NCBI GenBank assembly: GCA_903927345.1
Contig: CAIYMO010000031.1
Location: 1-64,000 of the forward strand
Source: an uncultured Armatimonadota bacterium
Lineage (GTDB): Bacteria > Armatimonadota > Fimbriimonadia > Fimbriimonadales > Fimbriimonadaceae
Direction: 5' to 3'
Length of the DNA stretch: 64,000 bases
Position numbers and translations under genes: made by a program. This document shows, in pieces, positions 1 through 64,000 of the stretch. Numbering within the stretch: the stretch's first letter is position 1; each line of letters begins with the position of its first letter. The notes under the pieces are model-generated. The model was given only the letters and a program-made list of their open reading frames with translations. It did not search any database and had not been told where the DNA came from.

Positions 1-23
1 AAATAAATAAAATATTCTTTCAA

Positions 24-1076
24 CTATTGCTTCGGGATAACCATCGACTGGAATCGAATCTGGTAGTTGCCGTTAACAACCGTCTCGTACAGGACGCCGA
101 CCCGGTTGTCCGGCAACGCCGCCAGCGAAGAGTATTGGAACGAGCCAAGCTCAATCGAACTGGAGATCGGCCAAGTTCGCCCTTCATCCCAACTGAATCG
201 CACCACCCCGTTCTCTCGCTTTGTCGCATGGACGGGATTGGAAAACGCTAAGTAGCCGTTGCCAAGCCGAATGATCGACCCCTGGCAAACAGGATCTATC
301 AGTCGCGAGTCAAACGCGGCCGGCGAGAACGTCGCCCCGCCGTCTGTGCTCATCGCCAAAACCCGTTCTTTGCGCTTCGCCTGGTTCCGAGCGTTCAGCA
401 AAACATCTCCGCTCGCAAGCTCAACCACCTGAACTTCGTTTGCGTTCATTTCGTCCGGTTGGTCAACGCGTAGACCGCGTTTCCAGTGCCGCCCCTCATC
501 ATCCGAATAAGCGCAATACACCCACCACCGATTGCCAACCCGGTAGTTGTATGGCATCACCAAACGGTTCTTATGCTTCCCGCGCTCCAGCCGAATACCG
601 ATACCTGGTCCACTCGCGATGGTCACCGCCTCCGGCGGCTTGATCTGTCGAGTAATGTCTTGCGGTACTGACCAAGTCAGTCCACCATCCCGACTCTCGG
701 TTTGGTAGCCCTTGACAACCTTTGGACCCTCTAATCCCGCCGCCACATCAAACTCATGTGTGTCTTTCGGATACTGTTGGAAGTGGACAATCAACCGCCC
801 GGAGCGGTTCTCAACAACGCACGGATTATTAAGCGAGCCTCCATTGAGCACCTTGGTCGGAGACTGGCAAACGCCAATTCGGCCCCAAGTCACACCTCCA
901 TCTTCCGAAATCTTGGTGACGATCGCATTGTTCGCTGCGTCCGCCTGACTCGCCCGAGCCTCCGCAAAAGCCACCAATTTCCCCTTGCCGGTGCGGATCA
1001 AAGCCGGAATTCGGTAAGTATTGAACCCATCTTCTCCCGAAGCAAAGACGGTCACGGCAGCTGCCAAAGTGATCAT
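24..1076 (-). CDS. Exo-sialidase family protein (GH33-like, BNR repeats)
   Basis: A 350-residue six-bladed propeller of the sialidase superfamily, predicted to release terminal sialic acid or a related sugar from glycans outside the cytoplasm. Visible: the YRIP motif (Arg22 of the arginine triad), EAR near 40, NEVQVVEL near 213 with Arg230, five Asp-boxes (about 57, 128, 191, 243 and 295), and QYSSL with the probable nucleophile Tyr315 before LYE. The N-terminus is a short hydrophobic stretch of about 12 residues with no basic residue. An in-frame TAG sits 12 nt upstream, so the start cannot move back. That TAG is part of a -10 hexamer TAGCAT placed 6 nt before ATG, which predicts a leaderless mRNA. 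Substrate is uncertain, because BNR sialidases and related lyases share the fold. Confidence 0.85.
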   Translation of the reverse strand: MITLAAAVTVFASGEDGFNTYRIPALIRTGKGKLVAFAEARASQADAANNAIVTKISEDGGVTWGRIGVCQSPTKVLNGGSLNNPCVVENRSGRLIVHFQQYPKDTHEFDVAAGLEGPKVVKGYQTESRDGGLTWSVPQDITRQIKPPEAVTIASGPGIGIRLERGKHKNRLVMPYNYRVGNRWWVYCAYSDDEGRHWKRGLRVDQPDEMNANEVQVVELASGDVLLNARNQAKRKERVLAMSTDGGATFSPAAFDSRLIDPVCQGSIIRLGNGYLAFSNPVHATKRENGVVRFSWDEGRTWPISSSIELGSFQYSSLAALPDNRVGVLYETVVNGNYQIRFQSMVIPKQ

Positions 1077-1082
1077 GCAGGG

Positions 1083-1088
1083 ATGCTA
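1083..1088 (-). promoter_or_regulatory. -10 hexamer TAGCAT, leaderless sialidase promoter
   Basis: TAGCAT on the minus strand is separated from the ATG by exactly 6 nt (CCCTGC), so the transcript should start at the A of ATG. No convincing -35 is visible. The rest of the 284-base divergent gap up to 1360 holds no convincing gene. Confidence 0.55.
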
Positions 1089-1349
1089 CCTAAGGCGCTT
1101 ATGCGAGTTCGTTAATCTCCAAACCGTAGCTGGACAATTCCCCATCTTCGTTGGAAAAAAGGTGATGAAACAATCGCTTTCAAGTGCCATCGCACTCTGG
1201 AGGCGCGCAGATATTCACTCCCCAATATCTCAGCGAAAATAGTGCACTTTGAACCACGACTGCCCCCATCGCCCAACACACAACCATCGAACTTTGACAA
1301 AACCAGCCCCAAACCATCATCCGCAAAACGACAACCGAGCGTCAAAAGC

Positions 1350-1355
1350 TACAAT
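1350..1355 (+). promoter_or_regulatory. -10 hexamer TACAAT, leaderless promoter
   Basis: TACAAT followed by 5 nt and then the GTG start of the downstream membrane protein. There is no room for a Shine-Dalgarno leader. Confidence 0.55.
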
Positions 1356-1360
1356 ATGCC

Positions 1361-3568
1361 GTGACCCTCGCGCGGATCGTATACAGCATCGCCATCTTTA
1401 TCGGCTCCGCGTTGCTATTCCTTATCCAGCCGATGGCGGCTAAGCTGTTGCTTCCTACCTTTGGTGGATCCCCGGCGGTATGGACCAGCGCGATGCTCTT
1501 CTTCCAGGTTGCACTGTTGGGCGGTTACGCTTACGCACACTACAGCAACCGACTTCTGGACCCCGCTCGTCAGCGCTTTGTCCACCTGTTTCTGCTTGTC
1601 GGAGCCGTGGTCACCTTGCCCTTCGCCGTCAAAGTGCCAGACAACGCGACAACTGGCTATCCTCCGCTCCTCGTCTTCCTGATGCTCGCGACGACGGTCG
1701 GCCTCAGCTACTTCGCCATCTCGGCCGGCTCGCCGACGCTCCAACGCTGGTTCGCCACCACGGCCGACCCCGCCGCCAAAGACCCGTACTTCCTCTACGC
1801 GATCAGCAACGTAGGTTCAATGGTCGGTCTCTTCGCCTACCCGTTCTACATCGAGCGCCACTTCAAACTTGGCGAGCAGGCAAATCTTTTCCGCCTCGGC
1901 TTCATTGTCATGATGGTCGCCATGATTATCGCGAGCGTCTTCATCAAGAGCCAGCCTAAGGAGGAAGCGCAGCCCCTCGAGAAACTTGACCGAAAGCGAC
2001 TACTGCGCTGGATCCTCATCGCAGCGGCACCGTCATCGCTCCTTCTCGGCGTGACGAACACGATCTCCAGCAACATCGCACCAATCCCCTTAATCTGGGT
2101 CGTCCCGCTCGCCGCCTACCTGCTCAGCTTTATCTTTGCCTTCGCGTCGAAGCCGCTCGTCACCGGAACCCAACTCGCTCGAGTCTTACCGCTCCTCGTC
2201 ACTCCGCTTGCGTTCACAATCTGCATCGAAGCGACTGAACCGCTGGTGCCGCTTGCCAGTCTCCACATCATCGTCTTCCTGGTCGCCGCCTGGTTCTGCC
2301 ACGCACTTCTCTCCGAAGACCGCCCCGAAGCTGGACACCTTACACAGTTCTATCTCTGCATGTCGATCGGCGGCGCGCTGGGTGGATTCTTCAACTCGAT
2401 CATCGCCCCAGTGATCTTCCCAACCTTCTTCGAGTACCCCTTGGTGCTCTGTCTCATTCTCCTCTTCAGGCCTCCGACCAAAGAGTTCAACAAGCAACTC
2501 CCCCTCACCGCGGTCCTCGTCGTCCTCACTTTCATCTGGATGGGCGCAGTTCGCTACCTTGGTGCCGACCTTCAGCCAAACCTTCGCTCCGGTATCGCCC
2601 TCGGTGTTCCTCTAGTTGCCGTCTTCGCACTTGTCGAACGCACCAAGGTCTACGCCCTCGGCATGCTCGCCTTGTTCTTCGGTTCCATCACCCTCGGGAT
2701 CGCCTCCACCGGAAAGATCCTAACGACTCACCGCTCGTTCTTCGGAGTCCACCGCGTTGTCGACGGTCAAGGCTATCGTCAACTGATGCACGGTAACACA
2801 ATCCACGGTCGCCAATCCCTAGATCCCGCCAAGAAAGGTCTCCCGCTCACCTACTACTATCCAACCGGCCCCATCGGATCAATCTTCAACTCACCTGACC
2901 TCATGCAAAACGTCCACCGAGTCGGCTTGGTCGGCTTGGGAGTCGGCTCGCTCGCCGTCTACGGTAGACCCGACCAGGAGTTCACCTACTTCGAAATCGA
3001 TCCAACGGTGCTCTACTTAGCGCGAGACAGCGGACTCTTTACGTTCTTGAAGCAGTCCCGAGCCCGAATGGACTACATCATCGGCGATGCGCGACTAACT
3101 CTCGCGAAGCAGCCCGACGGCCACTACGGACTGCTCGTCCTCGACGCCTTCAGTTCAGACGCAATCCCCACGCACCTCTTGACCGCCGAAGCGATTCAGA
3201 TGTACGCCAAAAAGCTTGCTCCAGGCGGCGTGATCGCCCTCCACGTTTCAAATCGCTACCTAGAACTTGCTCCGGTAGTCGCCTTGACCGCCCGCTCGGC
3301 AGGGCTCCAGACGTTCAGCAACACGGACGACGGAACACCGGAAGAGAAGCTCGACGGGAAAACCCAGTCCCACTGGTTACTCTTAGCGAAGGACACGTCA
3401 GTGTTACAACTGCTTAGGAACGCAAACTCCATCGGCCACCCCGAACTGCCAATGGGGCGAATGCGACCCGGAATAGACTGGGTAGATATCGAAATCCCGC
3501 CAAGCGTAAAGCCTTGGACCGACGACTTCGTCGACGTTCTCGGCTCGTTTAAATCTCAATCGGAGTGA
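1361..3568 (+). CDS. Fused multi-pass membrane / spermidine synthase-like protein
   Basis: A 735-residue protein with a membrane half (roughly residues 1-460, about a dozen hydrophobic helices) and a cytosolic C-terminal Rossmann domain like spermidine synthase. The latter shows VGLGVGSLAVYG (about 520) for S-adenosyl binding, the acidic FEIDP, GDARL and LDAFSSDAIP segments. The fusion is a known bacterial family; whether these make polyamines or act as methyltransferase/transport modules is unsettled. GTG is chosen because a TACAAT -10 lies 5 nt before it. The 3' end overlaps the convergent glycosyltransferase by 20 nt, so neither gene has a separate terminator. Confidence 0.85.
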   Translation: MTLARIVYSIAIFIGSALLFLIQPMAAKLLLPTFGGSPAVWTSAMLFFQVALLGGYAYAHYSNRLLDPARQRFVHLFLLVGAVVTLPFAVKVPDNATTGYPPLLVFLMLATTVGLSYFAISAGSPTLQRWFATTADPAAKDPYFLYAISNVGSMVGLFAYPFYIERHFKLGEQANLFRLGFIVMMVAMIIASVFIKSQPKEEAQPLEKLDRKRLLRWILIAAAPSSLLLGVTNTISSNIAPIPLIWVVPLAAYLLSFIFAFASKPLVTGTQLARVLPLLVTPLAFTICIEATEPLVPLASLHIIVFLVAAWFCHALLSEDRPEAGHLTQFYLCMSIGGALGGFFNSIIAPVIFPTFFEYPLVLCLILLFRPPTKEFNKQLPLTAVLVVLTFIWMGAVRYLGADLQPNLRSGIALGVPLVAVFALVERTKVYALGMLALFFGSITLGIASTGKILTTHRSFFGVHRVVDGQGYRQLMHGNTIHGRQSLDPAKKGLPLTYYYPTGPIGSIFNSPDLMQNVHRVGLVGLGVGSLAVYGRPDQEFTYFEIDPTVLYLARDSGLFTFLKQSRARMDYIIGDARLTLAKQPDGHYGLLVLDAFSSDAIPTHLLTAEAIQMYAKKLAPGGVIALHVSNRYLELAPVVALTARSAGLQTFSNTDDGTPEEKLDGKTQSHWLLLAKDTSVLQLLRNANSIGHPELPMGRMRPGIDWVDIEIPPSVKPWTDDFVDVLGSFKSQSE

Positions 3569-4559
3569 ATTCGAACAGTCGCTTAATATAGAGAGCCAGC
3601 ATCCCAAGGCTGATCGATAAGTACGACTTGCTCTCAAAGAAGGCCTTAAGCCGTTGCTTCGGTCGAACCTGAGTTCGGGTGAGAGCACCGACAAACATCT
3701 CACGGTGAGTTGTCAAACCCGTTCGCCGGCTCCTCAAAAGCGTCTGCGTCGTACTCGCCGCCGTTCTGAGTTCTTTGGGTGAAAACGGCTCGTACCGCCC
3801 CATTTTCTCAAGTGTCGCGAACTTGGCATCATCTAGTTGAATGCCCGCCGATTGAAGCGCATCCTTGCGGACGACGTTGGCATAGTGGCGCATGTCGTCG
3901 CTTGCCAAGCGACTCTGCTGAGTCGCATGCTCTCGGTAGTCAAGCAAGACCTCTGGGAGGTTGCCCAGCTTGCCATGCTCTGATATTCGACGCCAAAGGT
4001 CGTAATCCTCGCAGCTCGACTTACCCATGTCCGTTCTAAATCGCAAATTGTAATTCCTCAAAACCGATCCGCGAGCCATCACCGTTGAGGAAACGAAGGG
4101 AGAACTGTAGAAGAAAAACTCTCGGATGTTAGCGTCATCGCTGGCGTGAGCAAATGTTGCCGCATCCTCCCTCTCTCCTTCCACGATCGAAAACGCTTGT
4201 GCATGAGTTCCGAGCAAGACGAGTTCGGCATCGGCTTCCATCGCAGCAACTTGTTTCTCAAGCTTGGTTGGGTGCCAGAGATCGTCCTGATCTGTCAAAG
4301 CAATCAAATCCCCTTTGGCAAGGTCAATCCCACGGTTGCGGGTAGCACCGGCTCCCATATTCTGTTCATTAAGCTGAATATCTATCCGGTCGTCTAACAG
4401 TTCAGCGAGTCGCTCTCTGGTTCCGTCGGTGGAAAAGTCGTCGACAAGCAGTAACTCAAAATCTGAATAGCTCTGGTTCAGGATTGAGTCGACGGTCTCT
4501 TTTAGGAGTTCGAAACGGTTGTAAACCGGTATGACAATTGAGACTGTTGGTCGATTCAT
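3549..4559 (-). CDS. Glycosyltransferase family 2 (GT-A fold)
   Basis: A 336-residue soluble glycosyltransferase. The N-terminal GT2 catalytic domain begins VSIVIPVYNR, followed by DDFSTDGT for nucleotide binding and LTDQDDLW carrying the DXD-type metal site near residue 92. The C-terminal third is basic and probably membrane-associating. It is expected to transfer a nucleotide-sugar residue to a surface polysaccharide or lipid acceptor; donor and acceptor cannot be told. Unlike most genes here its start lacks a TANNNT hexamer at the leaderless spacing, so its promoter is unclear. It overlaps the gene on the other strand by 20 nt at the 3' ends. Confidence 0.88.
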   Translation of the reverse strand: MNRPTVSIVIPVYNRFELLKETVDSILNQSYSDFELLLVDDFSTDGTRERLAELLDDRIDIQLNEQNMGAGATRNRGIDLAKGDLIALTDQDDLWHPTKLEKQVAAMEADAELVLLGTHAQAFSIVEGEREDAATFAHASDDANIREFFFYSSPFVSSTVMARGSVLRNYNLRFRTDMGKSSCEDYDLWRRISEHGKLGNLPEVLLDYREHATQQSRLASDDMRHYANVVRKDALQSAGIQLDDAKFATLEKMGRYEPFSPKELRTAASTTQTLLRSRRTGLTTHREMFVGALTRTQVRPKQRLKAFFESKSYLSISLGMLALYIKRLFEFTPIEI

Positions 4560-4605
4560 TAGAACAAGTGAACCAGTCGCAAAAGTCGTGCCAAAACCTT
4601 CCTGG

Positions 4606-4611
4606 TACCCT
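4606..4611 (+). promoter_or_regulatory. Extended -10 TGgTACCCT, leaderless promoter
   Basis: TACCCT preceded by TG plus one base (extended -10), then 6 nt (TAAGGG) and the GTG start. No SAM- or B12-type riboswitch can fit between promoter and gene. Confidence 0.55.
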
Positions 4612-4617
4612 TAAGGG

Positions 4618-6420
4618 GTGACCCTTCTTGAAGCTCTTGCCACTCGCGTCCTCCTCGGAGACGGAGCAAACGGCACCCTCCTCGCCGAGCGAGGATTCAA
4701 GAAGCAGCCCTATGATCTAGCAAACTTGGAAGCCGCAGACTTAGTGCTAGCGGTTCATCGCGAATACATCGAAGCCGGCGCAGACTTTATTGAAACCAAC
4801 ACCTTCTGCTCAAATCCATTCAAGCTGGAGGGCCGCGGAGTGAGCATCTTCGAACTGAATAAGCGCGGCGCAGAAATCGCACGAGAAGCCGCCGGCGAAA
4901 AGTTTGTCATGGGTGCGGTCGGTCCCTGCGGAAAGCCGCTCGCTCCGTTCGGACATATCGAGCAAGACGTTGCAACAGCAGCCTTCACTGAAATCGCCAA
5001 CGGTTTGGTTGCCGGTGGCGTGGACGGATTCTTCCTGGAATCGTTTGTCGATCTTGGCGAAATCGAAATCGCGGTGGCGGCAATCCGCGCCGTATCCGAT
5101 CTTCCCGTCTTCGTCAGCAAGGCGTTCATTGAGGATGGCGAAATGCTCGCCGAGGGACTTCCGTCGCGGTGCGCAAGAGAAATGAGTGCGAGCGGTGCGG
5201 TTGCAGTCGGAGCCAACTGCATCGTCGGTCCACAGCGAATGCTCGATCTTGTCCGAATGATGGCGGAGGAGTCGGAGCTGCCGATCATTGCCTTCCCAAC
5301 GCCCGGACTTCCCCAGCTCGTTAAAGGAGAGATCACCTACGATACTTCTCCTGAGTACTTCGCCAAGGCTACGGCAAGACTCGTCGAAGAGGGAGCACGA
5401 GTGATTGGCGGCTGTTGCGGAACGACTCCCGCCCACATCCGCGCGATGCGCGAGATGATCGACCGAGGAATCAAAGTCAAGCCGCGAACGGTTGTGACCC
5501 GCACCGAAAAAGAGAAGGAAGAGCTGATCCAGACCCCTCCAAGTACTCTCTCAGAAAAGATTTCCGAAGGGAAGTTTGTGGTTGCCATCGAGATGGATGT
5601 GCCACGCGGGCTTCGCATCCAAAAGCTCATCGCCGGTGCAAAGAAGCTCAAAGAGGCAGGATGCGACGTCATCAACATCTCAGACGGAGCCCGGGCTCGG
5701 TTGCGGATGAACCCCACTGCTGTCAGCACCCTGATCCAAAACGAGGCCGGCATCGAAGCGACGATGCACTTCAGCTGTCGCGATCGAAACCTTCTTGCTG
5801 TCCAAAGTGATCTGCTTGGCGCACACGCTCTAGGAATCCGAAACATCCTCGCCGTCACTGGTGACCCCGCCAATATCGGCGACTACCCCTCGGCAACGAG
5901 CGTCTTTGATATCGATGCGATCGGCCTCTGCCGAATCATGTCCCGGTTCAACGAAGGCGTCGACCTCGCCGGTTACTCAGTCGGTATGAAAACGGCGTTC
6001 ACGATTTGCGCGGCGTACAATCCCTGCGCCATTGACCAGGCATTAGAAGATGATCGACTTGCGCGCAAAGTCGCTGCGGGTGCAACGTTGATCTATACTC
6101 AGCCCGTTTTTGACCTGGCCGATGCTCAACGATCGGTCGAAGCATGCAAGAAGCTCGGAGTAGCCGTCCTAGTCGGCATTCTTCCGTTGCGGTCTGCGCG
6201 GCACGCCGAGTTTATGCACAACGAGGTTCCGGGAATTTCGATCCCAGAAGCCCTTCGTGCGAAGATTGCCAGTGCGGCATCCGACGAAATCGCTTTGGAG
6301 ATTGGCATCGAGGATGCGCGCCAACTTTGTCGAGATATCAAGGGAGCGAACGGTATCTACCTGATGCCTCCGTTCGGAAACGCCGATATTGCAGCTAGGG
6401 TCATGGAGGCCGTTCGATGA
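4618..6420 (+). CDS. Homocysteine S-methyltransferase / methylenetetrahydrofolate reductase fusion
   Basis: A 600-residue bifunctional enzyme of methionine and one-carbon metabolism. Residues 1-285 are a homocysteine-binding TIM barrel with three zinc-ligand cysteines visible: Cys201 in GANC and Cys266/Cys267 in GGCCG. Residues about 307-595 are a MetF-type flavin reductase with the MHFSCRDRN and LAVTGDP segments. The same domain order occurs in Bacillus YitJ and in Thermotoga-type fusions, where the reductase supplies methyl-tetrahydrofolate. There is no cobalamin domain, so B12-independent methyl transfer or a separate B12 module must be assumed. GTG start, placed 6 nt after a TACCCT hexamer. 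The next gene overlaps by ATGA. Confidence 0.9.
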   Translation: MTLLEALATRVLLGDGANGTLLAERGFKKQPYDLANLEAADLVLAVHREYIEAGADFIETNTFCSNPFKLEGRGVSIFELNKRGAEIAREAAGEKFVMGAVGPCGKPLAPFGHIEQDVATAAFTEIANGLVAGGVDGFFLESFVDLGEIEIAVAAIRAVSDLPVFVSKAFIEDGEMLAEGLPSRCAREMSASGAVAVGANCIVGPQRMLDLVRMMAEESELPIIAFPTPGLPQLVKGEITYDTSPEYFAKATARLVEEGARVIGGCCGTTPAHIRAMREMIDRGIKVKPRTVVTRTEKEKEELIQTPPSTLSEKISEGKFVVAIEMDVPRGLRIQKLIAGAKKLKEAGCDVINISDGARARLRMNPTAVSTLIQNEAGIEATMHFSCRDRNLLAVQSDLLGAHALGIRNILAVTGDPANIGDYPSATSVFDIDAIGLCRIMSRFNEGVDLAGYSVGMKTAFTICAAYNPCAIDQALEDDRLARKVAAGATLIYTQPVFDLADAQRSVEACKKLGVAVLVGILPLRSARHAEFMHNEVPGISIPEALRAKIASAASDEIALEIGIEDARQLCRDIKGANGIYLMPPFGNADIAARVMEAVR

Positions 6421-7238
6421 ACAACAAGAAACTTTTAGCCGTTGCTGCGACCGGGATCTCCGCTCTCGGGAGTGCCGCACTCATATACGGAGCACTTGTC
6501 GAATCTAAGCGTCTTGTTGTTGACCGGATTGACGTTCCCTTAGAGGGTCTGCCTTCGCGACTAGATGGCTATCGAATTGCCGTTCTTGCCGACTTTCACA
6601 TCGGGCACCGCTGGTCAATTGATCTCGCACAACAGGCCATCGATCTCGCGCTCGACGAGTCACCCGACATGGTCGCCCTAGTCGGTGACTATGTTTCGTA
6701 CTGGGACACCTCGTCCCCAGCTAAGCTGGGCGAAATCCTCGAGCCACTGCTGATGATGAACGGCAATGTCGTTGCTGTCCCTGGGAACCACGATTATCGA
6801 AAGGGTTCACCAGAAATCCTTCGGATCATCTTCGACGAGCTTAACATCAAGCTTCTTCGAAACGAGAATTGGACCCACGATGGCATCTGCTGGGTCGGAA
6901 TCGACTCATACAACGCCGATCACGCAAATGTCGCGAAGGCCTTCTTGAATGCCTCCGAAGAACCCAAGATCGTCCTCTGGCACGAGCCGGACCTCGTCGA
7001 TCAGATTCCAGAAGGCGAGGCGCATCTTCAGATTAGCGGACACTCTCACGGAGGACAGTTCAGGTTCCCGTACAAGCTAACGCCGATGACGTCACGAAAC
7101 GGCGACAAGTATCGCGACGGCTTCTACCCTGATGCATCAACACCAATCTTTGTGACGCGCGGAGTTGGGACGACGGGACCCCCCTCCAGATTCCTCTGCC
7201 CTCCCCAGGTAGCAATCTTAACCCTCAAAGCCGTTTAA
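6417..7238 (+). CDS. Metallophosphoesterase, YaeI/YkuE-like, membrane anchored
   Basis: A 273-residue calcineurin-fold phosphoesterase. The two-metal site ligands are visible in order: LADFHIGH (about 57), VGDYVSYW (about 83), PGNHDYRK (about 121), WHEPD (about 188) and SGHSHGGQF (about 203). An uncharged hydrophobic helix at residues 5-27 anchors it or exports it. Relatives act on lipid-linked pyrophosphates such as UDP-diacylglucosamine, but the substrate cannot be read from sequence. The start overlaps the MTHFR fusion stop as ATGA, so it is translationally coupled. Its stop shares TTAA with the convergent MFS gene. Confidence 0.85.
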   Translation: MNNKKLLAVAATGISALGSAALIYGALVESKRLVVDRIDVPLEGLPSRLDGYRIAVLADFHIGHRWSIDLAQQAIDLALDESPDMVALVGDYVSYWDTSSPAKLGEILEPLLMMNGNVVAVPGNHDYRKGSPEILRIIFDELNIKLLRNENWTHDGICWVGIDSYNADHANVAKAFLNASEEPKIVLWHEPDLVDQIPEGEAHLQISGHSHGGQFRFPYKLTPMTSRNGDKYRDGFYPDASTPIFVTRGVGTTGPPSRFLCPPQVAILTLKAV

Positions 7239-8494
7239 GCGACAACGGTCTCTTCTTTGGCGTTCTTGACCTCTGGCATGAAGAACGCCAAAAGGATCGC
7301 AGGCACATAGAGGAAGCCTGCGTAGTAGAACGTCTCGCGAGGTACCAGCGAAGCAGCCGAGAATGTGCCCGCCGCCGTAATCAGTCGCCCTGCGTTGTAG
7401 CAGAATCCCGCGCCCGTAGTGCGTAGGAGTGTCGGGAATAGCATGGGGAAGTACAGAGGAAACGCTCCAAAGACGCCGAGCCCGAAGAATGCAGCCGCCG
7501 AAATCCACATCTGGGATGACGCTAAACTGCGCTCCTGTGAGAATCCAAAGATGAACACAAATAGGGCTGCGGATAACGCAAAGATGAACCCCTTTTTGTA
7601 GCCGATCCTTTGCGTCAGGAACGCCATAAAGAAGTTTCCGCAGATGTTCACCAGGGTGAACAAGATGGTGCCATTTGAGACCACAAGATCGAGATCCTTC
7701 TTCGCCAAACCCTTGTTTTCAACGTGGGATCGAATGAGCCCTGGCCCGAAGTAAAGGATCGTCCAAGCCCCCAAAAGGGTGATGGTGGACATCATCAGCA
7801 CTTTGAACGTTGTTGGCAAGACTTTCTTGCCGAACAGTTCGGACACTTTTGGCATCACCTGAGACGACTTGTTCTGAACCCATTCTTCGGGCTCCGGTAC
7901 AGCGCGGCGAATCCAAAGCGTGAAGAGTGCCGGGAGGACTCCGATCAAGAAGATGTACTTGTGCTCAACGCCCGCAAGTCCTCGCACCGTGAGCGCCGCG
8001 AGGATCATGCCGAACATGTAGCCGCTCTGAAGCAGGGCACTAGCCCAGTGGCGCAATCGTTGAGGCACCGTTTCGCCGACCAGCGCAGCTCCAGCAGCCC
8101 ACTCGCCACCAATCCCGAGCGCAGCTAGGAACCGGAAAATGAGGAGGTGCCACCACTCTGTCGCAAAGAAGCAGAGCCCAGTGAAGGCAGCGTAAAAAAG
8201 GATCGTGAGATTGAGAGTCTTCGTACGCCCGAGAGCATCGCCGATGCGCCCAAACACCGCTCCGCCAAGTGCCCAACCGACAAGAAAAACGGCCTGGATC
8301 AGAGCGGCCTTATCTTTGACCGCTTGATCCGTTCCGGGCATCGCCATGAGCTTTGCCACGAGAGGCACTGCCACCAGGGTGTACATAAACCCATCGAGGC
8401 CGTCAAAGGCCCACCCAAGCCATGCCGCAGTAAAGGCAAGCTTCTTCTGCTTACCAAACTCTTCAGTCGTCTCCGCTGACGCCTCTGTGCTCAC
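7235..8494 (-). CDS. MFS transporter, acid:proton symporter-like
   Basis: A 419-residue, 12-helix major facilitator. The first helix reads WLGWAFDGLDGFMY, as in sialate, lactate and aromatic-acid proton symporters, and the loop after helix 2 carries GRIGDALGRTK (GxxxDRxGR type). The IGGEWAAGAALVGE segment in helix 4 is also typical. It probably imports an organic acid; the sialidase 6 kb away makes sialate tempting, but there is no operon link. The start is GTG with a perfect TATAAT hexamer 6 nt upstream. It ends in a 4-nt TTAA overlap with the phosphoesterase. Confidence 0.82.
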   Translation of the reverse strand: MSTEASAETTEEFGKQKKLAFTAAWLGWAFDGLDGFMYTLVAVPLVAKLMAMPGTDQAVKDKAALIQAVFLVGWALGGAVFGRIGDALGRTKTLNLTILFYAAFTGLCFFATEWWHLLIFRFLAALGIGGEWAAGAALVGETVPQRLRHWASALLQSGYMFGMILAALTVRGLAGVEHKYIFLIGVLPALFTLWIRRAVPEPEEWVQNKSSQVMPKVSELFGKKVLPTTFKVLMMSTITLLGAWTILYFGPGLIRSHVENKGLAKKDLDLVVSNGTILFTLVNICGNFFMAFLTQRIGYKKGFIFALSAALFVFIFGFSQERSLASSQMWISAAAFFGLGVFGAFPLYFPMLFPTLLRTTGAGFCYNAGRLITAAGTFSAASLVPRETFYYAGFLYVPAILLAFFMPEVKNAKEETVVA

Positions 8495-8500
8495 GCGGAG

Positions 8501-8506
8501 ATTATA
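8501..8506 (-). promoter_or_regulatory. Consensus extended -10 TGcTATAAT, leaderless MFS promoter
   Basis: A perfect TATAAT with upstream TG, then CTCCGC and the GTG start. This is the clearest leaderless promoter of the window, because a consensus -10 here cannot leave any leader. Confidence 0.7.
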
Positions 8507-8526
8507 GCAAGTAAAGCTGGTAAGGG

Positions 8527-8958
8527 TTAGAGCTTGAAGTCAACAATGCCTGTGACGCCAACCTGATCGACTGGCTTCACTCCATCGGTGTACTTTTCGG
8601 ATGCCATCGGCACCATAGCTCGGATCCGAACTTCCTTGCCGAACAAATCTTGCTCCAACTGGGCAACCGCTTTTACTTTATCAACCTGGGCTTTAGGGCC
8701 AGAAACCTGGACCATTCCGATTGCATTGCGACTTCCGACGCCAGTAGTGATAATTGGCACAACCTTGGTGGCAGTGGTCGTCTTAGGATCGCGCTTAATG
8801 AGCTTGTTGAACTCCTTGTCGATCTCTCCGCCGTACTTCCGCGTGACTTCCCAAATGCCGACCAGCTTGATCAGCTGACCAATTTGAGCCGGGACGAAGG
8901 GGGCCAGGAGAGCCACCGACACAAGAATGAGCATGGCGCGTTGTCGCTTCATGCTCAT
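8527..8958 (-). CDS. Small secreted protein of the sugar ABC operon
   Basis: A 143-residue protein that I do not recognise. The N-terminus (basic MKRQR then a hydrophobic run ending VPA) looks like a signal peptide or anchor. The start could be either ATG 8958 or the ATG two codons later, which makes a more canonical signal. The rest is a mixed alpha/beta domain of about 110 residues with no catalytic motif I can name. It follows the sugar permease after 9 nt on the same strand and is the last gene of that unit, so it may be an accessory of the transporter. The gap to the MFS gene is about 30 nt. Confidence 0.65.
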   Translation of the reverse strand: MSMKRQRAMLILVSVALLAPFVPAQIGQLIKLVGIWEVTRKYGGEIDKEFNKLIKRDPKTTTATKVVPIITTGVGSRNAIGMVQVSGPKAQVDKVKAVAQLEQDLFGKEVRIRAMVPMASEKYTDGVKPVDQVGVTGIVDFKL

Positions 8959-8967
8959 AAAGACGTT

Positions 8968-9924
8968 TCAGGCGGTGATTCGTTTCTTGCGGTTCCGAAT
9001 TGCGCCGTCGATTAGCACTCCGACCAGAATGACGCCACCTACGAGCGAAAACTCGAGCTGCTGGGACCACTGCAACATGTTGATCATGTTGCGGAGGACC
9101 TGGAGCAGAGCAGTTGCCAGTACGACTCCGATAATGCTTCCGTCGCCACCTCGCAACGAGAAACCACCCAAAACACACGCTGCAACCGCGTAGAGCTCGT
9201 AACCAATGCCGTGTCCGTTAGGAGAGATGGAGCTGGTGTAGAAGGCCAGCAAGACCGCAGAGACGCCCGCCAGGAGACCGCACACAACATATGTGATCAG
9301 CGTAATGCGCTGCGTCGAGATTCCGGCAAATCGTGCTGATTCCTCGTTCTGCCCGGTAGCAAGGAGCCGAATTCCGAAAACACTCCGGTGGAGAACGATA
9401 AAGGCGATGACCGCCGTAACGATCAAGAGCCACATGGGAGTTGGAAGTCCCTTCCAATCGCCGTTGACGAACTCGATCAGAGCCTTCGCTTGTGGGGCAT
9501 CCGAGAAGTTTCGCGTGTTGTCTCCCGTGATCGTCCGAGCCAGAGACCTGTAGATCATAAGTCCACATAGGGTGACGATGAACGATTGCAGCTTGGCTTT
9601 GGTGACAAGAACGCCGTGAAGCAGTCCTAGCACTCCCCCAGCGGTTACCGCAAGCAAGACGGCGAGCCAAGGATTCATGTGATGCTCAGTGAGGAGCATC
9701 GACAAACCCACACCAAGCAAGGCGAACACCGAACCGACACTGAGGTCAATGCCGCCGGTGATGATGACAAAGCCCATCCCGATGCTGAAGATGCCGTAGA
9801 TGCCGATCATCTTCGTCGTGTTGAGAATGTTTGCTTGCGAGAAGAAGTTAGGGTTCTTCACACCGGTGAACATACACACCGCTGCAAGGATCAAGAAAAT
9901 GCTGAGTTCTTTGCCAAACTTCAT
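8968..9924 (-). CDS. Sugar ABC transporter permease (RbsC type)
   Basis: A 318-residue integral membrane subunit of a CUT2-family importer. Visible are about eight to nine hydrophobic helices, the family segment GGIDLSVGSVFAL near 57-70 and the coupling region QNEESARFAGIS near 195-206, expected to contact the ATPase. It overlaps the ATPase gene by ATGA. It should form a homodimer with the RbsA-type ATPase at 9921-11399 and receive sugar from the lipoprotein encoded upstream. Ribose, xylose, galactose and other pentoses or hexoses are all possible. Confidence 0.9.
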   Translation of the reverse strand: MKFGKELSIFLILAAVCMFTGVKNPNFFSQANILNTTKMIGIYGIFSIGMGFVIITGGIDLSVGSVFALLGVGLSMLLTEHHMNPWLAVLLAVTAGGVLGLLHGVLVTKAKLQSFIVTLCGLMIYRSLARTITGDNTRNFSDAPQAKALIEFVNGDWKGLPTPMWLLIVTAVIAFIVLHRSVFGIRLLATGQNEESARFAGISTQRITLITYVVCGLLAGVSAVLLAFYTSSISPNGHGIGYELYAVAACVLGGFSLRGGDGSIIGVVLATALLQVLRNMINMLQWSQQLEFSLVGGVILVGVLIDGAIRNRKKRITA

Positions 9925-11399
9925 ACCGCGCCACCTACTGCTAAATTCATAATCGCTTCCTCGGACGCGTCTTTGCGATCCAGAATTCCTGACAGATGCC
10001 CTTCGTGCATCACTCCAACGCGGTCGCTGACCGCCAAAACTTCTTCCATGTCGCTCGAGACCATCAGGATCGCAAGACCCTGCGCAGCAAGGCGCCGCAG
10101 CTCCGTATAGATCTCTGCTTTCGATCCCACATCGATTCCTCGAGTTGGCTCGTCGATGATCATCACTTTCGGGTTCATCTGAAGCCAGCGTGCGAGGACA
10201 ACTTTCTGTTGGTTTCCACCCGAAAGGTTTGCGGCAATTTGATCAATCGAAGGAGTCTTGACGTTGAGCTGTTCAACCCCCTCGGCGGCATACTTTCGTG
10301 CTGAGCCTTGCTTTTTCAATCCTAGCGAAGAGAACTTCTTCCAAGCGGGGAGAACGATGTTCTCGCCGACGCTCATCGTGGTTGTCAAACCCGCATTGCG
10401 GCGATCCTCGGGAACAAGGAACATTCCCGCATTGATTGCGTCCTTTGGCGATTTCACTTTCAGTGACTCACCTTGGATCGATATGCTGCCTTGGCAGGGG
10501 TCAATGCCAAAGAGCGCACGCGTCACCTCAGAGCGCCCAGCGCCAACCAGTCCTGCCAGACCAAGAATTTCTCCGGCTCGAATGGAGAACGAAACAGGGA
10601 TCGAAGGGTAGCGCGAAGTGCGAAGCTCTTGAACGTCCAAAACGACTTCAGAAGCGGACGACGGACCTGAATTCACTGAGGGAGCGATGTCCCGACCTAC
10701 CATGAGCTTAACCATCGCTTCATGCGTGATCTCCTCCTTTGTGAGTGCGCCGGCATTGCGGCCATCGCGCAGTCCGACAACTCGGTCAGCTACAACACCA
10801 ATCTCATCAAGGCGGTGGGAAATGTAGAAGATGCCAACCCCTTCGCTCTTCAAATCGGCAATGATCTCGAAGAGTCGATTGCTTTCTTCGAGTGTCAAGC
10901 TACTTGTCGGTTCGTCGAGGATCAGGTAACGAACTTTCATCGAGAACGCCTTTGCGATCTCAACTAGCTGGCGCTCTGCAATCGATAGCGCGGCGACTGG
11001 AGTGGAAGGTGAACGTTTCAGACCCACCTTTTCGAGGTAATCCACGGTCAAGTCGCGCATTCTTTTGCGATCTACCAGACCGCCCTTCTTCAGCTCACGA
11101 CCTAAGAAAATGTTCTCCGAAATGTCCAGGTTTTCCAATACAGACAGCTCTTGGAAAACAACCCGGATCCCCTTATCGAGGGCCTCGGAAGGTGAACGGA
11201 ACGAGTATGAAACTTCGTCCACCGTAAGCGAACCAGCGTCCGCCTGATAAACGCCTCCAATGATCTTCATCAGAGTGCTCTTCCCAGCACCGTTTTCGCC
11301 GAGAAGAGCAACGACCTCGCCAGGGGCGAGACTAATATCCACGGAGTCGAGCGCGATAACGCCCGGGAACCGTTTACTGACTCCGTGGATGTGTAGCAA
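9921..11399 (-). CDS. Sugar ABC transporter, double ATPase (RbsA type)
   Basis: A 492-residue protein with two fused ABC domains, as usual in CUT2 transporters. Domain 1 has Walker A GENGAGKST (about 34), signature LSIAERQLVEIAK (about 138) and Walker B LILDEPTSSL. Domain 2 has the degenerate P-loop GLVGAGRSEV (about 283), signature LSGGNQQKVVLARW (about 389) and MIIDEPTRGID. The degenerate second P-loop is normal for the family. The start is TTG directly after the TAA of the binding-protein gene, so translation is probably coupled. Confidence 0.9.
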   Translation of the reverse strand: MLHIHGVSKRFPGVIALDSVDISLAPGEVVALLGENGAGKSTLMKIIGGVYQADAGSLTVDEVSYSFRSPSEALDKGIRVVFQELSVLENLDISENIFLGRELKKGGLVDRKRMRDLTVDYLEKVGLKRSPSTPVAALSIAERQLVEIAKAFSMKVRYLILDEPTSSLTLEESNRLFEIIADLKSEGVGIFYISHRLDEIGVVADRVVGLRDGRNAGALTKEEITHEAMVKLMVGRDIAPSVNSGPSSASEVVLDVQELRTSRYPSIPVSFSIRAGEILGLAGLVGAGRSEVTRALFGIDPCQGSISIQGESLKVKSPKDAINAGMFLVPEDRRNAGLTTTMSVGENIVLPAWKKFSSLGLKKQGSARKYAAEGVEQLNVKTPSIDQIAANLSGGNQQKVVLARWLQMNPKVMIIDEPTRGIDVGSKAEIYTELRRLAAQGLAILMVSSDMEEVLAVSDRVGVMHEGHLSGILDRKDASEEAIMNLAVGGAV

Positions 11400-12416
11400 T
11401 TACTTGCCCGTCATTTCCTTCAGCTTCTTAGCGAACTCAACAACGGAGTCCTTCTTCACTGAAGTGGTCGGAACGAAGATCTGCTTGTTGGTAGGAATAC
11501 CCTTCTTGTCGCCAGCCGCTGCGGCAGCCATCAGCTTGACCGATTGGTAGCCGAATTCGAATGGTTGCTGAACGATGGTGGCTTCGATGAAGCCTTCTTC
11601 CACACCCTTGAGCGTGTCGGTTTCTTCGTCGAAAGCAACGATCTTGACCTTGCCTTCCTTCTTTGCTTCCTTAACCGCGTTGAGGATCGCAGGACCGTTG
11701 TAAGACCAGAGTCCAACAAGGCAAGCGACATCTGCGTTTGCAACCAAGGTGTCAGCAACGTTTTGCTTGGCTCGTGCTCGGTCGGTATCGTCGGTCTTAG
11801 GAGCGTCGCCGATGATCGTGATGTTGCTACCCTTCAGAGCTTCCTGGAGCCCTTGGAATCGCTCTTTCGCATTCTGTGCGTCTGCCTTACCAACGAAGAC
11901 GGCAATCTTTCCGCCACCTGGGAGGGCCTTCTTCACTTCTTCGCCGGCCATTCGACCTGCAGCTACGTTATCGGTACCAAGGAAGACTTCTCGCTTGCTG
12001 TTTGGTGCATCGCTATCTTGGGTCATCAAGAAGGTCTTGCCTGCAAGTCCGTCAAGGTCAGCCGACTGACCCTTTGGGTCGACAGGGCTAACTGCGATCG
12101 CCTTGATTCCGTTTGCAACGAGGTCATCAAGAATCTGCTTCTGAGCTGCCGCGGTACCGTCTGCTGGCATTTTGAATTCGAGCTTGACGTTGCCGAGTTC
12201 CTTTTCTGCCTTCTCGCATCCTGCCTGAGCAATCTTCCAGAAGTCCGAGGTGTTGTTGGTGACAAACGCAACTGCAACCTTGTCTCCGCTTGGCGCAGGG
12301 GTTGTCGCAGCCGAACTGGTATCTCCAGCTGGTGCCGAGCTTGCGTCGCCCGATCCTGAACCACATCCGGCAATGACGAGAGAGGCCAACATGGCCGACA
12401 GAATCCAATTCTTCAT
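11400..12416 (-). CDS. Sugar-binding lipoprotein (RbsB type)
   Basis: A 338-residue periplasmic-binding-protein type 1 fold. The signal ends in a lipobox (VIAGC, Cys18), followed by a Ser/Ala/Thr/Pro linker of about 25 residues. The mature domain starts VAVAFVTNNTSDFW and contains VSPVDPKG and FDEETDTLKGVEEG, typical of ribose- and autoinducer-2-type binders. It heads the transporter unit and, unlike most first genes here, has a genuine leader with AGGAG 9 nt before ATG. It is separated from the divergent esterase by 156 nt. Confidence 0.9.
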   Translation of the reverse strand: MKNWILSAMLASLVIAGCGSGSGDASSAPAGDTSSAATTPAPSGDKVAVAFVTNNTSDFWKIAQAGCEKAEKELGNVKLEFKMPADGTAAAQKQILDDLVANGIKAIAVSPVDPKGQSADLDGLAGKTFLMTQDSDAPNSKREVFLGTDNVAAGRMAGEEVKKALPGGGKIAVFVGKADAQNAKERFQGLQEALKGSNITIIGDAPKTDDTDRARAKQNVADTLVANADVACLVGLWSYNGPAILNAVKEAKKEGKVKIVAFDEETDTLKGVEEGFIEATIVQQPFEFGYQSVKLMAAAAAGDKKGIPTNKQIFVPTTSVKKDSVVEFAKKLKEMTGK

Positions 12417-12450
12417 CTTCGAGAACTCCTGGTGGATGATATATCCCTTT

Positions 12451-12466
12451 AAGAATGTTTATTCTT
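12451..12466. repeat. Inverted repeat between sugar transporter and esterase
   Basis: AAGAAT-GTTT-ATTCTT is a perfect 6-bp inverted repeat about 35 nt upstream of the binding-lipoprotein ATG. It lies in the divergent regulatory gap and may be an operator or a weak leader hairpin. A shorter TGAT-CCT-ATCA repeat follows at about 12472-12482. Confidence 0.35.
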
Positions 12467-12560
12467 GATGGGTGATCCTATCATCTGCTCACTCAGTTTA
12501 TGCTGATTTGCTCTTCCACGTCTAGCCTGTGCGCCGATTCAAACCCGCTTTTGTTTAGGG

Positions 12561-12566
12561 TAGCGT
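12561..12566 (+). promoter_or_regulatory. -10 hexamer TAGCGT, leaderless esterase promoter
   Basis: TAGCGT, 6 nt (TGCGAT), then ATG. The TAG of the hexamer is in frame with the gene, closing the frame 12 nt upstream. Confidence 0.5.
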
Positions 12567-12572
12567 TGCGAT

Positions 12573-13394
12573 ATGCTCAGTCTGCTCGTCGCGAAAGTTC
12601 TCCTCGCTCAAGATAATAAGCCCACGATTCCGCTTTGGCCAAACGGTGCTCCCGGATCCGAATCTCGTCGAAACGAACCCGAAACGAAGCCGCACGCCTG
12701 GTCAATCGGCAATATCTACAACCCTTCGCTCACCGTTTATGAACCACCTGCCGGCAAAGCAAACGGCACCGGACTAATCATCGCCCCAGGTGGCGGCTTC
12801 CGAGAACTCGTGGTCGGCGAAGAAGGATTTAAGCCCGCCAAGCTCCTCGCCGAAAAAGGGATCACCTGTTTTGTTCTCAAATACCGGCTCGTCAGAGAAG
12901 AGAACTCGGGTCTCACCATTGAAAAAGATGCCCCTGTCGACGCCATGCGGGCCGTTCGCTTGGTGCGCACGATCTCGGATGTTTACGGAATCAAGAAGGT
13001 TGGAATGCTTGGATTCTCAGCCGGTGGAGAAGTAGTCTCGCTGGCCACGTTCCAAGGCAAGGCCGATCCAAGCGCCAAAGATCCGATTGATCAACTGAAC
13101 GCGCAACCAGATTTCGCCGCGTGGGTCTACCCGGGTCCGGTCGGAGTTCCTAAAGAATACAAAGGTCAACTTCCTCCTGCATTCATGATCGTCGCGCAGG
13201 ACGATGGGGCGTCCAACGTTGTCGTCAACCTGGTCAACGTGTATAAGCAAGGCAAGACGCCGTATGAGGCTCACATCCTGCACGCTGGCGGACATGGGTT
13301 CAACATGGGTGATCGAAGCGACAAAGTAGTCGTAAAGACCTGGGTTAACCGATTACTTGACTGGATGAGCGATCAGGGGTTACTTTCCAAGTAG
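12573..13394 (+). CDS. Alpha/beta hydrolase (carboxylesterase / BD-FAE-like)
   Basis: A 273-residue esterase. It has the oxyanion segment IIAPGGGF (HGGG type) near 70-77, the nucleophile elbow GFSAGG near 148-153, a likely Asp in AQDDGAS and the catalytic His in GGHGFNMG near 247. This pattern matches acetyl-xylan and other carbohydrate esterases. The start has only a short hydrophobic lead-in of about 12 residues (ending LLAQ, one Lys) with an in-frame TAG 12 nt upstream, so it cannot be lengthened. The gene is 22 nt from the ornithine cyclodeaminase-like gene, which has its own -10. Confidence 0.82.
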   Translation: MLSLLVAKVLLAQDNKPTIPLWPNGAPGSESRRNEPETKPHAWSIGNIYNPSLTVYEPPAGKANGTGLIIAPGGGFRELVVGEEGFKPAKLLAEKGITCFVLKYRLVREENSGLTIEKDAPVDAMRAVRLVRTISDVYGIKKVGMLGFSAGGEVVSLATFQGKADPSAKDPIDQLNAQPDFAAWVYPGPVGVPKEYKGQLPPAFMIVAQDDGASNVVVNLVNVYKQGKTPYEAHILHAGGHGFNMGDRSDKVVVKTWVNRLLDWMSDQGLLSK

Positions 13395-13403
13395 CGGGTA
13401 CCT

Positions 13404-13409
13404 CACAAT
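13404..13409 (+). promoter_or_regulatory. -10-like CACAAT, leaderless promoter
   Basis: CACAAT (one mismatch to TANNNT), 6 nt (AAAGGG), then GTG. Confidence 0.45.
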
Positions 13410-13415
13410 AAAGGG

Positions 13416-14444
13416 GTGGCAACAACGACGTTCGTCTCCGTCGCCGAAATGGCGCGTCTCGTAAGAGATCTCGGTCTCAAAACCTGCATCGAAGGGGTTG
13501 TTGAAAAACTCGAGGAAGACTACGGCCGATGGGAGACGTTCCAGAAGAGTGCCCGGACCGCAAACCATTGTGAGCTTGGTGTTGTTGAGCTAATGCCGTC
13601 TTCCACGGATGAAGAGTTCGCCTTCAAATACGTGAACGGCCACCCCAAAAACTACCTGCACGGGATGTCGACGGTGATGGCGTTTGGTGCCCTGAGCGAT
13701 CTGAAAACCGGCTGGCCCAACTTGCTCTCTGAAATGACCCTTCTGACGGCCATTCGGACGGCAGCGATGTCAGTCTTCGCCGCAAAGCACCTTGCAAAGG
13801 CTGATTCGACGCGAATGGCAATGATCGGCTGCGGAGCCCAATCTGAGTTCCAAATCATTGCATTCAACGAGATCCTTGGCATCCGAGAATTCTTCGTCTT
13901 CGACACGGATCCACATGCCGCAGCGAAGCTGAAACGCAACCTTTCAGAGTTAAATGTCACGATTTGCAACTCGATCATCGAAGCCGTCAATGGAGTTGAC
14001 ATCGTCACGACATGTACCGCCGACAAGACCAAAGCAACCATCCTAACCGGCAGCATGATTGAGCCAGGAATGCATATCAATGCGATCGGTGGAGACTGCC
14101 CTGGTAAGACCGAACTCGCCGCGGATGTTTTGACGAAAGGGAATGTGTACGTGGAGTACGAGCCACAAACTCGGGTCGAAGGCGACATTCAGCAAATGTC
14201 AGCCGACTTTCCGGTCACAGAACTGTGGCGCGTCCTTCAACAACCGTCCGCGGGTCGGATGTCTGATTCTGAGGTGACCATCTACGACTCAGTAGGATTT
14301 GCGCTTGAGGATTTCTCCGCCCTGCGTTGGGTCTATTCGATGTGCCAAAAACACGCCTATGGGGAGCCGATCGACCTGGTCCCAATCATGCCCGATGTGA
14401 AAGATCTGTACGGTCACAGCGGCCTCGTTCGGTCACTGGTTTAA
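13416..14444 (+). CDS. Ornithine cyclodeaminase / mu-crystallin family
   Basis: A 342-residue NAD(P)-dependent enzyme of the OCD family. The substrate-side Lys sits in FKYVNGHP (about 69), the Rossmann fold reads IGCGAQSEF (about 138-146), and GGDCPGKTEL (about 223) carries the conserved Asp. Family members deaminate and cyclise ornithine to proline or reduce ketimines and imino acids. GTG start, preceded by CACAAT at 6 nt. Downstream lies an inverted repeat at 14458-14496. Confidence 0.85.
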   Translation: MATTTFVSVAEMARLVRDLGLKTCIEGVVEKLEEDYGRWETFQKSARTANHCELGVVELMPSSTDEEFAFKYVNGHPKNYLHGMSTVMAFGALSDLKTGWPNLLSEMTLLTAIRTAAMSVFAAKHLAKADSTRMAMIGCGAQSEFQIIAFNEILGIREFFVFDTDPHAAAKLKRNLSELNVTICNSIIEAVNGVDIVTTCTADKTKATILTGSMIEPGMHINAIGGDCPGKTELAADVLTKGNVYVEYEPQTRVEGDIQQMSADFPVTELWRVLQQPSAGRMSDSEVTIYDSVGFALEDFSALRWVYSMCQKHAYGEPIDLVPIMPDVKDLYGHSGLVRSLV

Positions 14445-14457
14445 GCGGCTAGTCTTC

Positions 14458-14496
14458 ATCTGCTCGCCAAAGTCCAGGGAGAGTCGACGAGCAGAT
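14458..14496. repeat. 9-bp inverted repeat with 21-nt loop
   Basis: ATCTGCTCG (14458-14466) is matched by CGAGCAGAT (14488-14496). It begins 14 nt after the cyclodeaminase stop, and no T-run follows. It may be a factor-dependent terminator, RNA stabiliser or operator for the SLBB gene. Confidence 0.4.
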
Positions 14497-14528
14497 TGAG
14501 CCTTTCAGCAAAGTTTCAACCTAAGCCC

Positions 14529-14537
14529 TGGTAAATT
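14529..14537 (+). promoter_or_regulatory. Extended -10 TGgTAAATT upstream of SLBB gene
   Basis: TG-g-TAAATT is an extended -10. The predicted start is near 14544, leaving about 15 nt of leader that includes AAAGGG as a Shine-Dalgarno 7 nt before ATG 14559. Confidence 0.45.
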
Positions 14538-14558
14538 GAAGGGGTAAAGGGCGTAAGT

Positions 14559-17500
14559 ATGCACCGATTCCGACTTCTCGCGTTATCTGCCGCTGCTCTC
14601 CTGTTGGTTGGCACAATCACTCTTGCTCAGGACAAGCAAGAATCGAAGAAAGAGCCGCCGACGAAGCCTCAGCCCGGACGACCCATTCCGGAAGAGAAGT
14701 CACCGGCTGACGAGAAAGCACCGAAGTCTAAGAATCCAGAACGGTCGCAATCCAAGTCTTCGTCGGACAAGTCCAAAGTTTCCGATCCGAAGCAACCCTC
14801 ATCAGAAGACTCAACAGAGCAACCGCGCAAGAAGATTGATCCCCTAGGATCAGAGCCATTCATCTTCGAATCGGGACCATTCAAAGACCTGCCTGTCTTT
14901 GGCTATGACTACTTTGCCGCCGCCAGAGAGAATGTCTTGGCCAAGCGGACTGCTAAGCCTGGCGCAAGCAAGCCAAACGACGCGGCCAAGGATAAGGATT
15001 CGGAGCAGAGTGCCGACAAAAAGTCCAAGTCTGACCAGTCAGAAACAGGCACAAAGAAGCCCGCCAAAGACGAGGACAAAAAATCTAAAGAGACGTCTGC
15101 TGGCGATGAGGATTCACAAAGTAAATCGGACCAGGCACCCGTAAACGCCCTCCAATACTTTGTCGGACCCTCGCAGATGGCGAATGGCAACATCGCGCTT
15201 CCAGCACCGGATCGATATCAGCTCGGCCCCGGGGACAAACTAGTCGTCCGTTACTCTAGTCCGCTCGAACTTCCCAAGGAAAAGACGATCACCGTAGATC
15301 CGACCGGAACTCTTGTTGTTCCCGTCATGGGCACTCGGTTGACTGTGCGAGGGATGAACCTTGCCCAGGCAGAGAAGGCAATTTCAAAAGAGATTCAGCG
15401 CGGTCTTCGGGATGCGTCGGTCACCGTTTCGCTCGGAGAATTGCGAACGATTTCGATCTCCATCGTCGGCGAGGTCGTCTCGCAGGGAAGCTACCAAGTT
15501 CCCAGCGTCATGACTCTATTCAACGCCCTCTACGCGGCGGGTGGTCCGACGATCAACGGCTCATTCCGCAATATTCAGCTTCGCCGCAGCAACGGTACTT
15601 CGCGGAATATCGATCTTTACTCGTACCTCCTCAAAGGTGATCCAAGTCAGGATGTCGCTTTGCAACCAGGCGATCTCATTCTTGTTCCGACCGCAACAAG
15701 CCGGGTCGCCATCAAAGGTGAAGTGGGCCGGCCCGCCGTCTATGAGCTTCTTGCAGGCGAGCGAGTGAAGGATCTCCTGAAGTATGCGGGAGGAGCAAAA
15801 TCGACCGCCATTCTGAGCCGAACCGAAATCAAGTCTGTCAACCCCGGCATCGAGCGACAACTCAACACCGTTGACCTGACGACAGAGGCCAATCCTAGCC
15901 TCCGTGAAGGCGATATCGTCACGCTATACGCCCTTCGAGAAGAGATCGAAAATGCGATCGAAGTCGAAGGAGCCGTCGATCAACCTCGGGCGTACCAATT
16001 CCGTGCCGGGATGCGCGTTTCAGACGCTATCACCGAGGCCCGGGGCCTTCTGAAGGACGCTTACAATGTTCGCGCTGACCTTTACCGAGAAAATCCAGAC
16101 AAGACGATTGCTCTCGTCCCAATTGACCTGATCAAGGCAATTCAGAAGGATCCTGCAGCGGACCTAACTCTCCAGCGCAGCGACCGACTCCGGGTCTACT
16201 TCGCCACCGAAGTGATGTGGCTCCAGGATCGCTTCGTAAAGATTCAGGGCGCAGTAAGGACGCCGGGAACCTACCTCCGACTCGACGGGATGCACCTTTC
16301 GGACCTCCTCCTTCAATCCGGTGGCCTCCTTCCTGACGCAAGTTACGAAGCGGCATTCGTCTATCGCAAAAACGATGATGGGTCTGAGGGACCACTGCTC
16401 AAGCCAAGCCTCACGGGTGCGCTTTTGCGAAAGCCTGAGCAAGACATCTTACTGAAAGATCGTGACCTCGTTGTGATCTATCGACTCGATGACGCTCAGT
16501 TCCGGCCGAAGCAGATCGTAACGATTCAAGGCGCAGTCCTAAAAGGTGGTGATTTCCCTCGATCCGAGTCGCTCACCGCGCGTGATTTGATTCAACTCGC
16601 AGGTGGGCTTCGACCTGAGGCCGCAGACGAGCTGCAGATTTCCCACTCAAGAACGTTCGAAGCGACGAGTACTACCGGAACCAATGCCGGGGCAAAGCGA
16701 CCCTTCGAAACTTATAAGGTTTTGGATGTTCTGGCAGGTCGACAGAATCCCCAGCTGCAGGATGGCGACGTCCTAACGATTCCGGGAAGGGGAGATTTTC
16801 AAGAAGCGCCGATTCTCGTCGAGGTTCGCGGGCGCGTCAAGTTCCCCGGTGTGTATGCCATTACTAAGCGCGGTGAGACCGTAGCCGATCTCATGGCGAA
16901 AGCCGGCGGCAAGGCGGATGGAGCTTGGCTCGAAGGGGCACAGTTCACACGGTCTCCAAAGAACCTGACAAGCGACGCCGAAATTCGACTCTCGCCTCGT
17001 GTGCGGGCCCTGCTTGAGGAGATTCAAGAGCAGGCCTATCTCCGCGCCTTGGCAAAGTCCGACATCGACAAGATTCGAATCCTTAATTCGCAAGGCGGTA
17101 GCGGCGTCTCCTCAATGTTGGGTGCGCTTGGCGGAGTTCAAGTCCCACAAGCCGGTAACCCGAGCGATCCTGAGGCTGCGAAAAAGCTGCTCCAGCGAGA
17201 AACTGTCTCGGCTGCCCGAGCCTTGAGCAACGAAGAGTTACTTGAATCAGGCAATATCCCGATTCGTCTGCAGGACGTAGAGAAGAGTCCAAAGTCGCCA
17301 AGCAATCTGATTCTAAAAGACGGGGACATCCTAACAATCCCTGAGAAGCCGACGACAATTGCGGTACGCGGTGCAGTGATTCTGCCGTCCGCTCTTATCT
17401 GGGAGCAAGGCAAGAGCCTTGACTACTACCTGAGTAAGTGCGGTGGGGCAACGATAGATGCGGACACCACACAAATCCTCATCATCCGAGCCACGGGAAC

Positions 17501-17669
17501 GATCACAAAGGCGCGAGGTTCAACGAAGCTGGAACTCGGAGACGCGATCTTCGTCCCGACCAAGGTGATGGTTGCTAAGCTCACCGACGCCTCATCCACG
17601 TTTGACTCTGCGATCAAGTCGCTGACAAATGTCGGAATTATCTGGGCTCTAATCAGTCGCTTGCTCTAA
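14559..17669 (+). CDS. Giant SLBB polysaccharide-export outer-membrane protein
   Basis: A 1036-residue envelope protein related to Wza/polysaccharide export proteins but more than twice as long. Order: signal peptide 1-24, a Lys/Ser/Pro/Glu-rich unstructured region about 25-195 (interrupted by FIFESGPFKDLPVFGYDYF), the export domain about 215-295 (YQLGPGDKLVVRYS), then a long chain of SLBB-type beta-grasp repeats to about 985. Repeats are marked by recurring IVGEV, IKGEVGRPAVYEL, EVEGAVDQPRAYQF, IQGAVRTPGTYL, IQGAVLKGGDFP, VRGRVKFPGVYAI and VRGAVILPSALI units. A hydrophobic C-terminus (VGIIWALISRLL) replaces the Wza amphipathic barrel helix. It should form the conduit for a surface glycan. 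No kinase or polymerase neighbours are present; the two acyltransferases and two glycosyltransferases in this window could serve the same glycan. Confidence 0.85.
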   Translation: MHRFRLLALSAAALLLVGTITLAQDKQESKKEPPTKPQPGRPIPEEKSPADEKAPKSKNPERSQSKSSSDKSKVSDPKQPSSEDSTEQPRKKIDPLGSEPFIFESGPFKDLPVFGYDYFAAARENVLAKRTAKPGASKPNDAAKDKDSEQSADKKSKSDQSETGTKKPAKDEDKKSKETSAGDEDSQSKSDQAPVNALQYFVGPSQMANGNIALPAPDRYQLGPGDKLVVRYSSPLELPKEKTITVDPTGTLVVPVMGTRLTVRGMNLAQAEKAISKEIQRGLRDASVTVSLGELRTISISIVGEVVSQGSYQVPSVMTLFNALYAAGGPTINGSFRNIQLRRSNGTSRNIDLYSYLLKGDPSQDVALQPGDLILVPTATSRVAIKGEVGRPAVYELLAGERVKDLLKYAGGAKSTAILSRTEIKSVNPGIERQLNTVDLTTEANPSLREGDIVTLYALREEIENAIEVEGAVDQPRAYQFRAGMRVSDAITEARGLLKDAYNVRADLYRENPDKTIALVPIDLIKAIQKDPAADLTLQRSDRLRVYFATEVMWLQDRFVKIQGAVRTPGTYLRLDGMHLSDLLLQSGGLLPDASYEAAFVYRKNDDGSEGPLLKPSLTGALLRKPEQDILLKDRDLVVIYRLDDAQFRPKQIVTIQGAVLKGGDFPRSESLTARDLIQLAGGLRPEAADELQISHSRTFEATSTTGTNAGAKRPFETYKVLDVLAGRQNPQLQDGDVLTIPGRGDFQEAPILVEVRGRVKFPGVYAITKRGETVADLMAKAGGKADGAWLEGAQFTRSPKNLTSDAEIRLSPRVRALLEEIQEQAYLRALAKSDIDKIRILNSQGGSGVSSMLGALGGVQVPQAGNPSDPEAAKKLLQRETVSAARALSNEELLESGNIPIRLQDVEKSPKSPSNLILKDGDILTIPEKPTTIAVRGAVILPSALIWEQGKSLDYYLSKCGGATIDADTTQILIIRATGTITKARGSTKLELGDAIFVPTKVMVAKLTDASSTFDSAIKSLTNVGIIWALISRLL

Positions 17670-17974
17670 ACAAGCCCTTCGATGATCTCGGCGAGCATGA
17701 AATCGTAGGTGGAGATTCCACCTACGTCGTGCGTGTTGAGTCCAATCTCAACATACCGGTATCCGATGAAGAGGTCCGGGTGATGGTCGACGCGATCCGC
17801 GTGTTGCCCGATCGCCACCGCAAAGACGAGCCCCGATTTGTATGACTCGAACTCGAATCGCTTGAACAGTTTGCCATCCTTAAGAGTCCACCCGTTGCCA
17901 TCTGCAATCCGTGATGTGATCTCGGAGTCGTCCAGTTTGCGCCTCTCCGGCATGCCAAGTGATTCTCGTCCCAT
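17666..17974 (-). CDS. 4a-hydroxytetrahydrobiopterin dehydratase (pterin carbinolamine dehydratase)
   Basis: A 102-residue PCD/DCoH protein that dehydrates the pterin carbinolamine made by aromatic amino-acid hydroxylases. The signature is intact: DHHPDLFIGYRYVEI followed by THDVGGIS near residues 62-88. ATG is preceded by TAGATT at 6 nt, a leaderless arrangement. Its stop shares CTAA with the end of the SLBB gene on the other strand. No hydroxylase gene is seen in the window. Confidence 0.88.
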   Translation of the reverse strand: MGRESLGMPERRKLDDSEITSRIADGNGWTLKDGKLFKRFEFESYKSGLVFAVAIGQHADRVDHHPDLFIGYRYVEIGLNTHDVGGISTYDFMLAEIIEGLV

Positions 17975-17980
17975 GCCCTC

Positions 17981-17986
17981 AATCTA
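17981..17986 (-). promoter_or_regulatory. -10 hexamer TAGATT, leaderless promoter
   Basis: TAGATT, 6 nt (GAGGGC), then ATG of the pterin dehydratase. The TAG is in frame. Confidence 0.5.
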
Positions 17987-18044
17987 CGCCACAGCCGGGG
18001 CGAAAGTCTACGCGGGAAGCGCCTTCTGGGGTACTACTTATGGA

Positions 18045-18050
18045 TAGGCT
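18045..18050 (+). promoter_or_regulatory. -10 hexamer TAGGCT, leaderless pckA promoter
   Basis: TAGGCT, 5 nt (TCGAT), then ATG of pckA. Confidence 0.45.
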
Positions 18051-18055
18051 TCGAT

Positions 18056-19576
18056 ATGGGCAAATACAAACTCGATCTCAGCAACGCCGCTCAGATCAAC
18101 AAGAATCTCGACGTTGAGACCCTCATTCAGCACTGCGTTGAGAGAGACAATTGTAAACGGCTCGCAAACGGCGCTGTCGTCGCGTTCTCCGGCGAATATA
18201 CAGGTCGAACGCCAAAAGATAAGTACACCGTTGCGGACTCCGCGTGTGAAGACCACATTTGGTGGGAAAACAACAACCGGATGACTCCGGAGCTGTTTGA
18301 CTCCCTCTTTACCAAGTTCCAAGATTACGCATCAGGAAAAGACCTCTACATTGTCGACACCTTCGGAGGAGCGGACCCCGCCCACCGAATCAAGGTTCGA
18401 TTCATCGTTGAACGCCCCTACCACGCGCTTTTCATCAAGCAGCTATTGATTCGCCCAAGCGCGGAGGAGCTTGCGTCCTTCGAGCCAGATTGGACGGTTG
18501 TTGACTTCGGTAAGCGATCCTTCAACCCAGAGACTGAAGGCACTCGTGGCGACGCTGTCATCGCGCTAAACATGCCCGAGCAAACAGTTCTGATCGGAGG
18601 CACTCAATACGCCGGAGAGATGAAGAAGTCGGTCTTCACCATCATGAACTACCTTCTTCCTCTGAAGGGTGTCATGGCCATGCACTGCTCTGCAAACGTT
18701 GGCCCAACTGGCGATACCGCCTTGTTCTTCGGCCTAAGTGGAACTGGTAAGACCACACTATCTGCCGATCCTGATCGAATGCTGATCGGCGACGATGAGC
18801 ACGGCTGGACAAACGAAGGTGTCTTCAACGTTGAAGGAGGTTGCTACGCAAAGTGCATCGGACTCACCGAAGAGAAGGAGCCCGAAATCTTCCACGCGAT
18901 TCGCACGGGAGCGATCTTGGAGAACGTTGTTTTGGATGCCGACGGTTATCCTGATTTCAACGACCAGTCGATCACCGAGAACACCCGTGTTGCTTACCCA
19001 ATTGAGCACATCGACAAGATCATGACCCCGAGCGTCGGTGGTCATCCAAAGAACATTGTCTTCCTAACCTGCGACGCCATGGGTGTCCTCCCTCCGATTT
19101 CACGCCTCACTAAGGAGCAAGCCATGTACTTCTTCCTGAATGGTTACACGGCCAAGGTTGGAGGAACCGAAAAAGGTGTTACCGAGCCCAAGAGCGTATT
19201 CTCCGCATGCTTCGGTCAGCCGTTCCTGCCTCTGCGCCCCAAGGTCTACGCCGAGCTGCTTGGGAAAAAGATTGATGAGCACGGTTCCAAAGTTTGGCTG
19301 ATCAACACCGGTTGGACCGGGGGCCCTTATGGAGTTGGTTCACGCATGAAACTAGGCTTTACTCGAGCGATGATTCACGCAGCGTTCGATGGTCAGCTTG
19401 ACGAGGTGGTCTTCGAGACGGATCCGATTTTCGGACTCCATTTCCCCACGACCTGCCCCAATGTCCCAAGCGAAATCCTGAACCCTCGAAACACCTGGAG
19501 CGATACCGCCGCATACGATGCGCAAGCGACAAAGCTCCACGGAATGTTTGAAGAAAACGCCAAGCAGTTCGATTGA
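18056..19576 (+). CDS. pckA: Phosphoenolpyruvate carboxykinase (ATP)
   Basis: A 506-residue ATP-dependent PEPCK that converts oxaloacetate and ATP to PEP, CO2 and ADP in gluconeogenesis. Diagnostic pieces are present: GEYTGRTPKDKY near 46-57, the kinase-1a loop GLSGTGKTT at 226-234, GDDEHGW at 245-251 (metal-binding kinase-2) and NTGWTGGPYGVG near 420. Length is slightly below the usual 525-540. It is a single-gene unit with a leaderless-type promoter. The malate dehydrogenase at 25248 is its likely metabolic partner, though not co-transcribed. Confidence 0.95.
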   Translation: MGKYKLDLSNAAQINKNLDVETLIQHCVERDNCKRLANGAVVAFSGEYTGRTPKDKYTVADSACEDHIWWENNNRMTPELFDSLFTKFQDYASGKDLYIVDTFGGADPAHRIKVRFIVERPYHALFIKQLLIRPSAEELASFEPDWTVVDFGKRSFNPETEGTRGDAVIALNMPEQTVLIGGTQYAGEMKKSVFTIMNYLLPLKGVMAMHCSANVGPTGDTALFFGLSGTGKTTLSADPDRMLIGDDEHGWTNEGVFNVEGGCYAKCIGLTEEKEPEIFHAIRTGAILENVVLDADGYPDFNDQSITENTRVAYPIEHIDKIMTPSVGGHPKNIVFLTCDAMGVLPPISRLTKEQAMYFFLNGYTAKVGGTEKGVTEPKSVFSACFGQPFLPLRPKVYAELLGKKIDEHGSKVWLINTGWTGGPYGVGSRMKLGFTRAMIHAAFDGQLDEVVFETDPIFGLHFPTTCPNVPSEILNPRNTWSDTAAYDAQATKLHGMFEENAKQFD

Positions 19577-19609
19577 GGCAGTAGGCTGTTGGCAGGCTCC
19601 AGCGGTGCC

Positions 19610-19615
19610 GACAAT
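19610..19615 (+). promoter_or_regulatory. -10-like GACAAT, leaderless acyltransferase promoter
   Basis: GACAAT, 6 nt (AGCCTC), then ATG 19622. This spacing decides the start in favour of 19622 over an upstream TTG at 19589. Confidence 0.4.
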
Positions 19616-19621
19616 AGCCTC

Positions 19622-20767
19622 ATGACTCAAGAAGTATCGCCTCAATCTGTGGCCAAGGGCTCAAATGCTCCAGCCCATGTTGATGCGTTGACTTCCGTGC
19701 GTTTTCTGGCGGCGTTGTCAGTGCTGCTCGCGCACTTTGACGAGTCGCTTGAGCCGTTGATTCCTGGGGCACTCTACGGATTCATCCATCGTGGTGGAAC
19801 GGCTGTGATGTTTTTCTTTGTGCTCTCTGGGTTCATCATGACCCACGTTTACCAGACTCGTGATCTTTCCACGCGTCAGGCAAGAAAGACATACTTTGTT
19901 GCTCGGTTCGCCCGTATCGCCCCCCTCTACTACATTGCGCTGGGGATGGGACTTCTCAACATCATTGCCGGTGCAAACAAGGGGGCATATCCAGTCTCGA
20001 TATGGCTGGGTTCAATCGTAAGTAAGTTCACGTTCACCCAAGCTCTGTTCCCAGCAGTTGTCAAGGATCCGGCCTGGGCTCTGGTCACCTGGACACTTAG
20101 CGTCGAAGCCTGCTTCTATGTCCTCTTTCCGTTCATCTTTATCAAGTTTCTGGACCTGAAGCCGAGGGCACTGCTCATCGTCGCCCTAATCGCGGTCTGC
20201 TATTCCGCAGCGATTCCACAACTCGCCCAGAACATGACAGACGCGGCCATGGGGCAGCGAGTTTGGTACCTGAACGCCTTTATGTATCCTGGATTTTTCC
20301 TGATTGGAATGATTGTCCGTCGAGCACAAGATCGCTATGCAGACTTGGCAATCAAATACTGGCCGCTTCTGCTGGCTGTGGGATGCGGCGTCATTGCGTC
20401 AGTTCGCGTCTTTGAGGTCCAACTTTGGCTAACAAACAGTGGACATCTGATGGGGTCATCGCTAGTGCTCCTAGGTCTTTTCAACGCCAAAGGGGTTGTC
20501 TCGCAGGTTTTCCAACAACGCCAATTTGTCCTGCTCGGTGAGGCCAGCTATGCTCTGTATTTGATCCATGGTCCCGTAGGATCAATCTTGGAGAAGGTAA
20601 AGATTCACCCAAAAGAGCACTTCTCTCACTTCATCTTGTTCACCGTAGTTGCCATCGCAGTGAGCATCGCCTCGTTCAAGTTGGTGGAAATCCCGGCCCG
20701 TAACTGGATCACGAGCCGGTTTAAGAATCCATCAAGCCGGATTAAAGGAAGCGCTTCCACCAGCTGA
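19622..20767 (+). CDS. Acyltransferase 3 family membrane protein (O-acetyltransferase)
   Basis: A 381-residue, roughly ten-helix acyltransferase. The family hallmark is the first helix with LTSVRFLAALSVLLAHFD, whose Arg and His are the conserved catalytic pair, and the later LGEASYALYLIHGP helix. Relatives O-acetylate peptidoglycan, exopolysaccharide or LPS sugars from cytoplasmic acyl-CoA. I prefer ATG 19622 over TTG 19589 because of the GACAAT hexamer 6 nt upstream. The 3' end overlaps the convergent S9 peptidase by 26 nt, the longest convergent overlap of the window. Confidence 0.87.
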   Translation: MTQEVSPQSVAKGSNAPAHVDALTSVRFLAALSVLLAHFDESLEPLIPGALYGFIHRGGTAVMFFFVLSGFIMTHVYQTRDLSTRQARKTYFVARFARIAPLYYIALGMGLLNIIAGANKGAYPVSIWLGSIVSKFTFTQALFPAVVKDPAWALVTWTLSVEACFYVLFPFIFIKFLDLKPRALLIVALIAVCYSAAIPQLAQNMTDAAMGQRVWYLNAFMYPGFFLIGMIVRRAQDRYADLAIKYWPLLLAVGCGVIASVRVFEVQLWLTNSGHLMGSSLVLLGLFNAKGVVSQVFQQRQFVLLGEASYALYLIHGPVGSILEKVKIHPKEHFSHFILFTVVAIAVSIASFKLVEIPARNWITSRFKNPSSRIKGSASTS

Positions 20768-22730
20768 CGATTTCGTTCAGCCGGTGCTGCCGAAGGTCAG
20801 CGGGTCCCGAGCGGCTCATGCCGTGCGAGGTCGAAGCAGGGTAGCGCACAAATCGCGTCGGGACTCCGTTCTGCTGAAGAGCGGAGTAGACCTGTTCACC
20901 CTGCTCAATATTGCATCGCAGGTCACCGGCCGAGTGAATCACGAGTGTCGGCGTTGTGACATCCTTAAAGAAGGAAATTGGAGACTGACGCCAGAGCTCT
21001 TTGATGTCATTCAGATCTCCCCACGCATTGCCTTTGAAGTAACCATCCTTGTTCATCGGGAAGTCACTGTTGCCCGCCATCGACACAAAGTTACTCACGC
21101 AACGATCCGTAATCGCCGCCTTGTACTCCTTGGTGTGCCCAATGACCCAGTTCGTCATGTAACCGCCGTAGGAACCGCCCATGACACCCATTCGGGTCGA
21201 GTCGATAAAGGATTGAGACTTCATCCAAGCGGTCGCGGTTTGGATGTCCACCCAGTCGGCCGTGCCCCAATCCCCCTGAATGGCCTTGGTGTGTGCCTCG
21301 CCATATCCTGTTGATCCGCGAGGGTTGGTATAGACCACAACGTATCCTTGGGCCGCCAAGACCTGGAATTCGTGGAAGAATGCCCACCCGTACTGAGCGT
21401 GTGGTCCGCCATGGACCTCAAGGACTGCCGGCCATGGTCCCTCTCCAGCGGGCTTGATCACCCAACCATGTAGCTTGGTGTTATCTGGAGTGTCGAGCCA
21501 AATCTCCTCAGCAGGTCGAACATCGACTGCAGAGTGCCATCCGGAGTTAAAGGAAGTCAGCGTGCGGATTGTGCCGGAAGCCAAATCTTCAACGACCGCA
21601 AGCTCAGGAATCATTGTCGGAGTGCTGAACACGCCCACGACGCCTCCCCCATGCACCGAGTTTCCGGCAAACAAATGTTTGCCCTGAGTGTGTAGCTCAA
21701 TGCCGCCGTCAAGAGAAATCGTGGCGAAGTGGGTCTCACCTTTGGTTCCGATCACCCCAAAGAGTGCTCCTGAATCTTCGCGCCACTCAATCCAAGCACC
21801 AAAGCTCGCCTCTTTGGTGTCGCTCAAAGTAGAGACAGTAAGACTGTGGTCTGTTTGTTCAGTGAGGTTGCGGACCTCTCCTCCGCCCACCGGGCAGACG
21901 AAAACGTGGGTGTTCCGAACACCCCAAGGATCTTCTAGATCTACATTTCCAGCCCAAGCAAACGTTGTGCCGTCGGGTGACCAGCGAAGGCTCTGCTTCT
22001 CTCCGACGGGCAAGCCTGCCACTTGCGTCTCAGATCCGTCAAGGCGCACTCGGTAGATCTGATCATTTGGCTTCTCGCGGAATGGATGAGCGCAAGCACT
22101 TCGGATCACGCCAAGTTCATCTGAGCTTGGTGACCACCAAAAATCGTAGTTTCCGTGGGCGTCTCGATCGCTCAGCAGAGTTACTTCTCGGCTCGCAACA
22201 TTCAGCAAGTAAAGCTTGTAGCGTTGATCGCCAAAGTATCCATCGCCGTCGAGTCGATACCACTCAGCCTCGGTGGCAAGCGGAGCCTCACTCATTCCCG
22301 CCTCCTCGCGCTCTTTTTTGCCCTTCTTCGTGAACTCAAGTGCAGTCTCCCGGAAGGTGAATGCAATCCACTCAGAGTTCGGCGACCACTTGTAATCCCC
22401 AACAGAACCCTCTGTCAGCTTGGTCAATGCGTGCGCCTCTCCCACCGTGGGCAGGAACATGATTTGCGGTCCGTCTGCGTCACGTGCAGACACAAACGAG
22501 ATTCCTGATCCGTTTGGTGCCCATCGTCCAGAACTTGAGGACGTTGATCCCTGGGTCAACTGAGTGCAACCACCCGCCAGGTCCGAAACCCAAAGCTGAT
22601 TGACGGACTTGAGCTTCTCGCCAATGGTCTTCAGACCGAACAAAATTCTCGCTCCGTCTGGGGAAAACTGAGGGTCAGAAACGAGTTTGAAACTCAACAG
22701 GTCATCGATCGACACCGGCCGTTTGGACAT
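20742..22730 (-). CDS. S9 family prolyl oligopeptidase / acylaminoacyl peptidase
   Basis: A 662-residue serine peptidase with an N-terminal WD40-like (TolB/DPP-type) propeller, about residues 1-400, containing repeated FSPDG, WSPNSEW and WSPDGTTF blades. The C-terminal alpha/beta hydrolase has nucleophile GGSYGGY (about 513), the acid in SAGDLRCN (about 600) and His in STSHGMS (about 637). No signal peptide is visible, so it is probably cytoplasmic and trims peptides or N-acylated amino acids. ATG is preceded by TAGACT at exactly 6 nt. Confidence 0.9.
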   Translation of the reverse strand: MSKRPVSIDDLLSFKLVSDPQFSPDGARILFGLKTIGEKLKSVNQLWVSDLAGGCTQLTQGSTSSSSGRWAPNGSGISFVSARDADGPQIMFLPTVGEAHALTKLTEGSVGDYKWSPNSEWIAFTFRETALEFTKKGKKEREEAGMSEAPLATEAEWYRLDGDGYFGDQRYKLYLLNVASREVTLLSDRDAHGNYDFWWSPSSDELGVIRSACAHPFREKPNDQIYRVRLDGSETQVAGLPVGEKQSLRWSPDGTTFAWAGNVDLEDPWGVRNTHVFVCPVGGGEVRNLTEQTDHSLTVSTLSDTKEASFGAWIEWREDSGALFGVIGTKGETHFATISLDGGIELHTQGKHLFAGNSVHGGGVVGVFSTPTMIPELAVVEDLASGTIRTLTSFNSGWHSAVDVRPAEEIWLDTPDNTKLHGWVIKPAGEGPWPAVLEVHGGPHAQYGWAFFHEFQVLAAQGYVVVYTNPRGSTGYGEAHTKAIQGDWGTADWVDIQTATAWMKSQSFIDSTRMGVMGGSYGGYMTNWVIGHTKEYKAAITDRCVSNFVSMAGNSDFPMNKDGYFKGNAWGDLNDIKELWRQSPISFFKDVTTPTLVIHSAGDLRCNIEQGEQVYSALQQNGVPTRFVRYPASTSHGMSRSGPADLRQHRLNEIVSWWKRFL

Positions 22731-22736
22731 GTACCG

Positions 22737-22742
22737 AGTCTA
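22737..22742 (-). promoter_or_regulatory. -10 hexamer TAGACT, leaderless promoter
   Basis: TAGACT, 6 nt (CGGTAC), then ATG of the S9 peptidase. The TAG is in frame. Confidence 0.5.
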
Positions 22743-22767
22743 CGCAACCTGGATTCAGAAATTCTCG

Positions 22768-23370
22768 CTACGCTAGGATTTCAACCAATTCTTTATGACC
22801 AGCGAGTTCTGCAATCTCGGCAGGTGTTTTGCCTTCAGGACCCGCAATAGGAGAAGCACCGTTCTCAATCAAAAAGTGAGCAAGCGCTCGGTTGCCATCA
22901 TGGGCCGCATAGTGTAACGGGGTCCAGCCTGACCTGCTCGCAAGATTAACGTCTGCACCTTCAAACACTAGTTCGCGAGCAATCGCCTCATGCTTGTTTG
23001 CCAACGCGGCGTGCAACGGCGATACCCCGAGCGGATTCTCGGAGAGCCAATCGAGAGAAGCGCGTCGAGCGAGCAGGAACCGAACCGCTTCCAGATGGCC
23101 AAAAAATGCTGCCAAGTGGAGTGGTTGCCATCCATCCTCACTCACCGCCTCCACGTCCACGCTCTCAAGGTCTGCAACGCGCCCAAATGCCGCCGCTTCA
23201 AACGATGAAAGATTGGTCTTTTGGTCGACGATCGAAGAGGCAAGATCCGCGTGTCCGTGATACAACGCCAAAAGCGCCGCACCGGGTTCATCGGCCAAAC
23301 CGGGGTTTTGCTCCAGCAGACTAAACGCTGCTGAAGTGTGGCCTTGTTGAATGAGTTCACATAAACCCAC
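22768..23370 (-). CDS. Ankyrin repeat protein
   Basis: A 200-residue all-helical protein, probably cytoplasmic. At least four ankyrin units are visible: DGWQPLHLAAFFGHLEAVRF, GVSPLHAALANKHEAIARE, GWTPLHYAAHDGNRALAHF and GKTPAEIAELAGHKELVEI, at about 79, 113, 146 and 179. The first 75 residues are more degenerate repeats. It is a protein-binding scaffold of unknown partner. GTG start with TAAAAT at 6 nt upstream. It is 12 nt from the isochorismatase-like gene, which it follows on the same strand. Confidence 0.85.
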   Translation of the reverse strand: MGLCELIQQGHTSAAFSLLEQNPGLADEPGAALLALYHGHADLASSIVDQKTNLSSFEAAAFGRVADLESVDVEAVSEDGWQPLHLAAFFGHLEAVRFLLARRASLDWLSENPLGVSPLHAALANKHEAIARELVFEGADVNLASRSGWTPLHYAAHDGNRALAHFLIENGASPIAGPEGKTPAEIAELAGHKELVEILA

Positions 23371-23376
23371 AAGGAG

Positions 23377-23382
23377 ATTTTA
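23377..23382 (-). promoter_or_regulatory. Extended -10 TGaTAAAAT, leaderless promoter
   Basis: TAAAAT with upstream TG, 6 nt (CTCCTT), then GTG of the ankyrin gene. CTCCTT is anti-Shine-Dalgarno in sense, so no ribosome site exists here. Confidence 0.55.
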
Positions 23383-23934
23383 TCAGAATTGCTTGACGAC
23401 TGCTAATAACTCTTTGAAGTGAGAGTTGTCGGCAGAGTTGCACCATTCGTATGCCACGGCCTCCGAGTGCACCGGAATGATCCCGGCATCGCGTAGTCGC
23501 TCCATTCCGAGCTTATGCCGATCTTGTGAGCTAGACGAGAGCGCATCAGGGCACACCACGACTTCAAATCCTTTCGCCTGCAAGTCAAGAGCGGTCTGCG
23601 AAACACAAATGTGAGTCTCAATCCCGACAATCACAACTTGGCGCCGACCGATAGCCTCCAATGCGGCAAAGAACTCTGGATTCGCCGCCGCAGAAAACTC
23701 CATCTTGGGATGCACTGAATCAAAGAGCCCGTTGAATCGGACGTCAGTTCCCCCCATCCTCGAAGGGTACTGCTCGGAGGCGATGACCGGCACACCGAAC
23801 ACTTTGGCGGCGCGGCACAAAAATTCTGACCTAGCAAGAACACGGTCAGCCTCATGAATGATCTTCAGAAAAGACTCTTGAAGGTCGATCACTAGCAAAA
23901 TCGACTTGTCTGTACACAATTTAATCGTTGGCAT
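23383..23934 (-). CDS. Isochorismatase-like cysteine hydrolase
   Basis: A 183-residue hydrolase of the nicotinamidase/isochorismatase superfamily. The catalytic Asp is in LLVIDLQESF (about 16), and the Cys is in GIETHICVSQTALDL (about 112). The cis-peptide region VVIVGIETH is present. Substrates of relatives include nicotinamide, N-carbamoyl amides and isochorismate. An upstream GTG at 23952 is in frame, but I prefer ATG 23934 because CAAAAT lies 6 nt before it and because the family begins at the MPTIKL strand. Confidence 0.82.
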   Translation of the reverse strand: MPTIKLCTDKSILLVIDLQESFLKIIHEADRVLARSEFLCRAAKVFGVPVIASEQYPSRMGGTDVRFNGLFDSVHPKMEFSAAANPEFFAALEAIGRRQVVIVGIETHICVSQTALDLQAKGFEVVVCPDALSSSSQDRHKLGMERLRDAGIIPVHSEAVAYEWCNSADNSHFKELLAVVKQF

Positions 23935-23940
23935 TGATTG

Positions 23941-23946
23941 ATTTTG
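23941..23946 (-). promoter_or_regulatory. -10-like CAAAAT, leaderless promoter
   Basis: CAAAAT, 6 nt (CAATCA), then ATG 23934. One mismatch to TANNNT. Confidence 0.35.
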
Positions 23947-23958
23947 AACCACAAAACG

Positions 23959-23987
23959 TGGACAAGCCTTGCTGTAGGGTTTATAAT
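23959..23987 (+). promoter_or_regulatory. Near-consensus sigma-70 promoter of the beta-barrel gene
   Basis: TGGACA (23959-23964), 17-nt spacer, TATAAT (23982-23987): one mismatch to consensus at ideal spacing. It predicts a start near 23994 and a leader of about 52 nt. An ATG inside this -10 (23986) therefore cannot be the start codon. Confidence 0.75.
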
Positions 23988-24045
23988 GAGCAAGACGACG
24001 GGCACGGAAACATTGCCGGGGCTTGGACGCGATTGGATATCGAAA

Positions 24046-24573
24046 ATGAAAACGACTTTGATGGCGCTGACGGCAGTGATGATCTCCGGTGTAGCTTCGG
24101 CTAACTCGAACTTCCAGGATTCTGGTGTGAACCTTGAGGGCTTCGTTGTTAAGCTCGGACTTGCTTTCCCAATTGACAACACCCTGAAGAACAACCTCTC
24201 GAGCAACATTAACTCGCTCGGACTTGAGTTCGGAATTTCAAGCAGCTATGCAAAGAACTCCGAAGCCTTCCTCGGACTCGACTACTACGGCAAGAACGTC
24301 GGTCAGTTCAGCAAGGGTTCGCTCACCGCTGTAACCTACAACACCCGACTCTTCAAGGAAGCAGACGGTGCACGACGAAGCTACACCCTCCTCGGAATCG
24401 GTCTTGGCTTCACCGACATCACCTCCAGCGACACCGTTTATCTCCTCAAGGGCGGCTTCGGTAAAGAGCTCAGCGACCACACCTTCATCGAAGCTGTCGG
24501 AACCTTCTCAAGCAAGACCGCAAACGACGGTTCGTTCAACACGATCGGTCTTTACTTCGGCTACCGATTCTAG
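24046..24573 (+). CDS. Small outer-membrane beta-barrel-like protein
   Basis: A 175-residue exported protein with a classic signal peptide (MKTTLMAL..., cleavage after GVASA, residue 19). The mature part alternates polar and hydrophobic residues with many Gly/Ser/Tyr and ends LYFGYRF. A terminal Phe is the hallmark of proteins recognised by the BAM complex, so an eight-strand-type barrel is likely. No enzyme motif is visible. The gene has the strongest promoter and one of the best terminators in the window, so it is probably abundant. An earlier in-frame ATG at 23986 falls inside the -10 element and is rejected. Confidence 0.75.
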   Translation: MKTTLMALTAVMISGVASANSNFQDSGVNLEGFVVKLGLAFPIDNTLKNNLSSNINSLGLEFGISSSYAKNSEAFLGLDYYGKNVGQFSKGSLTAVTYNTRLFKEADGARRSYTLLGIGLGFTDITSSDTVYLLKGGFGKELSDHTFIEAVGTFSSKTANDGSFNTIGLYFGYRF

Positions 24574-24594
24574 TCTTTCAGGCTTGAAAATCAA

Positions 24595-24628
24595 GACCCT
24601 CCGCACATAGTGTTCGGAGGGTCTTTTT
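24595..24628 (+). terminator. Rho-independent terminator after beta-barrel gene
   Basis: GACCCTCCG (24595-24603) pairs with CGGAGGGTC (24615-24623), with an inner CAC/GTG, followed by TTTTT. Confidence 0.85.
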
Positions 24629-24652
24629 AGTTTTTGATATGACCTATTTGCC

Positions 24653-25168
24653 ATGAACTCACAAGGCGATTTCCAACCTGCAGATCAAAGCCTTCCAGTG
24701 TGGGAAATTGTTCAGAAGCCAGGTCTGTTCTCACTTGGAAAGCCTGTACTTCGAAAGGGCTCAACAGTCTTAGCGATAGAAGGGGATGGCTACCGCACCG
24801 CCAAATGCGAAAGCACGAGTTGGTGCGCTGAAATTGAGACATCAAAGTCGCACCATAGTCTGTTAACGAGATTCCAAATTCGGAACAGAAACGCTCAGTT
24901 CTATCTGATGCTTGGGTACGACGGCAGTGTCCGCGTTTCGCATCCAGAGTTAGCCGTGGTCAACCGAACGATAGGAGGCGTAAGCATCGAACTAATGGGC
25001 GTTGGGGCCGCTCAGCGCCGAGAATCCTGGAAAGACAAAGATACGTCTCGCAATGTCGTTGCCTTTGTTGAGATTCTGAATACGGCAGATGAGGACTCGG
25101 AGCAGTTGCTGGCTTGGCTCTGCTTGGTAATTGGAATCATGGCGTACGTTCCAAGCTCAGATGGCTAG
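24653..25168 (+). CDS. Hypothetical protein
   Basis: A 171-residue protein that I do not recognise. It lacks a signal peptide. The body looks like a beta-rich domain (EGDGYRTAKCES, TRFQIRNRNAQFYLML, GGVSIELMGVG), and the C-terminus ends in one hydrophobic helix (about 152-166), so it might be tail-anchored. It sits between the terminator of the barrel gene and a strong bidirectional hairpin, so it is its own unit. No clear TANNNT or Shine-Dalgarno decides the start. Confidence 0.6.
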   Translation: MNSQGDFQPADQSLPVWEIVQKPGLFSLGKPVLRKGSTVLAIEGDGYRTAKCESTSWCAEIETSKSHHSLLTRFQIRNRNAQFYLMLGYDGSVRVSHPELAVVNRTIGGVSIELMGVGAAQRRESWKDKDTSRNVVAFVEILNTADEDSEQLLAWLCLVIGIMAYVPSSDG

Positions 25169-25196
25169 CGATACTCAAAAGGCATCTTTTCACATG

Positions 25197-25228
25197 GAAA
25201 TGCCCTGCTCTTTTGAGCAGGGCATTTC
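25197..25228. terminator. Bidirectional 14-bp hairpin between convergent genes
   Basis: GAAATGCCCTGCTC (25197-25210), loop TTTT, GAGCAGGGCATTTC (25215-25228): a perfect 14-bp stem in the gap between the hypothetical gene and malate dehydrogenase. The T-tracts are weak on both sides. Confidence 0.7.
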
Positions 25229-25247
25229 TGTATTGGAGGCCCGATTC

Positions 25248-26180
25248 TTACTGAATCTGAGTCCAGATTTCTTTGAGCGATGCTGCCGACTTGTGGAGCA
25301 GTTCCTTCTCTTCAGCGCTGACCTGAGGCTCGATGATCTCGACCACACCGTTTCGTCCGACCACGGTAGGAAGCGAGAGTGAGATATCAGAGATGCCGAG
25401 CTTGCCGCTCTGCACTGCGCTGACTGGGAGGATGGCGTGGGAGTCAAGAGCGATCGCCTCAACAACTTCCTTGATCGAAACACCAACCGCTCGACCTGCA
25501 CCGCCCTTCAGGCGAATAACTTCTGCGCCGGACTTTCGAGTGAACTCGAAAACGCCCTTCACTGCCTCGGCATCAACGCCTGGGTAAGAGGTGAGAGGCA
25601 CGCCCTGTGCGGTTGCCGAAGAAAGGATCGGAACCATCGTGTCGCCGTGCTCGCCAAGGACAAGAGCCTTGACGTCAGGAGCCGAAAGGTTAAAGTGATC
25701 CGCAAGAAGCGATCGGAATCGTGCAGTGTCGAGAACGGTTCCAAGACCAAGAACCTGCGACTCAGGAAGGATTCCCGACTTCGCCGCGAGGTGGGTCAGA
25801 ATGTCAACCGGGTTGGAAACAACCACGATTGTTGCGCCTTCGTTGAGGGTGCAACCCTTAAGGCTCTCAAGGATTCCCTTGAACAAGCCTACGTTTCGGT
25901 TGATCAGGTCAAGCCGAGTCTCATCTGGCTTACGTCGAAGACCAGCGGTGATGACAACGCAGTCCGAACCGTTCACGATGTCGTACGAACTGGACGAAGT
26001 GAACTTGATGTTGCTGGTCAGTGAGGAGCCGTGGCGAAGATCGAGTGCTTCACCATCCGCCATATCCGGGTTGGCGTCTACCAACGCAATCTCCCGAACC
26101 TTTCCGCCGAGCTGGAGCGCATAGGCCGCGTCCGATCCGACTCGTCCGCCGCCGCCGATGATGCTTACCTTAAATCCCAT
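25248..26180 (-). CDS. mdh: Malate dehydrogenase (LDH-like family)
   Basis: A 310-residue NAD-dependent 2-hydroxyacid dehydrogenase. GGGGRVGSDAA near 8-18 is the Rossmann turn, Asp in LVDANPD binds NAD ribose, VSNPVDILTH carries the substrate-side Asn, and LGEHGDTMVP has the catalytic His. At the discriminating position before KPDETR there is Arg where lactate dehydrogenases have Gln, so malate/oxaloacetate is the likely pair. I use ATG 26180; an in-frame upstream ATG at 26225 would add 15 residues before the first beta-strand. CATAAT lies 10 nt before ATG 26180, implying a leader of about 4 nt. Confidence 0.88.
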   Translation of the reverse strand: MGFKVSIIGGGGRVGSDAAYALQLGGKVREIALVDANPDMADGEALDLRHGSSLTSNIKFTSSSSYDIVNGSDCVVITAGLRRKPDETRLDLINRNVGLFKGILESLKGCTLNEGATIVVVSNPVDILTHLAAKSGILPESQVLGLGTVLDTARFRSLLADHFNLSAPDVKALVLGEHGDTMVPILSSATAQGVPLTSYPGVDAEAVKGVFEFTRKSGAEVIRLKGGAGRAVGVSIKEVVEAIALDSHAILPVSAVQSGKLGISDISLSLPTVVGRNGVVEIIEPQVSAEEKELLHKSAASLKEIWTQIQ

Positions 26181-26244
26181 CTTGTCTGTAATTATGGCAG
26201 GTTGCGTGACCCGGGTTACCCGCACGTCTGCTTGGATAACAGAT

Positions 26245-26275
26245 AAGCCCCATCGCCGTAAGGCAAATGGGGCTT
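26245..26275 (-). terminator. Hairpin between the small basic protein gene and mdh
   Basis: AAGCCCCAT (26245-26253) pairs with ATGGGGCTT (26267-26275), with an inner GCC-GTAA-GGC. It lies about 25 nt beyond the stop of the minus-strand small basic gene. The T-tract is poor on the minus strand. Confidence 0.6.
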
Positions 26276-26298
26276 TCTAGTTGTCGAGTAACAAGTAG

Positions 26299-26529
26299 TT
26301 ACGCTGCTTTGACTTCGTCCGCAAGCTGTTGATTGACGTAGACCTGAAGCCGCAATTCTTGAATTTTGGTTAGGTTGCCATGCTTATGTTCCTTAGCGCC
26401 CGGAACCGGAGCGGGGCGGTCTGCCTTCCGCTTCTGAACCGTCTTGAGTAGCCACTCCTTTGTGTCTTCGATCTTTGCAACCACGCGTCGTGTTTGCTTT
26501 CTTCGCCAAGCTCGAGTTCGATTTGTCAT
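26299..26529 (-). CDS. Small, highly basic protein of unknown function
   Basis: A 76-residue protein that I do not recognise. It is rich in Arg and Lys, starting TNRTRAWRRKQTRRVV, with a mostly helical prediction and no hydrophobic segment. It may bind nucleic acid or ribosomes. GAAGGA 4 nt before ATG 26529 is a good ribosome site; an upstream in-frame ATG at 26595 would place the 5' inverted repeats inside the coding region and is rejected. Three inverted repeats lie upstream (26542-26652) and a hairpin downstream (26245-26275). Confidence 0.7.
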   Translation of the reverse strand: MTNRTRAWRRKQTRRVVAKIEDTKEWLLKTVQKRKADRPAPVPGAKEHKHGNLTKIQELRLQVYVNQQLADEVKAA

Positions 26530-26541
26530 CGTATCCTTCTC

Positions 26542-26559
26542 GTGCCGTATTAACGGCAC
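26542..26559 (-). repeat. Inverted repeat GTGCCGT-ATTA-ACGGCAC
   Basis: A perfect 7-bp inverted repeat with 4-nt centre, ending 12 nt from the ATG and just before the Shine-Dalgarno of the small basic gene. It could be an operator or an RNA hairpin controlling translation. Confidence 0.5.
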
Positions 26560-26560
26560 A

Positions 26561-26589
26561 TTAAGAACCAGCAATTGAACGGTTCTTAA
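26561..26589 (-). repeat. Inverted repeat TTAAGAACC-N11-GGTTCTTAA
   Basis: A perfect 9-bp inverted repeat directly adjacent to the previous one, in the leader or promoter of the small basic gene. Confidence 0.5.
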
Positions 26590-26616
26590 CTCCATGATAC
26601 GAAACCCCAGAGTGTT

Positions 26617-26652
26617 ACCGGGACTGAGGGCCTAGTGAAATCTTGTCCCGGT
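26617..26652 (-). repeat. Inverted repeat ACCGGGAC-N20-GTCCCGGT
   Basis: A perfect 8-bp inverted repeat 6 nt after the GH1 gene. It may end the GH1 transcript, although no T-run follows on the minus strand. Confidence 0.45.
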
Positions 26653-26657
26653 TGAAA

Positions 26658-28016
26658 TTAACTCAGCGCAATGTCGCCGTTGGAGCCGATGACGTCCCGA
26701 TACCAGTACGCCGAATCCTTTGGAGTGCGCACTTGGGTCTCATAGTCAACGTAAACAAGGCCGAAGCGGAACCGGTAACCCTCGTTCCACTCGAAGTTGT
26801 CCATCAGTGACCACTGGAAGTAGCCGGCGATCTCAACGCCATCTTGACCAGCCCGGTGGAATTCGCGCATGTATCGCGTCAAGAAGTCGATTCGCTGAGG
26901 ATCATGGATCTTGCCGTCCACATGGGGCCAATCCGAAAGGCCGAGGCCGTTTTCAGTGATCACGATCGGCTTGCCGTACTTCTCATAGAAGAACTTCGGA
27001 CCCCAATACAGAGCTTCCGGCGTGACTGGCCAGTGGTAGATCGTGCGTGCCATACCCTGCGGATGCGGGAGGACCTCAGGCTTACCGTCTGCTCCGGCTC
27101 GAACGCGTGGAGCGTTGTAGATGTTGGCGCCAAAGAAGTCGGGCACTTGGTTGATGATCTGCATATCACCCTCTGCCGGCTTGTAATAGCTCGTCTCCCA
27201 CAGCTTGTTGATGCACTCGGGATAGGTGCCGAAGAAGACTGGGTCATTCCAAAGCGGCAGCGACCAGATCGAGAAGGAATCCATCTCAAGAGTCGCCTTG
27301 CGCGCTGCTTCGATATCTGCGGCAGAATCAGAAGCTGGAATCGAACAAACACCCACCGGAGCCCAGCCAATCTGGGCACCATTCGTGATGTTAGATCGCA
27401 ACACCTGAGCCGATCGTCCGTGTGCCAGCAGCGCATTGTGCGATGCCCAAAGGAGTTCCTGCTGCCCGAGCTTGTCGCCGGGTGCGTGCGAGCCAGTTTC
27501 GTAGCCCAGTCCGAGGAAGACCTGCGGTTCATTAAGTGTCATCCAAGAAGCCACGCGATCGCCAAGCTTCTTCGAAACGATCTCCGTGTAGTCGGCAAAC
27601 CACTTCGAGATGTCAGCATTCAGCCAGCTGCCTTGCAGATAAATGTCGTAAGGGGTGTCCCAGTGGAACAAGGTGACATGAGGGTCAATCCCGTGCTCCA
27701 GAAGACAATCAATCAGATTGTCATAAAAGTCTAAACCAGCCTGGTCAATCGTGCCTCGACCGGTCGGCAAGATGCGGGGCCAGGACAGAGACAGACGATA
27801 GTTTTCGATCCCCAGTTCTTTCATCAGGGCGCAATCTTCACGGTATCGATTGAAGTGATCGCAGGCAACATCACCGTTGCTTGCATCATGAATTGCGCCT
27901 GGGCGCTTGCAAAACATGTCCCAAACGCTATGGCCGCCCCCGACTAAGTAGGGAGACCCTTCGATCTGGTAAGAGGCTGTCGCAACGCCCCATCGGAAAT
28001 CGGCTGGAAATGACAC
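26658..28016 (-). CDS. Beta-glucosidase, glycoside hydrolase family 1
   Basis: A 452-residue retaining beta-glycosidase of full GH1 length. Motifs in order: FRWGVATASYQIEG (N-terminal signature, 7-20), acid/base Glu163 in TLNEPQ and nucleophile Glu355 in ITENGLG, then FQWSLMDNFEW near 408-418. No signal peptide, so it probably hydrolyses cellobiose or aryl and alkyl glucosides in the cytoplasm. GTG start with TATACT 7 nt upstream. The divergent gap of 78 nt is shared with an oxidoreductase pair that may act on the same sugars. Confidence 0.93.
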   Translation of the reverse strand: MSFPADFRWGVATASYQIEGSPYLVGGGHSVWDMFCKRPGAIHDASNGDVACDHFNRYREDCALMKELGIENYRLSLSWPRILPTGRGTIDQAGLDFYDNLIDCLLEHGIDPHVTLFHWDTPYDIYLQGSWLNADISKWFADYTEIVSKKLGDRVASWMTLNEPQVFLGLGYETGSHAPGDKLGQQELLWASHNALLAHGRSAQVLRSNITNGAQIGWAPVGVCSIPASDSAADIEAARKATLEMDSFSIWSLPLWNDPVFFGTYPECINKLWETSYYKPAEGDMQIINQVPDFFGANIYNAPRVRAGADGKPEVLPHPQGMARTIYHWPVTPEALYWGPKFFYEKYGKPIVITENGLGLSDWPHVDGKIHDPQRIDFLTRYMREFHRAGQDGVEIAGYFQWSLMDNFEWNEGYRFRFGLVYVDYETQVRTPKDSAYWYRDVIGSNGDIALS

Positions 28017-28023
28017 GATGAAA

Positions 28024-28029
28024 AGTATA
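28024..28029 (-). promoter_or_regulatory. -10 hexamer TATACT, leaderless GH1 promoter
   Basis: TATACT, 7 nt, then GTG. Across the 78-nt divergent gap the oxidoreductase gene has TATGCT at 28074-28079. Confidence 0.5.
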
Positions 28030-28094
28030 GGTGATTTACCGATAGCAGATGTTTGTTAATCCGAAAGAGCCAGTATGCTTTGCGGTGAATTACC

Positions 28095-29093
28095 ATGGCT
28101 GAACAGGTGCGTTGGGGAATTATTGGGCCGGGAAACATTGCTCGGCAGTTTGCAGAGGGGCTCGCCGTCTCAAAGACTGGAACTTTGGTTGCGGCAGGTT
28201 CAAGAACCTTGAGCCGAGCCGAAGAGTTTTGCGCAAAGCATGGCGGAAAGGCTTACGGATCATACGAAGAAGTTCTGAACAATCCCGAAGTCGATGCTGT
28301 GTATATAGCAACTCCACACCACACGCACATGAACGACACGATCGCTTGTGCAAAGGCAGGCAAAGCGATCCTTTGCGAAAAGCCATTCACCCTTAACGCT
28401 TTGGAGGCCGAGCGAGCGCTCGCTGCCGTCCGAGAAGCAGGCGTGTTCTTCATGGAGGCATTCATGTACCGCTGTACCGCCCAGACGGCAAAGATTCGCG
28501 AGTGGATCGATTCCGGAATCATCGGTGAAGTGAAGCTGGTCAACGCCTCCTTCGCCTTCCAAGCGGGCGAAGAGTGGGCAAACTTCCGCAACGACCCCGC
28601 GCTTGGCGGTGGCGGCTTGATGGACGTCGGTGCCTACTGCGTCTCTCTCGCCCGACTTGCATTTGGCGAAGAACCCAGCGAGGCTTGGTACGTATCTCAG
28701 CCAAGCTCAAAGGGAGTGGACTGGATCGGTAGCGGAATGCTCAAGTTCTCTGGAAACCGTTCCGCAGTATTCCAAACTGGCGTTGGCATTGTCTGCCGCA
28801 ACGACGCGGTTATCATGGGAACCAAGGGGCGCATCGTCGTTGATGATCCTTGGAAGAACGGCTCGGGTCACAAGATTCGACGCTACGAAGGTTGGGACAC
28901 CGTCGCTGAGGAACTTGATTTTGGTATCTCCAATGCTGCGCTTTATGCCGCCGAAGCCGACGCGGTCGCGCAATACCTTGAAGCCGGCGAGTGCCCACAC
29001 GTCACCATCGAAGACACTCTTCAACAGATGAGAACCCTCGACAAGCTCCGCGCATCCGGTGGAGTTGTTTTTGGAGCAGAACTAAAAGCATGA
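28095..29093 (+). CDS. Gfo/Idh/MocA family oxidoreductase
   Basis: A 332-residue NAD(P)-dependent sugar or polyol oxidoreductase. The Rossmann fold reads WGIIGPGNIARQF (8-20), CEKPF (about 95) carries the conserved Lys, and GGGLMDVGAYCVSLAR (about 173-188) forms the active-site helix with Asp/Tyr. The family oxidises inositol, glucose derivatives or trans-dihydrodiols. It overlaps the next gene by ATGA, making a two-gene oxidoreductase operon. TATGCT at 28074 predicts a leader of about 9 nt. Confidence 0.88.
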   Translation: MAEQVRWGIIGPGNIARQFAEGLAVSKTGTLVAAGSRTLSRAEEFCAKHGGKAYGSYEEVLNNPEVDAVYIATPHHTHMNDTIACAKAGKAILCEKPFTLNALEAERALAAVREAGVFFMEAFMYRCTAQTAKIREWIDSGIIGEVKLVNASFAFQAGEEWANFRNDPALGGGGLMDVGAYCVSLARLAFGEEPSEAWYVSQPSSKGVDWIGSGMLKFSGNRSAVFQTGVGIVCRNDAVIMGTKGRIVVDDPWKNGSGHKIRRYEGWDTVAEELDFGISNAALYAAEADAVAQYLEAGECPHVTIEDTLQQMRTLDKLRASGGVVFGAELKA

Positions 29094-29992
29094 AATACGG
29101 AAGAATCGCCCATCTCGACAAAGACATCTCGCGCATCGTTTGCGGAACCGACTGGCTAATGGGAGCCACCCCAAGCGATTCGTTCAAGACGCTCGATGCG
29201 TTTGTTGCTGCCGGTGGAAACTGCTTCGACACTGCCCACTGCTACGGTGCGAACAGCAACGTCTTAGGTGCATGGCTGAAAGCTCGCCGAAACGCGCACA
29301 AGCTTGTTTTCCTCAACAAGGGCAACCACCCGTACGGCTCTCCTCGTTTCAGCGAGATGTTCACCAAGAACGACATCTTCGAGAACCACGAACGTCTCGG
29401 CATTGAACACACGGACCTCTACGTATTCCACCGAGACGACCCTTCGGTTCCAATTGAAGAAGTCGTTGACTGGATGAACCGAATCATTAAGTCAGGACTC
29501 ATCACCGCCTACGGTGGATCGAACTGGCAACCCTCCCGAATCGACGCGGCGAACAAGTACGCCGCCGAATCTGGTCAACAAGGATTCAGCTGCAACAACC
29601 CCAACCTCACGCTTGCGCAAAACGTGAAGCCACTTTGGGACGGCTGCGTCACCATCGACCAAGCTGGTCGCGAGTGGCACACCGCGAACCAGTTGCCGCT
29701 CTTCGCCTGGTCTTCAGCCGCACGTGGCTACTTTGCCGGAACGACTGACGAAGAAGTTCTTGCGGCCTATGATTGTGCAGAGAGCCAGGCCCGCCGGGCT
29801 CGGGCTGCCGAACTCGGTGAGAAGAAGGGCTTCAGCGCAACCCAAATCGCGCTTGCTTGGGTTCTTAACCAGCCGTTCTTGACATTCGCTCTCTGCGGAC
29901 TTCGCAAGCCAAGCGATGTCGAACAGAACGCAGTGGTTCCAGACATCCAGCTGACTGCCGAAGAGCTTCGGTACCTGGAAACTGGTAACTAA
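29090..29992 (+). CDS. Aldo/keto reductase family protein
   Basis: A 300-residue TIM-barrel oxidoreductase. The catalytic tetrad can be placed: Asp and Tyr in FDTAHCYG (about 45-52), Lys in FLNKGN (about 75) and His in YVFHRDD (about 109). The C-terminal NADP-binding segment is shorter than in classic aldo/keto reductases (GLRKPSDVEQN near 277). Start at ATG 29090 overlaps the preceding stop. Pairing with a Gfo/Idh enzyme suggests stepwise modification of a sugar or inositol. Confidence 0.85.
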   Translation: MKYGRIAHLDKDISRIVCGTDWLMGATPSDSFKTLDAFVAAGGNCFDTAHCYGANSNVLGAWLKARRNAHKLVFLNKGNHPYGSPRFSEMFTKNDIFENHERLGIEHTDLYVFHRDDPSVPIEEVVDWMNRIIKSGLITAYGGSNWQPSRIDAANKYAAESGQQGFSCNNPNLTLAQNVKPLWDGCVTIDQAGREWHTANQLPLFAWSSAARGYFAGTTDEEVLAAYDCAESQARRARAAELGEKKGFSATQIALAWVLNQPFLTFALCGLRKPSDVEQNAVVPDIQLTAEELRYLETGN

Positions 29993-30011
29993 ACCTCGCA
30001 TAAACGTCTAG

Positions 30012-30048
30012 CACTGCAATAGGTTCCTTGTGGAATCCGATTGCAGTG
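30012..30048 (+). repeat. Hairpin across the glycosyltransferase start
   Basis: CACTGCAAT (30012-30020) pairs perfectly with ATTGCAGTG (30040-30048). Inside, GGTTCC and GGAATCC can pair around TTGT with one bulge. The hairpin contains the TTG start at 30028 and ends at the alternative GTG at 30046. No T-run follows. Confidence 0.6.
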
Positions 30049-31227
30049 CATATTGTCCAGCTCGTCGAATCGGGCAACCCGCAAATGTTTGGCGGTGTGA
30101 TTTCCTCGTGTCTTACTCGGGCAAAGTTCTTGATGGAGAATGGTCACAAGGTTTCGCTTGTTTGTCGAGGCTATCCGGGTTGGGAGACCCCGTTTGAACA
30201 CCAAGGAGTTACTGTCTATCCAGTCCGTCCCAAGGACTACAAGCTCGGCAAACTTTGGGAAAAACAGTATCTCCACCCTCTGATGCCGCACTTCATGGCG
30301 AAAGCCGTTGACCGCATCGCCACGGAACAAGGGATTGATCTGCTCGAAATCAACGATAGTTTCCCCGCCCAGCGCATGGAGCGAATCGTTGCAAAGCACG
30401 ATTTCTGGGTTGCTCACTCCATCCAAGGCACCGCATTCTTGCATCCAGGACTTCCTCCAAAGGTGAAGCAGGCTTCGATGAAATGGGAGGAAAAGGTCGC
30501 CCGAATGTGCGACATGTCCTTCCCGCTCAGCAACTACCTGGCATCGGCATTTGAACCGTTCGTCGATCAATCCCGGGTTCGCGTTGTTTACAATCCGATC
30601 CCGTTGGCATTCCGCGACTATCGGCGTCAGCCAATCCGGCTTGATGCCTCTCAGCCACTTCAACTGTTGTTCATGGCGCGGATGGACTCTGGCAAGCGGA
30701 TTCTCAAGCTGATTGAAGCCATCGGTAAGTTGCCCGATCCATCACGGGTGAGGCTCAAAGCCGTCGGTCAAGGCGACGAGCTCGCCCCCGCCCGCCGACT
30801 TGTCGGTGAACTAAACCTCCGTGGTTCGGTGGAGTTTACGGGTGAGTACGTGTTTGGTCCAGAGGCAGTGTTGGCCGAATACGACCAGACCGACCTAGTC
30901 GTCAACCCAACGGCAATGGAAGGCTTTTCACTCGCGATTTTGGAGTGCATGGGAACCCGAACCCCGCTCCTCGTCACCGACTTGCCGCCCAATGTTGAAG
31001 CTCTCGGTCAGGACTATCCGCTCTTGTTTGGAGTGGATAACGTTCAACAGCTCGCCAACCAGCTTTGGAACGTCGTCGAAAATCGATCTTTGTTGACTGC
31101 AGCGGCCGATGCAATGGCCCGTCGGGCGCCGCTCTTCACGCCAGAAGCATGCTTTACTCCGATGGCAGACGCTCTGTTTGAGCTAGAAAACGGCAGAGTG
31201 GAGCGACGTCTTAGAGTGGCTGCTTAA
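30028..31227 (+). CDS. Glycosyltransferase family 4 (GT-B fold)
   Basis: A 399-residue retaining glycosyltransferase. The N-terminal domain has GGVISSCLTRAKFLMENGH with the acceptor-side loop, and the C-terminal GT4 domain has LLFMARMDSGKRILKLIEAI (about 211) and NPTAMEGFSLAILECMG (about 292-308) with the EGFSLAILE nucleotide-sugar site. TTG 30028 or GTG 30046 could be the start; TGCAAT at 30015-30020 lies 7 nt before TTG. An inverted repeat wraps both. The stop shares TTAA with the convergent DUF1801 gene. Confidence 0.85.
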   Translation: MWNPIAVHIVQLVESGNPQMFGGVISSCLTRAKFLMENGHKVSLVCRGYPGWETPFEHQGVTVYPVRPKDYKLGKLWEKQYLHPLMPHFMAKAVDRIATEQGIDLLEINDSFPAQRMERIVAKHDFWVAHSIQGTAFLHPGLPPKVKQASMKWEEKVARMCDMSFPLSNYLASAFEPFVDQSRVRVVYNPIPLAFRDYRRQPIRLDASQPLQLLFMARMDSGKRILKLIEAIGKLPDPSRVRLKAVGQGDELAPARRLVGELNLRGSVEFTGEYVFGPEAVLAEYDQTDLVVNPTAMEGFSLAILECMGTRTPLLVTDLPPNVEALGQDYPLLFGVDNVQQLANQLWNVVENRSLLTAAADAMARRAPLFTPEACFTPMADALFELENGRVERRLRVAA

Positions 31228-31676
31228 GCAGTGGGCTTTGGCCGGCGCTTAGGGCCGGCCATCTGCCGAATCAAGATACAGGGCTCCATCGGAGCTTTCG
31301 GTCGAATTGCAGAGTTGACGGCTTGTTCGATGAGCCCGCGGGTGTAAGGGTCATTAAGGTCAGCAACTGAGTTCAACCGGATGTGTCGTATTTTGGCGCC
31401 GGATCCCACCAGTCGCTTTTCTGGGTCGTGGAGCGAGCTTCCATCTGTGAATCCAATATTGACGTAACTCGTGTAAGTTGGCAGGTGAATGAAGTGATCA
31501 CGGTTCTTATCCGTGAAGCCAAAAGAGGGACCGACCGTATTTGTGGCGTCCCAGATAATCTCGATGCAAGGAGGAAGCAGGTCAAGCAGTGCCTGTCGCA
31601 GGCCCCTGGCAAGCGCGATCGTTTCCCTGGAATAGGGTTCTAGGAACTCAAGGTACTCAAGGGGTTCAGGATGCAC
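31224..31676 (-). CDS. DUF1801-family protein
   Basis: A 150-residue protein of the YdhG/DUF1801 fold, a small alpha/beta domain with EIIWDATNTVGPSFGF and IHLPTYTSYVNIGFTDG as its core strands. The biochemical function of the family is unknown. An in-frame TTG lies 18 nt further up, but GTG 31676 is chosen because TACGAT lies exactly 6 nt before it. The C-terminus is basic (GPKRRPKP). The stop overlaps the GT4 stop by 4 nt. Confidence 0.8.
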   Translation of the reverse strand: MHPEPLEYLEFLEPYSRETIALARGLRQALLDLLPPCIEIIWDATNTVGPSFGFTDKNRDHFIHLPTYTSYVNIGFTDGSSLHDPEKRLVGSGAKIRHIRLNSVADLNDPYTRGLIEQAVNSAIRPKAPMEPCILIRQMAGPKRRPKPTA

Positions 31677-31682
31677 GAGCCT

Positions 31683-31688
31683 ATCGTA
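31683..31688 (-). promoter_or_regulatory. -10 hexamer TACGAT, leaderless promoter
   Basis: TACGAT, 6 nt (AGGCTC), then GTG 31676. Confidence 0.5.
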
Positions 31689-31703
31689 ATGCAAACGCCC
31701 GAA

Positions 31704-32165
31704 TTAGTCAATCTGGCTCAGAGCATCGACGACTTCGATCACGGCAAGAGCTGCTTCGCGACCCTTATTGCCAAACTTCAATCCGGCACGGTCTAAAGCT
31801 TGATCCTGGGTGTCAGGGGTCAGAATTCCCCAAGCGACTGGCTTACAGAATTCAACTTGAAGCGACATCAACGCTCCTCCAACATCTCCGCCAAGAAGTT
31901 TGGCATGTGGAGTTTGCCCCTGGAGGATGCAACCCAGCGCAATTACGCCGTCCGGCGCACTTTTGCTCTTGAGCAGTTTCTTTACGACGACCGGAATCTC
32001 CCAAGTCCCAGGGACGTGGACGACGGTAACGTTTGCGATTCCGTGGCTTTCGAGTTCTTCAAGCGAACCGGCAAGAAGTTCCTTGGTCACAAGCTCATTC
32101 CAACGACTGACAACAATCGCCACCGATTTCCCTTTGCCGTTCATCTTGCCCCGAATCTGCTTCAT
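31704..32165 (-). CDS. ribH: 6,7-dimethyl-8-ribityllumazine synthase
   Basis: A 153-residue lumazine synthase that condenses a ribityl-pyrimidine with a four-carbon phosphate in riboflavin synthesis. Motifs: IVVSRWNELVTK (about 18-29), GTWEIPVVVKKL (about 54) and GCILQGQTPHAKLLGG (about 78-93) with the catalytic His region. No other rib genes are nearby and no FMN riboswitch fits: CATAAT lies 9 nt before ATG, leaving about 3 nt of leader. The gene is 20 nt after an orphan FecCD permease. Confidence 0.93.
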   Translation of the reverse strand: MKQIRGKMNGKGKSVAIVVSRWNELVTKELLAGSLEELESHGIANVTVVHVPGTWEIPVVVKKLLKSKSAPDGVIALGCILQGQTPHAKLLGGDVGGALMSLQVEFCKPVAWGILTPDTQDQALDRAGLKFGNKGREAALAVIEVVDALSQID

Positions 32166-32174
32166 CCTGCCCTT

Positions 32175-32180
32175 ATTATG
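32175..32180 (-). promoter_or_regulatory. -10 hexamer CATAAT before ribH
   Basis: CATAAT, 9 nt, then ATG, giving a predicted leader of about 3 nt. Confidence 0.4.
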
Positions 32181-32185
32181 GCTGG

Positions 32186-33178
32186 TTATCGGCGCCGCAT
32201 CAGGATGAGCAGGCTCGGTGCGCCTAGGATTGCCGTCACAATCCCGACAGGGAGCTCTGTACCCTGAGGGCCCCGCTGGGCAATGGCGTCGGAAAGGAGC
32301 AGGAGCAGAGCACCGCTCACCGCCGAGACAGGCAGGGTTTTTCGGAGATCAACTCCGACAATCGACCGAGCAATGTGAGGGGCAACCAGTCCCACAAATC
32401 CAATGATGCCAACCGGACCTACGGTGATCGCAACCATTGCGGTGACGATAACCAGTACCTGGTTCCTGAGGCGTTGAACATTGACTCCCACTGAAGCAGC
32501 AGTCTCTTCCCCAACCGCCAATGCGTTGAGCCTGCGCGATGCCCGGTACAGAAGGCAAAATCCAGTAACGAAAGAGCCCGCAAGCATCCAGACCGGACCC
32601 CAGAAGGCCGTCGACATACTTCCAAGAAGCCAGCGCAGCAAGACGCCCTGATCCTTCCCACTCTCCAAAACGATCAGAGACAGCAGTGAACTCAGCATCG
32701 TGGAAACAACGACGCCAGCCAGAAGAAGCGTTGGAGTTTCAACAACTCCCTTCCGACGGGAAATGCTCAAAACAAGCGCCAAGGTCAACAAACCAGTAAT
32801 GAATCCTGCGACCGGTTTCAAAAAGATGAGGGCTGTTTCGCTGACGCCAAGCGAAAGTGTAAGCGCCCCGCCGATAGCCGCTCCGCTCGAGGCGCCGACA
32901 ACGTAGGGCTCAGCCAGTGGATTCCGGAAAAGTGTCTGAAGTGCGGCGCCGCAGATGCCCAGCGAGCCTCCGACGAACAAACAGTAACAAGCTCGAGGCA
33001 AACGAAGATTCCAAACGACATCGTTTGTGTAGTTATCGCCCACATGACCGCGCGCGACCTCACTCAAAATCTGGAATGGGTTGTACCAAAGGCTACTTCC
33101 AATCCCGACATGGATTAAGAAGCCGAGAAGAAGTAGCAAGCACCCAAACCAGATGATGCGAATGGTTGGTTTGGGCAT
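32186..33178 (-). CDS. FecCD-family ABC permease (iron-siderophore/cobalamin type)
   Basis: A 330-residue, nine- to ten-helix permease of the BtuC/FhuB family. The N-terminal signature WNLRLPRACYCLFVGGSLG (about 57-75) and FRNPLAEPYVVGASSGAA (about 88-105) are intact, as is GFVGLVAPHIAR (about 262) which contacts the ATPase. No cognate ATPase or binding protein lies beside it, which is unusual for this family. It is followed closely by ribH, so it may import a metal chelate, cobalamin or another cofactor. Confidence 0.9.
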   Translation of the reverse strand: MPKPTIRIIWFGCLLLLLGFLIHVGIGSSLWYNPFQILSEVARGHVGDNYTNDVVWNLRLPRACYCLFVGGSLGICGAALQTLFRNPLAEPYVVGASSGAAIGGALTLSLGVSETALIFLKPVAGFITGLLTLALVLSISRRKGVVETPTLLLAGVVVSTMLSSLLSLIVLESGKDQGVLLRWLLGSMSTAFWGPVWMLAGSFVTGFCLLYRASRRLNALAVGEETAASVGVNVQRLRNQVLVIVTAMVAITVGPVGIIGFVGLVAPHIARSIVGVDLRKTLPVSAVSGALLLLLSDAIAQRGPQGTELPVGIVTAILGAPSLLILMRRR

Positions 33179-33192
33179 GTCGAGATAAAGTC

Positions 33193-33198
33193 TATACT
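33193..33198 (+). promoter_or_regulatory. -10 hexamer TATACT of aminotransferase
   Basis: TATACT, 9 nt, then GTG 33208, predicting a leader of about 3 nt. It lies in the 29-nt divergent gap with the FecCD permease. Confidence 0.5.
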
Positions 33199-33207
33199 CT
33201 GTGTACG

Positions 33208-34389
33208 GTGAACACGCTTAATCTCTCCCATCGCGCCCAACTTTTGAAGCCCTCGCCAACCCTCGCGATCACTTCCAAAGCAAACGCAATGCGCGCCGAA
33301 GGAATCGACGTTGTTTCTTTTGGTGCCGGAGAACCCGACTTTAACACCCCTCAACCGATTATCGACGAAGCCGTCACTGCCCTCAACGCTGGGTTCACCA
33401 AGTACACCCCCAGCGCTGGAATCAAGGAACTCAAGGAAGCGATTTGCGCCAAATTGCTTCGTGAGAACAAGCTGAACTACAGCCCAGACCAGATTACGGT
33501 GAGCTGTGGCGCAAAGCACTCGCTTTACAATGCGATGCAGGTGCTCATTAATCCAGGCGATGAAGTGATCCTTCTTGCTCCTTACTGGATGACCTACGCT
33601 GATCAGGTCGTCCTTGCAGGAGGAGTTCCAAAGGTGATCCACTGCTCGGCAGAAGAAGGCTTTGTCCCGACCTATGACCAGCTGCGCGAAGCGATTACGC
33701 CAAAGACGCGGGCAATCATCATCAATAGCCCGTCAAACCCGACCGGCGGACTCCTCCCTCGCCACACTCTCAAGGAGATCGGCGCACTTGCCCTCCGAAA
33801 CGGCTTCTGGATTATCGCCGACGAAATCTACGAGCGGCTGATTTACGGCTACGAATTCGAATCAATCGCCGGGCTGGGCAAAGATGTGCAGGACCAGACC
33901 ATCACCATCGGTGGCTGTTCAAAGAGCTATGCAATGACCGGTTGGCGGATCGGCTTCTCTGCGGCACCACTACCGATTGCGAAGGCGATGAGTAACTTCC
34001 AAGACCAGGTAACCAGTAACCCAACCTCATTCGCCCAGCGTGGCGCGGTCGTCGCCTTCGGCCTTCCTGCCGAGTCCGTCGAAGCAATGCGTGCGGAGTT
34101 TGAAGTTCGTCGCGATCTCATCGTAGGGCTACTCTCTGCCATCCCAGGGGTAAAGATTGACCCGCCAAAGGGTGCGTTCTACGCATTCCCCGACATAACC
34201 GCTCTCCTGAAGGAAGGCGAAACCGACCTTGACCTCGCGGGTGAACTCCTCGAAAAGGCTCTCGTCGCGGTTGTTCCTGGCTCTGTCTTTGAAGGCAGAG
34301 GGCATATTCGCCTGAGCTACGCAACCAGCCGGGCAAACATCGAAAAGGGGGTCGGGCGAATAGCTGAATTCTTCGCCGCCCGGGCATGA
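33208..34389 (+). CDS. Class I/II aspartate-type aminotransferase
   Basis: A 393-residue PLP enzyme of aminotransferase subgroup I-gamma (aspartate/prephenate type). Visible: FGAGEPDFNTPQPI (about 38), SCGAKHSLYNAMQ (about 98), NSPSNPTGG (about 174), the Schiff-base Lys in GGCSKSYAMTGWRIGF (about 235-250) and the carboxylate-binding Arg in GHIRLSYATS near 370. I place the start at GTG 33208, since earlier in-frame starts lie upstream of or inside the -10. It overlaps rnc by ATGA. Confidence 0.9.
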   Translation: MNTLNLSHRAQLLKPSPTLAITSKANAMRAEGIDVVSFGAGEPDFNTPQPIIDEAVTALNAGFTKYTPSAGIKELKEAICAKLLRENKLNYSPDQITVSCGAKHSLYNAMQVLINPGDEVILLAPYWMTYADQVVLAGGVPKVIHCSAEEGFVPTYDQLREAITPKTRAIIINSPSNPTGGLLPRHTLKEIGALALRNGFWIIADEIYERLIYGYEFESIAGLGKDVQDQTITIGGCSKSYAMTGWRIGFSAAPLPIAKAMSNFQDQVTSNPTSFAQRGAVVAFGLPAESVEAMRAEFEVRRDLIVGLLSAIPGVKIDPPKGAFYAFPDITALLKEGETDLDLAGELLEKALVAVVPGSVFEGRGHIRLSYATSRANIEKGVGRIAEFFAARA

Positions 34390-35060
34390 TTCCAAAGGGG
34401 ATCCCCCTTAAGAACGAACAGATGTTCAAGCTAGCGATGACCCATCGCTCAGCTTCGCCCAATGACGTCGCTGGTTCCTACGAGCGGCTCGAATTTTTCG
34501 GCGATTCTGTCCTTGGGCTTGTAGTCGCGCAGTACTTGTACGAACACTTCCCACAGTGGGACCAAGGCCTAATGTCGAAGGCGAAGAGCAGCGTGGTTCA
34601 AGAGGCTCCGCTCGCCGAAGTTGCCCGCAAACTTGGTCTCGAAGTGCACCTCATCATGAGCGCCAGTGAGGAGCAAACTGGGGGGCGACAGCGCGCATCC
34701 ATCCTCGCTGACGTGGTCGAAGCGATCTTCGGCGCCATCTATTTGGAATCGGGACTCGAAGTCGCGCGGTGGTTTATCCTCGAACAACTCAACCCCTATC
34801 TCCTCCGCATCAGTACCGGTGATGTAAGTCCGGATGATTACAAGTCAAAACTCCAGGAAATGGCGCAATCGATATGGCGAAAGACCCCTTCTTACCAGGT
34901 TTTAGGTGAAAGTGGCTACGCTCACGACCGTCGATACCGGGTTGTAGTATTATTTGATGGAGAGGTCATCGGCGAAGGCTCGGGACGATCGAAAAAAGAG
35001 GCAGAGCAGGCAGCCGCCGCAGAAGCCATTGAAGTAATTCGACGTAACGTCCGACTCTAG
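34386..35060 (+). CDS. rnc: Ribonuclease III
   Basis: A 224-residue double-strand-specific endoribonuclease processing rRNA and structured mRNAs. The catalytic domain (1-145) has the signature ERLEFFGDSVLGL (about 32-44) and the second acidic site in ADVVEAIFGAIYLESG (about 108). The double-stranded RNA-binding domain (about 152-222) contains DYKSKLQEMAQ and GSGRSKKEAEQAAAAEA. The start is coupled to the aminotransferase stop by ATGA, an atypical neighbour; rnc usually sits near era, fabF or smc. Confidence 0.95.
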   Translation: MIPKGIPLKNEQMFKLAMTHRSASPNDVAGSYERLEFFGDSVLGLVVAQYLYEHFPQWDQGLMSKAKSSVVQEAPLAEVARKLGLEVHLIMSASEEQTGGRQRASILADVVEAIFGAIYLESGLEVARWFILEQLNPYLLRISTGDVSPDDYKSKLQEMAQSIWRKTPSYQVLGESGYAHDRRYRVVVLFDGEVIGEGSGRSKKEAEQAAAAEAIEVIRRNVRL

Positions 35061-35160
35061 ACCCCTCGTTCTTTTACTTGTTTTCGACTGGAGGACAACA
35101 GACGTGCATCCCTTGGCACTGCGCTTGCCCTATAAACAATTTGTGAGGAAGGTAATCAAA

Positions 35161-35877
35161 ATGAAGGGAATCTTTGTAGGCATGGCAGTGGTGGCAATGA
35201 GCGCAAGTGCTCATGCTCGACCAGAGCTTAACGCTTTTATTAACAAGCCGGCGAACACTATCCCCGAACTCGTTTCGCAAATCAAGACTGATCGACAGGT
35301 GGCAGACCGATTCATGCGGCACTTCTCGATGGGTCGGGATGAGGTTATCGAGTTTGTCAGCGCACTGCGATTGGGAACGATCCAAAAGTCGTCCTACTAC
35401 ACTATCTATTCGGCACCTGAGAACGGTGTGATCAAATCGCACGTATCGTTCTTCAAGAAAGGAACTCCGGCGTTCGTAGACGCAGACGGCAATCCAATCC
35501 TCCGAGTAAAATGCGGCAACCCATTCGTTGGCGGACCAGTTCGAGCTTACGCAACGAACGATCCTACCGTTGAGGATGTCGACGCAGTCGTAGTCGGCGC
35601 AGGACCAGTTGCAATGGGCGAAGTCGGATCAGTCGTCAAGGATCCAACCGTTGTTGCAATGACCGTTCCTCCTGTTTCGGTTCCAACCATCCCCATTAGC
35701 ACTACCAGTGTTCCCACCACCAACAGCGGACAAGGAATTCTGGGAATCATCTCCGGACTGGGAGCGGCCGCTTCCTTTGTTAGAGTGGATAATGCCAGTT
35801 CCGCAGTGCCAGAACCAGCTTCGCTTGCAGTCCTCGGACTCGGCGCTGCTGCTCTTCTGCGACGACGAAAGAAGTAA
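35161..35877 (+). CDS. PEP-CTERM surface protein
   Basis: A 238-residue exported protein. The signal peptide is residues 1-19 (ends SAHA), and the body of about 195 residues has no motif I recognise, with a Val/Pro/Thr-rich stretch near 165-190. The C-terminus is a PEP-CTERM tag: PEP at 217-219, a hydrophobic helix and RRRKK. Such proteins are cut and anchored by an exosortase, which is not in this window. ATG is chosen because GAGGAAGG lies about 8 nt upstream, a good ribosome site. A terminator follows. Confidence 0.88.
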   Translation: MKGIFVGMAVVAMSASAHARPELNAFINKPANTIPELVSQIKTDRQVADRFMRHFSMGRDEVIEFVSALRLGTIQKSSYYTIYSAPENGVIKSHVSFFKKGTPAFVDADGNPILRVKCGNPFVGGPVRAYATNDPTVEDVDAVVVGAGPVAMGEVGSVVKDPTVVAMTVPPVSVPTIPISTTSVPTTNSGQGILGIISGLGAAASFVRVDNASSAVPEPASLAVLGLGAAALLRRRKK

Positions 35878-35900
35878 GCTCAAAAGCCTTCCTCAAAAAA

Positions 35901-35931
35901 GACCCGCCAACTGAGTGGCGGGTCTTTTTTT
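35901..35931. terminator. Bidirectional rho-independent terminator
   Basis: GACCCGCCA (35901-35909) pairs with TGGCGGGTC (35916-35924), followed by seven Ts. A run of As precedes the stem, so it should also end the convergent peptidase transcript. Confidence 0.9.
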
Positions 35932-37015
35932 ATACTTCTTCGAGGACGGGTGAGATTGGAGCGTTAAAACTCACTGCTGAACTTGACGATGAATACAGAT
36001 TTTCGAGCCGAACGCCAAACTCGCCAGGAAGGTAGATCCCAGGCTCAATGCTGAAGCAATTCCCCTCAATCAACGGCGTTGTGTTGTCTGGAGAAATGTT
36101 CGGATGCTCGTGGACCTGAGTCCCGATGCCATGACCAGTCCGGTGGGTGAAATACTCACCATAGCCTGCATCAGCAATGACTTGGCGCGCTGCCCGGTCA
36201 ACTTCCGCCGGAATCGCTCCAACACAAGCCGCAAGTCGAGCCGCCTCATGAGCTCGATAAACGACGTCGTAAACCTCTTTCTGCTTTGCCGTAGCTGTGC
36301 CGAATGAGAGCATCCGTGTGATGTCGCTGTTATATCCCTGGAACTCGCAACCGAAGTCAACGAGAACGAGGTCGTCCTTGGCAAGCTTCGTTTCGCTGTT
36401 GATGTGATGGCTCTCCGCCGCTCCAGGCCCGAACCCTACGATGCAGAATGTTGGATTTCCACCCAATCTCGAAAACTCATCACGAATCACCTTCTCAAGA
36501 TCGAGCTCGGTCATTCCCTCGGTAAGCGACGACTTGACCTTTAAGAAAACTTGGTCTGCGAGCTCACCCGCCGCCTTCATCTTCGCCAGTTCTTCAGCAT
36601 CCTTAACCCCGGTCAACTGCCCTAGATAAGAGCCACCCGAGACGAACCGGATTCCAATGAACGCTAGCTGCATCTCCAGAAGCATCTTCGCCGGCATGTG
36701 GTCATCAACGAGGAACACTCCTGCCTCTCCGCTCCACTCCTCAATGAGGTCAGTGAAAAGTGCGACAGGATTTTCTCCATCTCGCCAATCGCGGATGTTT
36801 GTGATTCCTGCACGCCGAGCCTGGATCGAACTGAGTGCCGGGCAGATCAGGCAGTGTTTTCCAGATTTGTGAACCGCCAGAACCATGAACCTTTCGTGAG
36901 CGTCCTCGGGGAAGTCGACCAAGTAGCCGAGCGAGGCGGGGGTTTGGGCTAGAAATCCATCCAACGCATGGTCATTGACCAGCTCAACAAGTCGCTCAAG
37001 TCGTGTCATATGCAT
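35930..37015 (-). CDS. M24-family aminopeptidase (Xaa-Pro dipeptidase type)
   Basis: A 361-residue pita-bread metallopeptidase. The N-terminal creatinase-like domain is about 1-130. The two-metal ligands are visible in VLVDFGCEFQGYNSDITR (about 218-235), HRTGHGIGTQVHEHP (about 290-304), SIEPGIYLPG (about 322) and VRLENL near 338. It releases N-terminal residues before proline or splits Xaa-Pro dipeptides. The start overlaps the GGT stop as TAATG, with an alternative ATG two codons later. It is the last gene of a three-peptidase operon. Confidence 0.9.
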   Translation of the reverse strand: MHMTRLERLVELVNDHALDGFLAQTPASLGYLVDFPEDAHERFMVLAVHKSGKHCLICPALSSIQARRAGITNIRDWRDGENPVALFTDLIEEWSGEAGVFLVDDHMPAKMLLEMQLAFIGIRFVSGGSYLGQLTGVKDAEELAKMKAAGELADQVFLKVKSSLTEGMTELDLEKVIRDEFSRLGGNPTFCIVGFGPGAAESHHINSETKLAKDDLVLVDFGCEFQGYNSDITRMLSFGTATAKQKEVYDVVYRAHEAARLAACVGAIPAEVDRAARQVIADAGYGEYFTHRTGHGIGTQVHEHPNISPDNTTPLIEGNCFSIEPGIYLPGEFGVRLENLYSSSSSAVSFNAPISPVLEEV

Positions 37016-38661
37016 TAGTATCCCGCATGGCCAGATGTCGAAATCCTAGGATCGCAACCAACCGTTCGATTTTCATTCGAGTCCAGAACAATCATGTGGC
37101 AACTTCCCTGGGAAGATTGCGACGTATCGATCTGGTGCCCTCTTGCCTTCAGCAGAGAAAGAGTATCTGCGCTGATTCCAGGCTCGACTCGGATCTGGTC
37201 TGGGAACCACTGATGGTGAATGCGGGGTGCATTCACCGCTCGTTGAGCGGTCAAACCATATGTCCCGATGTTCAGGATCGATTCAAACACAGTGTTGATA
37301 ATCGTCGGCCCCCCGGGCGAACCGACCACCATCCATAGCTTCCCACCTCTCGTCACGATCGTCGGCGTCATGCTCGAAAGCGGTCGCTTACCAGCCTGAA
37401 CAGAGTTAACTTCGCCTTGCAGGATGTTGTACCGATTTGGACTTCCGGGCTTGGCGGTAAAGTCGTCCATCTCGTTGTTCCAAATGAACCCAAGCTTAGG
37501 TGACGTGACTTTGCTTCCAAAGCTGTCGTTGATCGTGTAGGTCTGGCTGACCGCATTTCCCGCAGCGTCCACGATGCTGAAGTGGGTGGTGTGCTCCTTC
37601 TCTTGCGCCGCGGCCAAACCCGGCTTAACTAAGCTTGAGGGTGTGGCTCGCTCGCCGATTTCGGCTCTTCGCTTAGCCAAGTAACTCGGCGCAAGAAGCT
37701 GTTCAATAGGCACCTTTGCAAAGCTTGGGTCAGCCATGTACTCCGCTCGATCGGCGAAGCACCGCTTCATTGACTCAGACATTAGGTGGATCGTGCCCGC
37801 CGAATTAAGCCCCGACGCTTTTAGGTCGTCCCCCTCGAGCATCTTGAGCATCATCAGCACGATGATGCCACCAGAGCTCGGCGGCGGCATCGTGATGACT
37901 TCCGCGCCATTCCACGTTCCGACCAGTGGAGTCCGCCATTCCGGCTGATAAGCCGCCAGATCCTCTCGCGTAACGAGGCCTTTGTTCAGGCGCATCTCTT
38001 CGTCAATCGATTCGGCTGTCTTCCCTCGATAAAAGCCTTCTCGACCCAAGTCTCGAATGCGAACGAGGGTTTGGCCAAGTTCGCTTTGCCGAAAGACTTG
38101 TCCGGGCTTCAAACCCTCGCCGCTAGCTGCAAAATTCTTAAACGTCGCTGGAAACTGCTTGTTGAACTTCCCAAAGTTCGAGAACTCGCTCGCCTGCACC
38201 GCACTCAAATGAAATCCCTTTAGTGCAAGGTCGACTGCGGGCTGCACAAGGCGCTTCCAAGGGAGCTTGCCGAGCTTCTTATGTGCTTCCCAAAAGCCCG
38301 CGACGGTCCCCGGAACTCCGGCGGCTCGGTATCCGAGGTAGCTCTCGTTCGTGGGATTTCCCTTCGCATCTAGGTACATCTCGCGGAACGCTCCCTTCGG
38401 AGCAATCTCGCGATAGTCGAGCGCAAAGGATTCACCATTCGCCTGGCGAATGACCATAAATCCTCCCCCACCGATGTTCCCCGCCGCGGGGAAGCAAACC
38501 GCAAGGGCGAATCCGGTTGCAACTGCTGCGTCCACCGCGTTTCCACCTTCGCCGAGAACAGATGCACCGATTGCAGAGGCGAGGTGGTGATCACTCACCA
38601 CTGCCGCCTGCACGTATCGATTGGTCGCTCCAATCTGGAGAGCTAGCGCGGTCGAGATCAC
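37015..38661 (-). CDS. ggt: Gamma-glutamyltranspeptidase
   Basis: A 548-residue Ntn-hydrolase that cleaves gamma-glutamyl bonds of glutathione and transfers or hydrolyses glutamate. The proenzyme cut site and nucleophile Thr are in EKEHTTHFSIVD (about 351-362), and GSPGGPTIINT (about 450) is the oxyanion region. The N-terminus before the conserved VVSDHHLAS has a 10-residue uncharged hydrophobic stretch, and a TAA lies immediately before the GTG start, so it cannot be longer. It overlaps the S9 gene as GTGA and the M24 gene as TAATG. Confidence 0.92.
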   Translation of the reverse strand: MISTALALQIGATNRYVQAAVVSDHHLASAIGASVLGEGGNAVDAAVATGFALAVCFPAAGNIGGGGFMVIRQANGESFALDYREIAPKGAFREMYLDAKGNPTNESYLGYRAAGVPGTVAGFWEAHKKLGKLPWKRLVQPAVDLALKGFHLSAVQASEFSNFGKFNKQFPATFKNFAASGEGLKPGQVFRQSELGQTLVRIRDLGREGFYRGKTAESIDEEMRLNKGLVTREDLAAYQPEWRTPLVGTWNGAEVITMPPPSSGGIIVLMMLKMLEGDDLKASGLNSAGTIHLMSESMKRCFADRAEYMADPSFAKVPIEQLLAPSYLAKRRAEIGERATPSSLVKPGLAAAQEKEHTTHFSIVDAAGNAVSQTYTINDSFGSKVTSPKLGFIWNNEMDDFTAKPGSPNRYNILQGEVNSVQAGKRPLSSMTPTIVTRGGKLWMVVGSPGGPTIINTVFESILNIGTYGLTAQRAVNAPRIHHQWFPDQIRVEPGISADTLSLLKARGHQIDTSQSSQGSCHMIVLDSNENRTVGCDPRISTSGHAGY

Positions 38662-41174
38662 TTATCCTTTCCCAAAACGTACTTGTCTAGCCACGCAATC
38701 CAACGTGCCCATTGGTCCATCAGCGTTTCCCGAGCAACCTGTCCATGATCCTCATACGGATACATGTACAGAGCTGCCGGCTTGCCAATGCTCTCCATCA
38801 CGCTAAACATGCGGACCGTGTTGATCGGGTCCGTGCCCACGTTCTGGTCATCCATGCCGGCGTACATCAGAAGGGCACCACTCAGGTTTTCTGCGTACAG
38901 GATTGGAGACATATCCAGGTAGGTGCTTCGAGCCTCGAAGAGTGTTCGTTGTTCAGATTGGAACGCAAGTGGAGTCAGAGTCCTGTTGTAGTTTCCAGCT
39001 CCGGCGATTCCTGCCTTGAAGAATGGCGTATGAACCATCGCGTTTGCCGTGCTGAATCCTCCGTAGCTATGACCACCAATCGCAAGCTTCGTTCGGTCTG
39101 CAATTCCTTTAACTTCGAGCGCGTCAATTGTCGCCGATAGGTTATTGCGCAGGTCGTTGACATAGAAGTCGTTGACCCGGGTTCGTGGCCCCACAATCGG
39201 GCAGTCCGGCTCAACCAGTGCCCACCCTCTTCGGATGAGGAGAGACTTGGGGCTACCGCCTTGGGCAGGGAAGATGTTGGGATTAGTGTTTCGAATCGTC
39301 CGATCGTAAGCAGCTTGGTTATCAACCTCGCTAGGATAGAACCAGAAAAACGCAGGAAGCTTATCACCCTCCACGTGCCACTTTGGAGCCGTCACCTTCA
39401 CCCAGAACTTGAAACCATCCGCACGTGTGACCTGGAACCGATAACGCTTCGCCTCCGTCAGGTCTGGCGCATAGTCTTCGTTTTGCGTGACTTGCTTGAT
39501 GCGCTTCCCACCTTCAAACAAGAAGCTGTTGCTGGGTTGCGTCGACGTCTGATGATCAATCAGCAACCGACTACCTTCCGAGTTGAGAATGCCATCGATG
39601 GTCTCATAGGCCTTCTCCTCTCCCTTCCATGCTGCGTCAATCTTCTTTGTCTTCGTATCAAAGACGTTGAGGAAGTTGCGCGATGGATTCTTCTCTTCAT
39701 CAGCGGTCGTTGTTGTTCCACGGAGCAAGATCTTTGGTGCGGTGTCGTCCAGAGTGCTCACTCCATTTGAATTCGCAGCCAGCACTGGCGAACCGGGGTT
39801 CTGCTCAGAACTCTTGTAGCTCCAGAGCACACTCTCGGTAGCTTCTTTGTTCAGTTCAATTTTCTTAAACTTGGTTTCGCCATCTTTGGTCTCACTCAGG
39901 AAGATCGCCGCTCCGGTCGGATTCCAGATGAGCCCACCGAACCCTTGCTCGCGAGTGGCGAGAACAGTCTCGTCCTCTTTTCGGAACGGGGCAGCCCATT
40001 TGACCAATTCTTCTGGCTCCCGAGCGGCTGAAGGTGCAGTACCCGGTCGCTGACCACGTCCTTGCTCATCTTCACCCGGTGCCAAAATTGGCTGAGCAGG
40101 AATTGCTTGAGGCTTCACCTTCGTCCGAACAAAGTAGAGGCCAGAGCCATCAGGTAGCCATCCGATCTGTCGCCGAGCAGCAGGAGCCGGAGGAGTCGGC
40201 GCTGTAGCTGTTGGATCAGGCGCTGGTTCCCCAGGCCGAAGAGCGGTCTCGCTCAGCATCGTCAATGCCTTGCCTTCCGCATCCCAAATTTCCTCCTTCG
40301 AGCCAAAGTTCGAGGCAGGAACAATGTAGGAGAACGGCTTTTGGATCGTCGTTACTCGGAAATGGGTCCCCTTCGGTGAAGCCTCAAATCCCGAAATCAT
40401 CGCCGGCTTACCAATCGCAGTGGTCTTTCCGTCAAGCCGGACTTTGGCAAGCTGTCCGCTCATGAAATACTCAAATCGCTTCTGATCCACTTCGTTCTGA
40501 AGGAGGGTTCGGAAGACTCGCAGTCGGTTCTTTCCTGCGTCGCTGACCTGTACTTTAGGTTGAGTCGGGACCGCACCCATTTTGGGTTCTTCCCCTCGAC
40601 TGTTGGGAACAAATACACCAACGATCGCCGACGAGTCAGGCACCCACTCAGGCGTCACTCTGGTCGCAAGAATAGGCTGTTTGGAGACCTGCTTTGACGA
40701 ATTCTTCTCGGCATCATGCACCCATACCGTCGAAGACTCCTCGCCGTGAACCATGTAGAGCAGATATCGACCATTCGGCGACCAGGTGCTTCCGCTCAGC
40801 CACTTGCCCTTCGGTGCTTCAATCACTCGAGTGGAGAAGTCGGATGCGCTTGTCAAAACAATCGAAGTCGCCGTTCGGTAGGACATCGTCCTTGCGCGAT
40901 TCGCAATCGGATCGATCATGATCCCCGCGAGATTGTCGTACTTGTTTGAAATGTCCGCGAGGTTAGTAGATCGGTTCGCCTGAACGCGCGCAAACCAGGT
41001 TCGCGCCGAATTCAAGTTGGAAAGATTGACGTTAAGATGTCGAGGCTGGTTGAAGTACTCAGCAATCTCAGCTGGAGGCGTCAAATAGGACTCAGCGTTG
41101 ATCGGAGTTTTTGCCTGGGGTGTCTTAGCCCCGGCATCAAACTGGAGTGCCAAAACGGCTGCGAAAAAATGCAT
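38658..41174 (-). CDS. S9 peptidase, glutamyl-endopeptidase-like
   Basis: An 838-residue prolyl oligopeptidase family protein. About 1-590 is a beta-propeller, and the catalytic domain has AIGGHSYGGFSTANAM with the nucleophile Ser (about 690), AGMDDQNVGTDP with Asp and YEDHGQVA with His (about 810). The size and HSYGGF motif resemble glutamyl-specific S9D enzymes. The N-terminus is an 11-residue hydrophobic run without basic residues. TAA 12 nt upstream belongs to a TAAGCT hexamer 6 nt before ATG, so the gene is leaderless and the start fixed. It heads the GGT and M24 peptidase operon. Confidence 0.88.
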   Translation of the reverse strand: MHFFAAVLALQFDAGAKTPQAKTPINAESYLTPPAEIAEYFNQPRHLNVNLSNLNSARTWFARVQANRSTNLADISNKYDNLAGIMIDPIANRARTMSYRTATSIVLTSASDFSTRVIEAPKGKWLSGSTWSPNGRYLLYMVHGEESSTVWVHDAEKNSSKQVSKQPILATRVTPEWVPDSSAIVGVFVPNSRGEEPKMGAVPTQPKVQVSDAGKNRLRVFRTLLQNEVDQKRFEYFMSGQLAKVRLDGKTTAIGKPAMISGFEASPKGTHFRVTTIQKPFSYIVPASNFGSKEEIWDAEGKALTMLSETALRPGEPAPDPTATAPTPPAPAARRQIGWLPDGSGLYFVRTKVKPQAIPAQPILAPGEDEQGRGQRPGTAPSAAREPEELVKWAAPFRKEDETVLATREQGFGGLIWNPTGAAIFLSETKDGETKFKKIELNKEATESVLWSYKSSEQNPGSPVLAANSNGVSTLDDTAPKILLRGTTTTADEEKNPSRNFLNVFDTKTKKIDAAWKGEEKAYETIDGILNSEGSRLLIDHQTSTQPSNSFLFEGGKRIKQVTQNEDYAPDLTEAKRYRFQVTRADGFKFWVKVTAPKWHVEGDKLPAFFWFYPSEVDNQAAYDRTIRNTNPNIFPAQGGSPKSLLIRRGWALVEPDCPIVGPRTRVNDFYVNDLRNNLSATIDALEVKGIADRTKLAIGGHSYGGFSTANAMVHTPFFKAGIAGAGNYNRTLTPLAFQSEQRTLFEARSTYLDMSPILYAENLSGALLMYAGMDDQNVGTDPINTVRMFSVMESIGKPAALYMYPYEDHGQVARETLMDQWARWIAWLDKYVLGKDK

Positions 41175-41180
41175 TTCGCT

Positions 41181-41186
41181 AGCTTA
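41181..41186 (-). promoter_or_regulatory. -10 hexamer TAAGCT, leaderless promoter of peptidase operon
   Basis: TAAGCT, 6 nt (AGCGAA), then ATG. TAA is in frame. The hexamer overlaps the stop region of the upstream kinase gene. Confidence 0.5.
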
Positions 41187-41738
41187 ATCAATTACAGTGA
41201 CAGTTTTCCCGATTCGAAGAATTTGATTAACCGTATCCTCGATTTCGTATGAATCATTCTCAAGAACGTTCCAGCCCCGTTCCGCAAACGTCGGCCAGAT
41301 CGCACCATTGAGTTCATGAACAAAGTGCTCAATATCTTTGGGATCAAAACTCTTGTTTGTCCTTAAAAGATTCCGTCCCAGATTCGTCTCAAGGGCGCAT
41401 CGGAGGCAGACAACGGTCGAGGGTCCGGCCTCTCGAACAAATCGCTCGACGGTATCAGGAAACGAGCAATGCTCGACAATCACCGTAAAACCAGCATCTG
41501 AGTAAATTCTGGCGCACTTCCCTGCTGCTTCATGAGCGAGGCAGAACTGGCGGTGACACTCCTCGTCATCCCCCCGGCCAGGGTGCACGATTCCTGAAAC
41601 GACGTATTGCCGGAAGTAATCCAGATCAATCCGAAATGCCTTCTCAAACCTCGCCGAAAGCGCGGCGGCAGTCGAAGATTTTCCAACTCCTGGCGCTCCA
41701 GAAAGAAAGAAGATTCGCCCTTTTGGCAAGTCTGCCAT
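41184..41738 (-). CDS. P-loop kinase-like ATPase (AAA_33 / zeta-toxin-like fold)
   Basis: A 184-residue P-loop phosphotransferase. Walker A is SGAPGVGKSS (about 13-22), DLDYFRQ (about 38) carries the acceptor-site Asp, and LRCALETNLGRN with LRTNKSFDP forms the lid. Such proteins phosphorylate small molecules such as gluconate, shikimate or chloramphenicol, or nucleotides in zeta toxins; no antitoxin partner is seen. TATACT ends 7 nt before the ATG. That hexamer is half of the palindrome AGTATACT shared with the divergent tRNA-Gln. Confidence 0.78.
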   Translation of the reverse strand: MADLPKGRIFFLSGAPGVGKSSTAAALSARFEKAFRIDLDYFRQYVVSGIVHPGRGDDEECHRQFCLAHEAAGKCARIYSDAGFTVIVEHCSFPDTVERFVREAGPSTVVCLRCALETNLGRNLLRTNKSFDPKDIEHFVHELNGAIWPTFAERGWNVLENDSYEIEDTVNQILRIGKTVTVID

Positions 41739-41745
41739 CGACCGA

Positions 41746-41753
41746 AGTATACT
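41746..41753. promoter_or_regulatory. Palindromic AGTATACT: shared -10 of kinase and tRNA-Gln
   Basis: AGTATACT contains TATACT on both strands. The plus copy (41748-41753) lies 13 nt before the tRNA, and the minus copy (41746-41751) lies 7 nt before the kinase ATG. The two promoters cannot be occupied together. Confidence 0.6.
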
Positions 41754-41766
41754 AGTGGGCGAGATT

Positions 41767-41840
41767 TGCCGGATCGTCTAATGGCAGGACAGCTGTTTTT
41801 GGTGCAGCACGTCAAGGTTCGAATCCTTGTCCGGCAGCCA
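41767..41840 (+). tRNA. tRNA-Gln (anticodon UUG)
   Basis: The acceptor TGCCGGA pairs with TCCGGCA, the T-arm CAAGG-TTCGAAT-CCTTG is perfect, and the anticodon stem GCTGT/GCAGC closes the loop TTTTGGT with anticodon TTG. The discriminator is G and the CCA end is encoded. Confidence 0.95.
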
Positions 41841-41862
41841 CTCTCACTTTGGGAGCCTTTTT
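41841..41862 (+). terminator. Probable tRNA-Gln terminator
   Basis: CTCTC (41841-41845) can pair with GGGAG (41851-41855) with one G-T pair, followed by CC and TTTTT. Modest stem. Confidence 0.4.
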
Positions 41863-41891
41863 AATCTCAAACCGCTTCGCACCTCATAGTG

Positions 41892-41897
41892 TAAAGT
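41892..41897 (+). promoter_or_regulatory. -10 hexamer TAAAGT, leaderless promoter
   Basis: TAAAGT, 7 nt (CACATGC), then ATG 41905. An in-frame TAG at 41887 closes the frame. Confidence 0.45.
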
Positions 41898-41904
41898 CAC
41901 ATGC

Positions 41905-44199
41905 ATGATCTCGTTGGCAGTGGCACTCGCGGTATTCGGACACGATCACTATATTTCCCGTGATGCCGGCTGGTGCTGGTTCGCGGACCCTCGGGCCATT
42001 TGGGTCGATGGAAAGATTCTCGCTGGAGGCGTTGGGAGTCAGGGGGATGTCACTATCAACCTCTACGATCCTAGGACCAAAAAGGCGGATATCACAACGA
42101 TTGCTCCAAAGTTCGAGCGTGACGACCACGATAACCCCGCTTTCCTAGCCCTTCCCAACAACCAAGTGTTGGCGTTTTACTCAAAGCACACAGGTCCCTC
42201 TATGTTCATGACATCGGCAAGCCAAGCCGACTTGATGAAGTGGAGTTCTCCGGTTGACCTAAAGCTGAATGACTCAACCTACAAGGGTCCGAAAGGCGCC
42301 CTCAACGCGTACACCTATCCCAATCCCCAGTTGCTCACGGGAGAAAAGAATCGAATCTATCTCTTCTGGCGGGGCATGAACTGGAAGCCAACCTTCTCAA
42401 CCTCCGATGACCTCGGAAAAACTTGGTCAAAAGGAAGAATCCTTGTCGCTCCGGAGTCCGATGATCCTGGAAATAGACCCTACGTCAAAGTCGCAGGAAA
42501 CGGGAAATCCCGAATCCACCTCGCCTTCACGGATGGTCACCCCCGCAACGAACCCACGAACTCGATCTACTACGTACGGTACGAGAAGGGCTCAATGCGC
42601 AGCGTAACGGGAAGACCAATCGCAAAGATGTCCCAACTCCCCGTGCGACCGAATCAGGCGGACGTGGTTTACGACGGGAAATCCGAAGGCGTCCGAGCAT
42701 GGATCTGGGATGTCGCCGAGGATGCCACGGGCAATCCGGTCGTGACCTATAGCCGGCTTCCGAAGCAAGACGAGCATTTCTATCGTTACGCCCGCTGGAA
42801 TGGCCAGCGATGGGTTGACCGCCAGATCACCTTCGGTGGAAAGTGGTTCCCACAAACGCCGGAAGGCAAAACTGAATCAGAACCGCACTATTCAGGCGGA
42901 GTGGTCCTCGATCCTAAAGACACTCGCGTGGTCTATCTCAGCCGCCCCGTAAACGGCCGGTTCGAGATCGAACGATGGTTCACTCCTGACGGTGGAGATA
43001 CTTGGAGCCACGTTGCCATCACCGGAAACAGCAAGCACGATAGCATTCGCCCGTTCGTCATCCGCGGAGACCGACCAAACGGCGGCCCCAACGCACTCTG
43101 GGTGAACGCAAACAAGTACGTCGCCTACCAAGACTACCAATCGACGATCCAAGGAGCAAACGAGGACCTCGGCGGAATCTCTCCGACCGATCCTCTCAAG
43201 ACTGCCGATGCGGTTTGGAAGTGGGTGCGCAGTAATCCAAGCCCCTATCCGAAGTTTGAGTGGATGCTCGCCCCGCTTTTTGCCGGAGTTTACGAATACT
43301 CCCAGTATCGAAATGAACCTGAAGCCGCCAACTGGCTCCGTGCCGAAGGCGAAGCAAACGGTTACAAAATGGGTCCTCGGCCAGGAATGGCTGATGACGT
43401 GGCCGTCGGACAAGCATTCATCCAGCTCTATCTTCAGGACCGAAAGCCCGAGCAGATCGCTCCCGTACAGGCATGGATGGACGGCTGGATCAGCAAGCCC
43501 CACACCGCATCACTCGAATGGAAGAACGGAATCCATAACTCCGAAATGGCATGGTGCGACGCCCTGTTTATGGCGCCACCAACCATGGCTCTTCTCTCCA
43601 AAGCCACCGGAGACCCTCGTTATGCAGCCAAAATGGCCGAACTTTGGTGGAAGACGAGCGACTACTTGTACGACCCTTCGGAACAACTCTACTTCCGCGA
43701 CTCCCGCTACTTCGATCCACGCGAGGCGAACGGCAAAAAGGTGTTCTGGTCCCGAGGCAACGGCTGGGTGCTCGCCGGTCTCGCAAGAGTCCTGATGCAC
43801 TTGCCGGCGAACTTCGAAGGTCGGGCGAAACTCGAAAAGCAGTTCAAGGAAATGGCATCGCGGATCGCGAAGTTGCAGACTCCCGATGGAACCTGGCACG
43901 CCAGCCTCCTCGACCCACAATCCTTCCCGAACGAAGAGACAAGCGGCACCGCGTTCTTTGTCTATTCAATGGCGTGGGGAGTCAACTCCGGTCTCCTCCC
44001 GAGAGCCGAATTTAAATCTTCAATCACAAAGGGGTTCGGCGCCCTCTGCAAAGCCGTGGATCTCAACGGAAGGCTCGGCTGGGTTCAGCCAATCGGACAA
44101 GACCCCAAAAAGGTGAAGAATTCAGATACCGATGCGTACGGCGTAGGCGGATTTTTGCTCGCTGCGGGAGAAATGTCGCAGTTTTTGCGTAGAAGCTGA
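41905..44199 (+). CDS. BNR_4 propeller - GH105/GH88 fusion
   Basis: A 764-residue two-domain protein. Residues about 15-410 are a BNR_4 propeller (WFADPRAIW at about 25, TSDDLGKTWSKG Asp-box, FTPDGGDTWSH Asp-box). Residues about 420-760 are an (alpha/alpha)6 barrel of the GH105/GH88 family, with WCDALFMAPP and Asp552 as probable acid, then WSRGNGWVLAGLARVL. GH105 enzymes remove unsaturated uronic acid left by polysaccharide lyases, and BNR_4 proteins sit in ulvan, rhamnogalacturonan and related loci. The N-terminus is a very short uncharged hydrophobic run ending AVFG. An in-frame TAG 18 nt upstream fixes the start. It predicts a single-polypeptide pectin or ulvan degrader. Confidence 0.87.
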   Translation: MISLAVALAVFGHDHYISRDAGWCWFADPRAIWVDGKILAGGVGSQGDVTINLYDPRTKKADITTIAPKFERDDHDNPAFLALPNNQVLAFYSKHTGPSMFMTSASQADLMKWSSPVDLKLNDSTYKGPKGALNAYTYPNPQLLTGEKNRIYLFWRGMNWKPTFSTSDDLGKTWSKGRILVAPESDDPGNRPYVKVAGNGKSRIHLAFTDGHPRNEPTNSIYYVRYEKGSMRSVTGRPIAKMSQLPVRPNQADVVYDGKSEGVRAWIWDVAEDATGNPVVTYSRLPKQDEHFYRYARWNGQRWVDRQITFGGKWFPQTPEGKTESEPHYSGGVVLDPKDTRVVYLSRPVNGRFEIERWFTPDGGDTWSHVAITGNSKHDSIRPFVIRGDRPNGGPNALWVNANKYVAYQDYQSTIQGANEDLGGISPTDPLKTADAVWKWVRSNPSPYPKFEWMLAPLFAGVYEYSQYRNEPEAANWLRAEGEANGYKMGPRPGMADDVAVGQAFIQLYLQDRKPEQIAPVQAWMDGWISKPHTASLEWKNGIHNSEMAWCDALFMAPPTMALLSKATGDPRYAAKMAELWWKTSDYLYDPSEQLYFRDSRYFDPREANGKKVFWSRGNGWVLAGLARVLMHLPANFEGRAKLEKQFKEMASRIAKLQTPDGTWHASLLDPQSFPNEETSGTAFFVYSMAWGVNSGLLPRAEFKSSITKGFGALCKAVDLNGRLGWVQPIGQDPKKVKNSDTDAYGVGGFLLAAGEMSQFLRRS

Positions 44200-44208
44200 A
44201 AATCGCCA

Positions 44209-45465
44209 ATGACTGATCTCGACCTGATGCTCCGTTTCATGCTCCAAGTGCTTGTTGTACTTGGAGCATGTAAGGTCATTGGCTATCTTGGTGTTCGCTT
44301 CCTAGGTCAAGCTCAAGTGACCATGGAAATGGTGGCGGGTGTCATGCTCGGGCCGTCGCTCTTCGGGATGCTGGCGCCAGACTTCCAGAACTCCCTCTTC
44401 CCGCTAAAAAACGAAGCAGGGACGGGCAAGCACCCGTCCATGATGATTCTCTACATCGTCGCCCAAATCGGGTTGGTCCTCTACATGTTCCTCGTCGGAA
44501 CTGAGTTCGACTTAAACTTAATCAAAGGCAAGTCCAAGTCAGCACTTTCGATCTCTGGGGCAGGAATCCTGTTCCCGTTCCTCTTCGGAGTCATGGCGTA
44601 CTACGGACTGATGGCGAATCGAACCGGCATCTTCGGAGAGAACATCTCGGACGTCAGCCGGGCGCTGTACCTGGGTGCAGCGATGTGCATCACCGCCTTC
44701 CCGATGCTGGCACGAATCATCTATGAGGCCGGCTTTACAGGGACAAGGCTAGGGACTCTCGCGATCGGAGCCGGAGCCACCGATGACGCTGCTGCGTGGA
44801 CCATCCTTGCCATCGTCCTCGCTCAAAGTAAGGGCGATCCAAAGATCGCAATTTTCGCAATCGGCGGCGGAATTCTCTTCGTTTCGCTGATGCTCACGCT
44901 GGGCCGAAACGCATTAACAAAATTCTTGGCAGGCAGAAGCCTCGATCAGAATCTGTTCACATTCATCGTGCTTCTCGTTTTTGCCGGAGCATGGTTCACA
45001 GACGCGATTGGCGTCTATGCCGTTTTTGGCGCATTCACGCTAGGTGCTGCAATGCCAAAGGGGGACCTAGCCAAGGCACTTCAGGCAAAGATCGAACCCC
45101 TCACCGTCGGACTGTTTCTGCCGTTCTTCTTCGTCTACTCAGGCTTAAATACCAAACTATCGAGCATCCAGGGCGCTGAAATGTGGACGATCGCCCTGAT
45201 CGTGCTCATCGCCGCAATCGCCGGAAAACTGGGTGGCTGCTACCTCGCCGCGCGGCTAAGTGGTGAAGGGCATACCAACGCACTTGGTGTCGGGATACTC
45301 ATGAATTCACGGGGCCTGATGGAGCTCATTATCCTCAACATTGGCCTCCAAAGCGGCGTGATCACCACCCAGCTGTTTTCCATCATGGTCCTGATGGCAG
45401 TCGTCACAACCCTCATGGCGGCACCGCTGTTCAAATGGATCAAACCCAAACTTATCCTAGAGTGA
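44209..45465 (+). CDS. CPA2-family sodium/potassium-proton antiporter
   Basis: A 418-residue membrane antiporter with about 12-13 helices. The conserved MVAGVMLGPSLFG (about 43-55) and AIGAGATDDAAAWTILA (about 184-200), with the paired Asp that carries cations, mark it as KefB/NapA-like. It has no C-terminal TrkA-N domain, so it is a NapA-like rather than Kef-like antiporter. It begins 9 nt after the BNR-GH105 stop and probably shares its transcript, an odd pairing. Confidence 0.88.
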   Translation: MTDLDLMLRFMLQVLVVLGACKVIGYLGVRFLGQAQVTMEMVAGVMLGPSLFGMLAPDFQNSLFPLKNEAGTGKHPSMMILYIVAQIGLVLYMFLVGTEFDLNLIKGKSKSALSISGAGILFPFLFGVMAYYGLMANRTGIFGENISDVSRALYLGAAMCITAFPMLARIIYEAGFTGTRLGTLAIGAGATDDAAAWTILAIVLAQSKGDPKIAIFAIGGGILFVSLMLTLGRNALTKFLAGRSLDQNLFTFIVLLVFAGAWFTDAIGVYAVFGAFTLGAAMPKGDLAKALQAKIEPLTVGLFLPFFFVYSGLNTKLSSIQGAEMWTIALIVLIAAIAGKLGGCYLAARLSGEGHTNALGVGILMNSRGLMELIILNIGLQSGVITTQLFSIMVLMAVVTTLMAAPLFKWIKPKLILE

Positions 45466-45483
45466 TTAATCGGTTTTCAGGAG

Positions 45484-45489
45484 TATGAT
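45484..45489 (+). promoter_or_regulatory. -10 hexamer TATGAT, leaderless promoter
   Basis: TATGAT, 6 nt (TGCACC), then ATG 45496. The ATG inside the hexamer (45485) cannot be the start. Confidence 0.6.
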
Positions 45490-45495
45490 TGCACC

Positions 45496-47208
45496 ATGAG
45501 AGATGTCATTTTTATTGGAGGAGGACCCGCCGGATCAACCGGTTCAACCCTGCTCAAGAAATACGCGCCAGGAATGGATGTCCTGGTTCTAGAACGCGAA
45601 AAGTTCCCTCGTGAACATGTCGGCGAGAGCCAGCTCCCACCGATCTCAATCGTCCTGGACGAAATGGGATGTTGGGACAAAGTGGAAGCCGCCAACTTTC
45701 CTATCAAGATCGGCGCTACCTATCGCTGGGGCAACACCAACGACCTGTGGGACTTCCAATTTTTGCCGATTGAACGTGTCGAAGACGAGCCTCGTCCGGC
45801 AAAATACGAGGGCTGGCGCAAACTCACCGCGTTCCAAGTCGAGCGGTCTGTCTACGACAAAATCCTTCTCGACCACTCCAGAGAGATGGGTGTCGAGGTT
45901 CGAGAAGAGACTAAGGTCGTCGAGATTCTCAAAGAAGGAGATCGAATCACCGGTCTAAAGCTCGAAGACGGAACCATCGAAACCGCCCGATACTACGTCG
46001 ACGCAACCGGGGCCTCGGGAATGCTTCGCCGCGCAATGGATGTCAAAACGGTTGAGCCTTCGAGTCTGAGGAACATCGCCTTCTGGGACTACTGGAACGA
46101 CACTGAGTGGGCATTTTCAATCGGAAAGGGCGGCACCCGAGTCCAGGTCATGAGCCTCGGCTACGGCTGGATCTGGTTCATCCCCATCTCTCCCACCCGC
46201 ACCAGCATCGGGCTCGTCTGCCCAGCGGAGTACTACCGCCAGACTGGCCTATCGAAGGAAGAGGTCTATCTCAAAGCCGTCAACGAAGAGCCACGCATCG
46301 CCTCCCTCATCAAAGGAGCAACTGCAGATGGCGAGATCAAGGGAACCAAAGACTGGTCCTACTATGCCGAGCGAACCTATGGAGACAACTGGTTCCTCGT
46401 CGGCGAAGCATCCGGTTTCGCGGACCCAATCCTCGCCGCTGGTCTGACGATGGCCCACCTCGGTGCCAGAGAGCTTGCCTACACGATCATGGCCCTCGAT
46501 CAGCAAGAGCATTCGGAAACTTGGCTCAAGGACCAACTCCAAGAGAACATGACCCGGCGCGTTGCTCAGCACATCCAATTCGCTGACTTCTGGTACACCG
46601 CCAACGGCTGCTTTACCGACGTAAAGGAGTTCACCCGAACAATCGCCGCTGACGCTGGTCTTGACTTCGACGCGAACCGCGCCTTCCAGTGGCTCGGAAC
46701 CGGTGGATTCATGGATGATGGCAACGCGGGCCTCTCCGGCTACGACTTAGAGTCCGTCATCGACACAATTGAGTTCATGACCGAGGGCGAAACCCAGCTC
46801 GACGTGTTTAAGTACAACCGCTTCCTCCTGAACATGGATGATGCAGTCGAAGAGGACGTCGCCGGCTACGAGGACGGAAAGGTTGTCTCAAGGCGCCGAT
46901 GGAGAAAGGGCAAGTCGGTTCTGCCACAGCGAGGAATGTACTACGTCCTTGTCCAGATTCTTCAGCACGGTGGAGATGTCTCATTCTTGGTTCCTAACAT
47001 GATTGCGGCGATCAAGAAGCATGGTGCGCGTCACACAGACAAAGAGGCTATGTCCTACGGTCTCTGCCACCTCGAATCATTGCTGAAGTCGGGTTGGGTA
47101 CGGGGTGTCATGGTTCCTGGTCAGCCACCACTAAGATTCGAAATGCCAAAGCACCAGCGGGCAATGCGCAAGAACACGGATACCTTCTTGGAATTTACCG
47201 AGGCGTGA
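45496..47208 (+). CDS. Flavin-dependent halogenase-like oxidoreductase
   Basis: A 570-residue FAD enzyme. FAD binding GGGPAGSTGS is at 8-17, and the tryptophan-halogenase family hallmark WxWxIP is complete at 225-230 (WIWFIP). HVGES follows the ER strand, and Lys71 in IKIGATYRWG matches the region of the catalytic lysine of phenol/pyrrole-type halogenases. GEASGFADPILAAGL (about 303) is the FAD ribityl site. The C-terminal 200 residues are family-specific. Relatives chlorinate or brominate phenols, pyrroles or indoles; others are plain hydroxylases. No biosynthetic cluster is visible. It overlaps the next gene by GTGA. Confidence 0.8.
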   Translation: MRDVIFIGGGPAGSTGSTLLKKYAPGMDVLVLEREKFPREHVGESQLPPISIVLDEMGCWDKVEAANFPIKIGATYRWGNTNDLWDFQFLPIERVEDEPRPAKYEGWRKLTAFQVERSVYDKILLDHSREMGVEVREETKVVEILKEGDRITGLKLEDGTIETARYYVDATGASGMLRRAMDVKTVEPSSLRNIAFWDYWNDTEWAFSIGKGGTRVQVMSLGYGWIWFIPISPTRTSIGLVCPAEYYRQTGLSKEEVYLKAVNEEPRIASLIKGATADGEIKGTKDWSYYAERTYGDNWFLVGEASGFADPILAAGLTMAHLGARELAYTIMALDQQEHSETWLKDQLQENMTRRVAQHIQFADFWYTANGCFTDVKEFTRTIAADAGLDFDANRAFQWLGTGGFMDDGNAGLSGYDLESVIDTIEFMTEGETQLDVFKYNRFLLNMDDAVEEDVAGYEDGKVVSRRRWRKGKSVLPQRGMYYVLVQILQHGGDVSFLVPNMIAAIKKHGARHTDKEAMSYGLCHLESLLKSGWVRGVMVPGQPPLRFEMPKHQRAMRKNTDTFLEFTEA

Positions 47209-47729
47209 GCGACTCGCCGAGGCGGTACGAAGTAGACGTTCTCCCTGGTGAAGTGGACTTTCACCAGTGGAGCAAGATTGCCTACCGCCTCTATGCCCAA
47301 CGCTACACAAGCAACGGAGTCAACTTCGGGTTTTGGCTAGTCCTTGGCGCGGAAGTGTGCGCATTTGGCACTGGAATCGCGGTGAACAGCATGCCCTCTC
47401 CAGCCTTTCTCATCGGTCTGGGTAGCCTCGCGTTCTTGGTCGGCTTCGTCTATAAAGGGCGCCCAGACTGGATGCAGAAATTGTCGATGAAGCCCGACGA
47501 TAAGCTCATCACTTATACGTTCGATGACCAAGGTTTCGAGATCAAATCCCAAAATGGGAACAACTGGAAGTTCTTGTGGTCAGCCTCCGAGGTGATCTAC
47601 GAGGATGAGGAGTGGCTCACTTACCAATCTCAAGGTCTCTTTGGTCCAATTGCGTTGGCCCCGTTGCGAAGAGCCGGAATCCTTGACGAATTCATGAGCA
47701 GAGTACAACGCCCGCAGTCAGATGGGTAA
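47205..47729 (+). CDS. Two-helix membrane protein (YcxB-like)
   Basis: A 174-residue protein with two adjacent transmembrane helices (about 41-60 and 65-83) and a C-terminal cytoplasmic beta-domain (ITYTFDDQGFEIKSQNGN, WSASEVIYEDEEWL), the layout of YcxB-like proteins. Function unknown. The GTG start overlaps the halogenase stop (GTGA), so it is translationally coupled to it. It ends 9 nt before the GH16 gene. Confidence 0.75.
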   Translation: MSDSPRRYEVDVLPGEVDFHQWSKIAYRLYAQRYTSNGVNFGFWLVLGAEVCAFGTGIAVNSMPSPAFLIGLGSLAFLVGFVYKGRPDWMQKLSMKPDDKLITYTFDDQGFEIKSQNGNNWKFLWSASEVIYEDEEWLTYQSQGLFGPIALAPLRRAGILDEFMSRVQRPQSDG

Positions 47730-47738
47730 ACATAGCGA

Positions 47739-48548
47739 GTGCTTCTAGCGCTTGCGACAATTCCTACTTACGCATTGGTCTTCGCCGATGAGTTCAATAC
47801 CGACGGCCGAGTCGATGGGAAGACCTGGACATACGAACTCGGATTTGTCCGAAACCAAGAGTGGCAGTGGTACCAGCGCAGCAATGTCTTCATCGAAGGC
47901 GGAAATCTGGTGATCGAGGGGCGGAAAGAACAACGCCCAAACCCCAGTTTTGATCCAGTCTTTGCCACAAAACTTGGCGCAAAGAAGCCGTCAAACCAGG
48001 ATGAGTACCGGCGATCCAAACCCTTCGCCGACTACACCAGCGGAAGCATCAAAACCCGCGGGCTGCACTCCTGGAAATTTGGAAGATTCGAAGCTCGGAT
48101 CAAGATCAACCCCATTGATGGCCTTTGGCCAGCCTTCTGGACCACCGGCAACACAAAGCGATGGCCGAGCTGTGGCGAGATCGACATCATGGAGTTCTAT
48201 CAGCAGCACATTCACGCCAACACCGCATACGGAGATGGGACACCCAAGTGGGATTCCGCAAAGGTTCCGCTCTCGGAGTTCACCAAAGCCGATCCCGACT
48301 GGGCACAGAAGTTTCACACATGGCGCATGGATTGGGACAAGAACTCGATCAAGCTCTATCTCGATGATCGACTCATGAACGAAACCGACATTCGCAACAC
48401 AACCAATGCCGACGGATTCAATCCCTTTCACCAGCCTCATCCGATCATCCTGAATCTTGCCATCGGGGCGACCGGAGGGAGTACCAAGAATGTCAGCTTC
48501 CCAACGAGAATGTTGGTTGAATGGGTACGGGTGTGGCAGACGCGATGA
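47739..48548 (+). CDS. Glycoside hydrolase family 16 (beta-glucanase-like)
   Basis: A 269-residue GH16 jelly-roll. The catalytic motif GEIDIMEF has nucleophile Glu147, Asp149 and acid/base Glu152, and FADEFN at the N-terminus and SGSIKTRG at about 101 are also typical. The expected activity is endo-1,3- or 1,3-1,4-beta-glucanase, agarase-like and others being possible. The GTG start leaves only about 12 residues before the domain begins, all uncharged and mostly hydrophobic. An in-frame TAG lies 6 nt upstream. The next gene overlaps by ATGA. Confidence 0.9.
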   Translation: MLLALATIPTYALVFADEFNTDGRVDGKTWTYELGFVRNQEWQWYQRSNVFIEGGNLVIEGRKEQRPNPSFDPVFATKLGAKKPSNQDEYRRSKPFADYTSGSIKTRGLHSWKFGRFEARIKINPIDGLWPAFWTTGNTKRWPSCGEIDIMEFYQQHIHANTAYGDGTPKWDSAKVPLSEFTKADPDWAQKFHTWRMDWDKNSIKLYLDDRLMNETDIRNTTNADGFNPFHQPHPIILNLAIGATGGSTKNVSFPTRMLVEWVRVWQTR

Positions 48549-49084
48549 CACACAAGCCATTCCTGCGGTCACTCGGAGGCGAAGCCAAGAAGCGCGGAGA
48601 CTACGCGTTCAATGTTCAAGATAACGTCATCGAACTTGGCTTCAAGTCGTATGAATCGCCTTACGTTTCAGACGCGACCGGCTTCCACGAAGGCTTATGG
48701 CATTTCGATTGCGGCGAGCTGTTCCTCCTTCAGCCTGCAACTGGTAGGTATCTCGAGATCAACCTAGCTCCAAACGGCGCCTGGTGGAGTTGTGTTTTTA
48801 CCGATGTCCGCCAACGAGCTGCTGACATCATGCCACCACAAGTCGAAGTCTGGTCTGATTCGGTGACCGAGGCGGGCTGGTCAGCCGGGTTCCGCCTTCC
48901 AATGGTCGAAGTGGAGCGGTGCCTGGGATCAAGTAAGGGCTTGAGTGGCAACATTACCCTCATTCTCGGAGGCTGTCCGGATCGGCAGGTGACGCTAGAG
49001 AACCTTCACTCAGTCGCGAAACTCGGAGCCGTCGACTTTCATCAACCTCAAGAGTGGTTAACCCTATCGGACCTACAAACCTAA
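48545..49084 (+). CDS. CBM9/DOMON-like carbohydrate-binding-type protein
   Basis: A 179-residue beta-sandwich protein without a signal peptide. The pattern ATGFHEGLWHFDCGELFLL, then YLEINLAPNGAWWSCVFTD (about 75-93), and AGWSAGFRLPMVEVE near 115 resembles family 9 carbohydrate-binding/DOMON-like domains. Start chosen at ATG 48545, which overlaps the GH16 stop (ATGA); an earlier ATG at 48521 lies inside GH16. Coupled expression suggests it handles the glucan or its products. The stop shares CTAA with the convergent lipoprotein. Confidence 0.72.
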   Translation: MTHKPFLRSLGGEAKKRGDYAFNVQDNVIELGFKSYESPYVSDATGFHEGLWHFDCGELFLLQPATGRYLEINLAPNGAWWSCVFTDVRQRAADIMPPQVEVWSDSVTEAGWSAGFRLPMVEVERCLGSSKGLSGNITLILGGCPDRQVTLENLHSVAKLGAVDFHQPQEWLTLSDLQT

Positions 49085-49767
49085 ATCTTCGCTCGAAGTT
49101 GATCGACGAGTTGCTCAGCCCGTCGGATGTGAAAATTCCGAACGGAGTCAAAAATCTTGCCTTCGTCGGTCTTCAGATCAACCTTGGTTCGTGCGTGGCA
49201 CTCAATCGCTCCAACTAAGAGGTCTGCGAGTGCAGCATCGACACCGTGACCCTTCACCACGGGGGAGATTTCATATAGGACAGCGAGCAGAATGGGCGCG
49301 GTGTCCTCATCTTTCGCGTCGAAGGTCAACTTCGCCGTCTCAATTGCCTCTTTGTACTTCCCGTTATGGGCCTCGGCCTGAGCCAACCGCAACGTGTCCT
49401 GAATGCGGCGATCTTCATCTGCTGGAGCCTTTAACGCCAACTTCAGAGTCTCTTCAGCCTCGATCCAGCGCCGTGAAATGCGCAATATTTCTGCATACTG
49501 CCATTGCGACGATAGAGGAACCTTCGCATGGTCAACGTTCTTCAGCAGCTCTTCCGAATACTCGCGAATTTTCTCCATCCGCTGCTCGTCTGTGATTTGC
49601 CCTTTCTGGAACTTAACATCGAGCGCATCTGTCGCCTGTTTCAGCAAAGAGTAGGCAACTTCCATCCGATCCTCTTGAGGAATTGTCGAGAGGTCATTGG
49701 GATTCTCGTACTGTCCGCATCCGACCAATATCAGCGCGCAGAGCACAAGCCTACATATAGATCGCAT
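49081..49767 (-). CDS. TPR-like lipoprotein at the end of the pyr operon
   Basis: A 228-residue lipoprotein. Start ATG 49767 gives a short signal ending LVGC with lipid Cys17; an upstream ATG at 49809 would be inside pyrC and spoil the signal. The rest is helical with TPR-like pairs (QWQYAEILRISRRWIEAEET, RLAQAEAHNGKYKEAIETAK). It overlaps the 3' end of pyrC by 17 nt and is preceded by GGAGAG. It probably works as an envelope scaffold; a link to pyrimidine synthesis is only positional. Confidence 0.75.
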   Translation of the reverse strand: MRSICRLVLCALILVGCGQYENPNDLSTIPQEDRMEVAYSLLKQATDALDVKFQKGQITDEQRMEKIREYSEELLKNVDHAKVPLSSQWQYAEILRISRRWIEAEETLKLALKAPADEDRRIQDTLRLAQAEAHNGKYKEAIETAKLTFDAKDEDTAPILLAVLYEISPVVKGHGVDAALADLLVGAIECHARTKVDLKTDEGKIFDSVRNFHIRRAEQLVDQLRAKI

Positions 49768-51073
49768 ATCTCTCCGAAGGGAACAAAGCGTCGCGATAGA
49801 TTTCTCCACCGCAGAATGTCAGGAGCGCTTTGCCCTTGAACGTCATGTTGTGGAACGGTGCGTTCTTACTTTTACTGAACGACTTGTTTCGGTCGAACTT
49901 CCACTCGACGTTAGGGTCAATAACTGTAAGCTGAGCGACCGGAGTTTCACCCGGAACCAAGGTTCCCGCGTCGAGGTGCAGAACCTGAGCAGGCTTCGTG
50001 CTGAGCTTGTTAATCGTCTCCAACGGGGTGAGAATGCCCGTGTGCATCAGATTCGTCAGCGTCACCGCCAGCGTCGCCTCAATCGTGCTTGCGCCGTAGG
50101 GAGCCTCATCGAATGGAACATCAACTTCGTGGGAAGCGTGTGGGCTATGATCGCTAGCAATACAGTCGATCGTCCCATCCTGCAGGGCTTGCTCAAGAAG
50201 CTCAATATCAACCTTGGTCCGCAGTGGTGGTTGCATCTTGAACTTGGTGTCAAAGTCACCAATATGCTCCTCAGTGAACGTGAAGTGCATCGGACAGATT
50301 TCACAGGTGACCGGAGCACCCAGCGACTTCATCAATCGGATGATTTCCACTGCGCCCCACGTGCTGACCCTCATGATGTGCACGGGGCAGCCCGTGTGCA
50401 GGGACAACAGACAGTTGCGCATCGTGGCAATTTCTTCCGCCGTGCGTGGCGTGCCCTTCAACCCGAGCATGGCCGAAACCGCGCCATCGTTCATCACTCC
50501 ACCTTCGCTCAAGCTTGTGTCATCACAGTGAGCCATGATCGGCAGGCCGAGTTGGACGCAAAATTCCATCGCGTCCGTCATGAGTTGAGAGTTCTGAACG
50601 GGGAATCCTTCGTCGCTTGCCGCAACGATTCCAGCGCGTTTCATTGCGCCCAGATTAGACAATTCTTTTCCTTGCAGTCCCTTGGTCAGAGCGCCAACCG
50701 GAGCAACAAACACTCCGCCCGCCTCTGGTGAGGCTGACTTATCAAGAATAAAGTCGATTATCGCGGGATTATCCAGCGGGGGGTTCGTATTTGGCATGCA
50801 GCAGATCGTCGTATATCCACCGGCCGCCGCCGCTTGAGTACCCGTTTGGATCGTCTCCTTGTGCTCCTGACCAGGCTCTCTGAGGTGAACGTGCATGTCC
50901 ACAAGGCCCGGAGTAATCCAGAAGCCTGTGCAGTCGTAAACCTCATCAATGTCAGACAGATCTTCGATTTCCCCGACTTCGATCACCTGGTCATCTTCGA
51001 TGAGAACGGATCCGATGACGTCAAGCCCTTGGGAAGGGTCGATGATGCGACCATTTCGCAGCAGAGTTCTCAC
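49751..51073 (-). CDS. pyrC: Dihydroorotase
   Basis: A 440-residue class I dihydroorotase closing carbamoyl-aspartate to dihydroorotate. DMHVHLREPGQEHKE (about 59-73) carries the HxH metal ligands, CMPNTNPP follows at about 92, and SDHSPHASHEVD (about 308) carries the catalytic Asp. GTG start overlapping the pyrB stop (GTGA). Confidence 0.95.
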   Translation of the reverse strand: MRTLLRNGRIIDPSQGLDVIGSVLIEDDQVIEVGEIEDLSDIDEVYDCTGFWITPGLVDMHVHLREPGQEHKETIQTGTQAAAAGGYTTICCMPNTNPPLDNPAIIDFILDKSASPEAGGVFVAPVGALTKGLQGKELSNLGAMKRAGIVAASDEGFPVQNSQLMTDAMEFCVQLGLPIMAHCDDTSLSEGGVMNDGAVSAMLGLKGTPRTAEEIATMRNCLLSLHTGCPVHIMRVSTWGAVEIIRLMKSLGAPVTCEICPMHFTFTEEHIGDFDTKFKMQPPLRTKVDIELLEQALQDGTIDCIASDHSPHASHEVDVPFDEAPYGASTIEATLAVTLTNLMHTGILTPLETINKLSTKPAQVLHLDAGTLVPGETPVAQLTVIDPNVEWKFDRNKSFSKSKNAPFHNMTFKGKALLTFCGGEIYRDALFPSERYAIYM

Positions 51074-51981
51074 GCGTTACCTCCAAAGCACCAGTACAAG
51101 CTTGCCATTCTTACAAAGACTCCATTTTCAATTTGGGAAGTAATCGCCGAACGTTCTCCATCGGCAGTCGGGTCGTCAATCTCGACACCACGGTTTATGG
51201 GGCCAGGGTGCATCACGATGCAACCAGGATCAGCGACCTGAAGTCGCTCCGCGTTGATCTGATACATGTGCGCGTATTCGCCAGTGGAGCCAATCATCCC
51301 CTGCTCCATGCGCTCCTTCTGCAATCGAAGACAGATCACGACGTCTACGTTTTCAAGGCCCTCGTCCAACTCATCGTAGAACGCCCCAGGCAGGTTGGCG
51401 GTCTGAGTAGGAAGCAGGGTGCGAGGTCCGACAAATCTCACTTCAGCCCCGAGCTTCTCCAAAAGCCATCCGTTCGACCGTGCGACCCGCGAATGCTTTA
51501 CATCGCCGACAATCGCAACTTTCAGCCCTTCGATCGTCCCCTTTCGTTCGATGATCGTAACTGCATCGGCGAGCGCCTGGGTTGGATGTTCGTGCTGACC
51601 ATCCCCTGCGTTGATCACCGGACCACCAAAGTGCCTTGCCGCAAGAACCGGGGAGCCGCTGGACTTGTGTCGCATGACCAGCCCATCCAGTCGTTCGTGT
51701 CGAAGGGTGAGAATGGTGTCCTTCAGCGTCTCTCCCTTACTCATGCTGCTCGCACTGGTGGCGAAGTTGCTCGAGCGCATGCCTAAGTAGTAGGCGGCTT
51801 GCTCAAAGCTGACGCGGGTTCGGGTCGAGTTCTCAAAGAACAGCATCCCAACGACTTTTCGGCTGAGGTTAGGAACCGACTCCTCAGCCCGCACTCGCTT
51901 CTTGAAGTCTCGTCCCAATGAGATCAACTCGTTGATCTGGTCGGGTTCTAGGTTTCGGATTCCGAGCAGATTCGATGACAT
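51070..51981 (-). CDS. pyrB: Aspartate carbamoyltransferase catalytic subunit
   Basis: A 303-residue ATCase catalytic chain. FFENSTRTRVSFE (about 49-61) is the carbamoyl-phosphate loop, MRHKSSGSPV (about 103) and DGQHEHPTQALADA (about 126-139) complete the site, and CLRLQKERM (about 219) is the aspartate-side loop. No pyrI regulatory subunit is nearby. It overlaps pyrR by one base (TAATG). Confidence 0.95.
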   Translation of the reverse strand: MSSNLLGIRNLEPDQINELISLGRDFKKRVRAEESVPNLSRKVVGMLFFENSTRTRVSFEQAAYYLGMRSSNFATSASSMSKGETLKDTILTLRHERLDGLVMRHKSSGSPVLAARHFGGPVINAGDGQHEHPTQALADAVTIIERKGTIEGLKVAIVGDVKHSRVARSNGWLLEKLGAEVRFVGPRTLLPTQTANLPGAFYDELDEGLENVDVVICLRLQKERMEQGMIGSTGEYAHMYQINAERLQVADPGCIVMHPGPINRGVEIDDPTADGERSAITSQIENGVFVRMASLYWCFGGNA

Positions 51982-52514
51982 TAGGCAATCTCCGTGTTGG
52001 CTGGTTGGAGAACAACTGCGTCTTCGCCGTCGTACTCGTTAATCTTTACGACGACGTTGTCGCCGCGTTCGGTCTGGATCGTTCGTCCGCAGAAGTTGGG
52101 CTCGATTGGAAGTTCTCTGTGGCCGCGATCAAGGAGTACCGCTAACTTAACCGTCGCTGGTCGTCCGTGTCGAATGAGCGCATCAAGCGCAGCGCGGATT
52201 GTGCGCCCGGTGAAAATCAGTTCATCCACCAGCACGACATGCTTCCCCGTCACTTCAAACGGAATCTCGGACTCATCCTCGGTCCGAGTAGGAGCGTCGT
52301 CTCGAAATGCTCGAATGTCGAGCTTGCCACAGGGGACAGTCACACCTTCAATCTGGGTCATGTGAAAAGCGAGTCGCTTAGCAATCGGATATCCCCGTTT
52401 GAGAACTCCGACTACGACCAGATTTTCTGCACCCTGATTCGATTCCAGAATCTCGTGTGCCAGGCGTCCTAGCGTCCGCCTAATATCGCCTGAATCCAAG
52501 ATGACGGCGCCCAT
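51981..52514 (-). CDS. pyrR: PyrR bifunctional regulator / uracil phosphoribosyltransferase
   Basis: A 177-residue PyrR. The PRPP loop VVLVDELIFTGRTIRAALDAL (about 93-113) is intact, and the N-terminus MGAVILDSGDIRRT fits the family. Start at ATG 52514; an earlier start at 52544 would lie upstream of the -10. CATAAT lies 10 nt before ATG, so the leader is about 4 nt and cannot fold an attenuator. It heads the pyrRBC-lipoprotein operon. Confidence 0.92.
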   Translation of the reverse strand: MGAVILDSGDIRRTLGRLAHEILESNQGAENLVVVGVLKRGYPIAKRLAFHMTQIEGVTVPCGKLDIRAFRDDAPTRTEDESEIPFEVTGKHVVLVDELIFTGRTIRAALDALIRHGRPATVKLAVLLDRGHRELPIEPNFCGRTIQTERGDNVVVKINEYDGEDAVVLQPANTEIA

Positions 52515-52524
52515 AGTTGGGACG

Positions 52525-52530
52525 ATTATG
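52525..52530 (-). promoter_or_regulatory. -10 hexamer CATAAT before pyrR
   Basis: CATAAT, 10 nt, then ATG, leaving a leader of about 4 nt. Confidence 0.4.
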
Positions 52531-52570
52531 GCAGACCAGCACAACTATTAGCCGGTTTATTAGATATCGG

Positions 52571-52704
52571 AACTGAATTGCGACAGAACACTTCAGTTTT
52601 CGGTCGGAAAACCCAATGATTTTTACTGGGTGGAAACACCACGTTACGGGATGAGTATGTCTCAGAGCAACAAACAGTTAAGAAACAGGGTGCAAACCCA
52701 AGGT
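52571..52704 (+). promoter_or_regulatory. Hairpin-rich leader region of the pil operon
   Basis: Three small stems are seen: AACTGAA/TTCAGTT (52571-52577/52592-52598), GGTG-GAAA-CACC (about 52629-52640) and GGGT-GCAA-ACCC (about 52688-52699). The last two have GNRA tetraloops. Shine-Dalgarno AAGGTGG follows, about 6 nt before TTG. No known riboswitch consensus could be matched by eye. Confidence 0.4.
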
Positions 52705-52712
52705 GGTCGGCG

Positions 52713-53789
52713 TTGGCAATAGCCCGCGTCACCGTCGGTGTGGACATTGGCCACAGCTTTATTAAGGTCGTCCAAGTTGATAAAACTGGGACGGGCTGGA
52801 AGGTGGTTAAGGTTGGTACGGCGCCGACCCCTCCAGATGTTTTGCGTGACGGAAACGTCACGAATCCGGCAGAACTCGGCTCGGCAATCAAGCTGGCAAT
52901 GAAGGATGGTCACATCCATACGAGCCACGCTGTTATTGCTGCCGCAGGTGGAGCGACCTTCGTCAGGACGGTCCCCTTCCCCAAGATGTCGCCGAACATG
53001 CTACGAGACTCAGTGAAGTTCGAAGCCGGGAGATACGTACCTGGCTCCGTCGAGGAGTCGTACGTCGAAGCTGAAATTGTCGGTCCACTTTCCGAAACGC
53101 AGATGAACGTGTTGCTCGCATCTGCGCCAAAGGATTTGGTCGCAGGAAGAATCGCCGCCTGTAAAGAAGCCGGACTCCACGTTGACATCGTCGATATCGA
53201 AACCTTTGCGGTCTATCGAACTCTCGTCGAGACTCACCCACATCGTAGCGCGAGTACGGAGACGTACATGATCCTCAACATTGGGGGATCTAGTACCTCC
53301 GTGACTGTGATCGACAAGGGTGTGTTCGTCATGAACCGAACGATGCCCACCGGAGGAAGCACCTTAACCGAAGCTCTTCGTCAGGCATTCAAGTTGGAAA
53401 CTGTCGATGCCGAAGCCGGTAAGACGGTTCTCGACATGCGAGAGCTATTGGTGGGAGCGGTTGTCGAAAACCCGCCTCTCAAGGTCATGGCTTCACAGGT
53501 CGATGATCTGGTCCGCGAAATTCGACGTTCGCTGAACTATCTCCAGACGCAACAACCCCAGTCGGATGGCACCGAACCGGTAGAGGTCGGAGAGATCATC
53601 ATCACCGGCGGTGGCGCGAAGATGAAGGGGCTCGACGCCTATATCAGTGCGAAGCTAGGCCTGCCCGTCCGCGCTCTGGGCGCCTTCGACAACACCAATA
53701 TAACCAACACAGGATGTGCGGAAGGGCAGGGCCTAGACCTGACCATCGCCGCAGGTCTTGCCATCAGGGGGCAGCTGAAAGCCGCTTAA
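52713..53789 (+). CDS. pilM: Type IV pilus assembly protein PilM
   Basis: A 358-residue actin-like ATPase of the pilus inner-membrane complex. Phosphate loop VGVDIGHSFIKVVQV (about 8-22), phosphate-2 LNIGGSSTSVTVID (about 189-202) and adenosine motif IIITGGGAKMKGL (about 291-303) are present. It normally binds the N-terminus of PilN. The TTG start is supported by AAGGTGG upstream. It is the first of a seven-gene unit. Confidence 0.9.
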   Translation: MAIARVTVGVDIGHSFIKVVQVDKTGTGWKVVKVGTAPTPPDVLRDGNVTNPAELGSAIKLAMKDGHIHTSHAVIAAAGGATFVRTVPFPKMSPNMLRDSVKFEAGRYVPGSVEESYVEAEIVGPLSETQMNVLLASAPKDLVAGRIAACKEAGLHVDIVDIETFAVYRTLVETHPHRSASTETYMILNIGGSSTSVTVIDKGVFVMNRTMPTGGSTLTEALRQAFKLETVDAEAGKTVLDMRELLVGAVVENPPLKVMASQVDDLVREIRRSLNYLQTQQPQSDGTEPVEVGEIIITGGGAKMKGLDAYISAKLGLPVRALGAFDNTNITNTGCAEGQGLDLTIAAGLAIRGQLKAA

Positions 53790-53799
53790 GGAGAATACG

Positions 53800-54405
53800 A
53801 TGCCACTCATTAACCTAATTGAATCGGATCTCATTGTTGCGAAGAAGGCTGCTCAGCAACTTAGGCTGAGCCAATCGTCTCTCATCGCATCTGCTTGTGT
53901 GGTCGGACTTGCTTATGTCTTCGTTCTCGGCCAGGGTGGGATGCTCGCCGCTGAGGAGCAGAGTCTTCAGTCAAAGCTCAAAAAGCTGAAGCCTCTGATC
54001 AAATCGATCGAAGAACACAAACGAACGGTTTCAGATCTCGAGCCTCGGCTCAAGACCTTGGCAGACGCCCGAGACCTCACCAGCCGATGGGGACGCTTGC
54101 TGAACCACGTTTCGGTGAACACTCCCCAGGATATCTATCTCACCGCAATCCGGTCCGACGCAAGTCAGCCTGATCAGCCCATCAAGGTGACATTTGTCGG
54201 AACTGGCAAGTCGCAATCCGATGCCTCTGAATTTGTTCTGCGCTGTCAGAACTCCCAAGACTTGGAGAGCGTGAATCTCGTCGGGTCGCAGGAAAAGCTT
54301 CTCAAGCAAGTTTCGGCAATTGAATTTGAAGTAGCCGGCGCTATTGTGGGGTCTGCACCCAAAGCAACCAACGAAGGTGACGACGAAAGCAAGGGGGCGA
54401 AGTAA
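53800..54405 (+). CDS. pilN: Type IV pilus assembly protein PilN
   Basis: A 201-residue bitopic protein: a short cytoplasmic tip MPLINLIESD (the PilM-binding motif INLI is present), a transmembrane helix about 27-45, a coiled coil about 50-85 and a periplasmic ferredoxin-like domain. GGAG lies 7 nt before ATG. It overlaps pilO by one base. Confidence 0.85.
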   Translation: MPLINLIESDLIVAKKAAQQLRLSQSSLIASACVVGLAYVFVLGQGGMLAAEEQSLQSKLKKLKPLIKSIEEHKRTVSDLEPRLKTLADARDLTSRWGRLLNHVSVNTPQDIYLTAIRSDASQPDQPIKVTFVGTGKSQSDASEFVLRCQNSQDLESVNLVGSQEKLLKQVSAIEFEVAGAIVGSAPKATNEGDDESKGAK

Positions 54406-55046
54406 TGAAAGCTAAAGTCAAACTGCAACCCAAGTCCTTCTTCCTTCTGGCAGGAGTGGTATTCCTGGCCGGAATGGGGATTGTCTACCTCACCTATTCA
54501 AGCTTGGGTGAGCAACAGCGGAATCTGGATGTCCTGAAGGCGGAGCTCAAGGACGAGAAGCTTGTTCAAAAAGAGTTGGATGCGACCAAGGCGACCATTG
54601 CTGACCTAAAGTCGAAGTTGAGCCACCTTGAAAATGGCATCCCACAAGCGGCATACGTCGCAACAATGCTCCATGAGCTCGAACTCTTCGGAAAGAAGAA
54701 CAACCTTCTCATTCTAAGTGTCCGGCCCGTCTTCGCCGAGAAGAGCAAAAAGGAAGGCGACTCTGAACATAAGAGCGCTTACGACGAGCAAAACATCGCA
54801 GTTAAGGGCAGAGGCACCTACGGGGATGCACTGCGCTTTGTCGATGCCTTGAAGAACTTCCCAAAGATTGTCGCGGTGAAGTCCTTCACGATTACGCCCA
54901 AAGACTCTGGCAAGATCGAAAGTGGGAGTCCGCTCCTCGAGTTTGAACTTGCCCTGCAAGCTTACGCCTTCAAGGATTCTCCTGCATCCAAGGACGAAAA
55001 CGACAAAGTTGCCCACAACGCGAAGGGGGTGAGCCATGAATCGTGA
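54405..55046 (+). CDS. pilO: Type IV pilus assembly protein PilO
   Basis: A 213-residue bitopic protein with one transmembrane helix (about 10-28), a coiled coil about 33-70 and a periplasmic domain matching PilO (MLHELELFGKKNNL, ALRFVDALKNFPKIVAVKSF). It pairs with PilN. The start shares TAATG with pilN, and its end overlaps the next gene by 11 nt. Confidence 0.85.
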   Translation: MKAKVKLQPKSFFLLAGVVFLAGMGIVYLTYSSLGEQQRNLDVLKAELKDEKLVQKELDATKATIADLKSKLSHLENGIPQAAYVATMLHELELFGKKNNLLILSVRPVFAEKSKKEGDSEHKSAYDEQNIAVKGRGTYGDALRFVDALKNFPKIVAVKSFTITPKDSGKIESGSPLLEFELALQAYAFKDSPASKDENDKVAHNAKGVSHES

Positions 55047-55653
55047 GAAGAAACAGTTAGTGGTGCTTGGAGTCCTCGCTCTGATGATCGTTTGCGTCGG
55101 CGCCTTCCAAATGATGGGCGGCGAAGCGCCAGCCGCTCCTCCAGTCGCCGCTAAGGCTGAGAAGAAGACGGAAGAAACGGCGACATCGAGTACTGAGGAG
55201 CAATCCAAGGTGGCAAACCCTGAAGTGGCGCGGCCTCTCGGGAAACGAGACCCATTCGCCCCATCTGAATTTGCGATTTCTGCGAACCAAGACCCGTTCA
55301 CGAAGCCTGAACCAACCGTTAGGCGTTCGACGGGCACATCCACAGTTCCCCCGGTACTTGATCGTGGAGATTCGAATACTCCGCCGATCTGGGAGCCAGG
55401 TGGCAGACAGGGTGACACCGGTCCGTTAATTCCACCCCCACCCAAGTTTGGCTACGTACTCAGTGGCTTCGTCCACGGCAAGTACCCCGCAGCAGTGTTC
55501 TCGGATTCAACCGGAAACCAAAAGCTTGTTGAAGTAGGAGGCGCGATTGATGCCTCAGCGACCCTCGTTGCCGTTTACGGCAGCAAAGTGAAAGTGAAAT
55601 TTCACGAACAGACTCTCTTTTTGACCATAGGAGGAAACCCAAATGACAAATAA
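55036..55653 (+). CDS. PilP-like pilus protein
   Basis: A 205-residue protein with an N-terminal transmembrane helix (about 8-26), a Pro/Thr/Glu linker with two copies of the DPF motif (RDPFAPSEF and NQDPFTKPE), and a small C-terminal beta-domain (YVLSGFVHGKYPAAVFSD), which is the PilP homology region. Classical PilP is a lipoprotein, whereas this one is anchored by a helix. It should link the PilNO ring to the PilQ secretin. It overlaps pilQ by 11 nt. Confidence 0.75.
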   Translation: MNREKKQLVVLGVLALMIVCVGAFQMMGGEAPAAPPVAAKAEKKTEETATSSTEEQSKVANPEVARPLGKRDPFAPSEFAISANQDPFTKPEPTVRRSTGTSTVPPVLDRGDSNTPPIWEPGGRQGDTGPLIPPPPKFGYVLSGFVHGKYPAAVFSDSTGNQKLVEVGGAIDASATLVAVYGSKVKVKFHEQTLFLTIGGNPNDK

Positions 55654-58438
55654 ATGGATCCGGATCGCCCTTACGGGGCTAGTGGCCGTAGCTGCAACCG
55701 CAAGCTACGCCGCCGGGCGCATTACCGGTGTTTCAGTTCAAAAGGTCGGTAAAGGTGTTCAAGTTCTGATCCAAGGATCTGAGCTCGGAAGACCGAAAGC
55801 CGAATTCTTGAATACTGCAACCCAGTACACGCTCGAGTTCAACGCGACGCTATCGCTCAAAGGCGACAAGCTCAATGTCTGGCAAAACGGCCTGGAGACA
55901 ATCCAGCCAATCTTCAACGGAGGAAAAACCCTGTTGAAGTTCAAGTTCGACGAGCCCATCAACGCGGTTGTTACAACCGACAAGAAGGGTGTTTCCGTCG
56001 TCTTTGAGCCAGCCGAGCTTCTACTTCTGAGCATGTTGGAGCCGACTCCTAAGGCAGTCGCCAAAGCTGTGGTAAAGCCTACAGCAATTGCCAAGTCCTC
56101 GAGCAAGTCGATTCCCAACACTCCTCCAACGGTCAAGGCTCCCGTTGAGTATCTGACGGCATCACTCAGTCAGCCAAAGGTTCGCATCGACAGTATTCCT
56201 GCGTTTCGAACCCGCTCGATGCCAACGGCCGTCCCGACGACCCTGCCCGCAATTCGAAACTTCGGACCCCAGCTACCAAAGCAAACGAAGCAGTCGAGTG
56301 CGCCTACTCCTACGATCCCACCGATCAAGACAACGATAGCCGCTCAGCCATTCAAGATTGCGAGCACAAAGCCCGTCGTTCCCGGAGTTTCAGGCGAGGA
56401 TCTTCGCGTGTCGCTGGATTTTGTCAACACACAGATCGTCAACATCGTCAAGTCACTTGCGCTACAGACTCGGGTCAACATTGTTACCTCTCCGGACGTA
56501 ACGGGGAAGCTGAGCGTCAAGCTGGACAAAGTAACCGTCAAAGAGGCTCTAACCTTGGTGACGTCACTTGCCGGCCTCAAGTACGCACAAGTCGGACGAA
56601 CCTACATTGTCACGACGGAATCGAAGTTCTTGGAGACGCTCCGAGCGGTTCAAGGTCCTCGAGAAGAAACGGTCATGTCGCGGGTCGTCCCCGTCTTCAG
56701 CGGCCAGACGCTTCAAATCAAGCTTGCAGTTCTCAAATCGGTTTCCTCCGAGAACGCATTTGGTCGATTTGAACTGGTTCTTCCTTCCGAGAGAGTCAGC
56801 ATGACACCTGCAGCCACGGACAAAGAGCCGAAGGCAGCTGGCGGTCTTGTTGGAGAAGGCGATCCCTATATGATGCTGATCGGCTCACCAGGACGCCTCG
56901 ACGAAGTTGAGAATCTGGTCCGAGCAATCGACCGACAACTCTGCACAGCCCTTGGCGTAAAGCCTCCCAAGACCGTTGATTCAGTGGTCAGGTCTTACAC
57001 CGTCCACGGTGGTCGTGCAGTGGACCTGATCGAAGCACTCGCCGGAAAGGGCAAGACTAACGTCGGCAACGTCGAGTGCTTTGCAACTCCGACGTCTAGC
57101 ATCTCGAAGCAGACCATCGTCCTTAAGGGATTTGCCGACGAGGTGGATCAAGTGATCGCCGCCTTCCAGGAACTGGATAGCGACGAAGCCGCCACCATGA
57201 CTGAATTCCAAGTGTACGATCTGAAGTTCTCTGACCCACGCGCGGTCCGAGAAGCCCTGATCTCAAACATTCCTGGTCTGTCCGTCGTTATCGCACCCAA
57301 TGCCGTCCTCAACCCGAAGGTATATCAAGAAGATCGACTTCGAAATCAGGCTGAGCAACGAGGTACCGATACCCCTGCACCACAAGGTGGAGGCACTCCA
57401 ATGGCGAGTGGCCAAGGCCAGCAAGGCCAACAGCAGCAGGGCCAGGGCGGTCAGCAACAGCAACTCAAAACGGACAAGTCCGACGCGAACAGCGGTCTGA
57501 TTCTTCCGTTCGATGATTACGAGTCGGTTGGTATGCCAATGCGGCTCATCATGAAGGGCAGCCGAGACCAAGTGGAGCGGGCAACCCAGCTCATCCAACA
57601 ATTCGACGTCGCTCCTCGTCAGGTCTCACTTGAAATGCGTGTCATGGAAGTCAGCCGTGAAGAGCTCCTTCGAGTAGGTATCGATTGGAACCTGTTTACC
57701 AGCGGAGCACTGAAGACGATCCGATTGAACAACCCAACGACCGGTTCAAACAACCGAATCGGAGTCAGCGTCCAAGGCAGCGATGTCTCGGGTGATGTCT
57801 CCGCCATTCTTGACTCAATCTCGAACGGTAGCCGGCTCATCTCTCGACCAAACATGATCTGTAACGATGGTAGATCCAACGAAGTCTTTGTCGGCGACGT
57901 CATCCGCTACATTGAATCGATCATCAGTGGTCAGAACGGTCCTTCGGTTACCCAAGGTACGGTCAGCACAGGGGTTCGCCTCGCCGCCTTCCCAAGGCTC
58001 GGCGGAGACGGAACGATCAATCTCGACCTGCGAACCAAGGTTGTCTATCTTAAGGGCTGGGAAGTCGTGAGCCAAATCGGCGGACGGCTACCGCAGACGA
58101 GCGAGCGCACCGCGCAGAACTCGATTACCCTCAAAGATGGCGAGACCTTTGCAATCGGTGGACTCATCCAACAGGAAGACCGAAAGTCCATGACCGGACT
58201 ACCGATCCTCAAGGATCTGCCAATCTTCGGTCAGTTCTTCCGAAGCACCCAGACCGACAAGGTCAAGACCGAATTGGTGATCTTTGTGACCGCAAAGATG
58301 ATCAACGTAGGCCAAGCCAAGTCGCTTCCAATGGAGAAGGATACGTCGCTCAACCACGATGGCTCCTTCAAGAAGGGCCACGCCCTCGTGAACACAGAAA
58401 GCCCAATCAAAGTGGGCAAGAAAGGAGGATCAATCTAA
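55643..58438 (+). CDS. pilQ: Type IV pilus secretin PilQ
   Basis: A 931-residue outer-membrane secretin. Order: signal peptide about 1-25, an AMIN-type domain about 28-125 (one copy), a Pro/Ala/Thr-rich linker about 140-245, an STN/N0 domain about 250-330 (RVSLDFVNTQIVNIVKSLAL), N1-type domains to about 560, a Gln/Gly-rich insert about 575-610, and the secretin barrel about 660-900 with RTAQNSITLKDGETFAIGGL and GLPILKDLPIFGQFFR signatures. It forms the pilus exit pore. The stop overlaps the next lipoprotein start as TAATG. Confidence 0.93.
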   Translation: MTNKWIRIALTGLVAVAATASYAAGRITGVSVQKVGKGVQVLIQGSELGRPKAEFLNTATQYTLEFNATLSLKGDKLNVWQNGLETIQPIFNGGKTLLKFKFDEPINAVVTTDKKGVSVVFEPAELLLLSMLEPTPKAVAKAVVKPTAIAKSSSKSIPNTPPTVKAPVEYLTASLSQPKVRIDSIPAFRTRSMPTAVPTTLPAIRNFGPQLPKQTKQSSAPTPTIPPIKTTIAAQPFKIASTKPVVPGVSGEDLRVSLDFVNTQIVNIVKSLALQTRVNIVTSPDVTGKLSVKLDKVTVKEALTLVTSLAGLKYAQVGRTYIVTTESKFLETLRAVQGPREETVMSRVVPVFSGQTLQIKLAVLKSVSSENAFGRFELVLPSERVSMTPAATDKEPKAAGGLVGEGDPYMMLIGSPGRLDEVENLVRAIDRQLCTALGVKPPKTVDSVVRSYTVHGGRAVDLIEALAGKGKTNVGNVECFATPTSSISKQTIVLKGFADEVDQVIAAFQELDSDEAATMTEFQVYDLKFSDPRAVREALISNIPGLSVVIAPNAVLNPKVYQEDRLRNQAEQRGTDTPAPQGGGTPMASGQGQQGQQQQGQGGQQQQLKTDKSDANSGLILPFDDYESVGMPMRLIMKGSRDQVERATQLIQQFDVAPRQVSLEMRVMEVSREELLRVGIDWNLFTSGALKTIRLNNPTTGSNNRIGVSVQGSDVSGDVSAILDSISNGSRLISRPNMICNDGRSNEVFVGDVIRYIESIISGQNGPSVTQGTVSTGVRLAAFPRLGGDGTINLDLRTKVVYLKGWEVVSQIGGRLPQTSERTAQNSITLKDGETFAIGGLIQQEDRKSMTGLPILKDLPIFGQFFRSTQTDKVKTELVIFVTAKMINVGQAKSLPMEKDTSLNHDGSFKKGHALVNTESPIKVGKKGGSI

Positions 58439-58845
58439 TGAAACGCGCAGTAATCGCACTGTTCGGTCTCGCGCTACTGACAGGGTGCGGCGGAGCAGGT
58501 GACACCGCTTTCCTGCCTAGCCTCTACAAAGGAAGCTGGACAGGGACCTGGGCAAGCGGAGATGCGAACGACAATGGCAACATATCGTTCGCTGTCACTA
58601 CCGACGGAAGCTTGTCGGGCACCATGGCGGATAAGACAGGTGCGACGGGCAACATCGCTGGATTCGTCAACAAGTCCGGCAGCCTAACCGCTGTGACCAG
58701 TTTCGCCGCAGGTGGGAACATGGTCATCGGCGGAACCGTTACAACGAACGGTGGCAGACTCATCGGCAGTTTCACTTATACACGCCTCGGCGTGAACTAC
58801 GGGGGCAACTTTGACGTTGGAACCGGATCCTCAGGAGGAGGCTAG
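58438..58845 (+). CDS. Small lipoprotein of the pil operon
   Basis: A 135-residue lipoprotein that I do not recognise. Signal 1-16 with lipobox LTGC (Cys17). The mature part is a Gly/Thr/Ser/Asn-rich beta domain (GSWTGTWASGDANDNGNIS, GSLSGTMAD, GRLIGSFTY), probably a small up-and-down sandwich or barrel, ending in a Gly/Ser tail. It is coupled to pilQ by TAATG, so it may be a secretin pilotin or surface partner, but it has no pilotin motif. Confidence 0.7.
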   Translation: MKRAVIALFGLALLTGCGGAGDTAFLPSLYKGSWTGTWASGDANDNGNISFAVTTDGSLSGTMADKTGATGNIAGFVNKSGSLTAVTSFAAGGNMVIGGTVTTNGGRLIGSFTYTRLGVNYGGNFDVGTGSSGGG

Positions 58846-58848
58846 ACC

Positions 58849-59823
58849 ATGAAAGGAATCAAATTAGGAGTGGCGGTTCTCGCCCTCGCATTCGTAGGCT
58901 GCGGTGGACAAGGTGGAGTCGGGACTGGCTTCCCAGATCCTCCAACCGGATCGGTACTTCTCGCCTCTGGTCCGGGAATCAATGGCGGAACCTCTTTGCG
59001 TATCTACCGAGCTGGAGACACTTGGGAGTATGCGGTTTCGGGAACCATGTTGCGCGAGGAGTTCGATCAGTCATCAACTCGAGTGAGTCGCAACCAGGGA
59101 CCGGTAACCGGTTCGATGACGCGAACAATCACTGCCGTCACCGTAACTGGTATCGGACCTTGCTTCAAAGTCACAGATGCTCTGACGTTCAAGCTCAACG
59201 GCGGGCTTCCGACGGTCGAAGTTCTGGAAACCTATCTTTCACAGGCAGTAGACGGATCGGTAACCATGCTCGGACGACGACAGAATAGCTCGAACGCAGC
59301 TCCTGGTGTCGGTGGTTCAACACAGCCATGGCTTCCGGGAACTTTGGGTGCGGGCGCCAGTGTCGGTGGTGCGGGTCGCTTTGACCACACTCTGACGGGC
59401 TACCCTTCCACCACATTTGACATCTCGACGGCCTTTGCAGTCACCGGTTCTAGCACGGTTACGGCTGACTCGTCTCCCGTGTTCAACACTTGGCGGGCTC
59501 TCTACACCGACAGCATGCACAACAACTGGAGTGTCATGGCGTGGTTCAAGGCCTTCAACATCTCGAACGGATTCATCTTCAAAACTAAAGAAGACATCAG
59601 TTCGACGGATGAGTGGGCAGCCTCAATTGGAGCTCCGGTTGAGCGAAAGTACAACTCAACTCGAATTGATTCCGTTGTCCATGGTGACGTGAGCTACACT
59701 CCTCCGACATATGACGGAACGACGGGTGCCCTGATTACGCCAGAGTCAATCGCCTACGAATATCACACAATCAACCGCACACTGAACCTAGATATGGTTC
59801 TGCGACGACGGTCACTTCAGTAA
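58849..59823 (+). CDS. Large lipoprotein at the end of the pil operon
   Basis: A 324-residue lipoprotein that I do not recognise. Signal 1-17 with lipobox FVGC (Cys18), followed by GGQGGVGTGFPDPPTG. The body is beta-rich (SLRIYRAGDTWEYAVSGTML, YSTFDISTAFA-like segments) with no enzyme motif. It begins 3 nt after the previous stop and is the last gene before a terminator. Both lipoproteins may belong to the outer-membrane pilus exit. The 3' end overlaps the convergent acyltransferase by 7 nt. Confidence 0.72.
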   Translation: MKGIKLGVAVLALAFVGCGGQGGVGTGFPDPPTGSVLLASGPGINGGTSLRIYRAGDTWEYAVSGTMLREEFDQSSTRVSRNQGPVTGSMTRTITAVTVTGIGPCFKVTDALTFKLNGGLPTVEVLETYLSQAVDGSVTMLGRRQNSSNAAPGVGGSTQPWLPGTLGAGASVGGAGRFDHTLTGYPSTTFDISTAFAVTGSSTVTADSSPVFNTWRALYTDSMHNNWSVMAWFKAFNISNGFIFKTKEDISSTDEWAASIGAPVERKYNSTRIDSVVHGDVSYTPPTYDGTTGALITPESIAYEYHTINRTLNLDMVLRRRSLQ

Positions 59824-61130
59824 AGCTTCGCTTTACGACCACGCTTCGAGGCATTCCGTTCGCGGGATGCCTCTTTGCTTTCTCCCTCAAGATATGCGTA
59901 GCTTTCCATCGTCGCATGCTCAAGTGGCTTAAGCGGAAGCTGATAGAGCTGGTGATCGTCGACCGCCGAAGGAGCAGGCAGATAAGACTTAACGAAGGGC
60001 CGCTCGAAGACCCAAGAGAACACCAGCGCGGCAACAACGATTGCCGGCAAAGCAACCGCAAGCAGGTATGCCGTCTCCATTTCCGGTGTCGCTGCCCAAG
60101 CCGGTCGGTAAACATAAATTGCCTGCAATAGTGGGTGATGGATCAGATACAAGCTGTAGCTCGCAACACCAATCCGAACCAACCAACGCGCGCTCAACGC
60201 GCGCTGAGCAAGTCCTCCCGGTGAGATCGTCGCGGAATAAAGAAAAGCTGCTGTCGCAAAGCCACAAGTCAAGTCGCTCGCAATCAACGTGGTCGCATCC
60301 AGGCTATTCCCAACAACAGCCTGTTGGTAAACCATGTAAAACGTCGAAAGCAGACCCGCCCAAAAAATGGCGAACCCATAAGCTGGTTTGAGCCCCTTCA
60401 CCGGGTCGGGCCGATGGGCGTAATGAGCAGCCATCATCCCCGCAACAAACAAGATCGCAAACCAGGAATACATCTTTGCTGCGCCCGGTACGTAGGCGGC
60501 AATCAGGAGCGATGGAATCGAGATCAGCAGCAACAGCTGGATCGGCGAACGCTTCTGCATCACAAGGATCAACCAAGGGAACAGCAGATATAACTGCGCC
60601 TCAATCGAAATACTCCAAAGAGCTCCATTGATCCGGTACATCCAGTCCATCGAGAGGTTCTGGATCAAAAAGACGTGTGCCAACAGGCTATCCAGGGTGA
60701 CGGGCAATCCGCTAGAAGCCTTCACATAGGTATCAAACGGGCGGATATCCTTGTTCGGCCAAGTGACCCAGTAGCAGATACCAACAGAAAGAGCTAGGGT
60801 CGCATAGTATGCGGGAAGAATTCGGAGTGCGCGGCGTTTGAAGAACCCACCAAGTCCGTACACCCTGCCATCACCACGCTGGAAGAGACCGTACTGAAGG
60901 CAAAAGCCCGAAAGCACGATAAACGCAGCAACTGCCAGATGCCCGTTTCGAAACGCTCCCATCGCATTGGCGAGAAGTGTCCCTTTGGTCTGATTGAAAC
61001 GCGCCGAATCCGAAGGGATCACCATCGAACAAAAGTGGCTGACAACGACATACAGCGCGGCTAGAGCTCGCATTCCTTCAATGAATTCGAGCTTTGCACT
61101 GGCCTCTGTAAATCGTTTACTCTTTCTCAA
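59817..61130 (-). CDS. Acyltransferase 3 family membrane protein
   Basis: A 437-residue, ten-helix acyltransferase, with FIEGMRALAALYVVVSHF carrying the Arg/His pair at the first helix and VRIGVASYSLYLIHHPLLQ late. The C-terminal 45 residues form a charged tail with KEASRERNASKRGRKAK. I start at TTG 61130 because TACGAT lies 5 nt before it; an open frame continues upstream to an ATG at 61313 that overlaps the divergent secreted gene. A hairpin that ends the pil transcript lies inside its last 60 bases. It likely O-acylates a surface glycan. Confidence 0.8.
   Translation of the reverse strand: MRKSKRFTEASAKLEFIEGMRALAALYVVVSHFCSMVIPSDSARFNQTKGTLLANAMGAFRNGHLAVAAFIVLSGFCLQYGLFQRGDGRVYGLGGFFKRRALRILPAYYATLALSVGICYWVTWPNKDIRPFDTYVKASSGLPVTLDSLLAHVFLIQNLSMDWMYRINGALWSISIEAQLYLLFPWLILVMQKRSPIQLLLLISIPSLLIAAYVPGAAKMYSWFAILFVAGMMAAHYAHRPDPVKGLKPAYGFAIFWAGLLSTFYMVYQQAVVGNSLDATTLIASDLTCGFATAAFLYSATISPGGLAQRALSARWLVRIGVASYSLYLIHHPLLQAIYVYRPAWAATPEMETAYLLAVALPAIVVAALVFSWVFERPFVKSYLPAPSAVDDHQLYQLPLKPLEHATMESYAYLEGESKEASRERNASKRGRKAKLY
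59848..59880 (+). terminator. Terminator of the pil operon, inside the opposing coding end
   Basis: GAGGCAT (59848-59854) pairs with ATGCCTC (59867-59873) with further inner C-G pairs, followed by TTTGCTTT. A small TAAAGC/GCTTTA stem (59821-59835) precedes it. All of it lies within the acyltransferase coding sequence. Confidence 0.65.
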
Positions 61131-61135
61131 GTCGA

Positions 61136-61141
61136 ATCGTA
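61136..61141 (-). promoter_or_regulatory. -10 hexamer TACGAT, leaderless acyltransferase promoter
   Basis: TACGAT, 5 nt (TCGAC), then TTG 61130. Confidence 0.4.
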
Positions 61142-61164
61142 ACCTCTGGCTACTGCAATCGTCG

Positions 61165-61170
61165 TACCAT
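61165..61170 (+). promoter_or_regulatory. -10 hexamer TACCAT, leaderless promoter
   Basis: TACCAT, 6 nt (AAAGGC), then ATG 61177. It sets the start of the PrcB-like gene. Confidence 0.55.
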
Positions 61171-61176
61171 AAAGGC

Positions 61177-62337
61177 ATGAATACGGTTCGAGGATTGATT
61201 GGGTTCATTATGATTGTTTTTGCGGCGGTCGGTTTAGGCCAAAACGTGGCATACCGAACGATCGCTTCTGGCACGAACGCCGCTGAAAAGCAACAGCGGA
61301 TGTTCCATATCACCGACCAAGGAGCTCTCGAGAACTACCTCAAGGTTGCACAGTCAAATAGTCGCCCCAAAGTCGATTTCTTCAAGGATCGAGTCGTGGC
61401 AATCTTCCTCGGCACTCGGCCAACCGGTGGATATGCTGCCTCTGTAAGAAGCGTCTCAGTCGTCGCAAATGTCGCGACCATCGAAGTCACCGAAGCCACC
61501 CCTGCCAAAGGGGACATCACAACCCAAGCCCTGACCAGCCCCTGGGTAATGATCGCGATTGATCGTTCGGTCCTGGACTTCAAACTGAACGTCACTAAAG
61601 TGCAACAGGATGGCGGAATTCTGGTCGGACCTTACACAGTCTGGTATCCCGGCTACTGGTCGCCCTGCATGGACGGCTACTACGATGGCTTCTACAACCC
61701 ATTTGGACAAGTCTTCTACACCCAAGACACGTTCAATTATTGGGTGCAACAGTCAGGGTTCAGCTTCAATTCCCCCGGGCTCTCATTCAATTTCCAAACT
61801 TCGGCCCTCGCAATTGTCTCGCTTGGTCGATTCAGTCAGGGATATTCATGTGCGGTTGAATCAGTGGTCTACAACCAAGGTGCCGCCAAGGTGCTTGTGC
61901 GCAGAACAACTTCTCAGCAGCAACAACGAGGTGCTCGATGGTTCGGAGTTGGCGTTGATCGTTCAGCTCGCTCGATTGCAACCGAGTATTTCGACGACTC
62001 ATCCGTCGTCCTTGCCTATCAAGGCGGTGCGATGATGCAACCCGCATCGGTTGGTCTAATCTTGTCGGCTTCCCAAATCCGAACAATGCAAAACACCGTG
62101 ACCATCAAGGGGTTCTCACCCAACACCGAAAGCTTGGCTGCCGTCACGGTGAGCCCACAAGGTCGCAGAGGCTATAAGTTCGAAGGAGTCTCCTACCGAG
62201 GCAACCAAGCGGTCGCACTCTTCTCTCGACCAACGACGACGCCTGATTCGAAATCGGAGACGTACTTGATCCGAGTTCCCCGCGGAGTCGGTTCGATCAT
62301 CGTGGAAGACCTTCCGGCCAAACGCGCAACGCGCTAG
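61177..62337 (+). CDS. Secreted protein with PrcB-like repeats
   Basis: A 386-residue exported protein. Signal peptide about 1-21 (MNTVRGLIG...). Residues about 35-140 match the PrcB C-terminal type domain (VVAIFLGTRPTGGYAASVRSV, then TTQALTSPWVMIAI). A second unit about 205-275 repeats the pattern (LGRFSQGYSCAVESVVYN), and a third about 325-380 is weaker (GRRGYKFEGVSYRGNQAV). An aromatic-rich stretch (GYWSPCMDGYYDGFYNPFG) lies between the first two. PrcB-type domains bind proteases in the periplasm. The start is decided by TACCAT 6 nt before ATG 61177; earlier starts overlap the divergent promoter. Confidence 0.72.
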   Translation: MNTVRGLIGFIMIVFAAVGLGQNVAYRTIASGTNAAEKQQRMFHITDQGALENYLKVAQSNSRPKVDFFKDRVVAIFLGTRPTGGYAASVRSVSVVANVATIEVTEATPAKGDITTQALTSPWVMIAIDRSVLDFKLNVTKVQQDGGILVGPYTVWYPGYWSPCMDGYYDGFYNPFGQVFYTQDTFNYWVQQSGFSFNSPGLSFNFQTSALAIVSLGRFSQGYSCAVESVVYNQGAAKVLVRRTTSQQQQRGARWFGVGVDRSARSIATEYFDDSSVVLAYQGGAMMQPASVGLILSASQIRTMQNTVTIKGFSPNTESLAAVTVSPQGRRGYKFEGVSYRGNQAVALFSRPTTTPDSKSETYLIRVPRGVGSIIVEDLPAKRATR

Positions 62338-63128
62338 CGCTTCGCCAGGCCTTGGGAGTGCAAAAAGTCGCTCAGTCGCTCGCGACCAGAGAGTCCCTCG
62401 TCACGTGTGCGGGCCGCATTCTTCAGCGACCACGGCATGTCTGTCGCCATGCCTTGTGATCCAAAGAACTCGGCGGCGCGGGCGTCATATTCCGCCGGAT
62501 CCAACTCCGCACCATAGACTTCTTCGAACCACACCTGATCCTGCCGTAAGCGCGGCTTGATCTCGGCATGTGCCGATTCCGCCGGAGTTCCAATGCACAA
62601 GCCAAAGACTGGGGCAACGTGGGATGGTAATTGAAGAAGCTGCTTGATCGTGTCCGGCTGATTCCGCAATCCGCCGATATAACAAATTCCGAAGCCCAAG
62701 GACTCCGCGGCGCAAACCATTCTCTCCGCTGCTAGTGCGGCATCGATAATTGCGACCGTGTACATCTCGATGGTGTCCAGTCCGCTGGGCACTTCTCCGG
62801 CGTATTCAGCGGTGCGATGAAGGTCTGCGAGAAACGCAAAGAAAAGCGGAGCTGTGAGAACCTGTTTCTGACTCCCACACGCTTCCGCAACTGCCGCTCG
62901 ACGCGTAGGGTCCTTGACCGAGATGACAGACCAAGTCTGCAGATTGCTGCTTGTTGCGGCTGATTGAGCTGCGGCAACGAGGCCCTGCACCATAGAATCG
63001 GGAATCTCTTCCTCCTTGAATCGGCGAACCGATCGGTGAGTCAGTAACGAGCCAATTTCATTGAGAGAAAATCCGGCTTCGGATCCAAATCGCTTCTGCC
63101 AAGCTTCTTCGAAGGTTTCGCCAAACAT
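62334..63128 (-). CDS. Nitroreductase family (NfsA-like FMN oxidoreductase)
   Basis: A 264-residue FMN-dependent NAD(P)H reductase. HRSVRRFKEEEIP (about 31-43) is the FMN-binding start, AAAQSAATSSNLQTWSV (about 52-68) the FMN phosphate loop, and ESLGFGICYIGGLRN (about 141-155) and GLCIGTPAE (about 175-183) complete the fold, as in NfsA and FRP. It reduces nitroaromatics, quinones or flavins. The C-terminal 40 residues are an extra helical extension. The stop shares CTAG with the convergent gene, and it begins 2 nt after the preceding small gene. Confidence 0.87.
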   Translation of the reverse strand: MFGETFEEAWQKRFGSEAGFSLNEIGSLLTHRSVRRFKEEEIPDSMVQGLVAAAQSAATSSNLQTWSVISVKDPTRRAAVAEACGSQKQVLTAPLFFAFLADLHRTAEYAGEVPSGLDTIEMYTVAIIDAALAAERMVCAAESLGFGICYIGGLRNQPDTIKQLLQLPSHVAPVFGLCIGTPAESAHAEIKPRLRQDQVWFEEVYGAELDPAEYDARAAEFFGSQGMATDMPWSLKNAARTRDEGLSGRERLSDFLHSQGLAKR

Positions 63129-63130
63129 GA

Positions 63131-63358
63131 CTAGCGAACGCCCTTTGCTTCGTGCTCTTTCATCCGATCCATCTCGATCTGTCGTTCCTTCTCGAGTGCT
63201 CGTTTACTCAACGCATTTCCCCAAGCCCGACCGCCATAGTACGTTGCAGCAAGGCAGAAGACAAAGAACAAGAGGGTGCCGATAAGCAGGCCAATCGCGA
63301 ATTTTTTGCCGTTGATCGGCTTCGGTGAATCAAATGTTCCCGGAATGTGTTCGCTCAT
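63131..63358 (-). CDS. Small single-helix membrane protein
   Basis: A 75-residue protein with one transmembrane helix (about 21-43) and a charged C-terminal coil (LEKERQIEMDRMKEHEAK). Function not recognised. It overlaps the rhomboid-like gene by ATGA and sits 2 nt before the nitroreductase, so it is a middle gene of an operon. Expected to be a small accessory of its membrane neighbour. Confidence 0.7.
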   Translation of the reverse strand: MSEHIPGTFDSPKPINGKKFAIGLLIGTLLFFVFCLAATYYGGRAWGNALSKRALEKERQIEMDRMKEHEAKGVR

Positions 63359-64000
63359 TTTTTGTCGTCCTCTAAACTTCCCTCAAATAGTTTACGCAAC
63401 CTTTCGCGCTCGGCTCTCTCCTGTTCTCGTAAAAACACGTCGTTTAGGTAAGCGTCTTCCTTTTGTTTCTGAGCTTTGGTCGGTTTAGCGTTGCCCGCAA
63501 ATGTTCTCAACTGACCATATCGAATTGGCAATCGATTCGAGGCGTACAGATAAGCCAGCAAGCAACTGATGAGCGACAGTACACCAAGAGGTAAGTTCCC
63601 GGCCCCATAGGTGACCAATACGGAAGCTACGCCGAACCATCCGATCCACTTTGCCTTGACCGGAATCAGACCGAAAATCATAACCGTCGCTTCTGGTTGC
63701 CGCGTTGCCCAAATTACGGTTAGCGCGGAGTTCGGAATCAGAATCCCGTAAAGCCGCTGTTGAAAAATGACGAACGGCAAGAGGCTTACCACGATCAGAA
63801 CCGCAAGGATCATCCCGAACCGGGCGGTCGAATGGTCCCGCTCAACTGAACCACCAATCGACAACAGCCACAACGGCAAAAAGACGAGTCCAAGCGCGCC
63901 TAGATCGTTAACCAAAGGGTAGGTCACGGCCGTCCAGAACTTGGGCAACATGGACCCGTTGAACCCAAAATTGGACACCATCAACTGTTGCGACCCAAGT
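63355..64000 (-). CDS. Rhomboid-like membrane protein (5' end outside window)
   Basis: At least 209 residues, open to the window edge, with the beginning cut off. The visible part looks like the rhomboid/derlin fold: KFWTAVTYPLVND and LWLLSIGGSVERD at the start, then about five hydrophobic helices, and FGLIPVKAKWIGWFG at about 105-119. I see no GxSG serine motif in this part, so it may be an inactive pseudoprotease. The C-terminus (about 165-209) is a charged cytoplasmic tail rich in Lys, Glu and Arg. An ATG at 63984 exists, but the reading frame continues beyond it. Confidence 0.65.
   Translation of the reverse strand, partial: LGSQQLMVSNFGFNGSMLPKFWTAVTYPLVNDLGALGLVFLPLWLLSIGGSVERDHSTARFGMILAVLIVVSLLPFVIFQQRLYGILIPNSALTVIWATRQPEATVMIFGLIPVKAKWIGWFGVASVLVTYGAGNLPLGVLSLISCLLAYLYASNRLPIRYGQLRTFAGNAKPTKAQKQKEDAYLNDVFLREQERAERERLRKLFEGSLEDDKK

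Follow-up and report, generated by a model that had tools for sequence, protein, structure and literature searches.

Why should the gene for a protein of only 76 residues be preceded by three consecutive perfect inverted repeats? This question is raised by a locus in a stretch of 64,000 nucleotides (the window) from an uncultured bacterium of the Fimbriimonadaceae, for which the initial annotation had suggested either a self-regulating RNA- or DNA-binding protein or an sRNA-like leader. The comparisons described here favor a cis-acting RNA leader in front of a gene for a probable RNA-binding protein, at a probability of about 0.58. Confidence in this reading is reduced by the result of a promoter scan and by nine members of the protein family that fall outside both leader models.

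The features of the locus are listed in Table 1. All three inverted repeats were found where they had been reported, as was the hairpin after the gene, and the product is indeed rich in arginine and lysine (pI 10.8, 19 K/R versus 8 D/E).

Table 1. Features of the locus, with positions in the window
Feature	Position	Strand	Remarks
Gene for 76-aa basic protein	26299-26529 including stop	minus	ATG at 26527-26529; product starts MTNRTRAWRRKQTRR
Shine-Dalgarno-like AAGGA	26534-26538	minus	4 nt 5' of ATG; assigned by sequence and rule
Hairpin H2	26542-26559	minus	7 pairs, 4-nt loop; arms GTGCCGT (26542-26548) and ACGGCAC (26553-26559); Shine-Dalgarno 3 nt further 3'
Hairpin H1	26561-26589	minus	9 pairs; arms TTAAGAACC (26561-26569) and GGTTCTTAA (26581-26589); conserved loop letters ACCG....A.T.CT.G; inferred mRNA 5' end
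-10-like box TATCAT	26594-26599	minus	4 nt 5' of H1; putative promoter
Conserved GTTTCG	26600-26605	minus	Directly upstream of -10-like box
Third inverted repeat	26617-26652	minus	8 pairs, 20-nt loop; arms ACCGGGAC (26617-26624) and GTCCCGGT (26645-26652); excluded from leader
Terminator-like hairpin 3' of gene	26245-26275	minus	9 perfect pairs
GH1 glycosidase gene	26658-28016		Its end is the upstream neighbor on the minus strand, before a short block conserved in relatives
Lactate/malate dehydrogenase gene			Next after the terminator-like hairpin on the minus strand

Short perfect repeats are common in this DNA: 90 (arms ≥7, loops 3-21) were counted over the whole 64-kb window, against an average of 66 in 20 first-order Markov simulations. 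This abundance is consistent with a chance origin of the repeats, in which case the gene would be an ordinary small orphan. However, three non-overlapping perfect repeats within 112 nt occur at this locus only in the window and in none of the 20 simulations, which bears out the earlier remark that such dense symmetry is not seen elsewhere in the window. The three repeats are present but do not form one unit; only H1 and H2 belong together. The third repeat was rejected as part of the leader: its right arm is inside a block conserved in the relatives L006 and L007, its left arm is outside that block, and the repeat as such is not conserved. Identity to these two relatives is 69-70 of 85 positions in the leader and 25-27 of 85 further upstream. 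An in-frame ATG at 26595 would lengthen the protein N-terminally to 98 aa, but this start was judged unlikely: it overlaps the -10-like box, and by eye the added residues lack conservation in L008-L012. A search of Rfam 15 at the gathering score gave a tRNA at 41767 as the sole match in the window, and no match in the loci of 10 relatives.

The protein family was searched for in 85 genomes of the window's bacterial family and 291 of the phylum. The protein was found in 21 of the 291 phylum genomes, every one of them in the window's own bacterial family; within the genus it occurs in 16 of 20 genomes, and outside the genus in 5 genomes of three other genera. Among named records, a Fimbriimonas sp. 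MAG (L004) comes closest; it was excluded from counts as a copy of L007. Four genus genomes (G008, G009, G016 and G025) gave no match to the protein, and since three of these assemblies are at least 98% complete, the loss of the gene may be real. Judged from its coding sequence, the protein is under strong purifying selection (window versus L006: dN ~0.02, dS ~0.82, dN/dS ~0.03); in the pairs window-L008 and L008-L009, synonymous sites are saturated. The 21-member alignment has an invariant N-terminus, MxxRxRAWRR, with M1, R4, R6, A7, W8, R9, R10 and R60 invariant and K19, T23, W26, K46 and Q57 nearly so, and pI ranges from 10.0 to 11.9 over the members. The charge and the invariant arginine/tryptophan motif suggest that the protein binds RNA. 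AlphaFold, run on two sequences, predicted helices at 3-37 and 55-75 joined by a loose linker (mean pLDDT 76.9, pTM 0.36); the helices of this model are usable, and their arrangement is not.

Relatives beyond the family were sought widely. Scans of the 21 members gave nothing convincing in Pfam (best E 0.0099, VirE2, for one member), NCBIfam (best E 0.014) or PHROGs (best E 0.054), and no match was common to more than three of the 21. The best PDB chain for the family profile was a uL13 chain at E 0.81. No relative was found in 50,697 phage records, none of 16 motif stretches in viral contigs was confirmed as a relative, and plasmids gave one partial match of 35% (E 0.6) inside a VgrG gene. 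Seven weak N-terminal matches, all short, were found in other genomes outside the family. Six look by eye like chance frames and were set aside; the seventh (G110), a 33-residue frame starting MGTRNRAWQRRHARL with no clear ribosome site, could conceivably be a member. A candidate from Verrucomicrobia (L005) was rejected, because it lies on the opposite strand within a long ORF that was taken to encode a transporter permease. In the Fimbriimonas literature, the protein was absent from titles and abstract beginnings among the matches listed, which is no proof of absence from print.

Evidence in support of a structured leader came from comparison of the window with seven relatives, L006-L012, which together make up group 1. 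The window's leader RNA folds far better than its shuffles (z -4.9 in a first set of folds, from which L025 was left out, and -4.8 over a slightly different stretch). The stem and loop letters of H1 are conserved in group 1, and the loop letters are invariant in all eight leaders, even though some of these pairs of members have saturated synonymous sites. Where the stem does vary, pairing tends to persist: in L012, AAGAACC/GGTTCTT has become GAGAGACC/GGTCTCTC, a compensatory rewriting of the stem, and in L010 and L011 the outer H1 pairs are changed with pairing kept. Over the eight leaders, 63 of 72 H1 arm pairs hold versus 57.5 with permuted arms (fraction 0.0097); over six leaders, with the near-identical L006 and L007 dropped, 49 of 54 hold, a count reached by 16 of 720 permutations. 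The sequence of H2, by contrast with its place, differs among members, reading GCCTC/GAGGC in L010, CTTGCC/GGCAAG in L008, GCCC/GGGC in L012, and CTTG/CAAG with a GAAA loop in both L009 and L011. MAFFT aligned H2 poorly, with pairs in 48% of cells, so the covariation of H2 in group 1 is judged by inspection; for the whole structure, 66.4% of cells pair versus 34-47% in slid controls. RNAalifold found H1 alone in this group, with an unfavorable covariation term (+0.64).

The initial annotation had proposed conservation of the repeats with compensatory changes as a check, and loss of the repeats in close relatives that keep the gene as an argument against it. Each describes part of what was found. 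In the close relatives L006 and L007 the exact repeats have changed: H2 is down to 3 pairs, H1 lacks its outer pairs in L006 and additionally carries a mismatch in L007, and the third repeat is absent. The L006 leader folds weakly (z -0.98), and that of L007 folds into another structure. This failure of the exact repeats to persist in the two nearest relatives would be expected if they had arisen by chance. Yet in more distant members two hairpins reappear at the same place, and the two-hairpin layout with compensatory changes extends to 12 of the 21 members.

Four of these 12 (L014, L018, L020 and L021) form group 2, whose leader sequence is quite unlike that of group 1. RNAalifold gave the same layout, consisting of a 7-pair hairpin, directly followed by a 4-pair hairpin, two bases and then GGAGGT. 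Double changes occur in 4 of 11 pairs, and 90.9% of cells pair versus 22.7-50% in slid controls. The covariation score was reached by 2 of 500 shuffles, in a set of four sequences only and with shuffles that ignore relatedness. The comparison shows two types of leader in which predicted tandem hairpins precede the ribosome site, and the interpretation in the initial annotation is partly supported: its structured leader for the small basic protein gene finds support in these 12 members. The remaining nine members fit neither leader model, as would again be expected of chance repeats. Among these nine, group 3 (L023-L025) has one hairpin directly after GATAATAGTGA, with a weak consensus (RNAalifold covariation +0.23), and L013, L015, L016, L017, L019 and L022 have no leader in common; L016 and L019 have a single hairpin immediately 5' of the Shine-Dalgarno sequence.

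Family leaders were also compared with ordinary leaders of the same genome. Among 446 ORFs of at least 100 aa in 464 kb, with starts assigned by rule, 208 had at least 100 nt free upstream and served as controls. With leaders folded individually (the stretch for L008 shifted 25 nt upstream for the z test, since its hairpins lie further from the ATG), the 21 family leaders had a mean z of -1.60 versus -0.28 for the 208 controls (Mann-Whitney p 1.6e-4). The z of the window's leader was reached by 1 of 208 controls; values near or above zero were obtained for L013, L014 (group 2), L015, L017, L019 and L022. The mere number of hairpins differed little, with two or more in the predicted fold of 52% of family leaders versus 38.5% of controls. 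A hairpin just 5' of the Shine-Dalgarno sequence, with at least 4 Watson-Crick pairs and an energy of -4 or lower, was found in 10/21 versus 17/208 (Fisher 1.5e-5), and tandem hairpins at an energy of 0 or lower in 7/21 versus 7/208 (Fisher 4.5e-5); both p-values are too kind, given the relatedness of the members and a cut-off set post hoc. At cut-offs of +5, -2, -4 and -6, the tandem counts were 7, 6, 3 and 1 of 21 versus 9, 4, 0 and 0 of 208. L022, at z 0.55, is one of the seven tandem cases, as is L012, for which an inner stretch of H1 was counted; L008, unshifted, counts as a miss. Together with the uniqueness of the triple, the compensatory changes and this excess over control leaders argue against chance, which we regard as a very doubtful explanation.

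Where the transcript begins bears on how the hairpins could act. Group 1 leaders share GTTTC(G/T)TAT 5' of H1, and the -10-like box reads TATAAT in L012; a TATAAT-like box at the right place occurs in group 1 only. No clear -35 box was found upstream of TATCAT, and a simple scan for sigma-70 consensus promoters gave none at this place, so it is conservation that points to the box, and we infer only a putative promoter there. In most group 1 leaders the stretch GTTTCGTATCAT (26594-26605) is conserved to the same degree as the hairpin, and it may be a special promoter element. GTTTCNTAT is absent from all 208 control leaders; for GTTTCGTAT, 928,000 strand-bases contain two occurrences, one of them at this site, or about as many as chance would give.

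A dyad at a putative promoter could also be read as DNA. In this alternative, H1 would be an operator immediately 3' of the -10 box, and a repressor, which might be the protein itself, would bind it. The 9-bp dyad lies at the expected promoter-proximal place and its arm sequence is well conserved in group 1. The test of RNA versus DNA is neutral, since, by eye, the transcript strand has no more G-U pairs than A-C mismatches; this, too, is compatible with an operator. However, the dyad at the same place in group 2 has an unrelated sequence, with H2 two bases before the Shine-Dalgarno sequence. Searches of the genus with leader models give a further argument. Model R1, built from group 1, found a single confident copy per genome, always at this gene, in 8 of the 20 genus genomes (E 3.9e-16 to 5.9e-9; next matches E 0.29 or worse), and R2, built from the four group 2 members, one in each of 4 of the 20, also at this gene (next E 0.018 or worse); training members match by construction. 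The models are carried by only 8 and 4 related sequences, and because each recognizes its own group only, they do not establish a sequence relationship between the two leader types. Neither R1 nor R2 had a second confident copy in the 20 genus genomes among 150 of up to 1,188 first-look candidates scored per genome, a fraction at which weak further copies could be missed. The absence of a second confident copy among these candidates counts against a repressor-bound operator, which we consider unlikely. A shared regulon signal was likewise rejected, given that only cis copies of the leader were found among the candidates scored, and the earlier suggestion of an sRNA-like leader finds no support, as the element occurs only in cis, once per genome at a confident score.

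In Fimbriimonas and its near relatives the gene stands alone as a single-gene unit. When a simple ORF rule was applied to 19 loci, the closest ORF upstream was oriented away from the gene in 11, and at these 11 the gene therefore needs a promoter of its own. The neighborhoods of members vary. A Pfam scan of 20 of 37 neighboring ORFs placed GH4 upstream of the gene in L006 and also in L025, from another genus, GH35 upstream in L020, an MFS/HEAT protein and NamZ beside L009, GH127 beside L017 and a helicase beside L014; no phage domains were found among the 20 ORFs scanned. Thus sugar genes (GH1, GH4, GH35, GH127 or NamZ) adjoin some members, and other members have none. Synteny breaks at 26633-26658, with GH1 upstream in the window versus GH4 in L006 and L025, and since GH4 is shared with another genus, the junction with GH1 appears to be the more recent one. 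On the downstream side, a strict scan found a perfect-stem hairpin within 130 nt of the gene in 17/21 members; the T-tracts that follow are uneven in quality (1 T in 9 for L019), and the downstream hairpins of the window, L008, L010 and L015 are longer-looped or mismatched. A terminator scan found 4 such sites in 3 kb versus 3.4 in shuffles, and by itself is therefore no evidence. Two longer perfect inverted repeats elsewhere in the window are probably two-way terminators: one of 14 bp with a 4-nt loop between seemingly convergent genes (25197-25228), and one of 15 bp with an A-run at its start and a T-run at its end (35895-35930).

A one-gene unit with a structured leader that encodes a small, basic protein, predicted to be helical and having an invariant arginine motif, also recalls the feedback control of ribosomal proteins, in which the leader would mimic the site on rRNA where a lineage-specific ribosomal protein binds. 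There is a precedent in S15, a single RNA-binding protein for which distinct leader structures serve in different lineages (PMC4137082). The present leaders resemble those of rpsO (S15) in being short, structured 5' UTRs that reach the ribosome site of a small, here putative, RNA-binding protein gene, in abutting that site (a feature that prediction and comparison support in the window and in groups 1 and 2, though not in every member), and in differing by lineage while the protein is conserved. Unlike the products of r-protein leaders, the window's protein is no known ribosomal protein, and no rRNA mimic was found when the H1 profile was applied to the organism's own 16S and incomplete 23S, where the best sites were at chance (0.8 and 0.5 expected). 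The 9-mer GCTGGTTCT, common to the leader and 23S, was dismissed as mimicry on the same profile test. Moreover, the gene is present in 16 of 20 genus genomes and hence not needed in all, and bS21 is present in 20 of 20 and hence not replaced by the protein, which disposes of the candidate role of a bS21 substitute. Mimicry of an rRNA site is accordingly improbable.

Two other known proteins invite comparison. RMF is a small basic protein of two helices and a linker, and lambda N has an N-terminal arginine-rich helix with a tryptophan and a hairpin in its own leader. The window's protein is likewise small and basic, but it comes from a different phylum than RMF, and the best PDB match of its family profile is the uL13 chain. 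Like lambda N, it combines a predicted N-terminal arginine-rich helix containing tryptophan with a hairpin in its own leader; unlike lambda N, it is a single chromosomal copy in the genomes searched, and the phage records and viral contigs yielded no confirmed relative. The rmf mRNA is unusually long-lived, at about 24 min (PMC8778775).

The most probable of the alternatives is a generic 5' stabilizer and insulator read by no protein, in which H1 would slow mRNA decay and H2 would keep the ribosome site open. The 5' stem-loop of ompA is the type case of a 5' stabilizer, and the present locus would share with it a stem-loop at the putative 5' terminus of an mRNA that carries one gene. In favor of this alternative, H1 in group 1 starts a few bases after the -10-like box, and between groups the leader sequence differs and the layout stays. 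It differs from the ompA type in that a second hairpin abuts the Shine-Dalgarno sequence and in that the loop letters, not the stem alone, are invariant in group 1, which counts against a generic stabilizer. Precedents for 5' stem-loops that stabilize mRNAs are given in a review (PMC7509114), along with one that destabilized its mRNA when too near the Shine-Dalgarno sequence.

Within the preferred reading of a cis-acting RNA leader, transcription would start just past the -10-like box; a start ~7 bases after TATCAT would fall within the first bases of H1, and this would fit the loss of the outer pairs in L006. The mRNA would then begin with H1, H2 would abut the Shine-Dalgarno sequence, and the stacked hairpins may act in cis on the translation or decay of this one mRNA. 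The MxxRxRAWRR helix of the protein would bind RNA, most likely an invariant target elsewhere, and excess protein may bind its own leader and block the adjacent ribosome site. Such autogenous control is the mechanism we prefer, on account of the position of the ribosome site directly after H2 and the conservation of both loop letters and pairs in group 1, but only at odds well short of even; a generic leader that stabilizes the mRNA or tunes initiation is about as likely. The pairing of an invariant protein motif with dissimilar leaders neither requires nor excludes self-regulation. It is a tentative possibility that the protein is a ribosome- or RNA-associated factor of the Fimbriimonas family that regulates itself via a fast-evolving leader RNA.

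With this locus, a little-studied phylum gains a protein family that has no name and two types of leader RNA unmatched by Rfam. If self-regulation by the protein is real, an invariant RNA-binding motif would be matched with leaders that change their sequence but keep their shape, comparable to the S15 leaders; if it is not, the leader would still exemplify a pair of 5' hairpins in which structure is preserved better than sequence. Should the self-regulating factor be real, it would constitute a new natural system in which the RNA regulator turns over while its protein partner stays fixed.
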